Origin: Curtobacterium sp. MCPF17_052
GTDB lineage: Bacteria; Actinomycetota; Actinomycetes; Actinomycetales; Microbacteriaceae
Length of the DNA stretch: 64,000 bases
NCBI RefSeq assembly: GCF_003234085.1
Contig: NZ_QKSD01000002.1
Coordinates: 62,001-126,000, forward strand
Direction: 5' to 3'
Every line of letters starts with the position of its first letter. The first letter of the stretch is position 1. The translations under genes were made by a program, and so were the position numbers. Below the pieces are notes generated by a model. It was given only the letters and a program-made list of their open reading frames with translations, did no database searches and was not told the origin of the DNA. Shown here piece after piece: positions 1 through 64,000 of this stretch.

Positions 1-937
1 ACGCGGTGGCGAGCATGAGGGCGTGCTTCGCGGCCTCGGTGTCGTGCATCGAGTTCACCATCACGAAGTCGTGCACGATGCCACCGAAGCGCACGTTGGT
101 CGCCTTCACACCGGCTTCGCGGAGCCGTGCCGCGAACGCCTCGCCCTCGTCGCGGAGGACGTCGGCCTCGCCGGTGATGACGAGTGTCTCCGGCAGTGTC
201 GCGAGCACCTCGAGCGGCGCGCGCAGCGGCGACACGGTCGGCAGGGCACGCTCGCCCTCGTCCGTCGTGTACTGGTCCCAGTACCACTGCATCCCGGCCC
301 GGGTGAGGAAGTAGCCGTCGGCGAACTCCTCGTAGGAACCGGTGTCGAACGCGGCGTTCGTCACCGGGTAGAAGGCGACGAGCTTGACGAACTCGACGTC
401 CCCGCGCTCGGCGGCGAGCAGCGCCAGGGCGATCGCCATGTTGCCACCGACCGAGTCGCCGGAGACCGCGAAGCGGGAGGCGTCGAGCCCCTTGTCGCGC
501 CCTTCCTCGACGACCCACTTGGCGGCTGCGTACGACTGCTCGAGCGCGACCGGGTAGCCGACCTCGGGGGAGCGGTCGTACTCGGGGAAGACCACGGCGG
601 CGTTCGAGCCGATCGCCAGGTCCCGTACCAGGCGGTCGTGGGTGTGCGCGTCGCCGAACACCCAGCCGGCGCCGTGCACGTAGAGGATGACGGGCAGGTT
701 CGCGGTCGTCCCGGCGGGCTTCACGAGCCGGATCCGCACGGTGCCGGTGGGCCCGCCGGGGATCTCGTGCCACTCCTCGTCGACGTCGGGCTTGAAGATC
801 GGGCTGTCCTGCACGCCGTCGACGGCCTTGCGGCCCTCGGTCGGCGGCAGCTCGTTGAGGAACGGCGGGGTGGACGTCGCGTCGACGAACTCCTGTGCGG
901 CGGGTTCGAGGGCGATGTTCTTCGGGTTTCCGGGCAT
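1..937 (-). CDS. alpha/beta hydrolase, HSL-type (partial, C-terminus outside window)
   Basis: The gene starts at ATG 937 and runs off the left edge with about 312 codons visible. It shows the hormone-sensitive-lipase layout: an oxyanion loop in the motif VHGAGWVFG, the nucleophile elbow GDSVGG (catalytic Ser), the acid in TGEADVLRDEG and the His in IVHDFVM. Such enzymes hydrolyse short-chain esters in the cytoplasm. The natural substrate cannot be told from sequence. A GGAG-type ribosome binding site lies just upstream of the ATG. The next gene on the same strand (SDR, ending at 1010) is 72 bases away, so the three minus-strand genes may be co-transcribed. Confidence 0.9.
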   Translation of the reverse strand, partial: MPGNPKNIALEPAAQEFVDATSTPPFLNELPPTEGRKAVDGVQDSPIFKPDVDEEWHEIPGGPTGTVRIRLVKPAGTTANLPVILYVHGAGWVFGDAHTHDRLVRDLAIGSNAAVVFPEYDRSPEVGYPVALEQSYAAAKWVVEEGRDKGLDASRFAVSGDSVGGNMAIALALLAAERGDVEFVKLVAFYPVTNAAFDTGSYEEFADGYFLTRAGMQWYWDQYTTDEGERALPTVSPLRAPLEVLATLPETLVITGEADVLRDEGEAFAARLREAGVKATNVRFGGIVHDFVMVNSMHDTEAAKHALMLATA

Positions 938-1009
938 GGTGTGCTCCTCCGGGGGTCTACGGGGTGGTGCGTGACAACGCTGGCAGGAGGCCCGCGGGAC
1001 GGGCATCCG

Positions 1010-1963
1010 TCAGCTGACGTATCCGGCGCTCAGCTCCCACAGCCGGTCTGCGTTCTCCGGGTCGAGTGCGTACCGCGCCACCCCGCGGTCGTGACCGGTC
1101 CCGTCGTCGAGGACCGGAGCCTCCTGGCCGTCCTCGAAGTACCGGGCGGTCACGCCGGCGACCAGCGGGGACGCGACGAGCAGCGTCGACGTCGCCGCGC
1201 CCTGCGCCGGCGTCTTGAAGAAGGACTGCTCGATCCGGTTGCCGTCGTCGTCCAAGGCGCCCATCGCACGGAGGGTCGCGTCGTCGAGGTGTCGCTGCAG
1301 CCCGGTCGTGATCCAGCCCGGCATCAGGGAGTTGGCGGTGACGCCCGCGTCGGCCCATCGGTCCGCCACACCCACGGCGAGCAGCACGTCAGCCGTCTTC
1401 GACTGTGCGTACGCCGCCCACCGGTCGTACGGGCGGTTCGCGAAGAACGGGTCCTCGAAGTGGAACGGCGACCGGAGGTGCGCGGTCGAACTGACCGTCA
1501 CCACCCGGGCCCCGTCGGCGGCGGCCAGGTGCGCACGGAGTCCGAGGAGGAGTGCGAAGTGCCCGAGGTGGTTGGTGGCGAGCTGCATCTCCCACCCGAC
1601 GGACGAGAGCTGCCGTGTCGGCAGCGCCATGACTCCGGCGTTCGCCACGACGCCGTCGACCGGACCCTCCCAGCCGTCGGTGAACCGGCGGACCGAGCGG
1701 AGGTCGGCGAGGTCGAGCGGACGCGCGTCGACGCGACCGGCACCGGGAGTCGGGTCCCGCTCCAGCCGGGCCCGGGCACCCGCCGGATCCCGGACACCGA
1801 CGGTGACGTCCGCTCCGGCAGCGGCGAGGGCCAGCACGGTCTCCGCGCCGATGCCGGAGCCTCCGCCGGTGACCACGTAGCGCTTCCCGTGCAGGTCGAG
1901 GCCGGCGAGTACGTCCGCGGCGGTCGCATCTGCCGTGAACGGTGTGCGGACCGCCTCAGACAT
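1010..1963 (-). CDS. short-chain dehydrogenase/reductase (SDR)
   Basis: A 317-residue SDR of the retinol-dehydrogenase-like type. The Rossmann motif TGGGSGIG is near residue 35, followed by the NAG motif (VVANAGVMALP) and the catalytic YAQSK. ATG 1963 was chosen because an upstream in-frame extension to 2071 is Arg/Ala-rich and overlaps the preceding gene heavily. The start overlaps the stop of the upstream NADP-binding gene by 8 bases (ATGTCTGA), so the two are translationally coupled. It is probably an NADP-dependent oxidoreductase of small carbonyls or alcohols; the substrate is unknown. Confidence 0.88.
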   Translation of the reverse strand: MSEAVRTPFTADATAADVLAGLDLHGKRYVVTGGGSGIGAETVLALAAAGADVTVGVRDPAGARARLERDPTPGAGRVDARPLDLADLRSVRRFTDGWEGPVDGVVANAGVMALPTRQLSSVGWEMQLATNHLGHFALLLGLRAHLAAADGARVVTVSSTAHLRSPFHFEDPFFANRPYDRWAAYAQSKTADVLLAVGVADRWADAGVTANSLMPGWITTGLQRHLDDATLRAMGALDDDGNRIEQSFFKTPAQGAATSTLLVASPLVAGVTARYFEDGQEAPVLDDGTGHDRGVARYALDPENADRLWELSAGYVS

Positions 1964-2630
1964 CGGCCACCGCCGACCGGCGCTCGGCCGCGGCGAGCGC
2001 CGCTTCCATGCCCGCGCGGTCGAGGCGGACGCCGTACGCCGGCTGGTCGCGCTCGGAGCGCCAGCCCTCACTGAGCGGCCCCGCGTCGACGACGTCGAAG
2101 CCGAACCGGTCGAGCAGCGAGGTGACCGACGCCTTCGCGTCGGCGTCGTCGCCGGCGATCGCCAGGCTCCGCCGGTCCGGGGTGCCGGCGGGGGAGCCGT
2201 CGGTCGTCACGTCGGCGGAGCCCAGGTTGTTGAGTGCCTTCACGACCGTCGCCCCGGGCAGGAAGTGCTGGAGCAGCTCCGACGTGGTCGGGGCCGAGGG
2301 CTGCTCGAGTTCGTCGACGCGGCCGGAGTACTCGGGGTAGTAGTTGCCCGTGTCGATGACGGTCTTGCCCACGAACGCCTCGGCAGGCAGGTCCCGGTAG
2401 CCGGAGACCGGGATCGCGACGACCACCACGTCGCCGGCTCGTGCTGCATCCGAGACGGTGGCGGCTCCGGCCGAGGGCGCGAGCTCGGCGATGAGTTCCT
2501 CGAGCGTCTCCGGGCCGCGCGAGTTCGCCAGGACGACGTCCAGGCCGATCTGCACGGCTCGTCGTGCGATCTGAGCGCCGACGTTGCCGGCTCCGATGAT
2601 GCCGAGGGTCTGGACGGGGGTGGTGACCAT
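1956..2630 (-). CDS. NADPH-dependent F420 reductase-like NAD(P)-binding protein
   Basis: 224 residues with an N-terminal Rossmann motif GIIGAGNVGAQIARRA and the fold of the F420-dependent NADP oxidoreductase family (short one-domain version). The motif VVVVAIPV follows at about residue 65 and TGNYYPEYSG near residue 90. Members reduce or oxidise NADP or flavin-like cofactors; those without a recognisable F420 context are usually annotated only as NAD(P)-binding. It overlaps the downstream SDR by 8 bases. The ATG at 2630 is preferred to the long Arg-rich extension that reaches 2828. It is divergent from the histidine kinase gene at 2801. Confidence 0.82.
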   Translation of the reverse strand: MVTTPVQTLGIIGAGNVGAQIARRAVQIGLDVVLANSRGPETLEELIAELAPSAGAATVSDAARAGDVVVVAIPVSGYRDLPAEAFVGKTVIDTGNYYPEYSGRVDELEQPSAPTTSELLQHFLPGATVVKALNNLGSADVTTDGSPAGTPDRRSLAIAGDDADAKASVTSLLDRFGFDVVDAGPLSEGWRSERDQPAYGVRLDRAGMEAALAAAERRSAVADV

Positions 2631-2800
2631 GGTCGTGCTCCTGCGGTTCGTGGGGGACGGCCGCGTCCCGGCCGCTCTCGACAACGCTGGACGGTCCTCC
2701 CGGCCGGGGCATCCGTCGCACGACGTATCCCTCGCGCGACGCGCCCGTCGGCGGGTCGCCCGGTGTGGTGGTCGCGGCCTGCGCGCTCTACCGTGAGCGG

Positions 2801-4084
2801 GTGACGACCCCCGACCGGACCGACCCACCGAGCCTGGCCGCCGCTCCGTGGACGTTCCTGCTGTCGGCGACGCCGTGGCGGTCCCTGCTCTCCGTCACGC
2901 TGACCGCGGTCCTGTGGCTGGTCCTCGCGGCTCCGGTCGTCGCGACCTGGTTCGTCGCGCCGTTCTGGGGCGCGGTGGTCGCCCGGTTCGAACGGTGGCA
3001 CCCGGTCGTCCTCGGCCTGCCGCCGATCCGCGACCCCCGCTCCGCCGGTCCGAGCCGCCGGCCGGGCGTCCGAGCGCGTCTGCGTGACCCGCTCGTGTGG
3101 TCCGAGTCGACCTTCCTCGTGGTCTTCGTCGCGTTCGCGGCCCTGAGCTTCGCGCTCGTGGTGCTCGTGCTCCTCACCGCCGCGGTGGCGGTCGGCGCGG
3201 CCACCGGCACCCGGCCGCCCGCCGACGACGTCATCCGCAACTGGCTGGCCGGGTTCCATCTCGGCGCGCCCGTGCTCCTCGCCGGGTCGCTCGTCGTGTT
3301 CGTGCTCGCCCTGTACGGGGTGTCGGCGGTGGCGGCCGTCCACGTCCGGGTGGCCCGGGCCCTGCTGTCCGGGCGCGACGAGGAACTCGAACACCGGGTC
3401 GAGGAACTCACGTTCTCGCGCCGGGCCCTGCTCGACGGCTTCGACGCGGAACGTCGACGCATCGAGCGGGACCTGCACGACGGCGCTCAGCAGCAGCTCG
3501 TCGCGCTCGCGATGGACGTCGGACTCCTCGACGTCGAACTCGCTGCGGCCGAGCGGGACGGCGGCGACCTCCGCGCCGTCCGCGGGGCGCTCGAGCGGAT
3601 CGGTGTCCGCGTCGACGGCGCGGTCGGGTCCCTGCGTGCGAGCATCCGCGGCATCCACCCGCGGGTCCTCGTCGACCACGGGCTCGGCGCGGCCGTCGCC
3701 GAACTCGCGTCGCGCTCGCCGCTGCCGGTGCGGGCGTCCGTGGACCTGCCCGTCCGGCCGCCGGCGCGGCTGGAGACGGCCGCCTACTTCGTCGTCAGTG
3801 AAGCGCTGACGAACGCGGTCAAGCACGCCGGTGCGCAGTCGGTGTCGGTGGCGGCGGGGGAGACCGACGCCCGGTTCTGGCTGCGGGTCGAGGACGACGG
3901 GGTGGGCGGGGCGCGGCCCGTGCCGGGCGGCGGTCTCGACGGGCTCCGGGAACGCGCCGTCGTCCTCGGAGGCTCGCTGGACGTCGTGAGTCCGGCCGGC
4001 GGTCCGACGGTGCTCCGGTTCACCGCCCCGCTGCACGACGACGAACGCGACGCCGTGCCCGACGTGGTCCGGTGGCGCTCGTGA
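2801..4084 (+). CDS. sensor histidine kinase, NarL/DesK class (HisKA_3)
   Basis: 427 residues. Four predicted membrane segments (roughly residues 28-55, 105-135 and 150-180) are followed by a dimerisation/phosphoacceptor helix with the HisKA_3 motif ERDLHDGAQQQL (His near residue 226) and a C-terminal HATPase domain with a G-box DDGVGG. GTG 2801 is taken as the start because a TACCGT -10 hexamer lies at 2789-2794, six bases before it, giving a leaderless transcript; an in-frame extension to 2765 would begin upstream of this promoter. Its stop overlaps the response regulator start (GTGA), so the two form a two-component system. The stimulus is unknown. Confidence 0.9.
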   Translation: MTTPDRTDPPSLAAAPWTFLLSATPWRSLLSVTLTAVLWLVLAAPVVATWFVAPFWGAVVARFERWHPVVLGLPPIRDPRSAGPSRRPGVRARLRDPLVWSESTFLVVFVAFAALSFALVVLVLLTAAVAVGAATGTRPPADDVIRNWLAGFHLGAPVLLAGSLVVFVLALYGVSAVAAVHVRVARALLSGRDEELEHRVEELTFSRRALLDGFDAERRRIERDLHDGAQQQLVALAMDVGLLDVELAAAERDGGDLRAVRGALERIGVRVDGAVGSLRASIRGIHPRVLVDHGLGAAVAELASRSPLPVRASVDLPVRPPARLETAAYFVVSEALTNAVKHAGAQSVSVAAGETDARFWLRVEDDGVGGARPVPGGGLDGLRERAVVLGGSLDVVSPAGGPTVLRFTAPLHDDERDAVPDVVRWRS

Positions 4085-4743
4085 AGGTCTTCGTGGCAGA
4101 GGACGCCGTCCTGCTCCGGGAGGGGCTCGTGAGCCTGCTGGAACGCGCCGGCCACACGGTGGTCGGCGTCGCGGCGGACGCACGTCGACTCGTCGACGAG
4201 GTGGACGCCCTGGTCGCGGCCGGTGCCACGCCCGACGTCGTCCTCACCGACGTGCGGATGCCGCCCACCGGGACCGACGACGGCCTCCGGGCGGCCGTCG
4301 TCCTGCGGGAGCGGCACGACGGCCTGCCCGTCGTCGTGCTGTCCCAGTACGTCGCCGGCGCGTACGTCCGCGAGCTGCTCGACGACGGCCGGGGCGGCGT
4401 CGGCTACCTGTTGAAGGACCGTGTCGGCAAGGTACCCGCGTTCCTCCGCGCGCTCGAGACGGTCGCCGACGGCGGTGTGGTCGTCGACCCCGAGGTCGTA
4501 CGGCACCTCACGCGCAGTCAGGCGACGGACAGCCCGTTGGCCCGGCTGACGCCGCGCGAGACCACTGTCCTGGAGCACATGGCCGAGGGCGCCTCGAACG
4601 CCGACATCGCCGCCACCCTGCACCTGTCCGACGCCGCGGTCGCGAAGCACGTCGGCAACGTGTTCACCAAGCTCGACCTGCCGCCGGAGGACACGAACCG
4701 GCGTGTGCGAGCGGTGCTGACCTACCTGCGCGAGAAGCGCTGA
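4081..4743 (+). CDS. LuxR/NarL-family response regulator
   Basis: 220 residues. The receiver domain has the acidic pair ED at residues 7-8, the phosphoacceptor Asp in VVLTDVRMP (about residue 57) and the Lys in YLLKDR. A C-terminal LuxR-type helix-turn-helix follows (LTPRETTVLEHMAEGASN, then VAKHVGNVFTKL). GTG 4081 overlaps the kinase stop by four bases (GTGA); another in-frame GTG is at 4072. It is the cognate partner of the upstream histidine kinase. The LtrA gene follows after 26 bases and may be part of the same transcript. Confidence 0.92.
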   Translation: MKVFVAEDAVLLREGLVSLLERAGHTVVGVAADARRLVDEVDALVAAGATPDVVLTDVRMPPTGTDDGLRAAVVLRERHDGLPVVVLSQYVAGAYVRELLDDGRGGVGYLLKDRVGKVPAFLRALETVADGGVVVDPEVVRHLTRSQATDSPLARLTPRETTVLEHMAEGASNADIAATLHLSDAAVAKHVGNVFTKLDLPPEDTNRRVRAVLTYLREKR

Positions 4744-4769
4744 GCGAGAACGGCCGAGGGAGACACCGG

Positions 4770-5969
4770 ATGAGGACGATCGGACTACGGCGGATGGGGC
4801 CGCGCGACCCGGCGCAACGGCACCGGACGGCGACTCCGCTGGAACTGCTGTTCGACCTGGTGTTCGTCGTCGCGGTGGGGCTGGCGGCGACGAACCTGCA
4901 CGAGATCGAGGCCGAGGGGCGCCTCACCTCGGCGGTGCTGTCGTACGGCCTGGTGTTCTTCTCGATCTGGTGGGCGTGGATGAACTTCACCTGGTTCGCC
5001 ACCTCGTTCGACACCGACGACTGGCTCTACCGGGTGACGACGGTCGTCCAGATGGCCGGGGTCCTGGTCCTGGCGGCCGGTGTGCACGCGGCCATGGTGG
5101 AGGACGACTTCACCATCGGGATCATCGGCTACGTGCTGATGCGGCTGGCGCTCGTCGGGCAGTGGATCCGCGCCGCCGTGTCCTCGACCCGCTACCGCCG
5201 CACCGCGGTCCGCTACGCGGTGGGGATCGTCGTCGTCCAGGTGCTCTGGATCGTCTCGCTCGCCCTGCCGGAGGGCCTCTGGCCGTTCGCGGCGCCGTTC
5301 CTCGTCCTCGGCGAGGTGCTCGTCCCGGTCTGGGCGGAGCTGGGGGCCGCCGACACCCGGTGGCACACCCGGCACCTGGCCGAGCGGTACTCCTTGTTCA
5401 CGCTGATCGTCCTCGGTGAGGGGCTCGTCGCGTCGGCCAACGCCGTGATCGACGCCCTGGCGCACACCGACCACCTGGGGTCCCTGCTCACCCTCGCCGC
5501 CTGCGGACTGGTGATCACGGTCGGCATGTGGTGGATCTACTTCTCGCGGGAGCAGCACGACCACATCCACTCGCTGCCGACCGCGCTGCTGTTCGGGTAC
5601 GGCCACTACCTCGTCTTCGCGGCGGCCGGGGCGCTGCCGGCGGGGATCGAGGTGGCCGTCCTCGCCGACGCCGGCCACGTCGAGCTGTCGTCCTCCGCCG
5701 TCGCCGCGACCGTCGCCGTGCCGGTGGCCGTGTTCGTGCTCTCGATCTGGGCCCTCGCCATCCGACCCTCGGCGACCCGCCGCGCGAACGTCGTCGTGGT
5801 CGTCCTCACCGTGGCGGTCCTCGCCTCGGTCGCGGTGCCCGCGGTCTCCCTGCCGGTCACCGCGCTGCTCGTCGCCGCGGTCGTCGTCACCCTCGAACTG
5901 CCGTCCGCGACGCCCCACGAACACGGCTCCGACGCCTCCCAGGCGCGCGGGAGTCGGCTGTCCGCATGA
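4770..5969 (+). CDS. ltrA: low temperature requirement protein A (LtrA) family membrane protein
   Basis: 399 residues with about ten to twelve hydrophobic segments. The N-terminal signature TPLELLFDLVFVVAVG and the later RYSLFTLIVLGEGLVAS are typical of the LtrA family. The family was named from a Listeria mutant; its biochemical role is unknown. ATG 4770 has a good ribosome binding site (GAGGGAGA) about eight bases upstream. The stop codon overlaps the ATG of the next small gene (ATGA at 5966-5969). The position behind a two-component system suggests, but does not show, that it is a regulated target. Confidence 0.88.
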   Translation: MRTIGLRRMGPRDPAQRHRTATPLELLFDLVFVVAVGLAATNLHEIEAEGRLTSAVLSYGLVFFSIWWAWMNFTWFATSFDTDDWLYRVTTVVQMAGVLVLAAGVHAAMVEDDFTIGIIGYVLMRLALVGQWIRAAVSSTRYRRTAVRYAVGIVVVQVLWIVSLALPEGLWPFAAPFLVLGEVLVPVWAELGAADTRWHTRHLAERYSLFTLIVLGEGLVASANAVIDALAHTDHLGSLLTLAACGLVITVGMWWIYFSREQHDHIHSLPTALLFGYGHYLVFAAAGALPAGIEVAVLADAGHVELSSSAVAATVAVPVAVFVLSIWALAIRPSATRRANVVVVVLTVAVLASVAVPAVSLPVTALLVAAVVVTLELPSATPHEHGSDASQARGSRLSA

Positions 5970-6151
5970 GCGACAGCCACGAGGGAGCACCCATGGTCGA
6001 CGGCGAACCCGTCACCGCCGAGCGTCTGCAGCACGACCTGTCCTTCGACTCGGACGCGATGCCCGAGGACGACCCGGGCACCGACGAGGACGCCCTCGTC
6101 GCCGACGGGGACCCCAGCGAGGAGGACGCCCAGGGATCGCAGGAACCCTGA
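5966..6151 (+). CDS. small acidic hypothetical protein
   Basis: 61 residues, strongly acidic (Asp/Glu make up about a third of the chain), with no cysteine, no membrane segment and no recognised domain. It starts within the last four bases of ltrA (ATGA) and is therefore likely made by coupled translation. Third codon positions remain G/C-rich, which supports real coding. It ends seven bases before the convergent permease gene. The function is unknown; small acidic tails of this kind are common at actinobacterial operon ends. Confidence 0.6.
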   Translation: MSDSHEGAPMVDGEPVTAERLQHDLSFDSDAMPEDDPGTDEDALVADGDPSEEDAQGSQEP

Positions 6152-6158
6152 CGCAGCC

Positions 6159-7418
6159 TCAGCGAGGCCGGCGACGCTGCGCGGTGAGACGCCCGGCCCG
6201 GCAGACGAGGCCGAGCGTGGTCACGACGACCCCGCCGACGGTCGAGGGCCACGGCAACGCCGCCACCAGGACGACGCACCCAGCGGCACCGATGACGGCC
6301 AGGAGGCGCGGGTACCGCCGGTCCCGCCGCTCCTGTGTCAGGGCGGCCGTGTTCGCGACGAAGTAGTACAGCAGCACCCCGAAGGACGAGAACCCGATCG
6401 CCCCCCGCAGGTCGGTCACGGCGACGAGGACGCACACGACCAGACCGAGCACGACCTCGGCACGCGCCGGCACCGCCGTCCGCGGGTGCACGGCGGCGAA
6501 CCACCCCGGCAGGTCCCGGTTCCGCGCCATCGCGAGGCTCGTCCGCCCGATGCCCGCGGTCATCGCCAGGAGCGCCCCGAGGGCAGCAGCGGCGGCACCG
6601 ACCTGCACGACGACGCCGGCCCACGGCTGCCCGGCCGTGGCGACGACGGACCGGAGGGGCGCGGCGGAGGCGGCCGTGCCTCCCGGCCCGAGGGCGTGCA
6701 GCGTGGCGAGCGCGACCAACGCGTAGACGACGAGCGCGATCCCGAGGGCGGTGGTGACCGCCCGGGGGATCGTGCGGGCTGGATCGACCACCTCTTCACC
6801 CAGGGTCGCGATGCGGGCGTACCCGGCGAAGGCGAAGAACAGGAAGCCGGCAGCCTGCAGGACCCCCAGCGGCGTCGCGGCGACGCCCGGGTCGTCCGCC
6901 GTCGGCCCGGAGTGCGTGAGCCCCAGGACGACCACGACGGTCAGGGCGACGAGGGCGACCACGACGAGGACCCGGGTGAGGAACGCCGTCCGCGTGATGC
7001 CCAGCGTGTTGACCACGGTGAGGGACAGGACCACGGCGACCGCGACGGGCCGCTGCCAGGCCTCGGGCACCAGGTACGCGGCGACCGTCATCGCCATCGC
7101 CGCCGAACTGGCGGTCTTGCCGATCACGAAGCCCCACCCGGCAGTGAAGCCGACCCAGGGTCCGAGGCGCTCCCGGCCGGAGACGTACGCGCCGCCCGAG
7201 GTCGGGTACTGCGCCGCGAGCTGCGCCGACGAAGTGGCGTTGCAGAACGCGATGACGCCCGCGACCAGCAGCGCGACGAGCACACCGCTGCCGGCTACGG
7301 ACGCCGCGGGGGCGAACGCCGCGAACACGCCCGCGCCGATCATGGAGCCGAGCCCGATCACGACGGCGTCCCGCAGCCGGAGACGCCGCGCGAGGGAGCC
7401 GGTCGGGGGAGCGGTCAT
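6159..7418 (-). CDS. APC-family amino acid permease
   Basis: 419 residues with about twelve predicted transmembrane helices. The first helix carries the APC signature GLGSMIGAGVFAAFAP, and TSGGAYVSGRERLGPWVGF follows, as in the amino acid-polyamine-organocation superfamily. It is a cytoplasmic membrane secondary transporter, probably for an amino acid or amine; the specificity is not evident. It stands alone on the minus strand, convergent with the ltrA operon. ATG 7418 is the furthest plausible start and is directly followed by the Arg-rich N-tail expected before helix 1. Confidence 0.88.
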   Translation of the reverse strand: MTAPPTGSLARRLRLRDAVVIGLGSMIGAGVFAAFAPAASVAGSGVLVALLVAGVIAFCNATSSAQLAAQYPTSGGAYVSGRERLGPWVGFTAGWGFVIGKTASSAAMAMTVAAYLVPEAWQRPVAVAVVLSLTVVNTLGITRTAFLTRVLVVVALVALTVVVVLGLTHSGPTADDPGVAATPLGVLQAAGFLFFAFAGYARIATLGEEVVDPARTIPRAVTTALGIALVVYALVALATLHALGPGGTAASAAPLRSVVATAGQPWAGVVVQVGAAAAALGALLAMTAGIGRTSLAMARNRDLPGWFAAVHPRTAVPARAEVVLGLVVCVLVAVTDLRGAIGFSSFGVLLYYFVANTAALTQERRDRRYPRLLAVIGAAGCVVLVAALPWPSTVGGVVVTTLGLVCRAGRLTAQRRRPR

Positions 7419-7482
7419 CCGACCATCCTGACCACGTCAGGTGAACAGTGCGTGCTCCGTGTACGGCGCAGCGGCCAGGCGG

Positions 7483-7944
7483 TCAGGCGGCGTGACGGCC
7501 GACCGACACCGACTCGAGCGGGGTGTCGCGCAGCTCCCGCCCACGGAACCAACGCAGCAGCCACTCCGCCGGCGAACCCGACAGCCCGGCCGGCAGACCA
7601 CCGCGGCGCTGCAGGAAGTCACTGAACCCCGGCTCGTCCCGGAGCTCCGCCTCGGACGGGTTGCCGAACGCCATCGACCAGCCGTCGAAGCGGCGGGCGT
7701 CGATGTCCTCGCGGCTCAGGGAACGCACGTCCCGGTGCCGCGGGTCACGCTGGATCGCGCCGAACCGGTCCTCGACGCTCCAAGCCGGCCCCTCCAGGAC
7801 CTGCATGAAGCGGCCGTCCTTCGCCACGAGCAGCCCCGAGACACCGAGGGCGTCGTTCTTCAGACGCGCGTCACGCAGCAGCGCGACGAGCTGGGCGTCG
7901 GTGAGGTCGTCGGCGGCGACGGACATGTAGACGAGGGAGAGCAT
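7483..7944 (-). CDS. BLUF domain blue-light sensor protein
   Basis: 153 residues. The BLUF fold covers residues 1-95 with the residues that handle the flavin: Tyr6 (SLVYMS), Asn30 (KNDALGVSG), Gln48 (FMQVLEG) and the Trp89/Met91 pair (GWSMAF). By analogy with AppA and PixD it should bind FAD and signal through the Tyr-Gln hydrogen bond network. The C-terminal 55 residues hold short helices and no known output domain, so it is a short PixD-like BLUF protein that probably works by protein contact. ATG 7944 is used; the Ser/Gly/Arg-rich extension to 8037 is unlikely. It is divergent from the acyltransferase gene. Confidence 0.9.
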   Translation of the reverse strand: MLSLVYMSVAADDLTDAQLVALLRDARLKNDALGVSGLLVAKDGRFMQVLEGPAWSVEDRFGAIQRDPRHRDVRSLSREDIDARRFDGWSMAFGNPSEAELRDEPGFSDFLQRRGGLPAGLSGSPAEWLLRWFRGRELRDTPLESVSVGRHAA

Positions 7945-8061
7945 CGATCCACGATCCCTCGCGTCCGCCGCACCGGTCAACCGCGGCCACTCGACGAGTC
8001 CGGATCCCGCACTCGCCCCACGTCCCCTGCCGTTCACCCGGCGTCCCTACCGTCACCCCCG

Positions 8062-10137
8062 ATGCCGACGCAGCAGGCCCCCTTCCGCACCGACGTCCAC
8101 GCCCTCCGCGCCGTGGCCGTCGTCCTCGTGCTCGTCTACCACCTCGACCTCGGCTGGCTCCGCGGCGGGTTCGTCGGCGTCGACGCCTTCTTCGTCGTCT
8201 CCGGGTTCCTCATCACCGGACAGCTCCTCCGCCAGCTCCGCGACACCGGACACATCGACCTCCCCGCGTTCTGGGCGCGACGGGCACGCCGACTCGCACC
8301 CGCCGCACTCCTCGTCCTCGCCGCCACCGCGACCGCCGCCGTAGTGCTCACCCCACGCCAGGACTGGCCCGCCCTCGGCGCCCAGCTCGCCGCCAGCGCG
8401 CTCGCCGTCGAGAACTGGGCGCTCGCCGCGTCCAGCACCGACTACCTCGCCGCCGGGGACCCGTCCACACCGTTCGAGCACTTCTGGTCCCTGGGCGTCG
8501 AGGAGCAGTTCACCCTCCTGTGGCCGCTGCTGCTGCTGGCGGTGTGGCGGGTGGTGCGACGACCAGGGTCGGGCGAGCGCGCCGTCCTCGTCGCCGTCGT
8601 GGTCGTCGTCGCCGTGTCCCTCACCTGCTCGTCCGTCCTCACCACCACGGACCCGGCACCGGCGTACTTCTGGCCGCACACCCGGGCGTGGGAGTTCGGC
8701 GTCGGCGCGGTCCTCGCCCTTGCTCCCGGCGCCGCCCCCGGTGCCGTGCGTGGCCCGCGTGTGCGGACGGCCCTCGCCGTGACCGGGTGGCTCGGGCTCG
8801 TCGGCTGCGGCCTCCTCCTCACCCCCGCCGTCGCGTACCCCGGGACGGCGGCCGTCCTGCCCGTCGCCGCCACCGCGCTCGTCATCGCCGGCCGGACCGA
8901 GACCGGCCTGCTCGGCCGGGCCACGCGCCTGGCACCCGTCCGCTGGCTCGGCCGGGTCTCGTACGCCCTGTACCTCTGGCACTGGCCGGTCGCCCTCCTG
9001 CTCCCACGCGCCCTCGACCTGCCCACGCCTGCGCGTGTCGCCGTCACGGTCGTCCTCGCCGCGGGTCTGGCACACCTCACCACCGTGCTCGTCGAACGAC
9101 CCGTCACGACCGGGAGGCTCGCCCACCACCGACCGCGCGTCACCCTGGCCGTCGTGGCCGGGGCCACCGCCCTCGTGCTCGTCGTCCCGGCCGTCGGCTG
9201 GGGCGCCCTCACCGGACAGCTCCGGGAGGACCGTGCCCTCGCCACCGAACTCCGCACCGACGGCGACCGGTGCTGGGGCGCCGCCGCCATCGCGCCGGGG
9301 AGCCCGTGCACGGTCGCCGGGGAGCCCGGACGCGGGACCACCCCGTCGACCGTGACCGCCGCCTACGACGTCGACCCCACGTGGGACGACTGTCAGGCCG
9401 AGGCGACCGACGCCCGCAGCTGCGTCGTCGGCGTCCGCGGTGGCACCCGGGTCGCGCTCATCGGCGACTCCCACGCACACCAGTGGTCCTCCGCCCTCAT
9501 CGCCCTCGCCGAGCAGCGCGGATGGGAGCTGCACCTCATGGTGAAGGGCGGGTGCGCGTTCTCCCACGTCCGCTGGAGTGACGTCTCCGCCGCGGACGAA
9601 CGGCGCTGCGGCGTGTGGAACCGTGCCGTCGACCGGTCCCTCGCGGCCGCAGCGCCGTACACGCTCGTGTTCACGTCCGCCCGGGCCGATCTCCGGGGTG
9701 CACCCGAGGGGACGGACCCGGCGAGGAGTGCGCGGGACGGGTACCGAGCCTCCTGGCAGCCCCTCATCGACCGCGGAGCGAGGATCGTCGCCATCACGGA
9801 CACCCCGGCCGTCGGCAGCGGCGTGCAGCACTGCGTCGACGAACACCGCGCCGACCCGGGGTCCTGCCGGATCAGCACCGGGCGGGCGTTCGCTGCGGCA
9901 GACCGGCTCGTCGCCGCAGCACGGGCGACACCCGGGGCGGTCGTGACGGACATGACCTCGTCGTTCTGCGTGCAGGGGGCCTGCCCCGCGGTGATCGGCA
10001 ACGTCCTCGTCTACCGCGACTCGCAGCACCTCACCCGCACGTACGTCACCACGCTCGTCGGAGCGCTCGGGCAGCGGACGGACGCGGCCCTCAGCGCCGC
10101 AGGTCCCGCAGGTCCCGCAGGTCCCGCAGAGCGGTAG
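8062..10137 (+). CDS. acyltransferase 3 family protein fused to SGNH domain (OafA/YrhL type)
   Basis: 691 residues. Residues 1-380 form the acyltransferase-3 domain with about ten membrane helices and the catalytic region RTDVHALRAVAVVLVLVYH near the N-terminus. An extracellular SGNH/GDSL-like domain follows (block I VALIGDSHAHQW; the C-terminal block has DSQHLT). Such proteins O-acetylate surface polysaccharides, peptidoglycan or exported metabolites. The start ATG 8062 has a TACCGT hexamer at 8048-8053, eight bases upstream, so the transcript is probably leaderless; the in-frame extension to 7441 is rejected. The C-terminus ends in a short Ala-Gly-Pro repeat encoded by three 9-base repeats (10099-10125). 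Confidence 0.9.
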   Translation: MPTQQAPFRTDVHALRAVAVVLVLVYHLDLGWLRGGFVGVDAFFVVSGFLITGQLLRQLRDTGHIDLPAFWARRARRLAPAALLVLAATATAAVVLTPRQDWPALGAQLAASALAVENWALAASSTDYLAAGDPSTPFEHFWSLGVEEQFTLLWPLLLLAVWRVVRRPGSGERAVLVAVVVVVAVSLTCSSVLTTTDPAPAYFWPHTRAWEFGVGAVLALAPGAAPGAVRGPRVRTALAVTGWLGLVGCGLLLTPAVAYPGTAAVLPVAATALVIAGRTETGLLGRATRLAPVRWLGRVSYALYLWHWPVALLLPRALDLPTPARVAVTVVLAAGLAHLTTVLVERPVTTGRLAHHRPRVTLAVVAGATALVLVVPAVGWGALTGQLREDRALATELRTDGDRCWGAAAIAPGSPCTVAGEPGRGTTPSTVTAAYDVDPTWDDCQAEATDARSCVVGVRGGTRVALIGDSHAHQWSSALIALAEQRGWELHLMVKGGCAFSHVRWSDVSAADERRCGVWNRAVDRSLAAAAPYTLVFTSARADLRGAPEGTDPARSARDGYRASWQPLIDRGARIVAITDTPAVGSGVQHCVDEHRADPGSCRISTGRAFAAADRLVAAARATPGAVVTDMTSSFCVQGACPAVIGNVLVYRDSQHLTRTYVTTLVGALGQRTDAALSAAGPAGPAGPAER

Positions 10138-10196
10138 CACTGCGGTCGGGGGACAGCGTTGTGCTCGCCACCAGTGCGGGCGGGTAGTCAGGACGC

Positions 10197-11156
10197 ATGG
10201 GTCATCGTTTCCGCGGCAAGGTCGTCGTCATCACCGGAGCATCGAGCGGCATCGGCCGGGCTGCTGCGCACGAGTTCGCCAAGCAGGGCGCCACGCTCGT
10301 CCTCGCCGCACGCGGGAAGGAGAGCCTGGAGGCCGCGGCCGCCGAGTGCCGCGCGCTCGGTGTCGAGGCCGTCGCGATCCCCACGGACGTCGCCGAGGAG
10401 CGGCAGGTCAACGACCTCGTCGCCACCGTCACCGCCCGCTTCGGTCGCATCGACGTGTTCGTCGGCAACGCGGCGCTCTTCGTGTACGGCCTGTTCGAGC
10501 AGACCCCGACCGAGGCGTTCAAGCGCGTCGTCGACACCAACCTGCACGGGCACGTCCACGCGGTCAAGGCCCTGCTGCCCCATTGGAAGCAGCGCGGCGA
10601 AGGCACCTACGTCCTCGTCGGCTCGATCCAGTCGCTGCTCTCCGCGCCGTACCAGTCGGCCTACGTGACGAGCAAGCACGCCGCCCTCGGGCTGATGGAC
10701 GTCCTGGCGGACGAGCACCAGGGCACCGGCATCCGCTTCGGCGCGGTGCTGCCGTCGACGATCGACACCCCGATCTACCAGAACGGCGCGAACTACACCG
10801 ACAAGGCCTCGCACCCGCTGCCGCCCACCGTCTCCGTGCAGCGGGCCGCCAAGGCCGTCGTCGCGCAGGCCGTGCACCCGAAGCGCAACCGCTACGTCGG
10901 CCGCCTCCAGGCGTCGTTCGTCGCCGCCGAGTTCATCGTGCCGTGGCTGTTTCACCGCATCACGACACCCGCGGTCGAGGTCTTCGCGCTCCGCGGCCAC
11001 CAGGCACCGACGGACGGCAACCTCTACGCCCCGAACGACGCCGGCAACGCCACCGACGGTGGCTGGGTCGCGAAACGCCGCCGGGTCACCCGGCCGCTCG
11101 TGTGGCTCGGCCTGGCCGGGCTCGTCACGCTCGTGGTCCGGCGCGGTCGCCGCTGA
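10197..11156 (+). CDS. SDR family oxidoreductase with C-terminal membrane segment
   Basis: 319 residues. A classical SDR core has the nucleotide motif TGASSGIG at about residues 14-21, the NAA motif in VFVGNAALFVYG and the active-site YVTSK. A C-terminal extension of about 70 residues ends in a hydrophobic helix (LVWLGLAGLVTLVVRRGRR) that could anchor it to the membrane. The substrate is unknown; related enzymes reduce acyl or carbonyl groups. It stands alone on the plus strand. Confidence 0.88.
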   Translation: MGHRFRGKVVVITGASSGIGRAAAHEFAKQGATLVLAARGKESLEAAAAECRALGVEAVAIPTDVAEERQVNDLVATVTARFGRIDVFVGNAALFVYGLFEQTPTEAFKRVVDTNLHGHVHAVKALLPHWKQRGEGTYVLVGSIQSLLSAPYQSAYVTSKHAALGLMDVLADEHQGTGIRFGAVLPSTIDTPIYQNGANYTDKASHPLPPTVSVQRAAKAVVAQAVHPKRNRYVGRLQASFVAAEFIVPWLFHRITTPAVEVFALRGHQAPTDGNLYAPNDAGNATDGGWVAKRRRVTRPLVWLGLAGLVTLVVRRGRR

Positions 11157-11212
11157 CGTCGCTGCCCGTCCCGACCCCGGTTCTGTGCTGGGGTCGGACG
11201 CGAGGGGCGCTG

Positions 11213-11893
11213 ATGGACGGTCACGAGCCGCAGGTGGACGAGGTGCCGGTGACGCGCGATCGGACCGGGTCGGCGTGGACCGCGGTCCGGGTCCTCGTCG
11301 TGGTCGCCCTCGCGACGGTCCTCACCGGACTCGCGACCGCCGCACCGGCGTCCGCCCACTCGGGCCTCACCGGCAGCACGCCCGCCGAGGGTGGCGTCGT
11401 GGCGAGCGACCTGCGCCAGGTGGACCTGACGTTCACCGAGGCGCCGCTCGCGGGACTCGACGCGGGCCTCCGGATCGAGGTCCGCGACCAGGCCGGGCAG
11501 GACGAGTCGACCGGCGACGTCACCGTCGCCGGGACGACCATGTCGAAGCAGGTGCAGCTGTCGGCGGGGCCGCACACGATGCTCTGGCGGTACGTCTCGC
11601 CGGACGGCCACCCGATCGACGGGCAGGTCGCGTTCACGGTGCAGGCGGCGCAGACCGCGGTCGCCGGACCGACGGTCACGCCCACCGCCACACCGAGCCG
11701 GGAGGCCCGTGGGTCGTCCGGCACGTCGGTCACGACGACGCCGACCCCCGTCGCGGACACCGCGGTGGGTGCCGACGGCGACGGGTCGTCGAGCGCGCTG
11801 CCCTGGGTTCTCGGCGGTGTGGCGATCGTCGTGGCCCTCGGCGTCGTCGCCCTCCTGGCGAGCCGTCGTCGCTCGGCCCCCGCCGACGACTGA
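11213..11893 (+). CDS. CopC-domain copper resistance-like exported protein
   Basis: 226 residues. The N-terminus carries a signal peptide (hydrophobic region about residues 24-44, cleavage after ASA), so the mature protein begins HSGLTGSTP, placing a His at the N-terminus as in CopC copper-binding sites. The CopC beta-sandwich covers about residues 45-145 with the closing motif WRYVSPDGHPIDG. A Thr/Pro-rich linker and one C-terminal membrane helix with an Arg-rich stop-transfer end follow. The usual CopD partner is not present in this window. ATG 11213 has a GAGGGG ribosome binding site. Confidence 0.85.
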   Translation: MDGHEPQVDEVPVTRDRTGSAWTAVRVLVVVALATVLTGLATAAPASAHSGLTGSTPAEGGVVASDLRQVDLTFTEAPLAGLDAGLRIEVRDQAGQDESTGDVTVAGTTMSKQVQLSAGPHTMLWRYVSPDGHPIDGQVAFTVQAAQTAVAGPTVTPTATPSREARGSSGTSVTTTPTPVADTAVGADGDGSSSALPWVLGGVAIVVALGVVALLASRRRSAPADD

Positions 11894-11911
11894 GCCTGGC
11901 CATCGGTCGCC

Positions 11912-12337
11912 TCAGAGCGCGTCGACGACCGCGGCCACCGCCTCGACCTCGACCAGCTGGTCGTCGTACCCGAGGACGGTGACGCCGAGCAGCGTGCTGG
12001 GCACATCGTGCTCGCCGAACGCGTCGCGGACGACCTGCCAGGCGGCGACCAGGTCAGCCTGGCTGGACGATGCCACGAGCACACGTGTGCTGATGACGTC
12101 GGTCATCCGTGCCCCGGCGTCGGCCAGTGCCTGCCGCAGGTTCGCGATGCACTGCTCGGCCTGGGCGGCGTGGTCACCCGGGGCCACGGTGGCGCCGTCC
12201 GCGTCGAGTGGGCACGACCCGGCGAGGAACACGAGTCGGGCGTCTGCCGGAGCGGTCGCGGCGCACGCGTACTCCGTCGGGCTCAGCGCGGCGGACCGGA
12301 GGAGCCGGACCGCCGACGGCCGCTCGGCGTCCGTCAC
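11912..12337 (-). CDS. RidA/YjgF-like protein
   Basis: 141 residues of the RidA/Rid superfamily, with typical segments RLVFLAGSCPLDADG and QCIANLRQALADAGARMTDVI. RidA enzymes hydrolyse reactive enamine/imine intermediates; whether the catalytic Arg is kept could not be aligned with certainty, so deaminase activity is not assured. Its GTG start overlaps the stop of the HIT gene (GTGA at 12334-12337). It is the last gene of a three-gene operon whose members all join by four-base overlaps. Confidence 0.8.
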   Translation of the reverse strand: MTDAERPSAVRLLRSAALSPTEYACAATAPADARLVFLAGSCPLDADGATVAPGDHAAQAEQCIANLRQALADAGARMTDVISTRVLVASSSQADLVAAWQVVRDAFGEHDVPSTLLGVTVLGYDDQLVEVEAVAAVVDAL

Positions 12338-12771
12338 TCGAACATCTCCGCGAGCATCGCCGACGCGTCCCCGTCCACCACGTGGGCGGACCGCGCCTCC
12401 GGCCAGCGCAGCACCCCGTCGTCGGGCCACGACGGCACGACGTGGAAGTGCAGGTGCGGCACGCTCTGCCCGGCGTCAGCACCGGTCGCGCTGAGCACGA
12501 CGACCCCGGTCGCGCCGAGCGCGGCACGCATCGCCCTGCCGACCTGCTGGGTGAGCAACGTCGTCGCCCGGAGTGCGTCCGGCGACACGTCGAGCAGGCC
12601 CGCGGCGTGCTCCCGCGGGACGACCAGCGTGTGTCCGGGAGCGAGTTCCGACTCCGGCAGCGGCCGGAACGCCACGGCGTCCGGCTCGCGCTCGACCCAG
12701 ACCGTGCCCTGGTCGTCGTGCTCGATGAGGTGGCAGAAGACGCAGCCGTCCGGGAGGTCCGTCCCGGTCAC
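12334..12771 (-). CDS. HIT family protein
   Basis: 145 residues with the histidine triad HLHFHVV near residues 98-104 and an N-terminal pair of cysteines (CVFCHLI) with a later His, as in zinc-binding HIT proteins. HIT proteins are nucleotide hydrolases or transferases acting on AMP-linked or dinucleotide substrates. The GTG start at 12771 overlaps the stop of the upstream UPF0303 gene (GTGA). It is the middle gene of the UPF0303-HIT-RidA operon. Confidence 0.88.
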   Translation of the reverse strand: MTGTDLPDGCVFCHLIEHDDQGTVWVEREPDAVAFRPLPESELAPGHTLVVPREHAAGLLDVSPDALRATTLLTQQVGRAMRAALGATGVVVLSATGADAGQSVPHLHFHVVPSWPDDGVLRWPEARSAHVVDGDASAMLAEMFE

Positions 12772-13280
12772 AGGCGCTCGTCCCGTCGTGCGCGGTGCGC
12801 GCGCAGGGCCTCGACCACGAGGGCGTGGTCGTCGTGCATCTCCAGCCCGCTCACGCCGACGGCCCCGACGAGGTTGCCGCGGACGAACAGCGGGAACCCG
12901 CCGCCGGCGGCCTGGTACTGCCGGGGGTCGAGTGCCGCGGCCTCGTCGAAGGACGACCCGCCGAGCTCGTACTGCGTCCGCACCGCCAGGGTGGCGTGCG
13001 CGAAGTGCCGGACCACGCGGAACTTCCGGTCGAGCCAGGCGTCGTTGACCGCGGCGGACCCGGGCGTCGCGGCGTGGAACACCCGCTGCTCGCCGAAGGA
13101 CACCGCGAAGCCGATGCCGAGCCCCCGCTCGAGCGCGGTCGCCCGCAGCCACGACCCCACCGCCCAGGCATCGTCGAGGTCGAACGCGTCGTGGTCGAGT
13201 TCACGCTCCTCGTCGAGCAGCACGGCGAGCTTCTCGTCGGTCGGCAGGTCGCGGTAGCGGGCTCCGGTGGTGTCGGGCAT
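12768..13280 (-). CDS. UPF0303 / GlcG-HbpS-like (haem-degrading domain) protein
   Basis: 170 residues. The central pattern VFHAATPGSAAVNDAWLDRK and the C-terminal AAGGGFPLFVRGNLVGAVGV, followed by HDDHALVVEALRAH, place it in the UPF0303 family, related to GlcG and the haem-binding HbpS. No enzymatic role is established for UPF0303. ATG 13280 is used rather than an in-frame start at 13316. It heads the operon with HIT and RidA. Its promoter region (TACCGT hexamer on the minus strand at 13315-13320) overlaps the divergent promoter of the reverse transcriptase. Confidence 0.8.
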   Translation of the reverse strand: MPDTTGARYRDLPTDEKLAVLLDEERELDHDAFDLDDAWAVGSWLRATALERGLGIGFAVSFGEQRVFHAATPGSAAVNDAWLDRKFRVVRHFAHATLAVRTQYELGGSSFDEAAALDPRQYQAAGGGFPLFVRGNLVGAVGVSGLEMHDDHALVVEALRAHRARRDERL

Positions 13281-13309
13281 GGTGCTCCTCACAGGGACGG
13301 CGGTGTCGC

Positions 13310-13338
13310 TCGTCACGGTAGCCGCTTCCTCCTATGGT
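13310..13338 (+). promoter_or_regulatory. promoter of the retron candidate
   Basis: TCGTCA (13310-13315, four of six matches to TTGACA) and TATGGT (13333-13338, four of six to TATAAT) are separated by 17 bases. Transcription should begin near 13345. That base is both the GTG of the reverse transcriptase frame and the first base of the 17-base inverted repeat. Confidence 0.5.
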
Positions 13339-13344
13339 GGGCAC

Positions 13345-13505
13345 GTGGAGTTCCCGGGGGAGGCGGACGGCGCGCGTGACGCGTCGACCTCTCCGGGGTC
13401 ACCCCGGGGCACGCAGTACCAGCAGGACCACACGCCCCGAGAGGCTCGGCGCGCTCCGCGCGCGCGTCCTCACGGAGGCACCGACAGGTCCCCCGGGAAC
13501 CCCAC
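13345..13505 (+). ncRNA. candidate retron msr-msd RNA with a1/a2 arms
   Basis: Positions 13345-13361 pair with 13489-13505 at 16 of 17 positions (only A13349/C13501 fails). This is the a1/a2 closing arrangement expected of a retron RNA placed just before its reverse transcriptase. Inside lie two compact hairpins of msr type: 13368-13374 with 13380-13386 (7 bp, loop 5) and 13391-13398 with 13402-13409 (8 bp, loop TCA). A GC-rich region with several alternative hairpins (13437-13471) follows and would be the msd. Codons read through the segment in the RT frame include many that are rare here (TCT, TCA, CGA, GGA, AGG, CCT), so it is not shaped like normal coding sequence. The branch-point G and the msd ends are not fixed. 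Confidence 0.5.
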
Positions 13506-14829
13506 GCCCCTCGACGTCGTCGCCACCGCACTGGCCGACGCGTTCCTCGCCGCGGACGCCTGGGACGCCGACCACCTGACCGCCGCCGGGTACGACGTCG
13601 TCGGCCTGGAGCGTGCGTACGTGGGACTCGCGGTCCGGGCGGCGCTCGAGGCGTCCCCACGGCCTCCCGTCGATGCGCCGCGCCGACTGGCCGCGGTCCT
13701 GGCCGGATCGCCGCCGCTGGTGCGCCTGCACGACTCGCGGCGCGACCGCCGACCGGTGCGGGTGCTGCTCCGACGTGCCGTCGCGGTGCAGGCGGTCCCG
13801 ACCGTGTCGAGCCGCCTGCTGGTCGACACGCTGCCCGAGCTCGCGCGCGAACTCGACGTGACCGTCGGTCGGCTGCTCTGGCTCGCCGACACCCGCGGCT
13901 GGAACCGTCGGCCGGGCCCCTCCAGCCCGCTGCACCACCACCGTCACGAGTGGGTCCGTCGCCCCGGACGGACGCCGCGGCTGCTGGAGAAGCCGATGGA
14001 CCTGCTGCGCCGGACGCAGCGCACCGTGCTCGACGAGTTGCTCGCGGTCCTGCCGGTGCACGACGCGGCACACGGGTTCGTGTCCGGGCGCAGCGTCGTC
14101 ACGGGCGCCGCCGTGCACGTCGGGCAGCAGATCGTGGTGTCCGCGGACCTCACCACGTTCTTCGCGAGTGTGCGGGCACGGTCGGTGTACGGCGTGTTCC
14201 GGAGCGCCGGGTTCGCCGAACCGCTCGCGCACGTCCTCACCGGCCTCTGCACGCACCGGGTGCCGCCGCACGTCCTCACCGCGATGCCGCCCGGGGGCGA
14301 CCCGGAGGAGCGGGCAGCGCTCCGTCGGGTGCTCGCCGAGGCACACCTGCCACAGGGCGCCCCGACCTCGCCGGCGCTGGCGAACACCGTGCTGCGACAC
14401 CTCGATGCCCGGCTTGCCGGATGGGCTGCATCGGTCGGTGCCGCGTACACCCGGTACGCCGACGACCTGACGTTCAGCGGCGGGGCCGAACTGGCGCGGC
14501 GACCGGAGGCGTTCCTCCGCGGGGTGGAGCGGATCGTCACCGACCAGGGGTACCGGCTCAACGCCCGGAAGACACGGGTCCGGCGGGCCGGTGTCCGCCA
14601 GTCGGTGACCGGCGTCGTCGTCAACGAGCGGACCGCGCCCGGTCGCCGCGAGGTCGACCGGCTGCACGCGATCCTGCACAACTGCGTGGTGCAGGGCCCG
14701 GCGTCGCAGGACCGTGGCGGGCACGCGGACTTCCGGGCGCACCTGCTCGGCCGGATCGGCTGGGTCGCGCAGGTGCACCCGGGTCGCGCGGTGCGGTTGC
14801 ACGAGGAGTTCGCCCGCATCGAGTGGTGA
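13345..14829 (+). CDS. retron-type reverse transcriptase (RNA-directed DNA polymerase)
   Basis: Up to 494 residues. The catalytic core has the retron-type order of motifs: AAHGFVSGRSV, a first Asp in ADLTTFFASV, LPQGAPTSPALAN, YTRYADDLTFSGG with the YADD box, and the Y-region VTGVVVN that contacts the msr RNA. An N-terminal region of about 150 residues before the core resembles the extension of myxobacterial Mx162-type and actinobacterial RTs. GTG 13345 is the only canonical start downstream of the promoter that keeps the family N-terminal segment (DVVATALADAFLAADAW); the next is GTG 13621. From GTG 13345 about 54 codons run through the proposed msr-msd. Real initiation may instead use CTG 13531. 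No obvious toxin partner is fused. Confidence 0.88.
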   Translation: MEFPGEADGARDASTSPGSPRGTQYQQDHTPREARRAPRARPHGGTDRSPGNPTPLDVVATALADAFLAADAWDADHLTAAGYDVVGLERAYVGLAVRAALEASPRPPVDAPRRLAAVLAGSPPLVRLHDSRRDRRPVRVLLRRAVAVQAVPTVSSRLLVDTLPELARELDVTVGRLLWLADTRGWNRRPGPSSPLHHHRHEWVRRPGRTPRLLEKPMDLLRRTQRTVLDELLAVLPVHDAAHGFVSGRSVVTGAAVHVGQQIVVSADLTTFFASVRARSVYGVFRSAGFAEPLAHVLTGLCTHRVPPHVLTAMPPGGDPEERAALRRVLAEAHLPQGAPTSPALANTVLRHLDARLAGWAASVGAAYTRYADDLTFSGGAELARRPEAFLRGVERIVTDQGYRLNARKTRVRRAGVRQSVTGVVVNERTAPGRREVDRLHAILHNCVVQGPASQDRGGHADFRAHLLGRIGWVAQVHPGRAVRLHEEFARIEW

Positions 14830-14878
14830 ACGGGACCGGGACCTTCCACCGGGCGCGTCGGCTCGCTACCGTGACGCC

Positions 14879-15130
14879 ATGAGCGAGCACCGCGTCAGCG
14901 AACCGGCACCTCCGGCCGACGGCAGCAAGCCGAAGGGCCCGGCGTCGTACTTCCCGAGCATCGCGACCACCTACGGTCGACCCGTGCAGGAGTGGCTCGA
15001 CCTGGCGGCCGACCGCCTGGACGGCCACCGCCACATGGAGGTCGTCGACTGGCTGAAGACCGAGCACGGCATGGGGCACGGCCACGCGAACGCGGTCGTC
15101 GCCTACGTCGAGCAGGCCCTCGCCCGCTGA
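14879..15130 (+). CDS. DUF4287 domain protein
   Basis: 83 residues. The DUF4287 core is evident: SYFPSIATTYGRPVQEWLDL, then DGHRHMEVVDWLKTEHGMGHGHANAVVAYV. The family is common in actinobacteria and its function is not known. A TACCGT hexamer at 14867-14872 stands six bases before the ATG, implying a leaderless transcript separate from the reverse transcriptase gene upstream. It is therefore not an obvious retron effector, although it follows the RT by only 49 bases. Confidence 0.85.
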   Translation: MSEHRVSEPAPPADGSKPKGPASYFPSIATTYGRPVQEWLDLAADRLDGHRHMEVVDWLKTEHGMGHGHANAVVAYVEQALAR

Positions 15131-15149
15131 CGCCGCGCCCCACCGCTCC

Positions 15150-16118
15150 TCAGCCGAACAGCGCGCGCAACCGGGGGAGCGTGTCGGCGTCCTCGTGCGG
15201 ACCGCCGCCCTCGTGGCCGTTGTACTCCCAGACGGTGATCTCCTTCGGCCCCGCCCACGCGTTGTAGGCGGCGTACACGGTCGACGGCGGGCAGATCGGG
15301 TCCATCAGAGCGACCGAGAACCACGCCGGTGCGCTCGCGCGGGCCGCGTGCAGCACCCCGTCGAAGTAGGCGAGCGTCCCGAAGACCCGGTCGGTCGCGG
15401 TGCGGTGCGTCGCCAGGTAGTCGACGAGCTCGTGGTACGGGTACGCGTCGGTGATCTGCGTCGCGTGGCGGTGGTCACAGAGGAACGGCACCCGAGGGAA
15501 CACCCCGGCGAGACCCTCGACCAGGCCGGCGACGGCGATCGCGAGGCCGCCGCCCTGGCTGCCCCCGAGGACCGCGATCCGGTCGCCGTCGATCAGATCG
15601 AGGTCACGTGCGGCGTCGACGGCGCGGACGGCGTCGGTGGTGAGGCGCCGGAAGTAGTAGGTGTCGGGCGACTCGATGCCGCGCGTCATCACGCCGGGGA
15701 TCGCAGGGCCGGAGCCGTCCGGGTCGGGCGTGTCGCCGGTGGCCCAGCCCGAGCCCTGCCCGCGCGTGTCCATCAGCAGGTGTGCGACGCCGGCGGAGGC
15801 CCAGAGCAGTCGCTCGGTCGGGAGACCGCGGCCGCCGCCGTACCCGATGTACTCGACGACGGCGGGGAGCGGTGCGGCGGCACTGCTGCCGGCGGGGACG
15901 GTGAGCCACGCGGCGATGCGCTGCCCGTCCCACCCGGCGAACGAGACGTCGTAGGTGTCGACGGTGGCCAGACCCGTGTCGACGCGGTCCGCCTGGACGG
16001 CGATCGGATGCTCGCGTGCTGCGCTGAGGGTGCGTCGCCAGAAGTCGTCGAAGTCGTCCGGTTCGGCGACGCTGCCGCGGTACGAGGTGAGGTCGGGTCC
16101 GGTGATGTCGGTGTACAC
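15150..16118 (-). CDS. acetylxylan esterase (AXE1)-like alpha/beta hydrolase
   Basis: 322 residues, the usual length for the AXE1/cephalosporin-C deacetylase family. It shows the nucleophile elbow GGSQGGG, the DTRGQGSGW loop, the acid in ALMDPICPPST and the terminal His in YNGHEGGG. Such enzymes remove acetyl groups from xylan, oligosaccharides or similar esters. There is no signal peptide, so a cytoplasmic oligosaccharide substrate is likely. GTG 16118 matches the family N-terminus (YTDITGPDLTSYRGSV follows). The gene is convergent with the DUF4287 gene and divergent from the RES operon. Confidence 0.88.
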   Translation of the reverse strand: MYTDITGPDLTSYRGSVAEPDDFDDFWRRTLSAAREHPIAVQADRVDTGLATVDTYDVSFAGWDGQRIAAWLTVPAGSSAAAPLPAVVEYIGYGGGRGLPTERLLWASAGVAHLLMDTRGQGSGWATGDTPDPDGSGPAIPGVMTRGIESPDTYYFRRLTTDAVRAVDAARDLDLIDGDRIAVLGGSQGGGLAIAVAGLVEGLAGVFPRVPFLCDHRHATQITDAYPYHELVDYLATHRTATDRVFGTLAYFDGVLHAARASAPAWFSVALMDPICPPSTVYAAYNAWAGPKEITVWEYNGHEGGGPHEDADTLPRLRALFG

Positions 16119-16186
16119 GTTCCGACCCTGGCACGAGGGCGTCCCGGACGGAAGACGGCCGCGGGGGACGTCACCGCGACGAGCGG

Positions 16187-16235
16187 TTGACGTGGTTGTC
16201 GTTTCCCGAGTACCGTCGGGTTGACACGGTTGTCG
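16187..16235 (+). promoter_or_regulatory. promoter with duplicated operator of the RES toxin-antitoxin operon
   Basis: Two 15-base direct repeats, TTGACGTGGTTGTCG (16187-16201) and TTGACACGGTTGTCG (16221-16235), match at 13 of 15 positions and lie 34 bases apart. The second contains GACA-N4-TGTC half-sites. The first supplies the -35 (TTGACG), a TACCGT -10 follows at 16211-16216 after 18 bases, and the second covers the transcription start. This is the arrangement expected for autorepression by the antitoxin. Confidence 0.6.
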
Positions 16236-16247
16236 AGAGGAGTCCTG

Positions 16248-16805
16248 ATGGAATCGACACTGCACCGCACACGGACCGCCGCCGCTGCGGAGGACCTCAG
16301 CCCGGCCGAGTCCGCGCTCCTGCGGGCGCTGACCGACCGGATCCGGCTCGGTGAGGCGGACGCCGCCCTCACCGACACGGCGGACGTCGACGCCCTGGCG
16401 GAGCGGATGTTGGCCGCCCTGCCGACCGTCAAGCACGAGGCCGATGCGCTGATCGGTCCGTTCTACGACACCGCCTCGTTGGCGAACTGGCGTGGCGTCA
16501 CCCGGCAGGCGATCCACAAGGCCACCCAGAAGCGCGACCTGATCGGGCTGAAGATCGGCGACGGCACCCGGGTGTTCCCCGCGTTCCAGTTCGGCCGCTC
16601 GGGCCAGCCACTGCCGCACCTGCGGCAGGTCCTCGACCTGATCGACCGGGACGGCATCGACCCCTGGGGCAGTGCGCTCTGGCTCAACACCGTCGCGGAC
16701 GAGTTCGGCGGGACGACGGCCGCCGAGGCGCTCCGTGACGGGCGGATCGAACCGGTCCTGAACGCCGCCCGCCGAGCCGCGCACGCCTGGCATGCCGACG
16801 CCTGA
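16248..16805 (+). CDS. antitoxin-like DNA-binding protein partner of RES toxin
   Basis: 185 residues. A central helix-turn-helix-like segment (LANWRGVTRQAIHKATQKRDL) is followed by a short beta wing (LKIGDGTRVFPAFQF) and a C-terminal domain (DPWGSALWLNTVADEFGG) that resembles the toxin-binding region of Xre/MbcA/ParS antitoxins. ATG 16248 has a strong GAGAGGAG ribosome binding site; the upstream in-frame start at 16221 lies inside the operator. It overlaps the toxin gene by 14 bases, so antitoxin is made first. It probably represses its own operon through the GACA-N4-TGTC repeats. Confidence 0.75.
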   Translation: MESTLHRTRTAAAAEDLSPAESALLRALTDRIRLGEADAALTDTADVDALAERMLAALPTVKHEADALIGPFYDTASLANWRGVTRQAIHKATQKRDLIGLKIGDGTRVFPAFQFGRSGQPLPHLRQVLDLIDRDGIDPWGSALWLNTVADEFGGTTAAEALRDGRIEPVLNAARRAAHAWHADA

Positions 16806-17472
16806 GCGGGAACCGGCGCGGACCGACGTCGCCCAGCAGGGACCGGCGGACGACCTCGACCTCACGGACTTCCCGGCCACCGAGTCCCGCGGCACCACCT
16901 TCTACCGGGCCAAGCGGCACGACCGCGGCGCCTGGTGGTTCGCATCGACGCCGGCCGACGCCGACGGGGTGGACGGCGGTCGGTTCGACCTCGCCGAGCC
17001 GCGCGGCACCTGCTACTGGGCGGACTCGGTCGAGGTGGCCGTGCGGGAACGGCTCGCGCACCACACGCTGCACACGAACACCGTGTTCGCTGCCCGGGCG
17101 CGCGAGATGGTCGTCGTCGCGGCGCGGGCCTCCCGCGGCCGACGCTTCGCCGACGTGACCGACGCGGCGGCGGTCCGCTTCGGCGTCGGTGCCGAGCTGC
17201 AGACGATGGGCGACTACCGCGTGCCGCAGGCCTGGGCGCGAGCGTTCGACGCAGCGGGGTTCGCGGGGGTCCGCTCCAGCACCCGGTTCACCAGCGCCGC
17301 CGCGGCGAACGCGTGGGCGGTCTTCGGCGACGCGGGCGTCCCCCGGAAGCCACGACCCGAGCGGGTGCACCGTGACGGCATCGCGGCCTGTCGGGAGTCC
17401 GGCATCCGGGTGCTCGAGGACGGCTCGCAGGCCGGGCCCGAGCGGTTCACGATCGTCACGCCGCCGCGCTGA
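16792..17472 (+). CDS. RES domain toxin (NAD-targeting)
   Basis: 226 residues with the RES fold: TTFYRAK at about residue 35, the RFDLAEPRGTCYWADSVEVA block, ERL soon after, and the Arg-Ser-Ser pattern VRSSTRFTS. RES toxins such as MbcT and the Pseudomonas RES toxin degrade or phosphorolyse NAD+ when free of antitoxin. The N-terminal 30 residues are a disordered extension. ATG 16792 overlaps the antitoxin end. The pair is a type II toxin-antitoxin system; whether the toxin is active cannot be read from sequence. Confidence 0.82.
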   Translation: MPTPEREPARTDVAQQGPADDLDLTDFPATESRGTTFYRAKRHDRGAWWFASTPADADGVDGGRFDLAEPRGTCYWADSVEVAVRERLAHHTLHTNTVFAARAREMVVVAARASRGRRFADVTDAAAVRFGVGAELQTMGDYRVPQAWARAFDAAGFAGVRSSTRFTSAAAANAWAVFGDAGVPRKPRPERVHRDGIAACRESGIRVLEDGSQAGPERFTIVTPPR

Positions 17473-17541
17473 GGGACCCGGCCCCGACGCCCTGGCTGGA
17501 TCGGTCCCGCTGCTGTCGGTGGCTCGTCCTACCGTGCGGTC

Positions 17542-18522
17542 GTGGCCGAACCAGTGGATGCGTGGTGGCGCCGGCGGCAGTGGTCGCGCGGTGTCCCGGT
17601 GCCGTACGCCGTGGGCGAGTTCCGTGCGGAGTGGGCGTCATGGCCCGTCCTGGTGCGGCAGTACCACCCCGACTGGAACGCCGGCGTCGTCCTCACCCAG
17701 ATCCCGCCGGCCGCCGACGTCCTGCTGACGTGGGAGTGCGACGTCGGACACGTCTTCGTCGCCACCCCCGGCGAGCAGCGGTCTCGACCCGGCCGTGAGC
17801 GGCGCCGGTCGGTGTGGTGCCCGGAGTGCGCCGTGCTCGCCCAGCCGCAGCGCTGGCCGGTGCTGCCCGAGGACTGGCCGAGCGCCGTCCCGGTGCCGCA
17901 GCGAGCCGTCCGTTCCACCGGGCGCCAGACCCTCCCGGCCGCGCCCGCACGGGGCCTGCCCGGCGGAGCGGTCGCGTCGTCCCGGCGCACCACGTCCCGC
18001 CCGCGCACCGGCGGCACCGGCGTCCGCGGCCGTGGCACCCGGACGACCGCGCCCCGGACGATCTGTCCGAAGACCCCGCGGCTGCCGTCGGGGGAGTCGT
18101 TCGTCAGCCAGTGCGCGCCGGCGCCGGCGTCCGCGGTCGAGGCCGAGCTCCGGGCCGGGCTGCGCGAGCGCCTCGACCTCACGTTCGAGCACACCGCGAT
18201 CCGCCTCGACCGGCCGTTCCACGACCACGTCGAGGTCTGGCCGGACATCATCCTGCCGGAGCTCCGCGTCGCGATCGAGTACGACTCCACCGGTCGACAC
18301 GGGCTCGAACACGTCGGCTCCCGCGAGGAGTCGGACCGCCGGAAGGACCGCGCCACCCGGGCCGTCGGGTGGGAGGTCGTCCGGATCCGCACCGGACGCC
18401 TGCCCGTCCTGGGGCCGTGGGACCTGCAGGAGTCCGGGGTGTCCGGACGGACGATCGACCGGCTCGTGGACGTCCTGCGCGAGATCCGCGGCCCGCTGTT
18501 CGTCGACGCCTACGCCCGCTGA
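17542..18522 (+). CDS. zinc-finger and PD-(D/E)XK (DUF559/VSR-like) nuclease-fold protein
   Basis: 326 residues. Residues 60-95 hold a treble-clef-like zinc site (WECDVGHVF then WCPEC). A basic Thr/Pro/Arg-rich linker of about 70 residues follows. The C-terminal domain has the DUF559/VSR pattern: PDIILPELRVAIEYDS, a following His, an SDRRKD basic helix, then GWEVVRIRTG. This suggests a single-strand or very-short-patch type endonuclease, but no target is known. GTG 17542 has a TACCGT hexamer at 17530-17535, six bases upstream (leaderless). It is not part of the RES operon. Confidence 0.72.
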   Translation: MAEPVDAWWRRRQWSRGVPVPYAVGEFRAEWASWPVLVRQYHPDWNAGVVLTQIPPAADVLLTWECDVGHVFVATPGEQRSRPGRERRRSVWCPECAVLAQPQRWPVLPEDWPSAVPVPQRAVRSTGRQTLPAAPARGLPGGAVASSRRTTSRPRTGGTGVRGRGTRTTAPRTICPKTPRLPSGESFVSQCAPAPASAVEAELRAGLRERLDLTFEHTAIRLDRPFHDHVEVWPDIILPELRVAIEYDSTGRHGLEHVGSREESDRRKDRATRAVGWEVVRIRTGRLPVLGPWDLQESGVSGRTIDRLVDVLREIRGPLFVDAYAR

Positions 18523-18551
18523 CGGCCGCGGCCGACACCGGCCGCCGGCGC

Positions 18552-19127
18552 TCAGGACCGGAGCGCCAGCGCCTCGCTCACCCACCGCGTGTGCAGCGCC
18601 CACGGGTCGGGCACGCCGGCGGCGACGACGTCGACGTGCGCCAGGAGCTCCGGCGTCACCCGGAACCACTCCGTGCCCGGGTAGCGGGAGGCGGCGAACT
18701 CCGCGTGCCGCTGCCGTTCGAGGGTGCGATCGCCGCGTTCGAACCCGAGCAGGTCCTGGTGGGCGATCCGGCCGAGCCGTTGCCGCGGGTTCGCCGTCGT
18801 CCCGATCTTGATCCGGTCGCCGGTGTCGTCGCGCATCCGCAGGTAGTAGACGACGTCGACCCGCGGGGCGCCGAGCTCGCCGTCCGGCACGTCGCCGAAG
18901 CGCCACTCGCAGACGGCGCACACCGAGCCGGAGGGGAACCTGATCCCGATCCGTCCGCCGCAGACCAGGCACGGGCCCGGGAGGACGTCGTCCACCCCGA
19001 CGTGCTCGGCCGCGAACTCGGCGACCAGCGTGACGTGTCCGGTGCAGAGCGGCACCGGTGCGTTGGGGGAGCTGTCCGCCCCGCAGCCGGGGACGCAGCA
19101 GCGTGCGACGCTCTCCGACCGGACCAT
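18552..19127 (-). CDS. GIY-YIG (T5orf172/MUG113-like) protein with zinc-binding N-terminus
   Basis: 191 residues. The N-terminal half has Cys pairs (CCVPGC, CLVCGG, CAVC) likely to bind one or two zinc ions. The C-terminal domain matches the T5orf172 branch of GIY-YIG nucleases: VVYYLRM, IKIGTTANPRQRL, the ERQRHAEF helix and GTEWFRVT. Activity is inferred only from the fold. ATG 19127 is used because a TAGCGT hexamer (19140-19135) stands seven bases before it; ATG 19151 would lie upstream of the promoter. It is convergent with the nuclease-like gene at 17542. Confidence 0.75.
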   Translation of the reverse strand: MVRSESVARCCVPGCGADSSPNAPVPLCTGHVTLVAEFAAEHVGVDDVLPGPCLVCGGRIGIRFPSGSVCAVCEWRFGDVPDGELGAPRVDVVYYLRMRDDTGDRIKIGTTANPRQRLGRIAHQDLLGFERGDRTLERQRHAEFAASRYPGTEWFRVTPELLAHVDVVAAGVPDPWALHTRWVSEALALRS

Positions 19128-19164
19128 GGGCGGAACGCTACCGACGGCCACCGACGACCCCGGC

Positions 19165-20010
19165 TCAGTCCGCGAAGACCACGCCGATCGGTTCGCGCTT
19201 CTCTTCCTGGAACCGGTCCTCGGCGCGGCCGAGCGCCCAGTACGCGGACAGCGACAGGTCGGCCTTCTCGAGACCCCAGTCGTCCTGCAGCACCCGCCGG
19301 ATCGCCTTGATCGCGGCCCGCTCGCCGTGCGCGAAGACGCTCACCGGCCGGGAGGCACGGGGCAGCTCGCGGGTCGCCGCCAGCAGCAGCGTGCCCGGCT
19401 CCGCATCCGCCGCGTCGCGGTGCAGCCAGCGCAGCTCGACGCCGGCCGGGTGCACGAGCGGCTGCTCGTCTGCGGGGCCGGCCACCTCGACCAGGGCGAC
19501 GCCCGTCGCGGTGGGGCCCATGGCCTCCAGGGCGGCACCGATCGCGGGCAGGGCGCTGTCGTCACCGAGCAGCACGTGGGTGACCTCCGGGTCCTCGGAG
19601 GGGGCCCAGCCACCGCCGGGGCCCGACAGGGCGATGCGGTCGCCCGGCTGGGCCGCGGCGGCCCAGGGTCCGGCGAGCCCGTCGGTGCCGTGCACGACGA
19701 AGTCGACCGCGATGGTCCGGGCGACGGTGTCGACGGCTCGCACGGTGTAGGTACGGCGGGCCGGCAGGTCGGACTTCGCCGTCGTCGCGCGGAGCACCTC
19801 GAGGTCGAACGGCGGTTCCAGGCCGGAGCCGGGCTGCGGGAGCATGAGCTTGACGTACTTGTCGGTGGTCGCCAGGCGCTCCGGGTCGGCGTGCTCGAGG
19901 AAGGCGTCGTACCCGGGGCCCCCGAGGTGGACGCGGACCATGTGCGGGCTGAGGCGCTCGGCGCGGTCGACGACCAGGACGTGCTGCGGGCGGTTCGGCT
20001 TGGGGCTCAT
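19165..20010 (-). CDS. siderophore-interacting protein (FAD-dependent ferric reductase family)
   Basis: 281 residues of the SIP/ViuB family. The FAD-binding beta-barrel has the motif RRTYTVRAVD (about residue 85); a C-terminal SIP domain follows with WALGRAEDRF near the end. These enzymes release iron from ferric siderophores with NAD(P)H in the cytoplasm. ATG 20010 has the ribosome binding site AAAGGAGG. The gene is divergent from heme oxygenase across a DtxR/IdeR-type box, which indicates derepression under low iron. Confidence 0.9.
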   Translation of the reverse strand: MSPKPNRPQHVLVVDRAERLSPHMVRVHLGGPGYDAFLEHADPERLATTDKYVKLMLPQPGSGLEPPFDLEVLRATTAKSDLPARRTYTVRAVDTVARTIAVDFVVHGTDGLAGPWAAAAQPGDRIALSGPGGGWAPSEDPEVTHVLLGDDSALPAIGAALEAMGPTATGVALVEVAGPADEQPLVHPAGVELRWLHRDAADAEPGTLLLAATRELPRASRPVSVFAHGERAAIKAIRRVLQDDWGLEKADLSLSAYWALGRAEDRFQEEKREPIGVVFAD

Positions 20011-20068
20011 CGTCGGACGAGCCTCCTTTCCTGCATCTTCCCGTCGGAGGGTGACGACGGACACCTCG

Positions 20069-20087
20069 TGAGGTTAGCCTCACCTCA
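20069..20087. promoter_or_regulatory. DtxR/IdeR-type iron box
   Basis: TGAGGTTAGCCTCACCTCA is a near-palindrome that matches the core of the iron-box consensus (AGGTTAGSCTAACCT) at all but one position. It includes the TAGCCT -10 hexamer of the heme oxygenase gene (20075-20080), so iron-loaded repressor would block both divergent genes. Confidence 0.75.
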
Positions 20088-20755
20088 TGAGCACGAACGT
20101 CGTCCCGTTCTCCGAGGCCCTGCGGGTCCGGACGCGGCGCTCGCACGGGGTCTCGGCCGGCCACGGCTTCATGCACGACCTGGTCGAGGGGCGGTGTGAC
20201 GTCGCCGACTACGCGACGCTCCTGGGGCAGTACGCCTTCGTGTACGACGCGCTCGAGTGCGCCGCCGACCGGATGGCGGACCACCCGGTCGCCGCCCCGT
20301 TCGTGACCAGCCGGCTCACCCGCATGCCGGGCATCCGCGCCGACCTGGAGTACCTGGTCGGGCCGGACTGGGACGAGCTGCTCACCCCCCTGCCGGCGAC
20401 GACGGCGTACGTCCGACGGCTCAACGAGGTCGCCGCGACCTGGCCCGGCGGGTTCGTCGCCCACCACTACACGCGCTACCTCGGGGACCTGACCGGCGGC
20501 CACGCCCTCGGACGCCTGCTCGCCGACCAGTTCGGCTTCGAGACCAACGGCGTGTTGCTCTGGATCTTCGACCAGGTCGCCGACCCGGCCGCGTTCACCG
20601 ACACGTACCGGGCGGAGCTCGACGCGGCCCCGTGGAGCGACGACGAGCGGGAGCGGGTGATCGCCGAGGTCGAGCTGGCCTACCGTCTCGACGCCGGGCT
20701 CCTCGCGGCCGTGGACCGGATGCGCCTCCCGTCCGCCCTGGCCGACCCGGCCTGA
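20087..20755 (+). CDS. hmuO: biliverdin-producing heme oxygenase
   Basis: 222 residues, the usual length of HmuO-type enzymes. His20 (RRSHGVSAGHGFM) is the likely proximal haem ligand, and the distal helix is RYLGDLTGGHALGRL with the flexible glycines. It converts haem to biliverdin, Fe2+ and CO in the cytoplasm. The ATG lies six bases after the TAGCCT hexamer, inside the iron box, so the transcript is leaderless and iron controlled. The pairing with a siderophore-interacting reductase fits iron scavenging from both haem and siderophores. Confidence 0.92.
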   Translation: MSTNVVPFSEALRVRTRRSHGVSAGHGFMHDLVEGRCDVADYATLLGQYAFVYDALECAADRMADHPVAAPFVTSRLTRMPGIRADLEYLVGPDWDELLTPLPATTAYVRRLNEVAATWPGGFVAHHYTRYLGDLTGGHALGRLLADQFGFETNGVLLWIFDQVADPAAFTDTYRAELDAAPWSDDERERVIAEVELAYRLDAGLLAAVDRMRLPSALADPA

Positions 20756-20865
20756 GCGACGGGCGCGTCCGACCGGGCCGTCCGGACGGTCGTCGTCACG
20801 TGGCGTCGGCGCCCGGTACGCTGCTGCCACGCCGGGACAGCCCGGACCGACCCGGGAAGGACGAG

Positions 20866-23523
20866 ATGACGGCGATCGACGGTTCGACGCGCTTCGGACG
20901 CGCGCGTGACGACGTCAGCGGAGCGGTCGACAGTGACCTGCGCGCTGACGTGCGGTACCTCGGCAACCTGCTCGGACGGGTGCTCCGCGAGACCGGTGGC
21001 GACGACCTGCTGCGGGACGTCGAGGCGCTCCGCCAGGCGGTCATCGACGCGTACGAGGGCACCGACGAAGACGGCGCCACCCGCGCCGAAGCGGTCGTCT
21101 CCACGTTCTCCGCCGAGCGCGCGGAAGAGGTCGCCCGGGCCTTCACCTCGTACTTCCACCTGGTCAACCTCGCCGAGGAGCACCACCGGGTCCGGGTGCT
21201 CCGTGCCCGCGGCGACGACGGCGGTCAACCGGGTGACTCGTTCCCCGCGACCTTCGTCGAGCTCGTCGAGCAGGTCGGCGCCGACGAAGCCGCTGCCCGT
21301 CTCGAAGGCCTGCGCTTCCACCCGGTCCTCACCGCGCACCCGACCGAGGCCCGCCGTCGTGCGGTGACCACGGGTGTCCGGCGCATCACCGACCTCATCG
21401 ACGAGCGCGACCGCACGAAGAACGCGACCGCCCGTGCCGAGAACGAGCGTCGTCTCCTCGAGGAGATCGCCACGCTGCTCCGCACCTCCCCGCTCCGCAC
21501 CACCCGGCCGACCCCGCTCGACGAGGTCCGCACCGCGATGAGCGTGTTCGACCAGACCCTGTTCGAGATCGTGCCGCAGGTGTACCGGCTGCTCGACGAC
21601 CGCCTGCAGGGTGACGACGCCGGCCGCGCCCCGGTGCAGGCCCCGGCGTTCGTGCGCTTCGGCACGTGGATCGGTGGGGACCGCGACGGCAACCCGCACG
21701 TCACCGCCGACGTCACCCGCCAGGCCGCCGAGATCGCCGCGGAGCACATCCTGCTCGGGCTGGCCCGGGCCGCCACCCGCATCGGCAGCGCCCTGACGCT
21801 CGACGCCGACCACACCCCGGGAGACGCCGGGCTCACCGCGCTGGTCGCGGCGCAGGAGGCGCTCGACCCGGACGTCGCCGAGCGCATCGGCATCCGCGCC
21901 CCCACCGAGACCCACCGTCGGGCGCTGCTGTTCATCGCCGCCCGCATCGACGCCACCCGCCGCGACGACCGACCGCTGGCGTACGGCGGCCCGGACGAGT
22001 TGCTCGCCGACCTGCATGTCGTGCAGGCCTCGCTGACCGCCGCCGGGGCCCTGCGTGCCGCGAACGGTGAGTTGCAGAACCTGGTCTGGCAGGTCGAGAC
22101 CTTCGGGTTCCACCTGGCCGAGCTCGAGATCCGTCAGCACTCCCAGGTGCACCGCACGGCCCTCGCCGAGATCCGCGCCGGGGGAGACCTGAGTGCGATG
22201 ACCGAAGAGGTCCTCGCCGTCTTCCGCACCATCGCCGACCTGCAGCACCGCTACGGCGTCCGCTCGGCCAGCCGGTACATCGTCTCGTTCACCCAGTCCG
22301 CCGAGGACCTGGCGAACGTCCACGAACTGGCCGTCGCGGCACTCGGGTCGGTCGAGGCCGCTCCGGTGCTCGACGTCATCCCGCTGTTCGAGACCTTCGC
22401 CGACCTGCACGCCAGCGTCGACATCCTGGACGAGGCCGTCCGCACCGAGCCGTTCCAGCGTCGTCTGGCCGCGACCGGGCACCGGCTCGAGGTCATGCTC
22501 GGCTACTCGGACTCCTCGAAGGACGTCGGGCCGGTGTCGGCCAACCTGGCGCTGTACGACGCCCAGGCGCGGATCGCGTCCTGGGCGACGGAGCACGACG
22601 TCGAGCTGACGCTGTTCCACGGCCGCGGGGGGTCGCTCGGTCGTGGCGGCGGCCCGGCGAACGAGGCTGTGCTCGCGCAGCCGCCCGGGTCGATCGACGG
22701 CCGCCTGAAGCTCACCGAGCAGGGTGAGGTGATCTTCGCGCAGTACGGCGACCAGGACATCGCCGCCCGGCACCTCGAGCAGATGGCCTCGGCCACGCTG
22801 TTCGCGTCCTCGCCGTCGAATGAGTCCCGTACCGCTGCCGCCGCCGAGCGCTTCGCCGACCTGGCGCAGCAGCTCGACGACGTCTCCCGCGCCGCCTTCT
22901 ACGACCTCGTGAAGGCCGACGGCTTCGCACCGTGGTTCGCCCGTGTCACGCCGATGGAGGAACTCGGGCTCCTGCCGCTCGGGTCCCGCCCGGCCCGTCG
23001 TGGTCTCAGCGTCGAGTCGCTCGAGGACCTCCGGGCGATCCCGTGGGTGTTCTCGTGGACGCAGGCCCGCATCAACCTCGCAGGCTGGTACGGCCTGGGC
23101 TCCGCGCTGGAGGCGGTCGGCGACCTCGACCTGCTCCGCACGGCAGCCGCCGAGTGGCCGCTGTTCACCGCGCTGGTCAAGAACGTCGAGATGTCGCTCG
23201 CGAAGACCGACGTGCAGATCGCGCGGCGGTACCTCGCGCTCGCGGATCGCGGTGACTTCGGCCAGAAGGTCCTGGACGAGATGGACCGGACCCGCTCGTG
23301 GGTGCTGCGGATCAGCGGCGCCGAGGACGTGCTCGAGGACCGACCGGTGCTCGCGCGGGCCGTCCGGCTGCGCTCCCCGTACGTCGACGCCCTGTCGCAC
23401 CTGCAGCTGCGGGCACTCCGGGCGATCCGTTCCTCCGGCAGTTCCGACACCACGGACAGCGACCACCGACTGCTCCTGCTGACGGTGAACGGAATCGCCG
23501 CCGGCCTGCAGAACACGGGGTGA
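20866..23523 (+). CDS. ppc: phosphoenolpyruvate carboxylase
   Basis: 885 residues, within the normal range. The catalytic motifs are present: LTAHPTEARRR (His), GYSDSSKDVG, FHGRGGSLGRGGGP, WVFSWTQARINLAGWYGLG, and the C-terminal NGIAAGLQNTG with the conserved terminal Gly. It makes oxaloacetate from PEP and bicarbonate as an anaplerotic step. ATG 20866 has GGGAAGGA upstream; a TACGCT hexamer at 20817-20822 suggests a short leader of about 40 bases. The frame extends open far upstream over the heme oxygenase gene, which is a shadow. Confidence 0.97.
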   Translation: MTAIDGSTRFGRARDDVSGAVDSDLRADVRYLGNLLGRVLRETGGDDLLRDVEALRQAVIDAYEGTDEDGATRAEAVVSTFSAERAEEVARAFTSYFHLVNLAEEHHRVRVLRARGDDGGQPGDSFPATFVELVEQVGADEAAARLEGLRFHPVLTAHPTEARRRAVTTGVRRITDLIDERDRTKNATARAENERRLLEEIATLLRTSPLRTTRPTPLDEVRTAMSVFDQTLFEIVPQVYRLLDDRLQGDDAGRAPVQAPAFVRFGTWIGGDRDGNPHVTADVTRQAAEIAAEHILLGLARAATRIGSALTLDADHTPGDAGLTALVAAQEALDPDVAERIGIRAPTETHRRALLFIAARIDATRRDDRPLAYGGPDELLADLHVVQASLTAAGALRAANGELQNLVWQVETFGFHLAELEIRQHSQVHRTALAEIRAGGDLSAMTEEVLAVFRTIADLQHRYGVRSASRYIVSFTQSAEDLANVHELAVAALGSVEAAPVLDVIPLFETFADLHASVDILDEAVRTEPFQRRLAATGHRLEVMLGYSDSSKDVGPVSANLALYDAQARIASWATEHDVELTLFHGRGGSLGRGGGPANEAVLAQPPGSIDGRLKLTEQGEVIFAQYGDQDIAARHLEQMASATLFASSPSNESRTAAAAERFADLAQQLDDVSRAAFYDLVKADGFAPWFARVTPMEELGLLPLGSRPARRGLSVESLEDLRAIPWVFSWTQARINLAGWYGLGSALEAVGDLDLLRTAAAEWPLFTALVKNVEMSLAKTDVQIARRYLALADRGDFGQKVLDEMDRTRSWVLRISGAEDVLEDRPVLARAVRLRSPYVDALSHLQLRALRAIRSSGSSDTTDSDHRLLLLTVNGIAAGLQNTG

Positions 23524-23631
23524 TCCCCCGGACCGGGGGCACGGACGCCAGCGCGTCCTGTTCCCCCGGTCGCCAGGACCCGTTAGCCTCCGATGAGGCA
23601 CGCGCAGACTCTCGAGGGGGCCCCACACACA

Positions 23632-23970
23632 ATGGACATCGTCGTACACGAAGCCGGCACCGAAGCGGCGGTGCTGGAGTGCTCCGGACGCCTCAACATG
23701 GTGTCGGCACCCGCCTTCCGTGAGACCGTCGCGACGGTCATCGAGGGCGGTCGTCCTCGTGTCGCCGTCGAGCTGTCGCACGTGGAGTTCCTCGACTCCT
23801 CGGGCCTCGGAGCGCTCGTCGGTGCGCTGAAGACCGCCCGCCAGGCGGGTGGTGACCTCCGGATCGCGGCACCGTCCGAGCAGGTCGCGATGGTGCTGAA
23901 GCTGTCGAACATCGACAAGATCCTCCGCAGCTACGCCGACGGCGACGAAGCCGTCCGCGAATGGGTCTGA
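23632..23970 (+). CDS. STAS-domain anti-sigma factor antagonist
   Basis: 112 residues, a single STAS domain of the SpoIIAA/RsbV type. The phosphorylation site is the first Ser in FLDSSGLGALV (about residue 57). When unphosphorylated it would bind and neutralise an anti-sigma kinase. The start ATG 23632 is chosen over 23593 by fit to the family. It overlaps the following anti-sigma kinase gene by ten bases, so the two form a partner-switch pair. No sigma-B/F-type gene is adjacent. Confidence 0.88.
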   Translation: MDIVVHEAGTEAAVLECSGRLNMVSAPAFRETVATVIEGGRPRVAVELSHVEFLDSSGLGALVGALKTARQAGGDLRIAAPSEQVAMVLKLSNIDKILRSYADGDEAVREWV

Positions 23971-24389
23971 CCGGGGCCGTCGTGGGCGAGCACCGGTTGG
24001 ACTTCGCGTCGCCGCCCGACGACGTCTCCTCGGTGCACGACTTCCTCAGCGACGTCTGGACGGCCGAGCCCGCCGTCAGCGTCGAGGACCGGATGGCCCT
24101 CGAACTCGCGATCATCGAACTCGCGTCGAACGTGATCGAGCACGCCACCGCCGGCATCCCGCTCACGTGCTCGTTGACGCTCGCGGTTGCCAGCGACGCA
24201 CTGGAGGCCCGGATCACCGACGACGGCCGCCCCGCGTCCGTCGACGTGGCCGGTGCCACCCTGCCGGACGACATGGCGGAGAGTGGTCGCGGCCTCGCCC
24301 TCGTGCAGATGGTCGTCGACGAACTGCGCTACGACCGACACGGCGACGAGAACCGCTGGACGGTCCGGAAGTCCACCCGCGTGGCGTGA
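23961..24389 (+). CDS. anti-sigma factor serine kinase (RsbW/HATPase_c_2)
   Basis: 142 residues with the Bergerat fold of RsbW/SpoIIAB proteins: the N-box ELASNVIEHA, the G1-like ITDDGRP and the G2 ESGRGLALVQM. It should phosphorylate the upstream STAS protein and hold a sigma factor or other target. The overlap of ten bases with the STAS gene supports co-translation. The target regulator must be encoded elsewhere, or the pair acts on a non-sigma target. Confidence 0.86.
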   Translation: MGLTGAVVGEHRLDFASPPDDVSSVHDFLSDVWTAEPAVSVEDRMALELAIIELASNVIEHATAGIPLTCSLTLAVASDALEARITDDGRPASVDVAGATLPDDMAESGRGLALVQMVVDELRYDRHGDENRWTVRKSTRVA

Positions 24390-24455
24390 GCCGCTTCCCG
24401 CGGCAGGTTCATCCAGATGCATGAAGTTGTCGCGGTGCGTGCCACGATTCCCGGG

Positions 24456-25415
24456 ATGACCACCACCGTGGACCCCAGGACCGTCTTCGAGACGTCCGGG
24501 GCCGACCTCGACGCCGCCCGGGCGGTGTTCGAGCAGGCCTACGAGGCCTCCGGGTTCCTGCCCGAGCGGACCGAACGCGTTTTCGGGTACCGCTTCCGGA
24601 CGGTCGGCGACCAGACGATGTCGTTCCGGTCGACCCGGTTCGACGCGCGCATGGTCGGCGAGGTCGATTCCGGCGACCAGGTCAGCGTGTCCTGGGTGAC
24701 GGACGGCGGCGGCGTGCTGGACGTCGGCCGCGACGAGCTGGGGCTGTCTCCCGGACGGCCGGTGGTGTTCCCGACCGGACGCCCCTACCGCTTCGAGCTG
24801 GCCGACGTGCGGCAGAGCGTGGTGCAACTCGATCGGACCTTCCTCGAACGGATCGCGGCCGAGGCGTACGGCACCGAACCCGGCACCCTGGTCTTCGACC
24901 ACACGGCAGCGCCCGGGGTCGAGGCCGTCCGTGCCTGGAACCACCAGGTGCAGGAGGCGTCCCGGATCGTGCTCGGCAACGCCCCGGTGTCGGTGCTGGC
25001 CCTCGCCGACACGGCCCGACGGACTGCCCTGGCACTCCTGACCACGTTCCCGCACCGCATCACCGCCCGTCAGGTCCCGCTGCCGACCGGGGCCACCGGG
25101 CGGGTGCGATCGGCCGTCGAGTACATGCACGCCGCTGCGCACACCCCGATCACCACGACCGACGTCGCCGAGCACGTCGGACTGAGCGTCCGCGGCCTGC
25201 AGCAGGCGTTCCAGCGGCAGATCGGCGTCGCACCGAACGCCCTGCTGCGGGGGATCCGCCTGGACCGGGTCCGAGACGAGCTCCGTGCCGGCACACCGAC
25301 CGACACCACCGTGGCCAGCGTCGCCGTCCGGTGGGGCTTCGCGCACCTGGGTCGGTTCTCGGCGGCCTACGCCCGGCGCTTCCTGGAGTACCCCCGCGAC
25401 ACCCTGCACGGCTGA
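24456..25415 (+). CDS. AraC-family transcriptional regulator
   Basis: 319 residues. The N-terminal domain resembles the AraC-binding-like (PF14525) cupin group. The C-terminal HTH_18 domain spans about residues 220-315: DVAEHVGLSVRGLQQAFQRQ for the first helix-turn-helix and VRWGFAHLGRFSAAYARRF for the second. It is a DNA-binding regulator of unknown signal. ATG 24456 is chosen over 24417 on family length. The gene is monocistronic. Confidence 0.88.
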   Translation: MTTTVDPRTVFETSGADLDAARAVFEQAYEASGFLPERTERVFGYRFRTVGDQTMSFRSTRFDARMVGEVDSGDQVSVSWVTDGGGVLDVGRDELGLSPGRPVVFPTGRPYRFELADVRQSVVQLDRTFLERIAAEAYGTEPGTLVFDHTAAPGVEAVRAWNHQVQEASRIVLGNAPVSVLALADTARRTALALLTTFPHRITARQVPLPTGATGRVRSAVEYMHAAAHTPITTTDVAEHVGLSVRGLQQAFQRQIGVAPNALLRGIRLDRVRDELRAGTPTDTTVASVAVRWGFAHLGRFSAAYARRFLEYPRDTLHG

Positions 25416-25546
25416 CACCGCGATCAGCCCCGCGCTGTCCCCGGACACAGCGACACGCCGCTCCGACCGGGGCGACATGCCACCGGATCCCGCGACACTC
25501 CGCCGATGTCCGCGCCGATCGAGCGTGCGATATTCATACTCCTCAC

Positions 25547-26668
25547 ATGGAGACGCAGGCCGGAGCACGCACGCCCCTCGTGGACCCCTTCGGTCGCGAA
25601 CTCGAGGAGTGGTTGCGCGACGCCCCGGCCACGCGGTCGCCGTACCTCGCAGACCTCGTCGTCCCCCCGGTGACGGGTCCGGTGCGCCGTCCCGTGCTGC
25701 CCTCGGTGGACGCGGAACAGCCGGCAGTCGACCTCCTCGAGACCGACGCCGAGGCCGAGACCCTCGCCGAGACCGAGGTGGACGCCGAGCCCGCGGTCGC
25801 CGCCGAGCCCGCCGCCCCCACCACCTCGGGTGACGACCGCGCCTTCCGCCGCGACCGTGCCCGTCACGTGGCCGTCTGCGCCCCGTCCTTCCCTGAGCCG
25901 CCCGAGCGCCTCGCGCTCCGCTTCGACGACCTCGCCGTCGCGCTCGACGCCGCCAGCGGCCGGACCACCATCGAACGCATCGACCTGCTCGAGGACGAGG
26001 TCCGCGTCCGCGACGAGGACCTCGCTCGCCTCGCCGCCTGGGAGGCCGTCGTCGCCGACAGCACCGATGCCGAGGTCGAGGGTGCACGTGCCTTCGCCCG
26101 CGAGGTCTTCGCCGACCTGCTGGCCGACGCCGCACTCGAGGCCGACCGTCGTGAGCGAGCCGCCCTGCGCCGGGCCGCCACGTCGCCCGTGCGGCTCGGA
26201 GCCGTCCGCTCGCTCCTGCCGGCACCGCACCGCGCGGTGGCCGATCCGGTGACGGTCGACGTCCCGGCCGACGACCGGTCAGATGACGGCATCCCCGCCA
26301 CCGCCGGACCGCGGGCCGCGGTCCGACCGGTGTCGAGCCTCCAGACCGTCTCGCCGTCCTCCCCGCCGGTCCCGGCCTCCGGTCGACCGACGCCACTGGT
26401 GCAGCCGGCCACCGGCCCGACCGTCATCGACCGTGCGGCGTTCGCTGCCGTGCTCCGCGCGCACACCGGTGAGCAGCCGGTCGTGTCCGTCGAGGTCCCG
26501 GTGGCCGCTCCGGTCGCGGCACCGGGGACCACCGACGACACCGTCTCGGCGGACGTCGCCGACAGCGCGGCCGACCGGGAGGCCCGTACCGACGCCTCGA
26601 CCACCGCGCCGTCCGGCTGGTGGTCGCGTGTCGTCGCCCGGCTGCTGCACCTCGTCGGCCGTCGCTGA
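25547..26668 (+). CDS. hypothetical protein, acidic/proline-rich with C-terminal basic helix
   Basis: 373 residues with no recognised domain. Residues 60-95 are a Glu/Ala repeat region (ETDAEAETLAETEVDAEP). Residues 115-215 are predicted helical and charged (IERIDLLEDEVRVRDEDLARL), perhaps a short coiled coil. Residues 220-350 are low complexity, rich in Ala, Pro, Thr and Val. The last 15 residues (WWSRVVARLLHLVGRR) form an amphipathic, basic, membrane-seeking helix. ATG 25547 lies six bases after a CATACT hexamer in an AT-rich stretch, suggesting a leaderless start. Function unknown. Confidence 0.65.
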   Translation: METQAGARTPLVDPFGRELEEWLRDAPATRSPYLADLVVPPVTGPVRRPVLPSVDAEQPAVDLLETDAEAETLAETEVDAEPAVAAEPAAPTTSGDDRAFRRDRARHVAVCAPSFPEPPERLALRFDDLAVALDAASGRTTIERIDLLEDEVRVRDEDLARLAAWEAVVADSTDAEVEGARAFAREVFADLLADAALEADRRERAALRRAATSPVRLGAVRSLLPAPHRAVADPVTVDVPADDRSDDGIPATAGPRAAVRPVSSLQTVSPSSPPVPASGRPTPLVQPATGPTVIDRAAFAAVLRAHTGEQPVVSVEVPVAAPVAAPGTTDDTVSADVADSAADREARTDASTTAPSGWWSRVVARLLHLVGRR

Positions 26669-26706
26669 CACCCGGGTGGAGCCCGCCGTCTCGGTACACT
26701 GACGGG

Positions 26707-27540
26707 ATGCCGACGCTCCGAGAACTGCAGTCCGTCGTCGAGTCACTGTGGCCGGCGGCCGGGGCGGAGTCCTGGGACTCCGTCGGCCTCGTCTCGGGCG
26801 ACCCGGACGCGGTGGTCGAACACGTCCACCTGGCCGTCGACGCCGTGCCGGACACCGCGCGCGAAGCCGTCGCTGCCGGGGCCGACCTGCTGCTGACACA
26901 TCACCCCCTGCTGCTGCGCGGTGTGACCACGATCGACGAGTCCACCTACAAGGGGTCGGTCCTCGCGACGCTCGTGCGCGGCGGCTGCGCGCTCCTCGCG
27001 GCCCACACGAACGCCGACGTCGTCACCACCGGCACCTCCGCCGTGCTCGCGGACCGGCTCGGCCTGCAGCAGCAGCGTCCGCTCGAACCCGCCGCCGACG
27101 GCATGACCGGCATCGGCCGGGTCGGCGTCCTCGCCGAACCCGTGGCGCTCGGCGTCCTCGCCCGACGGATCGTCGACGTCCTGCCGGCCACCGCGACCGG
27201 GGTCCGGGTGTCGGGGGAGTACGACCGTCCGGTCCGCACCGTCGCCCTGTGCGCCGGCGCGGGCGACGCGTACCTCGGCAATCCCGAGGTGCGCGCGGCC
27301 GACGTCTACGTGACGAGCGACCTCCGGCACCACCCCGCCTCCGAGTTCCGTGAGCAGGCGATGGTGGCCGACGGGCCCGCGCTCATCGACACCTCGCACT
27401 GGGCGACCGAGTGGCTCTGGCTCGACGTCGCCGCCGAACAGCTGCGTGCCGCCACCGGGGTCCGCGTCACCGTGAGCGACCTCCGCACCGACCCGTGGGA
27501 CTTCGCCGTCCTGCCATCCGCCCCCAACGAAGGAGCCTGA
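26707..27540 (+). CDS. NIF3-like dinuclear metal centre protein (YbgI/YqfO family)
   Basis: 277 residues. The metal-binding motifs of the NIF3/DUF34 family are all present: LLLTHHPLLL (HH pair), AHTNADVV, and the C-terminal IDTSHWATEW. Family members have a di-metal site and are sometimes called GTP cyclohydrolase I type 2; a role in metal homeostasis has been proposed and the activity is unsettled. A TACACT hexamer at 26695-26700 is six bases from the ATG (leaderless). It is followed after two bases by the coiled-coil/zinc-ribbon-like gene, a pairing common in actinobacteria. Confidence 0.92.
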   Translation: MPTLRELQSVVESLWPAAGAESWDSVGLVSGDPDAVVEHVHLAVDAVPDTAREAVAAGADLLLTHHPLLLRGVTTIDESTYKGSVLATLVRGGCALLAAHTNADVVTTGTSAVLADRLGLQQQRPLEPAADGMTGIGRVGVLAEPVALGVLARRIVDVLPATATGVRVSGEYDRPVRTVALCAGAGDAYLGNPEVRAADVYVTSDLRHHPASEFREQAMVADGPALIDTSHWATEWLWLDVAAEQLRAATGVRVTVSDLRTDPWDFAVLPSAPNEGA

Positions 27541-27542
27541 CC

Positions 27543-28277
27543 ATGAAGGCAGCACCCGAGGACCAGGCCATCCTGCTCGACGTCCAGCGACTCGACAACG
27601 ACATCACCCGGTTGGCACACCGGATCAGTTCCCTGCAGAAGGGCGAGCACCTCACCGAACTCGGCACCCGGGCCGCCGGGCTGCGGAGCCAGCTCGCCGC
27701 GGCCACGGGGGACGTGGAGGACGCCGAACGCGACCTCGCCCGCCTCGAGTCCGACACCGCGACCGCGCAGGCACGCATCGAGCGTGACACCACGCTGCTG
27801 CAGAACGTCGGCAGCGCGAAGGACGCCGCCGGGCTGCAGAACGAGCTCGACTCGCTGAACCGTCGGACGAACGACCTCGAGACGCAGGAACTCGAGGTCA
27901 TGGAGAAGCTCGACCAGCTCCGCGCGCGGGTCGGTGACATCGAGGCGCAGCTCGCCGACATCGACGCCGAGCGTGGACGCCTGATGGGGGTGCGCGACGA
28001 CGGCATCGCCCGGTTCGAGAAGGACCGCGTGGCCGCGGTCCAGTCCCGCGCCGACGTCGCAGCCAAGGTGCCGGCGGACCTCCTCGCGCTGTACGAGCGC
28101 CAGCGGGCCCGGTACGGGTTCGGGGCATCGCTGCTGCAGGGCGGCGTGTCGACGGCGTCCGGCGTTGCGCTGAACAACTCCGACCTGGCGTCGATCCGGG
28201 CCGCGGCGCCGGACGACGTCGTGCTCTGCCCGGACAGCGACGCGATCCTGGTGCGGACGGCCGAGTCCGGTCTGTAG
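27543..28277 (+). CDS. coiled-coil protein of the C4-type zinc ribbon (HP0958-like) family, zinc cysteines lost
   Basis: 244 residues. Residues 8-180 are a long antiparallel coiled coil (heptads through LDQLRARVGDIEAQLADIDAERG). The C-terminal 60 residues align with the zinc ribbon of the family (YGFGASLLQGGVSTASG and then VVLCPDSDAILVRT). Only one cysteine remains of the usual CxxC..CxxC, so no zinc can be bound in the usual way. The start is two bases after nif3, so the two genes are co-translated. The role is unknown; the family is linked to flagellar or RNA-chaperone functions in other phyla. Confidence 0.85.
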   Translation: MKAAPEDQAILLDVQRLDNDITRLAHRISSLQKGEHLTELGTRAAGLRSQLAAATGDVEDAERDLARLESDTATAQARIERDTTLLQNVGSAKDAAGLQNELDSLNRRTNDLETQELEVMEKLDQLRARVGDIEAQLADIDAERGRLMGVRDDGIARFEKDRVAAVQSRADVAAKVPADLLALYERQRARYGFGASLLQGGVSTASGVALNNSDLASIRAAAPDDVVLCPDSDAILVRTAESGL

Positions 28278-28323
28278 GCGGCGGGTTCGCAGGCTCGGTG
28301 CCGCCGAGACGCCGCCGTTCCGC

Positions 28324-28353
28324 CGAGACGCCGCCGAATTCGGCGGCGTCTCG
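28324..28353. repeat. perfect 30-base palindrome, dispersed repeat family A
   Basis: The half-site CGAGACGCCGCCGAA and its exact complement meet at a central GAATTC with no loop. It sits in the 268-base gap after the coiled-coil gene (28278-28545). Further partial copies of GAGACGCCG occur at 28305-28320, 28460-28520 and 60608-60656. Apart from these repeats and the rnpB terminator I see no gene in this gap. It may act as a bidirectional terminator. Confidence 0.7.
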
Positions 28354-28403
28354 CGCGTTGCGCGGCGTCTCGCGGCGACGCCGGCGTCGTGGGGTGTGCC
28401 TGG

Positions 28404-28439
28404 CGGGAGGCGCGGTGCGGGTCGGCCGCGTGCCTCCCG
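28404..28439. repeat. inverted repeat, dispersed family D (GGGAGGC hairpin)
   Basis: 28404-28414 pairs with 28429-28439 (11 pairs, one G-U). The arms share CGGGAGGC with hairpins at 51241-51266 and 60515-60556, all intergenic. Confidence 0.55.
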
Positions 28440-28545
28440 TCGGCTGAGACGCGCACGTCTGCGTGAGACGCCGTCGTCCGGGCGAGACGCCGCGGGATCC
28501 GGCGGTCTCGCGCGTTGCGTGGCGTCTCACGGTGACGCCGCCATG

Positions 28546-28589
28546 GAACACGACAGCCCGGCACCTCGCGGTGCCGGGCTGTCGTGTTC
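28546..28589 (-). terminator. rnpB terminator hairpin
   Basis: A perfect 20-bp stem (28546-28565 with 28570-28589) closed by a TCGC tetraloop lies just after the 3' end of rnpB on the minus strand. There is no clear U tract, as is common for actinobacterial hairpin terminators. Confidence 0.8.
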
Positions 28590-28597
28590 GTACGGTC

Positions 28598-28966
28598 TGG
28601 GCGAACGGGCCGGCCGTACGCCGGGTTCTGTCCCGCCTCGCGGCGGTGACGGCCATCTCTCTCGGACCGACGTTGCCGTCGGCCTCCAGCGGTCTACCCG
28701 AGGACTCGGCGAGCAGCCTCAGCGTCCTCTGTCTGACCTTGCTCCGGGCGAGGTTTACCGAGCAGATCCGGTCACCCGGATCCCTGGTGGTCTCTTACAC
28801 CACCGTTTCACCCTTACCGACGTCGCCGCCGGCGGTCTGTTCTCTGTGGCACTGTCTCGCGGATTGCTCCGGGTGGGTGTTACCCACCGCCCTGCTCTGT
28901 GGAGCCCGGACGTTCCTCGGCACTCCCGGGGGAGTGACGCGACCGTCTCACCGACCCGTTCGCTCC
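28598..28966 (-). ncRNA. rnpB: RNase P RNA component, bacterial class A
   Basis: The minus strand carries the conserved 5' block GAGGAACGTCCGGGCTCCAC (28918-28899) and the 3' block GGACAGAACCCGGC (28633-28620). The two ends pair as helix P1 (CGAACGGG at 28962-28955 with CCCGTTCG at 28609-28602). The transcript of about 365 bases is the catalytic RNA that trims tRNA 5' leaders. The exact ends are set from the P1 pairing and could be a few bases off. Confidence 0.93.
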
Positions 28967-29034
28967 GACGAGTGTAGCGGCCCAGGTGATCAGCCCCGAT
29001 CAGCACCCCGACCCGGTCCCACGCCCGCAGCCGG

Positions 29035-29787
29035 TCAGCGGGTGCTGCGTGCCGCGAGGGTGGCCGCGCCGATGATGCCCGCGTTGTTGCGGAGCGTCGC
29101 GGGGATGATCTCCGCCTGCAGGTCGAGCAGCGGCAGGAACTCCTCGTACTGCTTCGACACGCCACCACCGACGACGAAGAGCTCGGGGGAGAGCAGTGCC
29201 TCGAGCCGCGAGTAGTACTTCTGCAGGCGCTTCGCCCAGTGCTTCCAGGACAGGTCGTCCCGCTCCTTGGCGGCGAACGAGGCCTTCGTCTCGTAGTCGA
29301 CGCCCTCGATCTCCAGGTGGCCCAGTTCCGCGTTCACGATGAGCACGCCGTCGTTGATCAGCGCTGTGCCGATACCGGTGCCCAGCGTCGTCATGATGAC
29401 GAGTCCGTCGCGGCCCTTCGCGGCGCCGAACTGCTGCTCGGCGAACCCGGCGGCGTCGGCGTCGTTGACGAAGTGGATGGAGCGGCCGAGCTCTTTCTCG
29501 AACAGCGCCTCGGCCTCGAAGCCGATCCACTTCTTCGAGACGTTCGCCGCGGACATGGTCTTGCCGTCGCGGACGATCGCCGGGAAGCAGACCCCGACCG
29601 GGACGTCCGAGGCAGGGGAGAGGTCGTCCAGGATCGACTTGGCGACCTCGACGATGTCGTTGGGCCGGCCGCCCTCGGGCGTGGCCTTCTTGATCCGGTC
29701 GGTGGTGAGTTCGCCGGTCGCCGTGTCGACGATCGCGCCCTTGATGCCTGTTCCGCCGATGTCGACGCCGACTGCGAGTGAGGTCAT
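29035..29787 (-). CDS. ppgK: polyphosphate glucokinase (ROK family)
   Basis: 250 residues, the usual PpgK length. The phosphate-binding motif DIGGTGIKGA is at residues 9-18; TLGTGIGTALI and ELGHLEIEG (substrate contacts) follow, with DADAAGFAEQQFG and the C-terminal VVGGGVSKQYEEFLP. It phosphorylates glucose using polyphosphate or ATP in the cytoplasm. ATG 29787 matches the family N-terminus (MTSLAVGVDIGGTG). It lies upstream of rnpB on the same strand, but rnpB is expected to have its own promoter. Confidence 0.94.
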   Translation of the reverse strand: MTSLAVGVDIGGTGIKGAIVDTATGELTTDRIKKATPEGGRPNDIVEVAKSILDDLSPASDVPVGVCFPAIVRDGKTMSAANVSKKWIGFEAEALFEKELGRSIHFVNDADAAGFAEQQFGAAKGRDGLVIMTTLGTGIGTALINDGVLIVNAELGHLEIEGVDYETKASFAAKERDDLSWKHWAKRLQKYYSRLEALLSPELFVVGGGVSKQYEEFLPLLDLQAEIIPATLRNNAGIIGAATLAARSTR

Positions 29788-29857
29788 GGGGAGCGGTGCC
29801 TTCCGTAGGTGACGAGTGTGTCCGGCACGGTCCCGAGGCCGGGCGCGCCGCGGGTGG

Positions 29858-30721
29858 TCAGGAGACGGTGAGGAGTTCGGTGCCGCGTTCGGTCACGAGG
29901 AGCGTGTGCTCGAACTGCGCGGTCCAGGAGTGGTCACGGGTGGTGACGGTCCAGTCGTCGGCCCAGATGTCCGCGTCGATGCCACCGAGGGTCAGCATCG
30001 GCTCGATCGTGAAGACCATGCCGGGCTCGATCACGGTGTCGTAGTGGACGTCGTCCACGTGCGGGATGACCAGACCGGAGTGGAAGGCCCGTCCGACGCC
30101 GTGCCCGGTGTAGTCGCGGACCACCCCGTAGCCGAAGCGCTTGGCGTACGACTCGATCGCGCGGCCGATGACGTTGACCTGGCGGCCGGGAGCGACGGCA
30201 CGGATGCCGCGGTGCATCGCTTCTTCGGTGCGGGTGACGAGGTCCTGTACCTCGGGCGCGGCCTGCCCGACCACGAAGGTCCGGTTGGTGTCACCGTGCA
30301 TGCCGTCCTTGTACGCGGTGATGTCGATGTTCACGATGTCGCCGTCCTGCAGCACGGTGTCGTCGGGGATGCCGTGGCAGATCACCTCGTTGAGGGACGA
30401 GCAGAGCGACTTCGGGTACCCGCGGTAGCCGAGGGTCGAGGGGTAGGCGCCGTGGCCGACGACGAACTCGTGGCCGATCCGGTCGAGTTCGTCGGTCGTG
30501 ACGCCCGGGCGGATCGCCGCACCGACGGCGTCGATGGCCTGCGAGGCGATGCGACCGGCTGTACGGATCCGCTCGACCTCGTCCGGCGTGTACGTGTCGC
30601 CGAGTCCGTGCTCATGGGGCTCGACCTTGCCGACGTACTCGGGTCGCTCGATGTCCTTCGGGACGGGCCGCTGTGGTGAGATGCGGCCGGCGGTCAGGTG
30701 TCCGTGTTCGTCCCGGGGCAT
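29858..30721 (-). CDS. map: type I methionine aminopeptidase
   Basis: 287 residues, with a 40-residue N-terminal extension before the pita-bread domain, as in the longer actinobacterial MAP (MapB type). Metal and catalytic residues are seen in [37 protein letters not shown] (His) and TIEPML, with a final Glu in AQFEHTLLV. It removes the initiator Met during translation. A TAGAGT hexamer at 30734-30729 stands seven bases before ATG 30721 (leaderless). The open frame continuing to 31042 is a shadow. Confidence 0.95.
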
Positions 30722-30890
30722 GCGTTCCACTCTAGCGGCGTGTCGGGCCCGGCCGTCGCCTCCCGGCTGTGGGGCTCGCCCGGCAGGCACACTGCACGAG
30801 CCCGCCCGCCTGCCCGCCGGCTCACCGCCCGGCCCGCGACCCGACCCCGCTGCGCGGACGCCCCGCGTCCGCCCGGGTACGGTCGGGCCC

Positions 30891-31076
30891 ATGACCGACG
30901 AGCGCATCGAATCCCAGTGGTGGTACAACGACAAGACCGGCGAGGTCGAGCAGGGCCCGAAGTCGACGAACCGGCACCACATCGGCCCCTTCCCGACCCG
31001 CGACGAGGCCGCACACGCGTTGGACCGGGTCCGGCAGAACAACGAGCGCGCCGACGCCGCGGACCAGGACGGCTGA
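30891..31076 (+). CDS. small SPOR-like domain protein
   Basis: 61 residues. The pattern [14 protein letters not shown], then [19 protein letters not shown], matches a short protein widely annotated in Microbacteriaceae as SPOR-domain-containing. Real SPOR domains bind denuded peptidoglycan at septa; here only half of such a fold could form, so the assignment is tentative. A TACGGT hexamer at 30878-30883 is seven bases before the ATG (leaderless). Confidence 0.7.
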
Positions 31077-31082
31077 CCGGCC

Positions 31083-31316
31083 TCAGGCCGTCGGCTCGGC
31101 GGGCGGCTCCGGTTCGGTCCGGAACCCGATGATCTTGTGCGTGCCGTCGCAGTAGGGCTTCAGCATCGACTTGCCGCACCGGCAGAGGGCGACCGTCCGG
31201 CGTCGCCGGGGCAGTTCCTGTCCGTCCGGGCCCAGCACCGCGACGTCACCGCGCAGCAGGAACGGACCGTCCGGGTACGCGACCACCGACGGCTCGTCCT
31301 CGCGTTCACGCGACAC
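31083..31316 (-). CDS. CDGSH-type iron-sulfur protein
   Basis: 77 residues. The [2Fe-2S] ligand pattern C-x-C-x8-C-x3-H is complete ([17 protein letters not shown]), placed after a small beta region. CDGSH proteins carry a redox-labile [2Fe-2S] cluster and act in iron or redox handling. The GTG start at 31316 overlaps the end of the heme-oxygenase-like gene by 11 bases, so the two are co-translated. It is convergent with the SPOR-like gene. Confidence 0.88.
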
Positions 31317-32445
31317 GGGAGGCACCGTCCGCAGACCGCATCGCCGTGACGTCGGCGCCAGGGGCATCCGCGTCGCCAACGCTCCCGGACTCGCCGTCGA
31401 GGGGGCGCCGCAGGGAACTGCGCCCCTGCTCCCAGCTGGAGAGCAGCTGCGTCCCTGCCATGCCCTCGACGACGAGGCACGCGGCAGCGCCGAACATCAC
31501 GTCGTCGAGCAGCGTCGGGTCGGCCTCGACCATCCCGCCGGCCAGGTCACGGCCGGCGATCTGCTCGTGCACCGCGTCGGCCTCCACGTGTTCGTCGAAG
31601 TACCACGTCGCGTCCTCGTCGAACCCGTTCCGCCGGAACCCGTCGCCGTAGAGCTTGCTCGGGATCGACGAGGTCATCTCGAACGCCGCCAGGTGCCCGA
31701 CGATGGCTCCGCGGAGGCGCCGGTGGAGACCGAACATGCTCATCATGTTGAGCGCACCGAGCGTGATCGCCGGCAGGTGGTCGACGTAGGCCCCGTAGGA
31801 GTCGTCCAGCCCGGCGGCGCGCAGTGTCCTGGCGAAGATCGCCGAGTGCATGCGCTTCGGTCGTCCGCCGCCGTACTCGTCCGACTGGATCTCGACCAAC
31901 GCGGCCTTGGCTCGACCCGACAGCCGCGGGATCGCCCAGCTGTGCGGGTCTGCCTCCTTCAACGTGTAGACGGTTCGCTGCACCAGGAACTCGCGGATCT
32001 GTGCACGATCAGCCTTCCGGGCGACCCACCGGGACACGCTCGGTCCGCTGTCGGCGGCCGTCAGGGCGAACAGCGCCGCGGACACCGCCTCGGCGGTCGG
32101 CTCGGGGCGCTCGGGCACCGGGACGGCTGCGCGGACGGCGGCTTCGAGCGCGGTCTCGACGACCGCACGCGTGCCGAGCAGGTGGACGTCCCACTCCAGC
32201 GAGTCGTCGACGCCGGCGATGCCGCCGTAGTGGAGTTCGTAGAGGGCGAACAGTGCGAGCTGCAGGTCGTCGTCGTCCAGGATGTCCTGGGAACGGGCGA
32301 CGGCGGCGACGGCGACGTCGCGGAGGGTCTCGTCCGGTGCGCCGGTGGTGAGTGCGGCGAGGACTGCGGTGCTGAGGGGGCCCCGTGGTGCCGGCACGGG
32401 CATCGGGGTCTGGGTGAGGACTTCGGCGGCGTCGAGGACGGCCAT
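31306..32445 (-). CDS. heme-oxygenase-like diiron (iron-containing redox enzyme) family protein
   Basis: 379 residues of the iron-containing redox enzyme family (Haem_oxygenas_2 fold). Likely metal ligands are in ALYELHYGG, EIQSDEYGGG and the C-terminal YFDEHVEADAVHEQI (E-H...D..H). Members with this fold use a non-haem diiron site to oxidise small substrates, often in biosynthetic clusters. ATG 32445 is preferred to the Arg-rich extension to 32565. It overlaps the CDGSH gene, which may supply electrons or iron-sulfur chemistry. Confidence 0.82.
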   Translation of the reverse strand: MAVLDAAEVLTQTPMPVPAPRGPLSTAVLAALTTGAPDETLRDVAVAAVARSQDILDDDDLQLALFALYELHYGGIAGVDDSLEWDVHLLGTRAVVETALEAAVRAAVPVPERPEPTAEAVSAALFALTAADSGPSVSRWVARKADRAQIREFLVQRTVYTLKEADPHSWAIPRLSGRAKAALVEIQSDEYGGGRPKRMHSAIFARTLRAAGLDDSYGAYVDHLPAITLGALNMMSMFGLHRRLRGAIVGHLAAFEMTSSIPSKLYGDGFRRNGFDEDATWYFDEHVEADAVHEQIAGRDLAGGMVEADPTLLDDVMFGAAACLVVEGMAGTQLLSSWEQGRSSLRRPLDGESGSVGDADAPGADVTAMRSADGASRVA

Positions 32446-32677
32446 GTGGTGCTCCTTCGCAGGGTCGGTACGGTCCGAGCCTGGCCCAGGCGGCTGACAG
32501 GCCCGGCGCGAGAGGCCGCTGAGCGCACCCGGCACGCGCGTCGACGTCGCCCTCGCGCCGTCCACAGCCCGCGCGCGCCCCGCCCACGAGGAGCCGCACG
32601 GGCACTAGCCTGTGTGCACGGTCGCGATGCGGCCCGGCGGGTCGCATCGCGACTCGGTGAACACGGAAAGGTCGTGC

Positions 32678-34015
32678 ATGGACAAGCAGACGGACTTCGT
32701 GCTCCGCACCATCGAGGAGCGCGGGATCAAGTTCATCCGACTCTGGTTCACCGACGTGATCGGCACGTTGAAGTCGGTCGCCATCGCGCCGGCCGAGGTC
32801 GAGGGTGCGTTCGCCGAGGGCATCGGGTTCGACGGCTCCGCGATCGAGGGCCTGACCCGCTCGTACGAGGCCGACGTGCTCGCGCACCCGGACCCCTCGA
32901 CGTTCCAGATCCTGCCCTGGCGGGGCGAGATCGACCCCACCGCGCGCATGTTCTGCGACATCACGACACCGGACGGGCAGCCCGCCGTGGCCGACCCCCG
33001 CAACGTCCTGAAGCGGACCCTGGCCCGGGCGAGCGACCGCGGGTTCACGTTCTACACGCACCCCGAGATCGAGTTCTACCTGCTCAAGGACCGCGACTGG
33101 AAGGACGGCGGCCCGAAGCCCGTCGACCAGGCCGGCTACTTCGACAACGTCCCCGGCGGCAGCGCGCACGACTTCCGTCGTCGCTCGGTCCGGATGCTCG
33201 AGGACCTCGGCATCTCGGTGGAGTTCAGCCACCACGAGGCCGGCCCGGGTCAGAACGAGATCGACCTCCGGTACGCCGACGCCCTGACCATGGCGGACAA
33301 CATCATGACGTTCCGCACCGTGGTGAAAGAGGTCGCGATCGAGCAGGGCGTCTACGCGACGTTCATGCCGAAGCCGCTGTCCGGGCAGCCGGGATCCGGC
33401 ATGCACACGCACGTGTCGCTCTTCGAGGGGGACCAGAACGCGTTCTACGAGCCCGGTGGCGAGTACCAGCTCTCGCCCACGGCCAAGCACTTCATCGCGG
33501 GTGTGCTGCGGCACGCGCCGGAGATCACCGCGGTCACGAACCAGTTCGTCAACTCCTACAAGCGTCTCTGGGGCGGCGACGAGGCCCCGTCCTTCGTGAC
33601 GTGGGGTCACAACAACCGCTCGGCGCTCGTCCGCGTGCCGCTGTACAAGCCGAACAAGGGCCAGTCCGCCCGCATCGAGTACCGCGGCATCGACTCGGCG
33701 GCGAACCCGTACCTGGCGTACTCGCTGCTGCTCGCTGCGGGCCTGAAGGGCATCGAGGAGGGCTACGAGCTCCCCGCCGAGGCCGAGGACAACGTCTGGA
33801 GCCTGTCCGATTCGGAGCGCAAGGCCCTGGGTTACAGCCAGCTGCCCGCGAGCCTCGACCACGCACTGTCGCTGATGGAGGACTCGGAGCTCGTCGCCGA
33901 GACCCTGGGGGAACAGGTCTTCAACTTCGTGCTCCTCAACAAGCGCCAGGAGTGGAAGCGGTACCGCGACCAGGTCACCCCGTTCGAGTTGGACACCAAC
34001 CTCGGCATGCTCTGA
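32678..34015 (+). CDS. glnA2: glutamine synthetase type I, GlnA2-like
   Basis: 445 residues, the length of mycobacterial GlnA2. The GS signature FDGSAIEG, the catalytic blocks EFSHHEAGPGQNEIDL and PGSGMHTHVSL, and NNRSALVRVP are in order. The adenylylation loop that carries Tyr in GlnA1 reads EDNVWSLSDSERKAL, with no Tyr, so it should not be controlled by GlnE. ATG 32678 has a GGAAAGG ribosome binding site. It lies 37 bases upstream of glnE, the same order as in Mycobacterium. Confidence 0.93.
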   Translation: MDKQTDFVLRTIEERGIKFIRLWFTDVIGTLKSVAIAPAEVEGAFAEGIGFDGSAIEGLTRSYEADVLAHPDPSTFQILPWRGEIDPTARMFCDITTPDGQPAVADPRNVLKRTLARASDRGFTFYTHPEIEFYLLKDRDWKDGGPKPVDQAGYFDNVPGGSAHDFRRRSVRMLEDLGISVEFSHHEAGPGQNEIDLRYADALTMADNIMTFRTVVKEVAIEQGVYATFMPKPLSGQPGSGMHTHVSLFEGDQNAFYEPGGEYQLSPTAKHFIAGVLRHAPEITAVTNQFVNSYKRLWGGDEAPSFVTWGHNNRSALVRVPLYKPNKGQSARIEYRGIDSAANPYLAYSLLLAAGLKGIEEGYELPAEAEDNVWSLSDSERKALGYSQLPASLDHALSLMEDSELVAETLGEQVFNFVLLNKRQEWKRYRDQVTPFELDTNLGML

Positions 34016-34052
34016 CACCCACGTCAGGACACACGACGGGAGCACACGCCAG

Positions 34053-37000
34053 ATGACCAGCCGGACCGAAACCTCGCGTTCCCAGCTGGCCCGGCTCGGG
34101 TTCGCCGACCTGTCCGGCTCGCTGGAGCGGATCGCCGCCCTGGAGGCCCGTCCCGGCTCGGATCTGCGCGTCCCGATCGCGGATGCCGAGTCGGTCTGGG
34201 CCGCCACGGCGGACCCGGACGGAGCGCTGCTCGCGCTCGAGCGGCTCATCGAGTCGGCTCCGGAGCAGCTGCGCCCGGTCCTGGCCGACCCCGGGGCGAC
34301 CGAGCGCCTGGTGCGGCTGCTCGGCGCGTCCACCGGGCTCGCCGAGTTCCTGCAGCGCCGGCCCGACGAGCTCGCGCTGGTGCTCGATCCCGTCGCGCCG
34401 CCGTGGTCACAGGAGCGGTACACGGCCTCCCTCGACCAGGCGGTGGACGGCAGCTCGGGCGAGACGGCTCGACGGCGACTCCGTGTCCGCTACCGCCGGC
34501 ACCTGGCGCAGATCGCCCTGTTCGACGTCCTGCACGCGTCTCCGACCGAGGCGTTCCCGGACGTCGCCGCCGGCCTCGCCGACCTCGCCGGCGCTGCGCT
34601 CGACGCCGCCGTGACGGTCGCGCGTCGCGAGGTCCCGTTCCCCGTCGCGGACGTCGCCGCCACGCCGCTCGCGGTGATCGCGATGGGGAAGGCCGGGGCA
34701 CGCGAGCTCAACTACGTCAGCGACGTCGACGTCATCTTCGTGACCGAGCCGACCGAGCCGACCGTGCCGACCGTGCCGACCGAGCCGACGGAGGGGGACG
34801 ACGCGCCCCGGATCAGCACCGACCGCGCGGTCCTCATCGCGACGCGTCTGGCGATCGCCGCGACCCACGTCATCACGGACCTCGCCGCGGAGCCCGCACT
34901 GTGGGAGGTCGATGCGAACCTCCGGCCGGAGGGCAAGGACGGCGCGCTCGTCCGGACGCTCGAGTCGCACGTGGCGTACTACGAGCGCTGGGCGAAGGGG
35001 TGGGAGTTCCAGGCGCTGCTCAAGGCCCGGGCGATCGCCGGGTCGATGGACCTCGGGGAGCGCTACGTCGCCGCGGTGGCCCCCTTCGTGTGGCAGTCGT
35101 CGAAGCGTCCGGGGTTCGTGGAGTCGGTGCAGCGGATGCGGGAGCGGGTGACGGCGCACATCCCGGATGCCCAGGTCGATCGGCAGCTGAAGCTCGGCCC
35201 TGGCGGTCTGCGTGACGTCGAGTTCACCGTGCAACTCCTGCAGCTCGTCCACGGGCGCGACGACGAGTCCGTGCGCGTCCGCTCGACGCTCGAGGCGATG
35301 GACGCCCTGGCGACCGCCGGGTACGTCGGACGGCCGGAAGCGGCGCGCTTCGGACCGGACTACGCCCTGCTCCGGGTCCTCGAACACCACATCCAGCTCC
35401 GGCGGCTGCAGCGCACCCACCTGATGCCGTCCGACGAGGACGAACTCCGGGTCCTCGCTCGCTCCACCCGCCTGGCGTCCTCGGCGTCGGCGCTGCTGGA
35501 CCGCTGGCGATCGGTCAAGCTCGAGGTCCGCGGCCTGCACGAGCGGCTCTTCTACCGACCGATGCTCGCGGCGGTGGCGTCCACCGACGGCGAGATCGTC
35601 CTGACGAGCAGTCAGGTCAGCGACCGGCTCACCGCGATCGGGTTCCTCGATCCGGACGGGGCCGTGGCCCACATCCGGGCTCTGACGCAGGGGACGACCC
35701 GGCGGGCAGCGATCCAGCGGAACCTCCTGCCGGTCCTCCTGCGATGGATGGCGGAGGGGCCCGCGCCGGACCGGGCGCTGCTGGCCTTCCGACGACTCAG
35801 CGACACCCTGGGGGAGTCGAGTTGGTTCCTCCGGATGCTCCGGGACTCCTCGGGCGCCGCGCACAGCCTGACGACGGTGCTCAGCGAGTCGGCGTTCCTG
35901 TCCGGTCTGCTCGAACGCTTCCCCGAGGCCGTGGCCTGGTTGGACGAGCCGGACACCCTCCTGAAGCCGCGTCCGCTGCCTGCGCTGCTGGCCGAGACGG
36001 GCGCGACGACCGCGCGACACGGGGACGCCGTGGACACGGCGGCCTCGCTCCTGCGCGGGGTCCGGCGGCGCGAGACGCTCCGGCTCGGCATGGCCGCAGT
36101 GCTCGGGCACCTGGACGTCGACGGCCTGGGTCCGGCACTCAGCGACGTCACCGAGGCCACGCTGAGCGGTGCGCTCGACCTGGCACGACGGGACGCCCCG
36201 CAGGGTCTCGAGTTCGGGGTGATCGCGATGGGACGCTACGGCGGCCGTGAACTCGGGTTCGGCTCGGACGCCGACGTCCTCTTCGTCTACCGCTCGTCGA
36301 CGGTGCCGAACGAGGTCGCCTCGCGCGCGTCGCAGGTCATCGTGCGTGAGCTGAACCGCCTGACCGAGGACGCCCTGCACCCCTTCGACCTCGACATCGA
36401 CCTGCGGCCCGAGGGGAAGAACGGCCCCGTGGTGCGCTCGTTCGACTCGTACGCGGCCTACTACGCCCGCTGGTCCCTGACGTGGGAGGCGCAGGCGCTC
36501 CTGCGGGCCCGTGGCGCTGTGGGGGACGCCCAGCTGCTCCGTGACTTCGAGCACCTGGCCGACCGGACCCGGTACCCCGCCGCGATCGAGGACCGGGAGG
36601 TCCGGGAGGTCCGGCGCATCAAGGCCCGGGTCGAGTCCGAACGACTGCCCCGCGGCGCCGATCCTGCGCGTCACCTGAAGCTCGGTCGCGGGTCGTTGAG
36701 CGACGTCGAGTGGTTCGTGCAGCTCCTCCAGCTGCAGCACGGGCACGAGCAGCCGTCACTCCGCACCACGTCGACGCTCGAGGCGCTGCAGGCGGCCACG
36801 GACGCCGGCTGGGTCGCGCCGGAGGACGCCGAGCGCCTGGCCGCCGCGTGGCGGTTCGCGTCCCGGACCCGGAGCGCGCTCGTGCTGTGGTCGGGACGGA
36901 CGACGGACGTGCTGCCGGTCGAGCGGACGCAGCTGGAGGGCATCGCGCGCCTGTTGGAGTACCCGCCGGGGTCGGCGTCGCAACTCGAGGAGGACTACCT

Positions 37001-37055
37001 CGCCGTGACCCGGCGCTCCCGGCAGGTCTTCGAGCGCGAGTTCTACGGCGCCTGA
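34053..37055 (+). CDS. glnE: bifunctional glutamine-synthetase adenylyltransferase/deadenylase
   Basis: 1000 residues with two tandem nucleotidyltransferase halves. The N-terminal (deadenylase) half has GKAGARELNYVSDVDVIFV and the C-terminal (adenylylating) half has GRYGGRELGFGSDADVLFVY, each followed by a helical domain (LGPGGLRDVEFTVQLLQL; LGRGSLSDVEWFVQLLQL). It controls GlnA1 through the Tyr in its adenylylation loop. Just after the first active site (34741-34790) is a 9-base tandem repeat coding for Thr-Glu/Val-Pro units, a low-complexity insertion. Confidence 0.96.
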   Translation: MTSRTETSRSQLARLGFADLSGSLERIAALEARPGSDLRVPIADAESVWAATADPDGALLALERLIESAPEQLRPVLADPGATERLVRLLGASTGLAEFLQRRPDELALVLDPVAPPWSQERYTASLDQAVDGSSGETARRRLRVRYRRHLAQIALFDVLHASPTEAFPDVAAGLADLAGAALDAAVTVARREVPFPVADVAATPLAVIAMGKAGARELNYVSDVDVIFVTEPTEPTVPTVPTEPTEGDDAPRISTDRAVLIATRLAIAATHVITDLAAEPALWEVDANLRPEGKDGALVRTLESHVAYYERWAKGWEFQALLKARAIAGSMDLGERYVAAVAPFVWQSSKRPGFVESVQRMRERVTAHIPDAQVDRQLKLGPGGLRDVEFTVQLLQLVHGRDDESVRVRSTLEAMDALATAGYVGRPEAARFGPDYALLRVLEHHIQLRRLQRTHLMPSDEDELRVLARSTRLASSASALLDRWRSVKLEVRGLHERLFYRPMLAAVASTDGEIVLTSSQVSDRLTAIGFLDPDGAVAHIRALTQGTTRRAAIQRNLLPVLLRWMAEGPAPDRALLAFRRLSDTLGESSWFLRMLRDSSGAAHSLTTVLSESAFLSGLLERFPEAVAWLDEPDTLLKPRPLPALLAETGATTARHGDAVDTAASLLRGVRRRETLRLGMAAVLGHLDVDGLGPALSDVTEATLSGALDLARRDAPQGLEFGVIAMGRYGGRELGFGSDADVLFVYRSSTVPNEVASRASQVIVRELNRLTEDALHPFDLDIDLRPEGKNGPVVRSFDSYAAYYARWSLTWEAQALLRARGAVGDAQLLRDFEHLADRTRYPAAIEDREVREVRRIKARVESERLPRGADPARHLKLGRGSLSDVEWFVQLLQLQHGHEQPSLRTTSTLEALQAATDAGWVAPEDAERLAAAWRFASRTRSALVLWSGRTTDVLPVERTQLEGIARLLEYPPGSASQLEEDYLAVTRRSRQVFEREFYGA

Positions 37056-37580
37056 GCGTCGTCTCGAACGGAGGCGCCGGCACCGCGACACGCCCGGGGT
37101 GTTGCGAATCGAAGCAAGATGACGAGTTGTCAAAGACAATTTTCGTCCCGACCCGTCCGTACCCCGTTGCACTGTGCACCGTACCCCGATCGGTACCGAT
37201 GCTGAATCGCTGTCAGCGCGCGACCAGGGTTTCGGAACACCGGAGCAGCGGAGACAGCGCCAGCCGACGACGACCAGCTCAACTGCCTTCTGATCCGGGG
37301 TTCTCTGTGGACCGAGGATGAGCCTCCCGGCCGTGTCGGACTCTCTGCACACCGACGGCCGCCGTCGGACCGGTCCACGCAACTGCTGTCAGCACCAGTG
37401 GGGACAAGGGTCGGTCCGACGTGCTGCGGACCACTCTGTCCCCCGATCGACCCCGCGGTCACCCCCACCCGAGGGGCACGTTGCAGGGGCTGTCTGCGAT
37501 CTGTCTGAATGAGGACACCCGAACCGACCCCGATTTCCCGATGACGCGGAATCTCCCTTCGAACGTTGCAGCAGGGATCG
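37056..37580. other. long intergenic region before the polysaccharide operon
   Basis: About 525 bases without a convincing gene. Base composition is more AT-rich than the flanks, especially 37100-37145. Visible elements are a small hairpin TTGTC-AAA-GACAA followed by TTTT (37126-37142), two direct copies of CCGTACCCCG (near 37157 and 37178), and a hairpin GGTCCG/CGGACC around 37412-37431. This is consistent with a glnE terminator followed by a long regulated leader; no riboswitch class is recognised. Confidence 0.4.
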
Positions 37581-39170
37581 ATGTTCACCTTCATCCTCCA
37601 GATCCGGCAGATGGTCGACGGCCACCCCGAGTTCTACCTGTTCACCGTGTACTCACTGGTGATCTGGTTGCTCTGGTTGCTCAAAGTCGTCCTCTCCGCC
37701 CGGTACCGCCCCTTCACCGGCACGTACACCGGGACGACGAGCGTCGTCGTCCCCGTGGTGGACGAGCCGCTCGACCTGTTCCGTGACGTGATCGGCCGCA
37801 TGGTCGAACAGCGTCCCGGCGAGATCATCGTCGTCATCAACGGCGCTCGGAACGAGGCGCTCGAAGCGGTGTGCGACGAGTTCGCCCCCCTCGTGCGCTG
37901 GACCCACACGCCGATCCCCGGCAAGCGCAACGCGGTCAAGGTCGGCACCGAGATGTCGAACGGCGACATCACCGTGCTCGTCGACTCGGACACGGTGTGG
38001 ACGCCCGGCACGCTCGTCGAGCTGCTCAAGCCGTTCGCGGACGAGTCCGTGGGTGGCGTGACCACCCGCCAGCGCATCCTCGAGCCGACGCGCTCCTGGA
38101 TCACCCGCTGGGCGGACTGGCTCGAGAACTCCCGTGCGCTGTACTCGATGCCGGCGCAGAGCGTCCTCGGACAGATCGGCTGCCTGCCCGGCCGCACGAT
38201 CGCGTTCCGCCGGAGCATCCTGGTCCGCGTCATGGACAGGTTCATGCACGAGGAGTTCATGGGGGTCTTCCTCGAGGTCTCCGACGACCGGACCCTGACG
38301 AACCTGACGCTCAAGGAGGGGTACCGGACCGTCTACCAGTACACGTCGCTCGTGTACACGGACGCTCCGCTGCAGGTGAAGAAGCTGTTCAAGCAGCAGC
38401 TCCGCTGGGCCCGTGGGTCGCAGTACAACACGCTGCGGATGCTGCCGTGGATGCTCGGCCACGCGCCGATCCTGGCCGTGTTCTTCCTGACCGACATCAT
38501 CCTGCCGTTCATGCTCTTCGGCGTGATCGCCGGCTGGATCTACCGGGCGCTCACCGGGCAGGGGCAGAACCTCTACGAGGGCATCCTGCACCAGTACGGG
38601 TTCTCCACCGGCTTCGTCTACGTCGCCGGACTCATGGTGGTCTCGAGCGTGCTGAGCATGGCCATCCGGCAGATGCGGCACCTGGCCGAGAAGCCGTCGG
38701 ACTTCTTCCGCCTGCCGATGTTCATCATCGTCTCGACGTTCTTCCTCATGCCGATCCGGCTCATCGGGTTCTTCCGCCTGGCGCACGCCAGCGGCTGGGG
38801 GACCCGGGCCGGTGCCTACGCCGGTGGGCCGATGGAGGAGGACCCGGCGCAGCCGCAACTCTCGGGCACGACCGTGCCGATGAGCCCGGTGGACCGCGGA
38901 CTGACCGACACGTCCGAGCGACCGAGCGAGCAGGCCGCCGTTGACCGCGCGTTCGACGAGCTCTTCGGACCCGACGCGACCACGGCCGCCACCGCGACCG
39001 TGCTCACCACCCGACGCGACGTCGCGACCGCGACAGCGACCACGACCTCGACCGCCCGTGCACCGCACCGCGCGGCGAAGCCCGCACGTCGCCGACTCAA
39101 CCCGTACGCATCGATCCCGTACTGCATCGGGATCGCGGTCTTCGCTCTGGAGGCGTTCCTCATTGTCTGA
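37581..39170 (+). CDS. processive GT2 glycosyltransferase (hyaluronan/cellulose synthase-like)
   Basis: 529 residues. One or two N-terminal membrane helices lead into a GT-A domain with the metal Asp in VLVDSDTVW, the acceptor region GQIGCLPGRTIAFRR and the processivity box QQLRWARGS (QxxRW). About four C-terminal helices and a further terminal one follow. This is the layout of hyaluronan synthase-type enzymes that polymerise and export in one step. ATG 37581 is used (GCAGGGA upstream); an in-frame TTG is at 37566. The stop overlaps the GH26 gene by eight bases. A Thr/Ala-rich linker near the C-terminus is low complexity. Confidence 0.88.
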   Translation: MFTFILQIRQMVDGHPEFYLFTVYSLVIWLLWLLKVVLSARYRPFTGTYTGTTSVVVPVVDEPLDLFRDVIGRMVEQRPGEIIVVINGARNEALEAVCDEFAPLVRWTHTPIPGKRNAVKVGTEMSNGDITVLVDSDTVWTPGTLVELLKPFADESVGGVTTRQRILEPTRSWITRWADWLENSRALYSMPAQSVLGQIGCLPGRTIAFRRSILVRVMDRFMHEEFMGVFLEVSDDRTLTNLTLKEGYRTVYQYTSLVYTDAPLQVKKLFKQQLRWARGSQYNTLRMLPWMLGHAPILAVFFLTDIILPFMLFGVIAGWIYRALTGQGQNLYEGILHQYGFSTGFVYVAGLMVVSSVLSMAIRQMRHLAEKPSDFFRLPMFIIVSTFFLMPIRLIGFFRLAHASGWGTRAGAYAGGPMEEDPAQPQLSGTTVPMSPVDRGLTDTSERPSEQAAVDRAFDELFGPDATTAATATVLTTRRDVATATATTTSTARAPHRAAKPARRRLNPYASIPYCIGIAVFALEAFLIV

Positions 39171-40734
39171 TCTCGACCGCACCGACGGCACCTGGTGGGC
39201 GCCTTCCACCAAGCACGCCAAGCGCACCGCCCTCGGCATGGCGGCCATCGTCGCCGTCCTCGCCCTGATCACCTGGTCCGTGTGGATCTCGCCCTCCGGG
39301 CCCGTCTCCACCGCCGTCAGCCGGGCGCTCGGCGTCCCGACCCAGCAGGAACCGGCAGCCGACGTCGACGCCCTGCAGGCGAAGCTCGCCGCCGCGCAGC
39401 AGCAGATCTGGAAGCTCGAGGGGAAGCTGCAGAGCACCTCGGCGCAGTCCGGCTCCCGCAGCGACCAGGTCACCCAGCTCAAGGCACAGATCGCAGACCT
39501 GCGGTCGCAGCTCGGGCACGCCCGGTCCGGCACGGCCTCCGGCCACGGACACGGCGCCGATTCGGGAGGCTCGTCCTCCTCCGGTACGTCGATCACGGCG
39601 GGCAAGGGGGCCGGCTCGGGCGGGTCCTCGTCCGGCGGGTCGGGCCACGGCGGGTCGGGTCACGGCGGGTCGGGCCAGGGCGGCGGTCCGACCGTCGTCC
39701 CCGGCACCGACGGCCCCTCGACCGACCCGGACCCGGCGACCCCGGTCGACGTGCCGACGAAGACCGAGGTCCTCGCCCAGCAGTCCCGCTGGTACGGCCT
39801 GTACACGGCGCAGTCGCCCTTCAACTGGGCCGAGTACGACGAGGTGTCCCAGCAGGTCGGCAAGTCGACGAACATGGTCGGCTACTTCCAGGGCTTCGAC
39901 CAGGACTTCAACGCGGGTGCCGTGCAGCGATCGTGGACCAACGGCCGTGTGCCGCTGCTCACCTGGGAGACCCGGCCGGCGACCACCGGCAACGACCAGA
40001 AGTACGTTGCCGGGTACGCGAACGCCGACATCACCGGGGGAGCGTTCGACGACTACCTGACGAAGTACGCCGACGCGCTCAAGGCGAACGGACAGCCCGT
40101 GGTGATCCGTCTCGACCACGAGATGAACGGCAGTTGGTACAACTGGTCCGACGGCACCGCCCAGCAGAACGCGCCGGGCTCGTTCGTCGCGATGTGGAAG
40201 CACGTGCACGACGTGTTCGAGCGTGCGGGTGCGAACGACTACGTCATCTGGAACTGGGCTCCGACCCGCATCGACGCCCTGGGCAACCCGAAGTACCAGA
40301 CCGTCGACTACATGCAGGCGTACTACCCGGGCGACGACTACGTGGACTGGGTCGGCATGAGCGGGTACTACCGCAAGGCCGCTGAGTCGCCGACCTTCGC
40401 CACCACCTTCGGTGCGACGCTCGACCAGATCCGGCAGATCGCGCCCGACAAGCGCATCCTGCTCAGCGAGATCGGCGCGACCGAGACCGGCTCCGCCGTG
40501 TCGAACGGGCAGAAGTCGCAGTGGGTCGACTCGCTGTTCGACGCCCTCGCGGACCCCGCCAACTCGGACGTCATCGGCTTCGCGTACTTCAGCGAGACCG
40601 CCACGACGATCGTCGACGGTGCCCGCACCACCAACGACTGGCGACTCAATTCCCGTGCCGACAGCCTGGCGGCGTTCGTCGCCGGCATCGCCCGCACCGA
40701 CATCGACTACGACCTGCAGGAGGTCAAGAAGTGA
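39163..40734 (+). CDS. membrane-anchored GH26-like glycoside hydrolase
   Basis: 523 residues. An N-terminal membrane anchor (residues 22-44) is followed by a coiled-coil stretch (about 65-125), a Gly/Ser/His-rich linker (125-185) and a catalytic domain of the GH26 type with the acid in RLDHEMNGSWYNW and the nucleophile in LLSEIGATETG. It would cut beta-mannan, xylan or a related polymer outside the cell, probably the product of the adjacent synthase. The start is TTG 39163, overlapping the GT2 stop, with GGAGG nine bases before. The stop overlaps the next gene by GTGA. Confidence 0.86.
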   Translation: MSDLDRTDGTWWAPSTKHAKRTALGMAAIVAVLALITWSVWISPSGPVSTAVSRALGVPTQQEPAADVDALQAKLAAAQQQIWKLEGKLQSTSAQSGSRSDQVTQLKAQIADLRSQLGHARSGTASGHGHGADSGGSSSSGTSITAGKGAGSGGSSSGGSGHGGSGHGGSGQGGGPTVVPGTDGPSTDPDPATPVDVPTKTEVLAQQSRWYGLYTAQSPFNWAEYDEVSQQVGKSTNMVGYFQGFDQDFNAGAVQRSWTNGRVPLLTWETRPATTGNDQKYVAGYANADITGGAFDDYLTKYADALKANGQPVVIRLDHEMNGSWYNWSDGTAQQNAPGSFVAMWKHVHDVFERAGANDYVIWNWAPTRIDALGNPKYQTVDYMQAYYPGDDYVDWVGMSGYYRKAAESPTFATTFGATLDQIRQIAPDKRILLSEIGATETGSAVSNGQKSQWVDSLFDALADPANSDVIGFAYFSETATTIVDGARTTNDWRLNSRADSLAAFVAGIARTDIDYDLQEVKK

Positions 40735-42149
40735 CCGCATCGAAGAAGTCCGCCGACACCCGACCCGCACCGGTCATCAGCGTCATCGGCACCGGGTACC
40801 TCGGTGCCACGCATGCCGCCGCCATGGCCGAGATGGGCTTCGAGACCATCGGCGTGGACGTCGACCCCGCGAAGCTCGCCGCGCTCTCCGCCGGCCAGGT
40901 GCCGTTCTACGAGCCCGGACTCCCCGAGCTCATCACGAAGCACGTCGCCAGCGGGAAGCTCCGGTTCACGGCCTCGATCGCCGAAGCGGTCGCTGCGGCG
41001 GACGTGCACTTCGTCTGCGTCGGGACCCCGCAGAAGGCCGGGTCGCACGCGGCGAACCTGTCCTTCGTGGAGAACGCCACCCGCGGCGTCGCCGAGAACC
41101 TGACCCACCCGGGACTCATCGTCGGCAAGTCGACCGTCCCGGTCGGCACCGCCGCACGGCTCCGCGGGATCGTCAGTGAGTTCACGCCCGTCGGCATCGA
41201 CGCAGAGCTCATCTGGAACCCCGAGTTCCTCCGGGAGGGCAAGGCCGTCGAGGACACGCTGCACCCGGACCGCCTGGTCTGGGGCGGCGCGTCGGACGCT
41301 GCCGACGCCGTGATCCGCGAGGTCTACGCCGCCCCGATCAGCGAGGGCACCCCGGTCATCACCACCGACCTCGCCACCGCCGAGCTCGTCAAGGTCAGCG
41401 CCAACGCGTTCCTCGCCACGAAGATCTCGTTCATCAACGCGATCTCCGAGATGTGTGCGATCGCCGGGGCCGACGTGACGACCCTCGCCGATGCACTCGG
41501 CCACGACGCCCGTATCGGCCGGAAGTTCCTCAACGCCGGGCTCGGCTTCGGCGGTGGATGCCTGCCGAAGGACATCCGAGCCCTCATGTACCGGGCGAAC
41601 GAGATCGGTGCCGGCCGGGTCGTCGGCCTCATGCAGCAGGTCGACGAGATCAACATGGGCCAGCGCCAGCGGGTCATCGACATGGCGATCGAGTCCACCG
41701 GGGGATCGGTCCTCAACCGTCGCATCGCCGTGGTCGGGGCAGCGTTCAAGCCACTGACCGACGACGTCCGTGACTCCCCGGCGCTCAACGTCGCCGCCGC
41801 GCTGCACCTCCGTGGCGCGCAGGTGACGCTCTGGGACCCGGAGGCGATGGAGACCGCACGCCGGTCGTTCCCGACGCTCACCTACGCCGCGTCGATGACC
41901 GAGGCGATCGAGGGCGCTGACCTCGTCCTCGTCCTCACGGAGTGGGACGAGGTCGTCGAGGCCGACCCGGTCGCCCTCGCGGCCGTCGTCGGACAGCGCG
42001 TCGTGATCGACGCGCGCAACTGTCTCCCGACCGGCCGCTGGGTCGGGGCGGGGTGGACCGTCCGCTCCCTAGGACGGCCCACCCCCGTCACGGGTGCTCC
42101 CGCGAGCGTCGCCGCGGGCACGGTCGACGCGCTGGCCACCAGCCGCTGA
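40731..42149 (+). CDS. ugd: UDP-glucose 6-dehydrogenase
   Basis: 472 residues. NAD-binding motif GTGYLGATHAAAMAEMG at about residues 21-37, the active-site Cys in GFGGGCLPKDIRAL and the C-terminal UDP-binding domain (AFKPLTDDVRDSPAL). It makes UDP-glucuronate, so the product of this operon is probably an acidic polysaccharide. GTG 40731 overlaps the GH26 stop (GTGA), so the three genes GT2-GH26-ugd are translationally coupled. Confidence 0.95.
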   Translation: MTASKKSADTRPAPVISVIGTGYLGATHAAAMAEMGFETIGVDVDPAKLAALSAGQVPFYEPGLPELITKHVASGKLRFTASIAEAVAAADVHFVCVGTPQKAGSHAANLSFVENATRGVAENLTHPGLIVGKSTVPVGTAARLRGIVSEFTPVGIDAELIWNPEFLREGKAVEDTLHPDRLVWGGASDAADAVIREVYAAPISEGTPVITTDLATAELVKVSANAFLATKISFINAISEMCAIAGADVTTLADALGHDARIGRKFLNAGLGFGGGCLPKDIRALMYRANEIGAGRVVGLMQQVDEINMGQRQRVIDMAIESTGGSVLNRRIAVVGAAFKPLTDDVRDSPALNVAAALHLRGAQVTLWDPEAMETARRSFPTLTYAASMTEAIEGADLVLVLTEWDEVVEADPVALAAVVGQRVVIDARNCLPTGRWVGAGWTVRSLGRPTPVTGAPASVAAGTVDALATSR

Positions 42150-42231
42150 TCGTCCCCGGAGCGGGGCCCCTGCCGTCGGCACGGGCCCCGCTCTCGTGCG
42201 TCGGCCGCCGCGCCGGGGCCGCGGTACAGTG

Positions 42232-42284
42232 CGCGAAAGCGACAGATCTGCACCGGATTCCGGCGGCGATCTGTCGCTTTCGCG
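42232..42284. repeat. 17-bp inverted repeat, dispersed family B, copy 1
   Basis: CGCGAAAGCGACAGATC (42232-42248) pairs perfectly with 42268-42284 across a 19-base loop. A second copy (42393-42445) lies about 110 bases on. The gap 42150-42512 between ugd and glnA1 holds these repeats, one family C hairpin and the glnA1 terminator, and no gene. Confidence 0.75.
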
Positions 42285-42302
42285 TCCCGACCTGCGTGTC
42301 CA

Positions 42303-42351
42303 GCCTGGAGGCCCGGTGTCGGTCCGCCGGGCCGCCACCGGGCCTCCAGGC
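42303..42351. repeat. 16-bp inverted repeat, dispersed family C, copy 1
   Basis: 42303-42318 pairs perfectly with 42336-42351 (17-base loop). Its left arm GCCTGGAGGCCCGG and the following TCGGT recur at 57177-57196. Confidence 0.7.
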
Positions 42352-42392
42352 CGTCGCCCACGCGGATCGCCAGATGAACGGGCGGTCCCCTG

Positions 42393-42445
42393 CGCGAAAG
42401 CGACAGATGAGCGCCGGAGTACGGCCGCCATCTGTCGCTTCCGCG
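42393..42445. repeat. inverted repeat, dispersed family B, copy 2
   Basis: CGCGAAAGCGACAGAT (42393-42408) pairs with 42430-42445 at 15 of 16 positions; the left arm is identical to that of copy 1, while the loop sequence differs. Confidence 0.75.
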
Positions 42446-42457
42446 GAGGGGACGGCA

Positions 42458-42497
42458 CACCAAGGGCCCCGCACCTGACGGTGCGGGGCCCTTGGTG
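42458..42497 (-). terminator. glnA1 terminator hairpin
   Basis: A perfect 18-bp stem (42458-42475 with 42480-42497) with a TGAC loop, 15 bases beyond the glnA1 stop on the minus strand. Confidence 0.8.
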
Positions 42498-42512
42498 GTG
42501 GAGCGTGGAGCG

Positions 42513-43937
42513 TCAGACGCCGAAGTACAGCTCGTACTCGAACGGGTGCGGACGCTGCGCCATCGGGAGGATCTCCTTCTCGCGCTTGTAGTCGATCCAG
42601 GTCTGGATCAGGTCCTCGGTGAAGACGTTGCCCTTGAGGAGGAACTCGTGGTCCGCCTCGAGCGCGTCCAGCGCGGCGCCGAGCGATGCCGGCACCTGCG
42701 GGATGTTCTTCGCCTCCTCCGGGGGGAGCTCGTACAGGTCCTTGTCGACCGGCTCGTGCGGCTCGATGCGGTTCTGGATGCCGTCGAGGCCCGCCATCAG
42801 CTGCACCGCGAAGGCCAGGTACGGGTTGCCGGAGGCGTCGGGCGCGCGGAACTCGATGCGCTTGGCCTTCGGGTTCGTGCCGGTGATCGGGATGCGGATC
42901 GACGCCGACCGGTTGCCCGCCGAGTAGACGAGGTTCACCGGTGCCTCGAAGCCCGGGATCAGACGGTGGTACGAGTTGATCGTCGGGTTCGTGAACGCCA
43001 GGACGGCCGGGGCGTGCTTGAGCAGGCCACCGATGTACCACCGGGCCAGGTCGGACAGGCCGCCGTAGCCGTTCTCGTCGTAGAACAGCGGGGTGCCGTC
43101 GGACCACAGCGACTGGTGCGTGTGCATGCCCGAGCCGTTGTCGCCGAAGAGCGGCTTCGGCATGAAGGTCGCGACCTTGCCCCACTGCTCGGCCGTGTTC
43201 TTCACGATGTACTTGAACTTCAGGATGTCGTCCGCCGCGTGGACCAGCGTGTCGAACTTGTAGTTGATCTCCTGCTGGCCGCCGGTACCCACCTCGTGGT
43301 GCGCACGCTCGAGCTCGAGGCCCGCGTCGATGAGCTTGAGGGAGATGTCGTCGCGGAGGTCCGCGGTCTTGTCGACCGGCGACACCGGGAAGTAGCCGCC
43401 CTTGTACGGGGTCTTGTTGGCGAGGTTGCCGCCCTCTTCTTCGCGACCGGTGTTCCAGGCGCCCTCTTCGGAGTCGACCGAGAAGAACGCCTCGTTCTGC
43501 GTCACGGAGTAGCGGACGTCGTCGAAGATGTAGAACTCGGCCTCGGGGGCGAAGAACGCGGTGTCCGCGATGCCCGTCGAGGCGAGGTACTTCTCGGCCT
43601 TCTTCGCGACCTGCCGCGGGTCACGGCCGTAGATCTCGCCGTTGCGCGGGTTGTAGATGTCGAACACCATGATCAGCGTGCGCTCCGCACGGAACGGGTC
43701 CACGTACGCCGTCGTCACGTCGGGGATGAGCTGCATGTCCGACTCGTGGATCGACGCGAAGCCGCGGATCGAGGAGCCGTCGAAGAGCTGACCGACGGCG
43801 AAGAAGTCCTCGTCGACCGTTGATGCGGGGATGTTGAAGTGCTGCTGGACCCCGGGGAGGTCCGTGAACCGGATGTCGAGGAACTTGACGTCCGTGTCCT
43901 TGATGAAGGCAAGCACCTCGGAGGAATCGCTGAACAT
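42513..43937 (-). CDS. glnA: glutamine synthetase type I (GlnA1)
   Basis: 474 residues, the standard GSI length. Motifs FDGSSIRGF, the [14 protein letters not shown] loop of the beta-type enzyme, [11 protein letters not shown] and the adenylylation site [11 protein letters not shown] with its Tyr are all present, so it is the expected target of GlnE. It makes glutamine from glutamate, ammonia and ATP. ATG 43937 is used rather than 43988. A GlnR-type operator stands upstream at 44014-44051 and a strong terminator follows the stop. Confidence 0.97.
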
Positions 43938-44013
43938 ACGAGTCGGTCTCCTGTGGGGTTGGGTGGTGTCGAGGGAACCAGGAGGCACCCTCCGACGAGG
44001 CTATTGACATGGA

Positions 44014-44051
44014 GTTTCCCGGACGTGACTGGGTTGTTTCCAGCGTGTTAC
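44014..44051 (-). promoter_or_regulatory. GlnR-type operator upstream of glnA1
   Basis: Read on the minus strand from 44051: GTAAC-N6-GAAAC-N6-GTCAC-N6-GAAAC. All four half-sites and all three six-base spacings match the Streptomyces/Mycobacterium GlnR consensus. A possible TAGCCT -10 hexamer for glnA1 is at 44003-43998. The site lies between glnA1 and the divergent RDD gene. Confidence 0.8.
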
Positions 44052-44079
44052 GTGCCGGGGGAACGCTTACGCTGGGCAC

Positions 44080-44517
44080 ATGGCCCGCTCCACTCTGCCC
44101 TCCTCGTCCGCTCCCGGTCCAGGGCGCACCGAATGGCCGGGCAAGATCCTCGGACTGCCGGAGTCCGGACCACGCAGCATGGGGTCGTTCGAACGTCGGT
44201 TCCTGGGCCTCGTCATCGACTGGGCACTCGCGTCGCTGATCTCGCTGGTGATCGGGACCTACGGCGCGGCGGGCAACTTCGTGACGCTCGGCATCTTCGC
44301 GGCACTGCAGGTCGTCTTCATCGCGCTGCTGTCCGGGTCCTTCGGCCACGTCTGCGTCGGGCTGCGGGTCGTCCCGGTCCGCGGCGGCTACGTCGGCGTG
44401 TGGCGGCCGATCGTCCGGACGGTCCTGCTCTGCATCGTCGTCCCGGTCCTCATCCACGCGAAGGACGGGCGGGCGTTGCACGACGCGGTCGCCGGGACGG
44501 TGCTCGTCCGCCGCTGA
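44080..44517 (+). CDS. RDD family membrane protein
   Basis: 145 residues with an RDD-type region: FERRFLGLVIDWALASLIS (the Arg and Asp of helix 1), GHVCVGLRVV and a final DGRALHDAVAGTVLV. There are three or four membrane helices. Function is unknown; some RDD proteins affect ion or osmolyte transport. A TACGCT hexamer at 44068-44073, six bases before the ATG, gives a leaderless start. It is divergent from glnA1 and downstream of the GlnR site, a common pairing in actinobacteria. Confidence 0.88.
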   Translation: MARSTLPSSSAPGPGRTEWPGKILGLPESGPRSMGSFERRFLGLVIDWALASLISLVIGTYGAAGNFVTLGIFAALQVVFIALLSGSFGHVCVGLRVVPVRGGYVGVWRPIVRTVLLCIVVPVLIHAKDGRALHDAVAGTVLVRR

Positions 44518-44520
44518 GGC

Positions 44521-44560
44521 CTGGTCGGGCCTGGTCGGGCCCGGTCGGGTCCGGTCGACC
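44521..44560. repeat. four 10-base tandem repeats
   Basis: CTGGTCGGGC occurs twice exactly and is followed by two diverged units (CCGGTCGGGT, CCGGTCGACC). It lies in the 258-base gap between the RDD gene and the DUF4191 gene. The rest of the gap holds direct and inverted copies of CCGAGGTCGCAC and one terminator. Confidence 0.6.
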
Positions 44561-44717
44561 CCGTGGTCTGGTGGTCCGCTGCCGGGCAACCTGCTGCCCA
44601 TCCGCCGAGGTCGCACGACCTGCCGCTGCTCGTCCGCCGAGGTCGCACGGCCTGCCGCCTCAGTGCCCGCAGATCTGCACCTCGTGCGACCTCGACGCGA
44701 CCACCACGCCGCAACGA

Positions 44718-44754
44718 CACGACGCCCCCGACCCGAAGGGTCGAGGGCGTCGTG
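44718..44754 (-). terminator. terminator of the DUF4191 gene
   Basis: 44718-44734 pairs with 44738-44754 at 16 of 17 positions with a three-base loop. It begins about 20 bases past the DUF4191 stop on the minus strand and may also end the RDD transcript. Confidence 0.7.
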
Positions 44755-44775
44755 GCACGCGGGGGGAGCGACGTG

Positions 44776-45489
44776 TCAGCGCGGCCGCCCGGCGCGGACC
44801 CGCGTCGGGTCGATGCCCTTCGGGATCGCCGCGGCCGGACCGTGCGTGAGGGAGTCGAGACGGTTCGACACCGCCAGGACCTCGTTGCGGTTCAGCGCCT
44901 TCTTGTACTTGTTCATCGCACGCGGCAGCTTGTGGAGCGTGACCTGGCCGTCCGCGTCACCGACGTTGACGACGTGGATCGGGACGTTCGGCACGATACG
45001 AGCCACCTTGCGACGCTCTTCCTCGACCTGACGATTCAGGTTCGTGACCGGACCCTCGGTGATGAGGACGACACCCGGCGTCCCGACGGCGCGGTAGACC
45101 GCCGCCTGAGACCGACCGTGGACGGCGACGGGCATCTCGCTCGAGCGCCACTGCCGTCGCAGGGAGTTCGACAGGACGGCGCCGACGGCACCGGGCTGGC
45201 CTTCGATCTGCGAGTAAGCGGCCCGTTCGGCGAGACGGCCGAGCACGATCAGGAACAGCAGCACACCGAGCAGGACGCCGGCGATGATCCAGAGCGTCAT
45301 CGCGAGCCAGTTCTGACCCGGGATGAGCAGCGCCGCGAGGACGCCGACCACGACCGGTCCGAGGAACGCGAGGGCGAACCACCAGACGGAGCTGGGGTCG
45401 GCCCGACGGGTCATGGTGAAGACCTGGTACATCTGCTTGAGACGACCGGGCTCCTTCGCCGGGGAGCTTGAGGAACTGCTGCGTGCCAT
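44776..45489 (-). CDS. DUF4191 family membrane protein
   Basis: 237 residues. Two adjacent membrane helices (about residues 35-85: VWWFALAFLGPVVVGVLAAL and MTLWIIAGVLLGVLLFLIVL) are followed by a soluble domain with GTPGVVLITEGPVTNLNRQVEEERR. This matches the actinobacterial DUF4191 family of unknown role, often found near lipoate or 2-oxo-acid dehydrogenase genes, as here. ATG 45489 is the family-consistent start; the frame runs open far upstream. Confidence 0.85.
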   Translation of the reverse strand: MARSSSSSSPAKEPGRLKQMYQVFTMTRRADPSSVWWFALAFLGPVVVGVLAALLIPGQNWLAMTLWIIAGVLLGVLLFLIVLGRLAERAAYSQIEGQPGAVGAVLSNSLRRQWRSSEMPVAVHGRSQAAVYRAVGTPGVVLITEGPVTNLNRQVEEERRKVARIVPNVPIHVVNVGDADGQVTLHKLPRAMNKYKKALNRNEVLAVSNRLDSLTHGPAAAIPKGIDPTRVRAGRPR

Positions 45490-45616
45490 GCCGACAAGGA
45501 TACGGCCTGGCACGTCGATCGTGGACCGTCCGTCGCCAGGCTGTGGGCGAACAGCGTTGTCCACAGGTCCCTGCTCCGGCCGGGAGGCCCGCCCTGCCCC
45601 CGCCACGATGGTCGCC

Positions 45617-46405
45617 ATGGAACCGTGGGAACAGATCGACCTCTGTTGGCGAGCCCCGGAGCCCGCCGACGACTTCGCCGAGTGGCTCGCCGACCGGAGC
45701 ACCGTGACGCACGACCACCTGGTTGGGGTGGCGGAGATCGGGCGCGACGAGACCGGGGCCCTGGTCGCGCGGGCATCGGCCCCGGTGGGGCTCGCACTGC
45801 CCGCGGCACTCGACCGGATCGGGTCACCGACGGCTGGTGTCGCCGTGACGCTGACGCTCCCGCTGCTCGAGCTCGCCCTCCTGGCCGACGCCGGCGCGGT
45901 CCTGCTCGGTCGTGCCGGCGTCGACGACGTCCTGGTCGACGACGACGGTGCCGTCGTGCTGGTCGACCGCCCGCCCGGTACCACCGATCGCTCCGGGGCG
46001 GGTGTCGTCTCGGGTGTCGAGGCGCTGGTCCTCGCCGTGCGTGCCGTCTGGGAACGTGTCGATCCGCGCGAGGTCTGCCACGACGAGGTCGACCAGGCGT
46101 GCTCGGCTGCCCGCCGGGATGGCGGAGCGGCGCTCCTCGCGCTCGACCGCGTGGTCCGTGCCGCGGCCCCGCCGAGGCCGGTGCGCTGGGATCCACCGCC
46201 GATGACCTTCGCGTTCGACGTGGATCCGAGAGCGCCAGGGCCTGCGGCACCACACTCGGCCGTCGGGCGACTCCTGGAGTCGGGGCGCGAACTCCTGCGG
46301 TCCGGGCTGCCCGTCGGATCGCACCGGTTCGGCGTGCGCGGGCTGGCCACCGGACTGGTCGTCCTGGTCGGTGTCGTCGTGGCCGGGGCGTGGGGCGCGA
46401 GATGA
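45617..46405 (+). CDS. hypothetical protein with kinase-like relics and C-terminal membrane helix
   Basis: 262 residues with one C-terminal membrane helix (ATGLVVLVGVVVAGAWGAR). A segment in the middle, LLGRAGVDDVLVDDDGAVVLVDRPPG, resembles protein kinase subdomains VIb-VII, but the catalytic HRD and DFG motifs are missing, so at most it is a pseudokinase. No family is firmly recognised. ATG 45617 is used with a CACGAT hexamer seven bases before; ATG 45608 is also possible. It is divergent from the DUF4191 gene. Confidence 0.6.
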   Translation: MEPWEQIDLCWRAPEPADDFAEWLADRSTVTHDHLVGVAEIGRDETGALVARASAPVGLALPAALDRIGSPTAGVAVTLTLPLLELALLADAGAVLLGRAGVDDVLVDDDGAVVLVDRPPGTTDRSGAGVVSGVEALVLAVRAVWERVDPREVCHDEVDQACSAARRDGGAALLALDRVVRAAAPPRPVRWDPPPMTFAFDVDPRAPGPAAPHSAVGRLLESGRELLRSGLPVGSHRFGVRGLATGLVVLVGVVVAGAWGAR

Positions 46406-46533
46406 AGGTCGCCTGGCGCGGACGACGGCGGCCCCGCCTCCCACCGGGGGAGACGGGGCCGCCGTCGAACTCGCCAACTACCGAACGACCGGTAGCTCGG
46501 GGCTCAGGAGCCCGGAATTCACCAGCCCAGGGC

Positions 46534-48069
46534 TCAGTAGCCCAGGTTGGGACCGAAGTTGCCCTCTTCCAGACGGTTCTTCACGGCCACCAGGTACCGG
46601 GACGCGTCGGCGCCGTCGATGATCCGGTGGTCGTAGGAGAGCGCGAGGTAGACGAACGAGCGGATGGCGATGGCTTCCTGCCCGTCGACCTTCACGACCG
46701 CCGGGCGCTTCGTCACGATGCCCGTGCCGAGGATCGCCGACTGCGGCAGGAAGACCACCGGGGTGTCGAACAGCGCGCCGCGCGAACCGGTGTTCGTCAG
46801 CGTGAACGTGCCACCGGCGAGCTCGTCGGGCTTGAGCTGGTTGTTGCGCGTGCGCTCCGCCAGGTCCGCGATCGACTTCGAGAACTGGGCGAGGTCGAGC
46901 GACGCCGCGTCCTTGATCACCGGGGTGAGCAGACCACGCTCGGTGTCCACCGCGATCGAGACGTTCTCGGTCTCCGGGTAGACGATCTCGTCGCCGTCGA
47001 CCGTCGAGTTGATCTTCGGGTGGGCCTTGAGTGCCTCGGACGCCGCCAGGGCGAAGAAGGGCATGAAGGAGAGCTTCGCACCGGTCTTCTCGAGGAACTC
47101 CGCCTTGTGGGCGTCGCGGAACTGCGCGACCTTGGTCACGTCGACCTCGACGACGCTGGTGAGCTGTGCGGTCGAGGTCATCGACTGCACGGCACGCTCG
47201 GCGACGACCTTGCGCAGGCGGGTCATCTTCTCGCGCGTCCCGCGGAGCGGCGAGACCTCCGCGACGAACGGCCCGGACTGTGCCGGAGCCGCCGAGCCCG
47301 AGGCGGCCGGTGCCGGGGCGGCCGCAGCAGCGGAGGCCGCGGCGAGCACGTCCTCCTTGCGGATGCGCCCACCGACGCCGGTGCCGGTCACGGTGGAGAG
47401 ATCGACACCCTGCTCGTTCGCGAGCTTGCGCACCAGCGGGGTGACGTACCCCGAGGCCGCGCCGTTGGCGCTGGGGTTCGGGACCTCCGCGGACGGTGTC
47501 GACGACGGCGCCGCGGCTGCGGGGGCCGCAGCCGGAGCGGGTGCTGCCTTGGCGGGGGCCGGGACGGCTGCGGGCGGGGCAGCTGCGGGCGGCGGGACCG
47601 GGGCAGCCTGCGGCACCGGCGAGGCGGCCGGCGGTGCCGACGGCGCCTGCGGAGCCGCGGGCTGGGTCTGGCCGGACGGGGTCGGCTCGGGCTCGGCGGG
47701 CTCCGGGGCCTTCGCCTCGGTGTCCTGCTCCGTGCTCGGTGCGGTCTCGGGCTCGGTGTCCTCGGCGACGGCCTCGGTCTGGCTGTCGGTGGACTCGGAC
47801 CCACCCTGGTCGGAGGAGTCGCCGCCGCCGGCTCCGTCGCCGATCTTGACGAGGGCGGTGCCGACCTCGACGGTCTCGTCCTCCTGGACGAGGATCTCCT
47901 CGATGACGCCGGCGATCGGCGACGGGATCTCGGTGTCGACCTTGTCGGTGGAGACCTCGAGCAGCGGCTCGTCGACCTCGATCCGGTCACCGACGTTCTT
48001 CAGCCATCGGGTGACCGTACCCTCGGTGACGCTCTCCCCGAGCGCCGGGAGGTTGACGGATTCGCTCAT
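46534..48069 (-). CDS. sucB: 2-oxo-acid dehydrogenase E2 component, dihydrolipoyl transacylase (SucB-like)
   Basis: 511 residues. One lipoyl domain (residues 1-76, lipoyl-Lys in STDKVDTEIPSP), an Ala/Pro/Glu-rich linker (about 85-215), a peripheral-subunit binding domain (VTPLVRKLANEQGVDLSTV) and the catalytic core ending in LALSYDHRIIDGADASRYL with the active His and Asp. It transfers acyl groups to CoA in the pyruvate or 2-oxoglutarate complex; in actinobacteria this type usually serves pyruvate dehydrogenase despite the name. It lies 67 bases after lpd on the same strand. Confidence 0.93.
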   Translation of the reverse strand: MSESVNLPALGESVTEGTVTRWLKNVGDRIEVDEPLLEVSTDKVDTEIPSPIAGVIEEILVQEDETVEVGTALVKIGDGAGGGDSSDQGGSESTDSQTEAVAEDTEPETAPSTEQDTEAKAPEPAEPEPTPSGQTQPAAPQAPSAPPAASPVPQAAPVPPPAAAPPAAVPAPAKAAPAPAAAPAAAAPSSTPSAEVPNPSANGAASGYVTPLVRKLANEQGVDLSTVTGTGVGGRIRKEDVLAAASAAAAAPAPAASGSAAPAQSGPFVAEVSPLRGTREKMTRLRKVVAERAVQSMTSTAQLTSVVEVDVTKVAQFRDAHKAEFLEKTGAKLSFMPFFALAASEALKAHPKINSTVDGDEIVYPETENVSIAVDTERGLLTPVIKDAASLDLAQFSKSIADLAERTRNNQLKPDELAGGTFTLTNTGSRGALFDTPVVFLPQSAILGTGIVTKRPAVVKVDGQEAIAIRSFVYLALSYDHRIIDGADASRYLVAVKNRLEEGNFGPNLGY

Positions 48070-48136
48070 CGGGTGGACTCCTTCTCGCAGGCGTGGTTCT
48101 GGGTTGTGGTGTTCGTGGTGCGCACGACGGTGCTGC

Positions 48137-49510
48137 TCACAGCGCGTGGAGCGGCTTGCCCGCGAGGTGCAGGAAGGCTTCGCCGAGGGCTTCGTTCTGC
48201 GTCGGGTGCGCGTGCACGAGCGGCGCGATGTCCTCCGGGTGTGCTTCCCAGTTGACGGCGAGCTGTGCTTCTCCGATGAGCTCGCCGACGCGGGCGCCGA
48301 TCATGCTGACGCCGACGACGGGCCCGTCGATGACCCGCACGACCTTGACCGCGCCGGACGTCCCGATGATGTGGCTCCTGCCGTTGCCGGCGAGGTTGTA
48401 CTCGTACGTGTCGACCTTGTCGGCGCCGTAGCGCTCTTCGGCCTTGGACTGCGAGAGACCGACCGAGGCGACCTCGGGGTCCGAGTAGGTGACCTTCGGG
48501 ATGTTGTCGTCCGAGATGACGACCGGGTTGAGACCGGCGATCTCCTCGGCGACGAAGATGCCCTGCTGGAAGCCGCGGTGGGCGAGCTGCAGACCGGGGA
48601 CGATGTCACCGACGGCGTACACGTTCGGCAGGTTGGTGGCGAGGCGCTCGTTCGTCGTGACGAACCCGCGGTCCATGGCCACTCCGACCTCGTCGTAGCC
48701 GACGTTCTGCGTGAGCGGGCCACGGCCGACGGCGACCAGGAGGACGTCGCCGTCGTAGGTCTTGCCGTTCTCGAGCGTCACGACGACGCCGTTCTCGTGC
48801 TGGTCGACGTGGTCGAACCGGACACCCAGGGAGAACTCGATGCCGCGCTTGCGGAACGCGCGCTCGAGCTGCTTGGACATCGAGTCGTCCTCGGCCGGGA
48901 TCAGGTGGGGCAGGCCCTCGACGATCGTGACCTCGGCCCCGAACGACTTCCACACGCTGGCGAACTCGACGCCGATGACGCCACCACCCAGGATGACGAC
49001 CTTGTTCGGGACGTAGTCCATGCGGAGGGCGGTCTCGGAGGTGATGACCCTGCCGCCGATCTCGAGCCCGGGCAGCGACTTCGAGTACGAACCGGTGGCG
49101 AGCACGACGTTGCGACCGGTGACGGTCTGGTCGCCGACCTGCACGGTGTTCTGCGAGGTCAGACGGCCCCAGCCCTCGACGACGGTGATCCCGCGCGCCT
49201 TGACGAGGCCCTGGAGGCCCTTGTACTTCGAGTTGATGACGCCCTGCTGGTACTCGATGACCTTCGGCACGTCCACGCCGGCGAACTCGGCGACGACGCC
49301 GTACTTCTCGGCGTCGCGGGCGGCGTCGGCGACCTCGGCCGAGTGCAGCAGTGCCTTCGTCGGGATGCAGCCGCGGTGCAGGCACGTCCCTCCGAGCTTG
49401 TCGCCCTCGATGAGCGCGACGCTCATCCCGAGTTCAGCGGCTCGGAGCGCTGCGGCGTAGCCGCCGCTGCCGCCACCGAGGACCACGACGTCGTAAGTCT
49501 GTTCCGTCAC
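48137..49510 (-). CDS. lpdA: dihydrolipoyl dehydrogenase (E3)
   Basis: 457 residues. FAD motif GGGSGGYAAALRAAELG, redox disulfide GGTCLHRGCIPTKALLH, NAD motif VILGGGVIGVEFASVW, and the C-terminal dimer/active His in HAHPTQNEALGEAF. It reoxidises dihydrolipoyl groups of E2 with NAD+. GTG 49510 is chosen with GAGGGAG nine bases upstream; an in-frame TTG at 49519 would overlap that site. It is upstream of the E2 gene in a probable operon. Confidence 0.95.
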   Translation of the reverse strand: MTEQTYDVVVLGGGSGGYAAALRAAELGMSVALIEGDKLGGTCLHRGCIPTKALLHSAEVADAARDAEKYGVVAEFAGVDVPKVIEYQQGVINSKYKGLQGLVKARGITVVEGWGRLTSQNTVQVGDQTVTGRNVVLATGSYSKSLPGLEIGGRVITSETALRMDYVPNKVVILGGGVIGVEFASVWKSFGAEVTIVEGLPHLIPAEDDSMSKQLERAFRKRGIEFSLGVRFDHVDQHENGVVVTLENGKTYDGDVLLVAVGRGPLTQNVGYDEVGVAMDRGFVTTNERLATNLPNVYAVGDIVPGLQLAHRGFQQGIFVAEEIAGLNPVVISDDNIPKVTYSDPEVASVGLSQSKAEERYGADKVDTYEYNLAGNGRSHIIGTSGAVKVVRVIDGPVVGVSMIGARVGELIGEAQLAVNWEAHPEDIAPLVHAHPTQNEALGEAFLHLAGKPLHAL

Positions 49511-49681
49511 CTGGTGCAACTCCCTCGTGCGTGTCGGGGGCGGCTTCGTGTCTCTTGGACGCCGTCCCGGTGGACACCGCGCGGCGGCGTCCGGCGGTCG
49601 GACCGTCTGTACCGGTCCCGTCCCGTCAGTTCCGGCGGGGGAGCGCGCGCGGACGCGGCGGCCCCGCCGGAACCCAACCTA

Positions 49682-51187
49682 CTACTTGGACTGCAGGTCT
49701 TCTGCGAGTGCGACCAGGGTGCGGACCATCACACCGGTCGCGCCCTTGCCGAGCCAGCCGTACCCCGCACCGCGGTTCTCCGACGGTCCGGCGATGTCGA
49801 GGTGCGCCCACGGGATCGTGGTGCCCTCGGCGGTCTGCCCGACGAAGCGCTCGAGGAACTTCGCGGCGAGCAGCATCCCGCCCGCGGTCTGTCCGACGGT
49901 GGCGTTCACCATGTCGGCGACGTCGCTGCTGAGACGGCCGTCGAGTTCCTCCGGCATCGGCATCGGCCAGATCGGCTCCGCGACCGCGTCGGCGATCGCA
50001 CGGACCTGTGTGACCAGGTCGTCGCTGCCCATCAGGCCGGTCGTGCGGTCGCCGAGGGCGACCATCTGCGCTCCGGTGAGGGTGGCGATGTCGACGATCG
50101 CGTCGGGCTGCTCGAGCGACGCGGCGGCCATGCCGTCACCGAGGACGAGTCGGCCCTCGGCATCGGTGTTGGTGACCTCGACGGTCTTGCCGTTCTTCAG
50201 CGTCAGGACGTCACCCGGGCGGATGGCCGACCCGGACGGCATGTTCTCGGCGAGGCAGAGCCAGGCGGTGACCTTGGTGTCGAGGCCCAGACGAGCGGCC
50301 GCGACCGTCGCTGCGAGGACCGTCGCCGCACCGGTCATGTCGGTCTTCATGCCGAGCATCGACGCTGCCGGCTTGAGGGACAGCCCGCCGGAGTCGAACG
50401 TGATGCCCTTGCCGACGAGTGCGAGGTGCTTGGTCGCGCCGGCCGGCTCGTACCGGACGACGACGAGTCGCGGCGGACGGACCGACCCCTGTCCGACGCC
50501 CGCGATCCCGCCGAAGCCCTGTTCGGCGAGAGCGGTCTCGTCGAGGACCTCGACGGTGAGGGGCAGTCCCTCGGCGATCGATCCCGCGACGTCGGCGACG
50601 TCGGACGGACCGAGGTCCCCGGCGGCGGTGTTGACCAGGTCGCGGACCAGGGCCGCGGCGTCGGCGACGATCGCCGGGCGCACGGTGGCGTCGGCGCTGA
50701 CCGAGGCCGGGGCGACGACCGTGATGCGCTGGTCGCCACGGCTCGGGCCCGTGGTGCCGGCACCCTTGTGTCGCGTGAACGAGTATGCCCCGAGTGCGGC
50801 GCCCTCGAGTGCCGCGGCGACGGCGGCGTCGTCCTCCGTGGGCAGGGCCAGGGCGATGGCGGCGACGTGCGGCAGCTGGCGGACGGCGCTGCCGGCGGCG
50901 GTGCGGACGGCAGCCGGCCCGGTGGCACTGCCGAGACCGATGAGGGCGATGCCCGCGGCCGCGACGCCGACGGACGCCCCGCCCGGGATCCGGACGAGCT
51001 GGTCCTTCGCACCGGTCGCTCCGACCGCGGCGAGGTCGAGGTCGGCGAGTCCGTCGACGGGGCCTGTGGCGGACGGCACGAGGGTGGCCGGGGCGCCGTC
51101 GGTGCCCGGGCGCACGCCCAGCACGAGGACGTCGGCGTCGACGGAGGAGGGGGACGAGGAAGAGGTGGAGAGCGTCGGTCGGACCAT
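49682..51187 (-). CDS. pepA: leucyl aminopeptidase (M17)
   Basis: 501 residues. The C-terminal M17 catalytic domain carries the signature NTDAEGRLVLGD, with metal ligands also in GKGITFDSGG and KTDMTGAATV; the N-terminal macro-like domain is divergent. It is a cytosolic di-metal aminopeptidase. A TAGGCT hexamer (51199-51194) is six bases before ATG 51187 (leaderless). It is divergent from the PAC2 gene; two copies of CTGACGGCCC and a family D hairpin lie between them. Confidence 0.95.
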   Translation of the reverse strand: MVRPTLSTSSSSPSSVDADVLVLGVRPGTDGAPATLVPSATGPVDGLADLDLAAVGATGAKDQLVRIPGGASVGVAAAGIALIGLGSATGPAAVRTAAGSAVRQLPHVAAIALALPTEDDAAVAAALEGAALGAYSFTRHKGAGTTGPSRGDQRITVVAPASVSADATVRPAIVADAAALVRDLVNTAAGDLGPSDVADVAGSIAEGLPLTVEVLDETALAEQGFGGIAGVGQGSVRPPRLVVVRYEPAGATKHLALVGKGITFDSGGLSLKPAASMLGMKTDMTGAATVLAATVAAARLGLDTKVTAWLCLAENMPSGSAIRPGDVLTLKNGKTVEVTNTDAEGRLVLGDGMAAASLEQPDAIVDIATLTGAQMVALGDRTTGLMGSDDLVTQVRAIADAVAEPIWPMPMPEELDGRLSSDVADMVNATVGQTAGGMLLAAKFLERFVGQTAEGTTIPWAHLDIAGPSENRGAGYGWLGKGATGVMVRTLVALAEDLQSK

Positions 51188-51240
51188 GCGTTCAGCCTAC
51201 TGACGGCCCACTGACGGCCCACCGACGGGCGGTGGACGGG

Positions 51241-51266
51241 CCTCCCGTCGGCCGGGTGACGGGAGG
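51241..51266. repeat. inverted repeat, dispersed family D
   Basis: CCTCCCGTC (51241-51249) pairs perfectly with GACGGGAGG (51258-51266), loop of eight bases, in the gap between pepA and the PAC2 gene. Confidence 0.55.
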
Positions 51267-51338
51267 CTCGGCACCTGTTCGCTGTCGGCGTCGCCGCCCG
51301 ACCACGTGGCGTCGGCGGCCCCGCCTAGCATTGACCCG

Positions 51339-52256
51339 ATGAACCACCCCGAGGACCTCTACACGCTCGACGTCTCCGCCCCGACGGTGCCTGCCGGGCT
51401 GCACCTCGTCGCTGCCCTGACGGGCTTCGCGGACGCCGGCTCGGCGGTGGCGCAGATCACGGCGTCGATCACCGGCTCGCTCGAGACCCAGCTCGTGGCC
51501 GAGTTCGACCCGGACGTCCTGCTCGACTGGCGCGCCCGTCGTCCGGTGATCACGTTCGAGCACGACCACATCACGGCCGTCGAGCCGCCGCGGCTGACGC
51601 TGCACCTCGTCCGTGACGAGCTCGGGCAGCCCTTCCTCTTCCTGTCCGGCTACGAGCCGGACTTCCAGTGGAACCGGTTCGTCCAGGCGGTCGTCGACCT
51701 GGCCGAGGACCTGCAGGTCGCCGACACGACGTGGGTCCAGGCGATCCCGATGCCGGTGCCGCACACGCGGTCGATCGGCGTCACGGTGTCCGGCACCCGT
51801 GCTGACCTCGTCGAGTCGATGAGCGTCTGGAAGCCCGAGACCAAGGCGCCGGCGAACGTCCTGCACCTGGTCGAGCACCGTCTGGCCGGGCTCGGACAGC
51901 AGGTCACCGGCCTGGTGCTGCTCGTCCCGCACTACCTCTCCGACACGGAGTTCCCGGACGCCGCGGTCGCGGCGCTGTCGGGCATCTCGGCCGCCACGGG
52001 TCTGATCTTCCCGACGGACGCGCTGCGTGAAGAGGGGCGCGAGTTCCTGGCCCGCGTGGACGAACAGGTCGCCGGCAACGCCGAGCTGCAGCGCCTGGTC
52101 GGCACGCTCGAGCAGCGGCACGACACGTACATGGAGGGCAACGCGGTCGCGTCGCCGCTCACCGGGGCGGACGGGAAGGTGCCGAGCGCGGACTCGATCG
52201 CCGCGGAGCTCGAGCGGTTCCTGGCGGACCGCCGCAGCGCAGCCGAGGACGACTGA
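51339..52256 (+). CDS. PAC2 family protein
   Basis: 305 residues. The PAC2 fold is seen in LVAALTGFADAGSAVAQ (residues 23-39), LLDWRARRPVITFEHDH, FLSGYEPDFQWNRF and the SVWKPETKAPANVLHL region. PAC2 proteins relate to proteasome assembly chaperones; actinobacterial members are uncharacterised soluble proteins. A TAGCAT hexamer at 51326-51331 is seven bases before the ATG (leaderless). The MFS gene follows with its own leaderless promoter. Confidence 0.9.
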   Translation: MNHPEDLYTLDVSAPTVPAGLHLVAALTGFADAGSAVAQITASITGSLETQLVAEFDPDVLLDWRARRPVITFEHDHITAVEPPRLTLHLVRDELGQPFLFLSGYEPDFQWNRFVQAVVDLAEDLQVADTTWVQAIPMPVPHTRSIGVTVSGTRADLVESMSVWKPETKAPANVLHLVEHRLAGLGQQVTGLVLLVPHYLSDTEFPDAAVAALSGISAATGLIFPTDALREEGREFLARVDEQVAGNAELQRLVGTLEQRHDTYMEGNAVASPLTGADGKVPSADSIAAELERFLADRRSAAEDD

Positions 52257-52310
52257 CCGCAGGGTCTCCACCCGCACGGGTACCCGTCGTCCGCTCGCTA
52301 GCCTGGTCGG

Positions 52311-53630
52311 GTGAACTCCCGCCGTGCCTTCGTCGTCTGGGGCGTCGCCGTCCTGGCCTACGTCCTGGCGGTCATGCAGCGGTCGTCCCTGGGGGTCTCC
52401 GGGGTGGACGCGCAGGACCGCTTCGCCGTGTCCGCCGCCGTCCTGTCCACGCTCGCGGTCGTGCAGATCGCGGTGTACGCGGGGCTGCAGATCCCGGTGG
52501 GCATCGCCCTCGACCGGGTGGGACCACGTCGCCTGGTGCTCCTCGGTGCCCTGCTGCTGACGATCGGCCAAGCCGTCGTCGCGCTGTCGCCGACGATCGG
52601 GCCGGCGATCGTCGGGCGGGTGCTCGTCGGTGCCGGCGACGCCATGACGTTCATCTCGGTGATGCGTCTGCTGCCGATGTGGTTCAGCGGGTCCCTCCTG
52701 CCGCAGATCTCGCAGTGGACGGGCAACCTCGGGCAGGTCGGACAGATCGTCTCGGCGTTCCCGTTCGCCCTGCTCCTGCACACCGTCGGGTGGGACGCAG
52801 CGTTCGGGGTCGCGGCGATCGCCAGTGCCGTGGGGCTCGTCCTGGCGGTGGTGTTCGTGCGCGCGGGTCCGGTCGTGGTCCGCACCGACACGATCCCGAT
52901 CCCGCACTCGTGGGGCGCCGCGTTCCACACCTTCGGCCACGCCCTCCGCCGGCCCGGCACACAGCTCGGCTTCTGGTCGCACTACGTGACGCAGTCCTCC
53001 GGCACGGTGTTCAGCCTGCTCTGGGGCGTCCCGATGCTCCGCGGCCTGGGCTACTCGGCGACCGAGGCAGCCACCTTCCTCACCGTGATCGTCGTCGTCG
53101 GGTTCGTCGCCGGCCCGGTCCTCGGCCTGCTCTGCGCGCGGTTCCCGATGCGGCGTTCCAACCTGGTGCTCGGGATCGTCGCCGCGCTCGGTGTGGTGTG
53201 GACGGCGGTGTTGCTCTGGCCGGGCCAGCCGCCGACGTGGCTCCTCGTCCTGCTGGTCGTGGCGATGGGGGTCGGCGGGCCGGGCTCTCTCATCGGGTTC
53301 GACTTCGCCCGGTCCTTCAACCCGGTCGGCTCACTCGGGTCCGCGAACGGCGTGGTGAACGTCGGCGGCTTCCTCGCGGCCTTCGTGATGATGTTCGCGA
53401 TCGGGTCGCTGCTCGACGTGCTGGCGGCGGCGTCCGGCACCGACACGTTCGCCTGGCAGAACTTCCGCGTCGCGATGACCGTCCAGTACGTGGTCGTCGG
53501 GTTCGGTGTGGTGATGCTGCTCCTGGCCCGGCGTCGGACGCGGGCACGACTGCACGCGGAGGACGGAATACGGGTGGCTCCACTGTGGGTTGCACTCGTT
53601 GCACGATTCCGGAAAGGACGCGTGCAATAA
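52311..53630 (+). CDS. major facilitator superfamily transporter
   Basis: 439 residues with twelve predicted helices. MFS motif A is seen after helix 2 (GIALDRVGPRRLVLLGALL) and the repeat of the fold begins near residue 220. There is no clear substrate signature; it resembles the nitrate/oxalate or drug-efflux branch loosely. GTG 52311 has a TAGCCT hexamer at 52299-52304, six bases away (leaderless). The TAA stop overlaps an ATG of a short non-coding-like frame before rpoD. Confidence 0.88.
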   Translation: MNSRRAFVVWGVAVLAYVLAVMQRSSLGVSGVDAQDRFAVSAAVLSTLAVVQIAVYAGLQIPVGIALDRVGPRRLVLLGALLLTIGQAVVALSPTIGPAIVGRVLVGAGDAMTFISVMRLLPMWFSGSLLPQISQWTGNLGQVGQIVSAFPFALLLHTVGWDAAFGVAAIASAVGLVLAVVFVRAGPVVVRTDTIPIPHSWGAAFHTFGHALRRPGTQLGFWSHYVTQSSGTVFSLLWGVPMLRGLGYSATEAATFLTVIVVVGFVAGPVLGLLCARFPMRRSNLVLGIVAALGVVWTAVLLWPGQPPTWLLVLLVVAMGVGGPGSLIGFDFARSFNPVGSLGSANGVVNVGGFLAAFVMMFAIGSLLDVLAAASGTDTFAWQNFRVAMTVQYVVVGFGVVMLLLARRRTRARLHAEDGIRVAPLWVALVARFRKGRVQ

Positions 53631-53801
53631 TGACCACGGACCCTTTCGGGTTCCCTGCGTTCAGCGTCGGGGGACTTGACATGGGTCCTAGTGCTGCCCG
53701 GAACGGTAGGACCAGACGACGTGGGGGACTGCGGCGCTGGCCCTGGGCGGCGAGGGAAGGCCACGACCCCAGGAACGTGGCACGACGAGGAAGGTGATCG
53801 C

Positions 53802-55115
<1,314 letters not shown>

Positions 55116-55123
55116 GCCGACCG

Positions 55124-56386
55124 GTGCGTTTCGTGGTCCCGATCCTGGTCGGGCGGATCCTCCGTGCCCTCGCGCGAGCGCGGGGCGGCGGGTCCGCATA
55201 CCCGGGCTACATCGTCCTCAAGCTGGTGCCGGACTTCCTGCAGCACGTGACGCGGCAGTTCCCCAACGGTGTGGTCTTCGTGCTGGGGTCGAACGGAAAG
55301 TCGACGACGACCCACATGATCTCGGAGATCGTGCGGGCGCACGGTCTGCGGGTCTTCACGAACCCGTCCGGTGCGAACCTGCCGCAGGGCATCGCGTCGG
55401 CATTGCTGTCCCAGGTCTCGCTGGGCGGCAAGCTCAAGGCGGACATCGGGATCCTCGAGGTCGACGAGGCCTTCGCCGTCGAACTCGCCGGCATCCTGTC
55501 GCCGTCCACGGTGACGATGCTCAACGTCCAGGTCGACCAGCTCTACCGGTTCTTCGAGACCGAGCGGGTCGCGACGATGATGCTCGACACGGCCGCGCTG
55601 TCGACCGCGAACGTCATCACGAACCACGACGACCAGTTCCTCGACGCCTACGTGGCCGTCGACGGGCAACGGGTCCTGCGGTTCGGCGCGAGCACCGAGG
55701 TGGTCGCAGCCGCCCCGAACGGACTGCAGAACGCCGACGACTTCGTCGCCGCCGCCGACCGGGCACAGACGACCGCCGACGCCGAGATCGTGGCCTTCTC
55801 CGGGGACGGCGCCACCATCGCGTTCGCGGGTTCCGAGATCCCGGTCCGCCTGCCGGCCCGCGGCCTCCACTACGCGGTGGACGCCGCCGCTGCCGCCGCG
55901 ACGGCCAGTGCCGCACTGGGCGACCAGTTCCGTCCAGCCGCCGTCACCAAGGCGTTCGAGCGGATGAAGCCGGCCTACGGTCGCGGCGAGCGTCTGCCGA
56001 TCGCCGGTGAGTCCGCCGAGTTCACGATGTTCAAGAACGCCGCGAGCCTGCAGCTCAACCTCGACGCCCTGCCGGCGCACCCGGAGCAGGTCCTCATGGC
56101 GATCGACGAGGGCACGCCCGACATCTCCTGGATCTACGACATCGACTTCTCGAAGCTCGACCACGTCGACGTCGTCTCGGGCGACAAGGCCTGGCAGATC
56201 GCGATCGCCCTCGAGCACGCCGGTGTCCGCATCGGTCGTGTCGAGCCTGACGTCGAGTCGGCGATCCGGCACATGCAGGGCCTCGGCGCCACGACGACGG
56301 GCACGAAGAACTTCATCGTCAACTACGAGATCATGATGATCGCCCGGAAGGCCCTCGGCCACCCGGACATGGAGAAGACCGCATGA
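55124..56386 (+). CDS. murT: MurT-like Mur ligase family protein without zinc ribbon
   Basis: 420 residues. The Mur ligase P-loop FVLGSNGKSTTTHMIS is intact, the ligase middle domain follows, and the DUF1727 C-terminal domain has AYGRGERLPIAG and SWIYDIDFSKLDHVDVVSGD with the Asp that completes the triad in MurT-GatD. Canonical MurT has a four-Cys zinc ribbon in the middle domain; this protein has no cysteine at all. MurT-GatD normally amidates the alpha-carboxyl of D-Glu in lipid II. GTG 55124 starts six bases after the rpoD stop. It overlaps gatD by four bases. Confidence 0.88.
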   Translation: MRFVVPILVGRILRALARARGGGSAYPGYIVLKLVPDFLQHVTRQFPNGVVFVLGSNGKSTTTHMISEIVRAHGLRVFTNPSGANLPQGIASALLSQVSLGGKLKADIGILEVDEAFAVELAGILSPSTVTMLNVQVDQLYRFFETERVATMMLDTAALSTANVITNHDDQFLDAYVAVDGQRVLRFGASTEVVAAAPNGLQNADDFVAAADRAQTTADAEIVAFSGDGATIAFAGSEIPVRLPARGLHYAVDAAAAAATASAALGDQFRPAAVTKAFERMKPAYGRGERLPIAGESAEFTMFKNAASLQLNLDALPAHPEQVLMAIDEGTPDISWIYDIDFSKLDHVDVVSGDKAWQIAIALEHAGVRIGRVEPDVESAIRHMQGLGATTTGTKNFIVNYEIMMIARKALGHPDMEKTA

Positions 56387-57156
56387 CGGCCGATCGCCTG
56401 ACCATCCTGCACGTCTACCCGCGGCAGATGGGGGTGTCGGGGGACCGCGGCAACGTCGCAGCCCTCGTCCGTCGCGCCGCCACCGCCGACATCGTCACCG
56501 AGGTCGTCGAGTACGCCCCGGGCGACGAGTTGCCCTCGGCGGCCGACGTGGTGGTGGTGGGCAACGGACCGCTCAGCGCGATGCGCTCGCTCGGTACGGA
56601 CGTCACCCGGGTCGGTCCGGTCCTGCGCGACTTCGCGACCGCCGGGGTGCCGGTGGTGGCGGTCGGCGGCGGGTTCGACCTCGCCACGAACCAGGTCGTC
56701 CCGACCGACGGCGCCCCGATCGACGGCTTCGGCGTGTTCGACGCCCGAGCCGTTCGTGGGGCAGAGCGCCGTGTGAACTACCTCGTCCTCGAGTCGCGGT
56801 ACCCGCTGCTGCCGGGAGCGTCGACCCGGCTGGCCGGCTTCGAGGACCACGCTGCACGCATCGAGCTCGCCGACGGCGTCTCGCCGTTCGCGGACGTCGT
56901 CTCCGGTGGGGGCAACCAGGCCGGTTCGCCGGTCGAGGGTGCCGTCACCGGCAACTCGTTCGGCACGCACACGCAGGGGCCGATCCTGCCGCTCAACCCG
57001 CAGCTGACCGACGCCGTGCTCGCCGCGGCGACGGCCCGACTCGGCCGCGACTACACGCCGGACCCGGGTCGGACGGCGACGATCGACGAGTACGCACGTG
57101 AAGCCCGCGCCACGATCGACCGGTACGTCGACAAGGCGTTCAAGCGCATCGCGTAG
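56383..57156 (+). CDS. gatD: GatD-like class I glutamine amidotransferase fold, catalytic Cys and His missing
   Basis: 257 residues with the GatD framework (HVYPRQMGVSGDRGNVAALVRRA at the start, VVVVGNGPLS, and FGTHTQGPILPLNP). The nucleophile elbow that reads CGGYQ in Staphylococcus GatD reads GGGFD (residues 95-99), so the Cys is Gly. The catalytic His of GTYLHGP is Gln198 in GTHTQGP. There is no cysteine in the protein. Glutaminase activity is therefore not expected. The ATG overlaps the MurT stop (ATGA at 56383-56386), so the two are made as a pair. Confidence 0.88.
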   Translation: MTADRLTILHVYPRQMGVSGDRGNVAALVRRAATADIVTEVVEYAPGDELPSAADVVVVGNGPLSAMRSLGTDVTRVGPVLRDFATAGVPVVAVGGGFDLATNQVVPTDGAPIDGFGVFDARAVRGAERRVNYLVLESRYPLLPGASTRLAGFEDHAARIELADGVSPFADVVSGGGNQAGSPVEGAVTGNSFGTHTQGPILPLNPQLTDAVLAAATARLGRDYTPDPGRTATIDEYAREARATIDRYVDKAFKRIA

Positions 57157-57175
57157 CCGGTGGTCGACGGCGGCC

Positions 57176-57224
57176 GCCTGGAGGCCCGGCATCGGTGCGG
57201 GAGACCGGGGCCGGGGCTCCAGGC
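57176..57224. repeat. inverted repeat, dispersed family C, copy 2
   Basis: 57176-57190 pairs with 57210-57224 at 14 of 15 positions. Left arm GCCTGGAGGCCCGG and following TCGGT are shared with the copy at 42303. Confidence 0.65.
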
Positions 57225-57257
57225 GGTTTCGTCCGTCACATGACGGATGCCAGGACG

Positions 57258-57295
57258 ACGACGGGCCCGGATCCAAGTGGATCCGGGCCCGTCGT
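57258..57295. terminator. bidirectional terminator between gatD and the DUF7455-like gene
   Basis: A perfect 17-bp stem (57258-57274 with 57279-57295) with an AAGT loop lies between two convergent genes, 15 bases from the stop of the minus-strand gene. Confidence 0.75.
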
Positions 57296-57309
57296 GTGGT
57301 GCGTCGCGC

Positions 57310-57534
57310 TTACTTCGACTCGTGGAGTCGGCTGCTCTCGTCGTGCCACTCGATCGCGGTGGCGGCGAGCTTGTCCTTGAACTCAGCTCCGTGGTGGGCG
57401 CAGAAGAACAGTTCGCCGCTCGCCATAGTGGCTCGGATGTACGCCTGCGCTCCGCAGCTGTCACACCGGTCGGCAGCGGTGAGCTGGTGGTTGCTGACTT
57501 CGTCGATGGAGAGGTCCTGCACGGTCTGGGTCAT
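57310..57534 (-). CDS. DUF7455-like small zinc-binding protein
   Basis: 74 residues. LTAADRCDSCGAQAYIRA and FFCAHH give a C-x2-C...C-x2-H zinc site, as in small conserved actinobacterial proteins found beside rpoD/top genes. The function is unknown. ATG 57534 has GTGAGGAG upstream; an ATG at 57549 is an alternative. It is convergent with gatD across a strong hairpin. Confidence 0.82.
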   Translation of the reverse strand: MTQTVQDLSIDEVSNHQLTAADRCDSCGAQAYIRATMASGELFFCAHHGAEFKDKLAATAIEWHDESSRLHESK

Positions 57535-57582
57535 TGCTGTGCTCCTCACGGATTGCAGGTGGTGCTTCTTGGTTGCACCATC

Positions 57583-58257
57583 TCAACACGTCCTGCCTGG
57601 ATGTGCGGCATCCGGGGCGCCCATTTCGCTCAGCGCGGACCGATCATCCCCAGTACGAGTGTCGGGACGGCTGCGGAGCTGTTCGTGCTGCACCGCACGG
57701 CGCAGGCGGCGCGCCCGCGCCCAACGTTGCGCCGGTCGCTCGACGAGCAGACTGGACAGGTACCCCAAGCCGAGAGTCGACAGGATCTGCAGGATCAACA
57801 GGAGTGGGAACGGCAGCACAGGACCGAGTGCGAGGCAGGTGAGTTGTTGCACGGGCCAGGCGTAGACGTAGAAGCCGTACGAGGCGTCGAACCGTGACCC
57901 GAACCGGTGCAGGGGTACTGCCGTGCTGAGCGGGAGCAGCAGGATGATGAACGGGAGCGGAGCGATGTCCGCACTCGTCCCGGTCAGGATCGACGCCGCG
58001 ATCACCGTGAGCAGCGCCATGACCGTGACTGCCGAGACACGGATCGCGCCGGCCCAGAAGTAGGCGACGGCACCCGCTGCGAACGCGACACAGACGTCGA
58101 TGGCCGAACCGAGGCCGGGGTACTCGATGGTCCCGAGAGTGTTCGGGAGCGCCGCGATCGTGGCGACGGCGAGGGCGACGACCGAGGTCACGCGTCGGAC
58201 CCGTACCGGGACCAGCGAGGAGGCCGCCCGTGTCAGTTCCATTCTGAAGCACTCCAT
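57583..58257 (-). pseudogene. truncated acyltransferase 3 gene (C-terminal half only)
   Basis: 224 residues at most. Five or six hydrophobic helices and the closing motifs of the acyltransferase-3 family are present: DASYGFYVYAWPVQQL near residue 135 and LLVERPAQRW near 185. The N-terminal half with the catalytic His, normally about 150 residues more, is absent, and the sequence directly upstream is the parE promoter. Base composition is lower in G+C than the neighbours and codon use is less strict. It is probably a decayed remnant, though a working half-size membrane protein cannot be excluded. ATG 58257 or 58242 could start it. Confidence 0.6.
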
Positions 58258-58338
58258 GCTTCCTGCTTCTGCTGGTGAACCATGTGTATTTCGCCCGCGC
58301 CTCCGTGCCGTGTCGGCCATGCTCGGTACGCTCGTCAG

Positions 58339-60489
<2,151 letters not shown>

Positions 60490-60514
60490 CCGGCGGCGTG
60501 CCCGACCGTCTCGC

Positions 60515-60556
60515 GGACGGGAGGCACGGTACGGGCCCGCCCCGCGCCTCCCGTCC
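60515..60556. repeat. inverted repeat, dispersed family D
   Basis: GGACGGGAGGC (60515-60525) pairs with GCCTCCCGTCC (60546-60556), 11 bp perfect, loop of 20 bases, just after parE. Confidence 0.6.
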
Positions 60557-60607
60557 GAAGCGGTCCCGCCCGGACGACGCCATGACGTCGAGACGCCGCC
60601 ACGACGC

Positions 60608-60656
60608 CGAGACGCCGCCGAACCCGGTGCCGTTTCGCGGACACGGCGGCGTCTCG
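60608..60656. repeat. inverted repeat of family A, probable parE/parC terminator
   Basis: CGAGACGCCGCCG (60608-60620) pairs perfectly with 60644-60656 across a 23-base loop. It lies between the convergent parE and parC stops and shares its arms with the 28324 palindrome. Confidence 0.65.
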
Positions 60657-60672
60657 CGGACCCGAAGGCGTG

Positions 60673-63159
60673 TCAGACCTCGCCCGGGGTCCCGTCGACG
60701 GCGGCGGCGCTGCCGCCGATGGTGACGACCTCGGCATCGAGCGGACTGCCCGACCCGTCGCGCTTCGACAGCCAGTCCGGCAGGGTCCGGGCAGCACCGT
60801 CCGAGCCGACCGCATGCGGCGGCGCGACGCCGGCCCAGGCGACGGTGAGGCCGTCCTCGCCCTTGAGGAACGCGTGTGCCCGGACGCCCTGCGTGCCACG
60901 GCCCTTCGCCGGGAACTCGGTGAGGGCGGAGACCTTGGCGCGACCCGCGTCGGTGCCCGGCAGGGCGCTCGAGGTGGTGGAGACGGTGGCGACGACGGTG
61001 TCCTCGGTCAGGGCGACGGAGCCGAACCAGACCACGGTGGCACCACCGGCGAGCGACACGCCCGCGACGCCGCCGGCCGGGAGGCCCTGCGGTCGGACGG
61101 CGGCGGCCGGGAACCGGAGCAGCTGGGCGTTCGAGGTGATGAACACCAGGTCGTCCGACTCGGGTGCCTGGGTGGCGCCGACGACGTGGTCGCCCGGCTT
61201 CAGCCCGATGGCGGGGAAGTCCGGCTTGTCGGGCCAGGCCGCCGGCACGACGCGCTTGACGATGCCCTGCGCGGTGCCGATGGCGACCGAGTCCGCGACG
61301 GACGCGTCGAGCGACACGAGGGCGACGACGGTCTCGCTCTTCGGGACACCGAGGTAGTCGCTGACCCGGACTCCGGCGTCGAGCCGCACCGACGCGGGCG
61401 GGACGGCCGGGACGTCCACGGGGGAGAACCGCACGACACGCCCGGTCGAGGTGAGCGCGCCGACCTGCCCGCGGACGGTGCTGACGACGGCGGAGCGTAC
61501 GGCGTCGTGCTTCGAGCGCTTCGGCACGTGCACGATGCCGGACTCCGCCGCGGGGATGTCGACACGGACGAGTCGTCCGGTCGTCGAGAGCAGCACTCGG
61601 CAGGGGGCGTCGGCGACCTGGAGCGACTCCGGGTCCACCGTGGCCTTCCGACCGCCACGGACGGGCGCGTCGGCTTCGGTGAGCAGGGTGCGGCGGGGCG
61701 TGGCGAACTCCTCGGACACCGCGGTCAGCTCGGTCGCGACCTGGGCGCGCAGCCGTTCGTCGGACGCGAGCAGTTCCTCGAGCGCGGCGATGTCGGCGAG
61801 CAGCTGGTCGCGTTCGCCCTCGAGCTCCATGCGCGAGAACTTCGTCAGACGGCGCAGACGGAGCTCGAGGATGTACTCGGCCTGCACCTCCGACAGGTCG
61901 AAGACGTCGCGGAGCCGGTTCCGTGCGGCTTCGGAGTCGTCGGAGGTGCGGATGACCTGGATGACCTCGTCGATGTCGAGGATCGCGATGAGCAGCCCTT
62001 CGACCAGGTGCAGGCGCTCACGACGTCGGGCCAGCCGGTACTGGGAACGCCGGGTGACCACGGACAGGCGGTGCTTGACGTAGACGTCGAGCAGGTCGCG
62101 GAGCCCGAGCGTGCGGGGCGATCCGTCGACCAGAGCGACGTTGTTGATCCCGAAGTTCTCTTCGAGCGGCGTGTGCTTGTAGAGCTGCTCGAGGACGGCC
62201 GTCGGGTTGAAGCCGGACTTGATGCCGATGACGAGCCGGAGGCCGTGGTTGCGGTCGGTCAGGTCGTTGACGTCCGAGATGCCCACGAGCTTCTTCGACT
62301 GCACCCCGTCCTTGATCTTCTCGATGACCCGCTCGGGCCCGACCAGGTAGGGCAGCTCGGTGACGACCAGCCCGGACTTGCGCGGGGTGAGGTTCTCGAC
62401 CGAGACCTTCGCCCGGGTCCGGAAGGTCCCGCGACCGGTCGCGTAGGCGTCACGGACCCCGGAGAGCCCGACGATGGTCCCGCCGGAGGGCAGGTCCGGC
62501 CCCGGGACGAACTCCATGAGCTCCTCGAGCGTGGCCCGCGGGTGCATGAGCAGGTGCTTCGCGGCCTCGACGACCTCGCCGAGGTTGTGCGGCGCCATGT
62601 TCGTCGCCATGCCGACCGCGATGCCGGACGCGCCGTTGACGAGCAGGTTCGGGAAGGCCGCCGGCAGCACGCTCGGCTGCATGATCTGGTTGTCGTAGTT
62701 GGGCACGAAGTCGACGACGTCCTCGCCGAGCCCCTCCGTCATCGCCATCGACGGTTCCGCCAGGCGCGCCTCGGTGTACCGGGCAGCAGCCGGGCCGTCG
62801 TCGAGGGAGCCGAAGTTGCCGTGCCCGTCGATCAGCGGCACGCGCATGGTGAACGGCTGCGCGAGCCGGACGAGCGCGTCGTAGATCGCGCCGTCGCCGT
62901 GCGGGTGCAGCTTCCCCATCACCTCACCCGTGACGCGGGCGCTCTTCACGTGGCCGCGGTCCGGCCGCAGGCCCATCTCCGCCATCTGGTAGAGGATGCG
63001 GCGCTGCACGGGCTTCAGGCCGTCGCGGGCGTCGGGCAACGCGCGTGAGTAGATGACCGAGTACGCGTACTCCAGGAAGGAGCCCTGCATCTCCTCCGAG
63101 ACGTCGACGTCCTCGATGCGCTCACCGTCGGGCAGTCCGACGACGTCCGTGCGTGCCAT
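60673..63159 (-). CDS. parC: DNA topoisomerase IV subunit A
   Basis: 828 residues. The QRDR helix and active site are clear ([28 protein letters not shown], and the catalytic Tyr in [10 protein letters not shown]). A C-terminal beta-pinwheel is present but the GyrA-box (QRRGGKG) needed for DNA wrapping is not seen, which supports ParC. ATG 63159 has GGAAGG upstream; the in-frame extension to 63312 overlaps the divergent gene. With parE it decatenates daughter chromosomes. Confidence 0.92.
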
Positions 63160-63202
63160 GGCACCTTCCTGCCGACCCAGCTCGATCTGGAAGACTCTGG
63201 GG

Positions 63203-64000
63203 GTGGGAACAAGCGTACCGACGGCCCCCGACGCCGCCGTGAACCTCGCCGACGTGCTGCCGAGTTGCCTCGTCGCGCTGGGCGTCGCCGACGACGCCTG
63301 GTTGCGGGACACCGGCCGGGAGGCCCGGATCCCCCTCCGTCCCGCCCGTTCCGCGATCGTCGTGCTGGTCGACGGCCTCGGCGCGAACGCCCTCGCTGCA
63401 CGGGCGGGTCACGCGCGCTTCCTCACCGCGACGAAGAAGCGCCTGCGCAGCGGCTTCCCGACGACGACCGCCGCGGCGCTGACGACGCTCACGACCGGCC
63501 GGCCACCCGGTGCGCACGGTGTCGTCGGGTACAGCGGGTGGAACCCGGACGAGTCGCGGGTGATGAACCTGCTCAGTGGGTGGGACACCGAGGTCCCCGC
63601 CGGGTGGCTGCGCTCCGAGACGGTGTTCACCGCGGCGTCGGACCTCGGTGTGGACCCGGTCGTCGTCGCCCCGAGTCGCTACCGGTCCTCGGGCATGACG
63701 GCGAACGTGCTCGGTGGCGCGCGCTTCGTGGCCGGCGACACGATCCCGGCCCGCACCGACGCCGCGCTCGACGCGACCGCGACCGGGCAGCAGCTCGTCT
63801 ACCTCTACATCCCGGAGCTCGACTCGATCGGGCACAAGCACGGCTGGCAGTCCGACCGGTGGACCGCGGCGCTCGAGCTCGTGGACGCCGAGCTGTCCCG
63901 GCTCGCCGACCGTATCGCGCCCGACGTCGGGGTGCTCGTCACCGCGGACCACGGCGTGCTCGACGTGCCGCCGCACGCGAACGTCCCGATGGACCCGGAA
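63203..64000 (+). CDS. alkaline phosphatase superfamily / nucleotide pyrophosphatase-phosphodiesterase (partial)
   Basis: 266 codons are visible before the window ends. Metal ligand and nucleophile regions are AIVVLVDGLGANAL (Asp) and SGFPTTTAAALTTLTTGRPP with the first Thr after FP as nucleophile; then IPELDSIGHKHG and TADHGVLD. It belongs to the type I phosphodiesterase/nucleotide pyrophosphatase family (PF01663) and has no signal peptide. GTG 63203 is the likely start, with an AAGACT hexamer six bases before (leaderless). It is divergent from parC. Confidence 0.85.
   Translation, partial: MGTSVPTAPDAAVNLADVLPSCLVALGVADDAWLRDTGREARIPLRPARSAIVVLVDGLGANALAARAGHARFLTATKKRLRSGFPTTTAAALTTLTTGRPPGAHGVVGYSGWNPDESRVMNLLSGWDTEVPAGWLRSETVFTAASDLGVDPVVVAPSRYRSSGMTANVLGGARFVAGDTIPARTDAALDATATGQQLVYLYIPELDSIGHKHGWQSDRWTAALELVDAELSRLADRIAPDVGVLVTADHGVLDVPPHANVPMDPE

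Follow-up and report, generated by a model that had tools for sequence, protein, structure and literature searches.

The gene pair that lies between sigA and a parE-type gene in the window (the whole stretch of 64,000 nucleotides analysed here) encodes MurT-like and GatD-like proteins, the latter with a dead glutaminase site. We consider it probable, at about 0.7, that this Cys-less pair is an ATP-dependent ligase that begins the building of the type-B interpeptide bridge by joining an amino acid to the alpha-carboxyl of D-Glu, with GatD acting as a structural or amine-binding subunit. Microbacteriaceae typically have group-B peptidoglycan, which in Curtobacterium is a B2 wall with D-Orn, and the type-B bridge is attached to D-Glu at its alpha-carboxyl; to our knowledge, no enzyme has been assigned to the joining of a bridge residue to this carboxyl. 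The literature surveyed, consisting of titles and abstract openings with few subscription papers, likewise contained no Cys-less GatD in Microbacteriaceae and no named type-B bridge ligase. The analysis itself demonstrates the loss of residues of the glutaminase and of the ammonia gate, the retention of the ligase residues, the genomic slot, the exchange with a CofE-like gene, the nearby racemase-type genes and the anticorrelation with FemAB; from these we infer the reaction, its substrate, the identity of the amino acid and the role of GatD.

The slot in the window is composed of the following features:

53676..55115, + strand: sigA (primary sigma factor), bounding the slot on the left; Pfam Sigma70 regions 1.2, 2, 3 and 4
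55124..56386, + strand: murT-like ligase subunit, 420 aa, by Pfam and residue alignment
55286..55309, + strand: MurT P-loop GSNGKSTT (residues 55-62)
56383..57156, + strand: gatD-like subunit with a dead glutaminase site and a predicted GatD fold, 257 aa
56665..56679, + strand: GGGFD (GatD residues 95-99), replacing the catalytic CGxYQ
56974..56976, + strand: codon of Gln198, replacing the catalytic His, in the context FGTHTQGP
58282..60489, + strand: parE/gyrB-like topoisomerase gene, bounding the slot on the right; Pfam DNA_gyraseB

The two ligase reading frames share 4 nt, and at third codon positions their GC content (0.93 in murT, 0.91 in gatD) is similar to that of the adjoining sigA and parE. 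Open reading frames and alignment bear out what the sequence-only reading had described, namely GGGFD at GatD residues 95-99, Gln198 in place of His, the absence of Cys from GatD, and a MurT that keeps its P-loop and Asp region (DISWIYD); MurT is also free of Cys. In S. pneumoniae numbering, the window MurT keeps Lys59, Asn85, Glu110, Asp112, Glu113, Asn132 and Arg304 and has lost Arg135, Asp139, Asn270 and Asn273. At the site of the ammonia plug Tyr30, GatD carries Ser19, and at the site of the gate residue Arg135, MurT carries Val137. The Pfam matches MurT_C (35 bits), Mur_ligase_M (43) and GATase_3 (46) are all above cut-off, and the NCBIfam equivalogs are not reached, with 93.9 bits against a cut-off of 800 for MurT (NF045635) and 63.7 against 400 for GatD (NF045636). 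GatD, whose gene adjoins murT, has a predicted CobB/CobQ-like glutamine amidotransferase fold, and glutamine amidotransferases or their domains make up nearly all of the best 50 matches of each structure search. A second complete murT-gatD, part of what the sequence-only reading had said would refute its proposal, was found neither in the window genome (76.6% complete) nor in two other members of the genus whose genomes are 99% complete, since each yielded a single full-length MurT match.

To follow the dead site across the family, the window GatD was searched against 150 family genomes, giving matches in 114; 30 matches were loci, the rest were fetched, except for second pieces in G007, G077 and G090, and MurT and GatD were aligned. 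The catalytic Cys is absent from 100 of the 117 readable in-family GatD, the window's included, and its site is taken by Gly (65), Ala (18), His (8), Ser (4), Asn (3) or Thr (2); both Cys and His are present in the other 17. MurT_C picked out 65 loci in the order's other families; both residues are present in all 63 of their readable GatD, L311 and L324 having no GatD within the fetched stretch. Because Cys is gone from 100 of 117 sequences inside the family and kept in 63 of 63 outside it, its loss is neither chance nor sequencing error. Three loci are missing from some of these columns: L150, where no pair could be read, L105, which lacks a MurT frame, and L149, whose GatD was not read. Among the named loci, 25 of 26 GatD are readable and all 25 carry Gly at the Cys site, while L230 is unaligned and its motif lacks Cys. 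For the GatD nearest the canonical in-family ones, all 120 listed of 8000 matches have Cys and His, and the names, where given, are Leucobacter, Lysinibacter and Canibacter.

FastTree phylogenies of both proteins group the Cys-less pairs together, and a quick IQ-TREE analysis of 74 MurT needs two changes without rejecting one clade (p-AU 0.27); these pairs may have had a single origin or may have arisen through two changes. A pairing of Cys-less subclades with the diamino acid of the wall would at present be only a lead, for which the matches listed (120 of 700) provide Cryobacterium, Agromyces, Leifsonia, Glaciibacter, Microterricola and Luethyella among the named genera. Six small genomes identified through a MurT profile (G013, G027, G081, G095, G117 and G144) have MurT followed by a Cys-less GatD, whose open frame is just 187-224 aa in five of them. 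Short GatD of this length stand beside MurT at L343, L344, L346, L347 and L349, and Pfam returned no match for those of L344 and L346. One subclade (L140, L141 and L143-L148) has a GatD that reads FTHN where the Cys motif would be and GTSL(I/L)GP around the His position, and its MurT mostly retain the zinc-ribbon cysteines. We had considered loss of the MurT zinc ribbon as a second mark of the dead pair and dropped it as uninformative, since most of the canonical actinobacterial MurT examined also lack it, with no Cys in this stretch in 25 of 30 from other families and 13 of 17 from within the family.

Residue by residue, what was lost and what was kept divide between the two halves of the complex. 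Taking residue roles from the account of the S. pneumoniae MurT-GatD complex in PMC6085368, we compared 100 Cys-less pairs with 47 canonical ones (30 from outside the family and 17 in-family). The GatD Cys (0/100 against 47/47) is circular as a comparison, because its loss defines the group; the other residues are not. Tyr30, the GatD plug at the ammonia passage, is present in 0/100 against 47/47, Gly73, the middle glycine of the GatD oxyanion loop, in 4/100 against 47/47, and the MurT gate Arg135 in 9/100 against 47/47. The catalytic His is still present in 62 of the 100 Cys-less GatD. On the ligase side, Lys59 of the P-loop, Asn85, Glu110, Glu113, Asn132 and Arg304 are found in 100/100 Cys-less pairs, Asp136 in 99 and Asp112 and Arg140 in 98, and the asparagines on the adenine side are altered in common (Asp replaces Asn273 in 90, Tyr replaces Asn270 in 81). 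Judged by these residues, the ligase half is under full constraint and the ammonia half is gone.

The genomic position also separates the dead pair from the live one. In 71 Cys-less loci fetched with flanks of up to 3.5 kb, sigA was found in 65 and parE in 61, compared with sigA or parE in none of the 17 loci of canonical in-family pairs; the dead pair is thus a locus in its own right, as opposed to a copy of the live pair that has drifted. Live and dead pairs occur together in only 3 of the 150 family genomes (G054, G066 and G124). For named organisms, the slot was scanned with a gene upstream of sigA, and the best 80 of 105 matches included 67 Microbacterium-type loci (L182-L248). Within these 67 slots, the Cys-less pair occupies 16 and a CofE-like gene 51, with none holding both and none holding neither. 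The other 13 named loci comprise Labedella, Glaciibacter, Okibacterium and seven Cryobacterium, all of which hold the Cys-less pair. In two more, an uncultured contig and Leucobacter sp. L43, the sigA-parE gap of about 0.5 kb has neither ligase inside, and one further contig is cut.

The alternative occupant belongs to a different protein family. The CofE-like protein of L217 (258 aa) matches PF01996, the F420-0:gamma-glutamyl ligase family, with 48 bits, and the five best Foldseek matches of its model, whose mean pLDDT is only 75.7, are all CofE structures (2phn, E 7.5e-10). In 21 of the 22 named genomes selected (all but L234), whole-genome searches revealed the CofE-like gene without any MurT in 11 Microbacterium genomes and MurT without the CofE-like gene in nine genomes (six Microbacterium, Labedella, Glaciibacter and Cryobacterium); Leucobacter sp. 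L43 has one MurT, outside the slot, and no CofE-like gene. Among the 150 family genomes, 105 have the Cys-less pair, 17 a canonical pair (3 overlapping) and 23 a full-length CofE-like gene (2 overlapping), so that 126 have the Cys-less pair or the CofE-like gene; eight have neither MurT-GatD nor the CofE-like gene, and two are unclassed. The 105 include G032 (L149) and G099 (L105, MurT fragments), the counts of ligases and FemAB set aside G005 and G038, whose MurT is weak or partial, and the CofE count excludes a distant match in G147 (137 bits, outside the slot). The Cys-less pair is found in 2 of the 23 CofE genomes compared with 103 of the other 127 (Fisher 2.9e-11, with shared ancestry ignored). 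The two exceptions, and the only cases of CofE with a Cys-less pair among the 150, are G053 and G123 (L138 and L139), in which the CofE-like gene adjoins a very divergent Cys-less MurT-GatD in one operon. Less open to the objection of shared ancestry than this count is the pattern in nine genera that contain both alternatives, in different species (for G298 and G338, MurT was seen and GatD was not). In addition, sigA lies within the 1.5 kb flank of 19 of the 23 family CofE-like loci.

A CofE-like domain above 150 bits was also detected among 198 genomes of the order, in five genomes of the window family and 15 of other families. In those 15 (L352-L366), it forms the C-terminal part of a frame of 809-1016 aa, and MurT is absent from all 15 at E 1e-40. 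The N-terminal remainder is, according to Pfam, AsnB-type in L363 and degenerate AsnB-type in L352. The AsnB motifs MCG and LSGGLDS are both kept in 8 of the 15 (L363 and seven more) and both lost in 7 (L352 included, for which alone of the seven the AsnB identity comes from Pfam). Given these AsnB-CofE frames and the division of their motifs, the CofE ligase would seem to exist also in a glutaminase-tied and perhaps a glutaminase-dead form.

Racemase-type genes adjoin both ligases in many loci. Two alanine-racemase-type genes follow either ligase in 64 of the 67 Microbacterium-type loci, the contigs of the other three ending first. AlrA matches only the family's C-terminal domain in the two loci tested (L217 and L231), and across all loci with a match its PLP Lys is replaced in 76 of 77 readable sequences (by Arg in 72; 21 not readable); in AlrB this Lys is kept in 76 of 76 (23 not readable). 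This asymmetric pair may perhaps form a heterodimeric racemase with one active site that supplies a D-diamino acid. The presence of racemase-type genes next to the ligase would fit a bridge containing a D-amino acid. Both racemase genes are seen in just 11 of the 71 Cys-less family loci, and no racemase gene lies inside the window's slot. Elsewhere in the window genome there are two tandem full-length alanine racemase genes (G000:C1:24481-25967), both with KADAYGHG; with the PLP Lys intact, they would fit a need for a further D-amino acid. Six CofE operons of the named loci also encode the lipid II flippase MurJ (L200, L201, L207, L215, L226 and L234; identity by Pfam on L215 only), and a MurJ-type gene is likewise found in the CofE-like operons of L265 and L275.

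FemABX enzymes build interpeptide bridges, and their distribution runs opposite to that of the two ligases. FemAB (PF02388) is present in 26 of the 150 family genomes, including 10 of the 14 with only a canonical pair and five of the eight without any ligase. Altogether, it occurs in 15 of 22 genomes without the Cys-less pair or CofE-like gene compared with 11 of 126 with one of them (Fisher 5.6e-9, with shared ancestry ignored), and the PF02388 search found none in the window genome or its two same-genus relatives. FemAB is thus mostly missing where the Cys-less pair or CofE-like ligase is present.

The relation to wall chemistry is less simple than a loss of Cys and His that tracks type-B peptidoglycan, the link that the sequence-only reading had proposed to check; the wall types compared here are those of genus or species reports, not of the genomes analysed. 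Cryobacterium, reported with DAB and type B2gamma (PMC7033078), carries the Cys-less pair. Leucobacter is described as having a type-B cross-link with DAB (PMC4804768), and the named Leucobacter GatD retains both Cys and His, as a live pair would. M. galbinum and M. sufflavum are reported with D-Orn, and M. oxydans and M. algeriense are among the reference type strains said to have the same diamino acid (PMC10757982). In all four species the CofE-like gene is present and MurT is absent; they fall within the 11 named Microbacterium genomes that have the CofE-like gene without MurT. As regards presence in type-B and absence from type-A organisms, the Cys-less pair or the CofE-like gene is found in 126 of the 150 family genomes and none of the 63 readable GatD of pairs outside the family is Cys-less, but the single named Leucobacter genome searched, of a type-B genus, has neither of the two ligases. 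We therefore dropped the notion that Cys loss simply tracks type B, in view of the live GatD of Leucobacter and the many Microbacterium loci with a CofE-like gene instead. The broader proposal of that reading, that the pair has become a ligase whose amine is not ammonia and that GatD stays on as a non-glutaminase subunit, has strong indirect support from the lost ammonia source and gate, the kept ligase site, the CofE swap beside racemase-type genes and the FemAB anticorrelation; taken as a whole, the interpretation is partly supported.

Under the preferred reading, MurT would form an acyl phosphate on the D-Glu alpha-carboxyl of the lipid-linked precursor, as in live MurT-GatD, and the incoming amine would be an amino acid in place of ammonia, perhaps D-ornithine, perhaps glycine or some other residue of the bridge. 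With the amino acid thus joined the type-B interpeptide bridge would begin, and the CofE-like gene would perform the same job from an unrelated fold. GatD would neither hydrolyse glutamine nor gate ammonia, and would be kept as a structural and possibly amine-binding subunit; this role is the least certain step, although the persistence of GatD in genomes of 0.9-1.7 Mb indicates that it is not idle. Pocket residues specific to subclades, such as FTHN, would fit a binding site for different amines.

The main rival holds that the pair still amidates D-Glu, drawing on free ammonia with the glutaminase dispensable, and we regard it as unlikely. The intact acyl-phosphate site of MurT agrees with it, as does the assignment of partly amidated D-Glu in muropeptides of Clavibacter michiganensis, a type-B2gamma organism (PMC9603630), for which no locus was identified among those analysed. 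However, the gate and plug (MurT Arg135 and GatD Tyr30) have been lost together with the glutaminase, the same source describes the type-B bridge as starting at this very D-Glu (PMC9603630), the alternative in the slot is a glutaminase-free ligase beside racemase-type genes, and the FemAB anticorrelation would be left unexplained. Somewhat less probable still is that an amino acid or other amine is joined outside the bridge, for instance to cap the D-Glu of uncrosslinked subunits, or to another carboxyl. The same sequence evidence would fit such a ligase, and other actinobacteria are known to cap the D-Glu carboxyl with glycine; nevertheless, many loci have racemase-type genes next to the ligase, which points to a D-amino acid, and FemAB is mostly missing where the Cys-less pair or its CofE alternative occurs.

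It is very improbable, in our estimate, that GatD draws ammonia from another glutaminase or that the pair is a duplicate in decay whose live original sits elsewhere. The three family genomes with both live and dead pairs lend the duplicate some credit, against which stand the lack of a second MurT in the window genome and the two 99%-complete genomes of the genus, the presence of MurT catalytic residues in 98-100 of 100 pairs, and the survival of the pair in genomes of 0.9-1.7 Mb. The bridge-ligase reading has counterpoints of its own: eight of the 150 genomes lack both MurT-GatD and the CofE-like gene, 11 ligase-bearing genomes have FemAB, His remains in 62 of 100 Cys-less GatD, Leucobacter combines type B with a live GatD, G053 and G123 have both ligases, D-Glu is assigned as amidated in Clavibacter, and the window's slot is without the racemase genes, both of which are seen in so few Cys-less loci.

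Considering both ligases together, we lean, with slightly better than even confidence, towards a more general view: that the forms of MurT-GatD and CofE tied to a glutaminase (live GatD; the AsnB-CofE fusion) add ammonia to the D-Glu alpha-carboxyl, that those in which the glutaminase is dead or missing add an amino acid and thereby build walls of type B or with some other substitution, and that the latter, swapped repeatedly in one slot and often next to an asymmetric racemase pair, are the missing group-B bridge ligases. If the bridge-ligase reading is true, it would provide candidate genes for the group-B bridge ligase, an example of a glutaminase subunit that most of a family retains though its activity is gone, and two unrelated ligases that have repeatedly taken each other's place in one operon.

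Among known systems, the closest is the MurT-GatD lipid II isoglutaminyl synthase of S. aureus and S. pneumoniae (6gs2, 6fqb), which like the window pair is a two-gene operon and shares with it the Mur ligase middle and MurT_C domains, the ATP and acyl-phosphate residues and the GatD fold (predicted here). The window pair differs in lacking the catalytic Cys and the plug Tyr, in its changed oxyanion glycine and gate Arg, in its location in the sigA-parE slot and in scoring below the equivalog models. CofE, the F420-0:gamma-glutamyl ligase (2phn), is a relative of the slot alternative and also an amide-bond-forming ligase; although its fold and family are unrelated to those of MurT-GatD, the CofE-like gene shares with the Cys-less pair the same operon position and the same racemase-type genes. 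The FemABX enzymes are aminoacyl-tRNA-dependent and unrelated, and are mostly absent where either ligase is present. Finally, MurT relatives are described in pseudomurein archaea, including species with only a MurT-like protein and no GatD (PMC11915815); there GatD is absent, whereas in the window family it has been kept without its catalytic residues.
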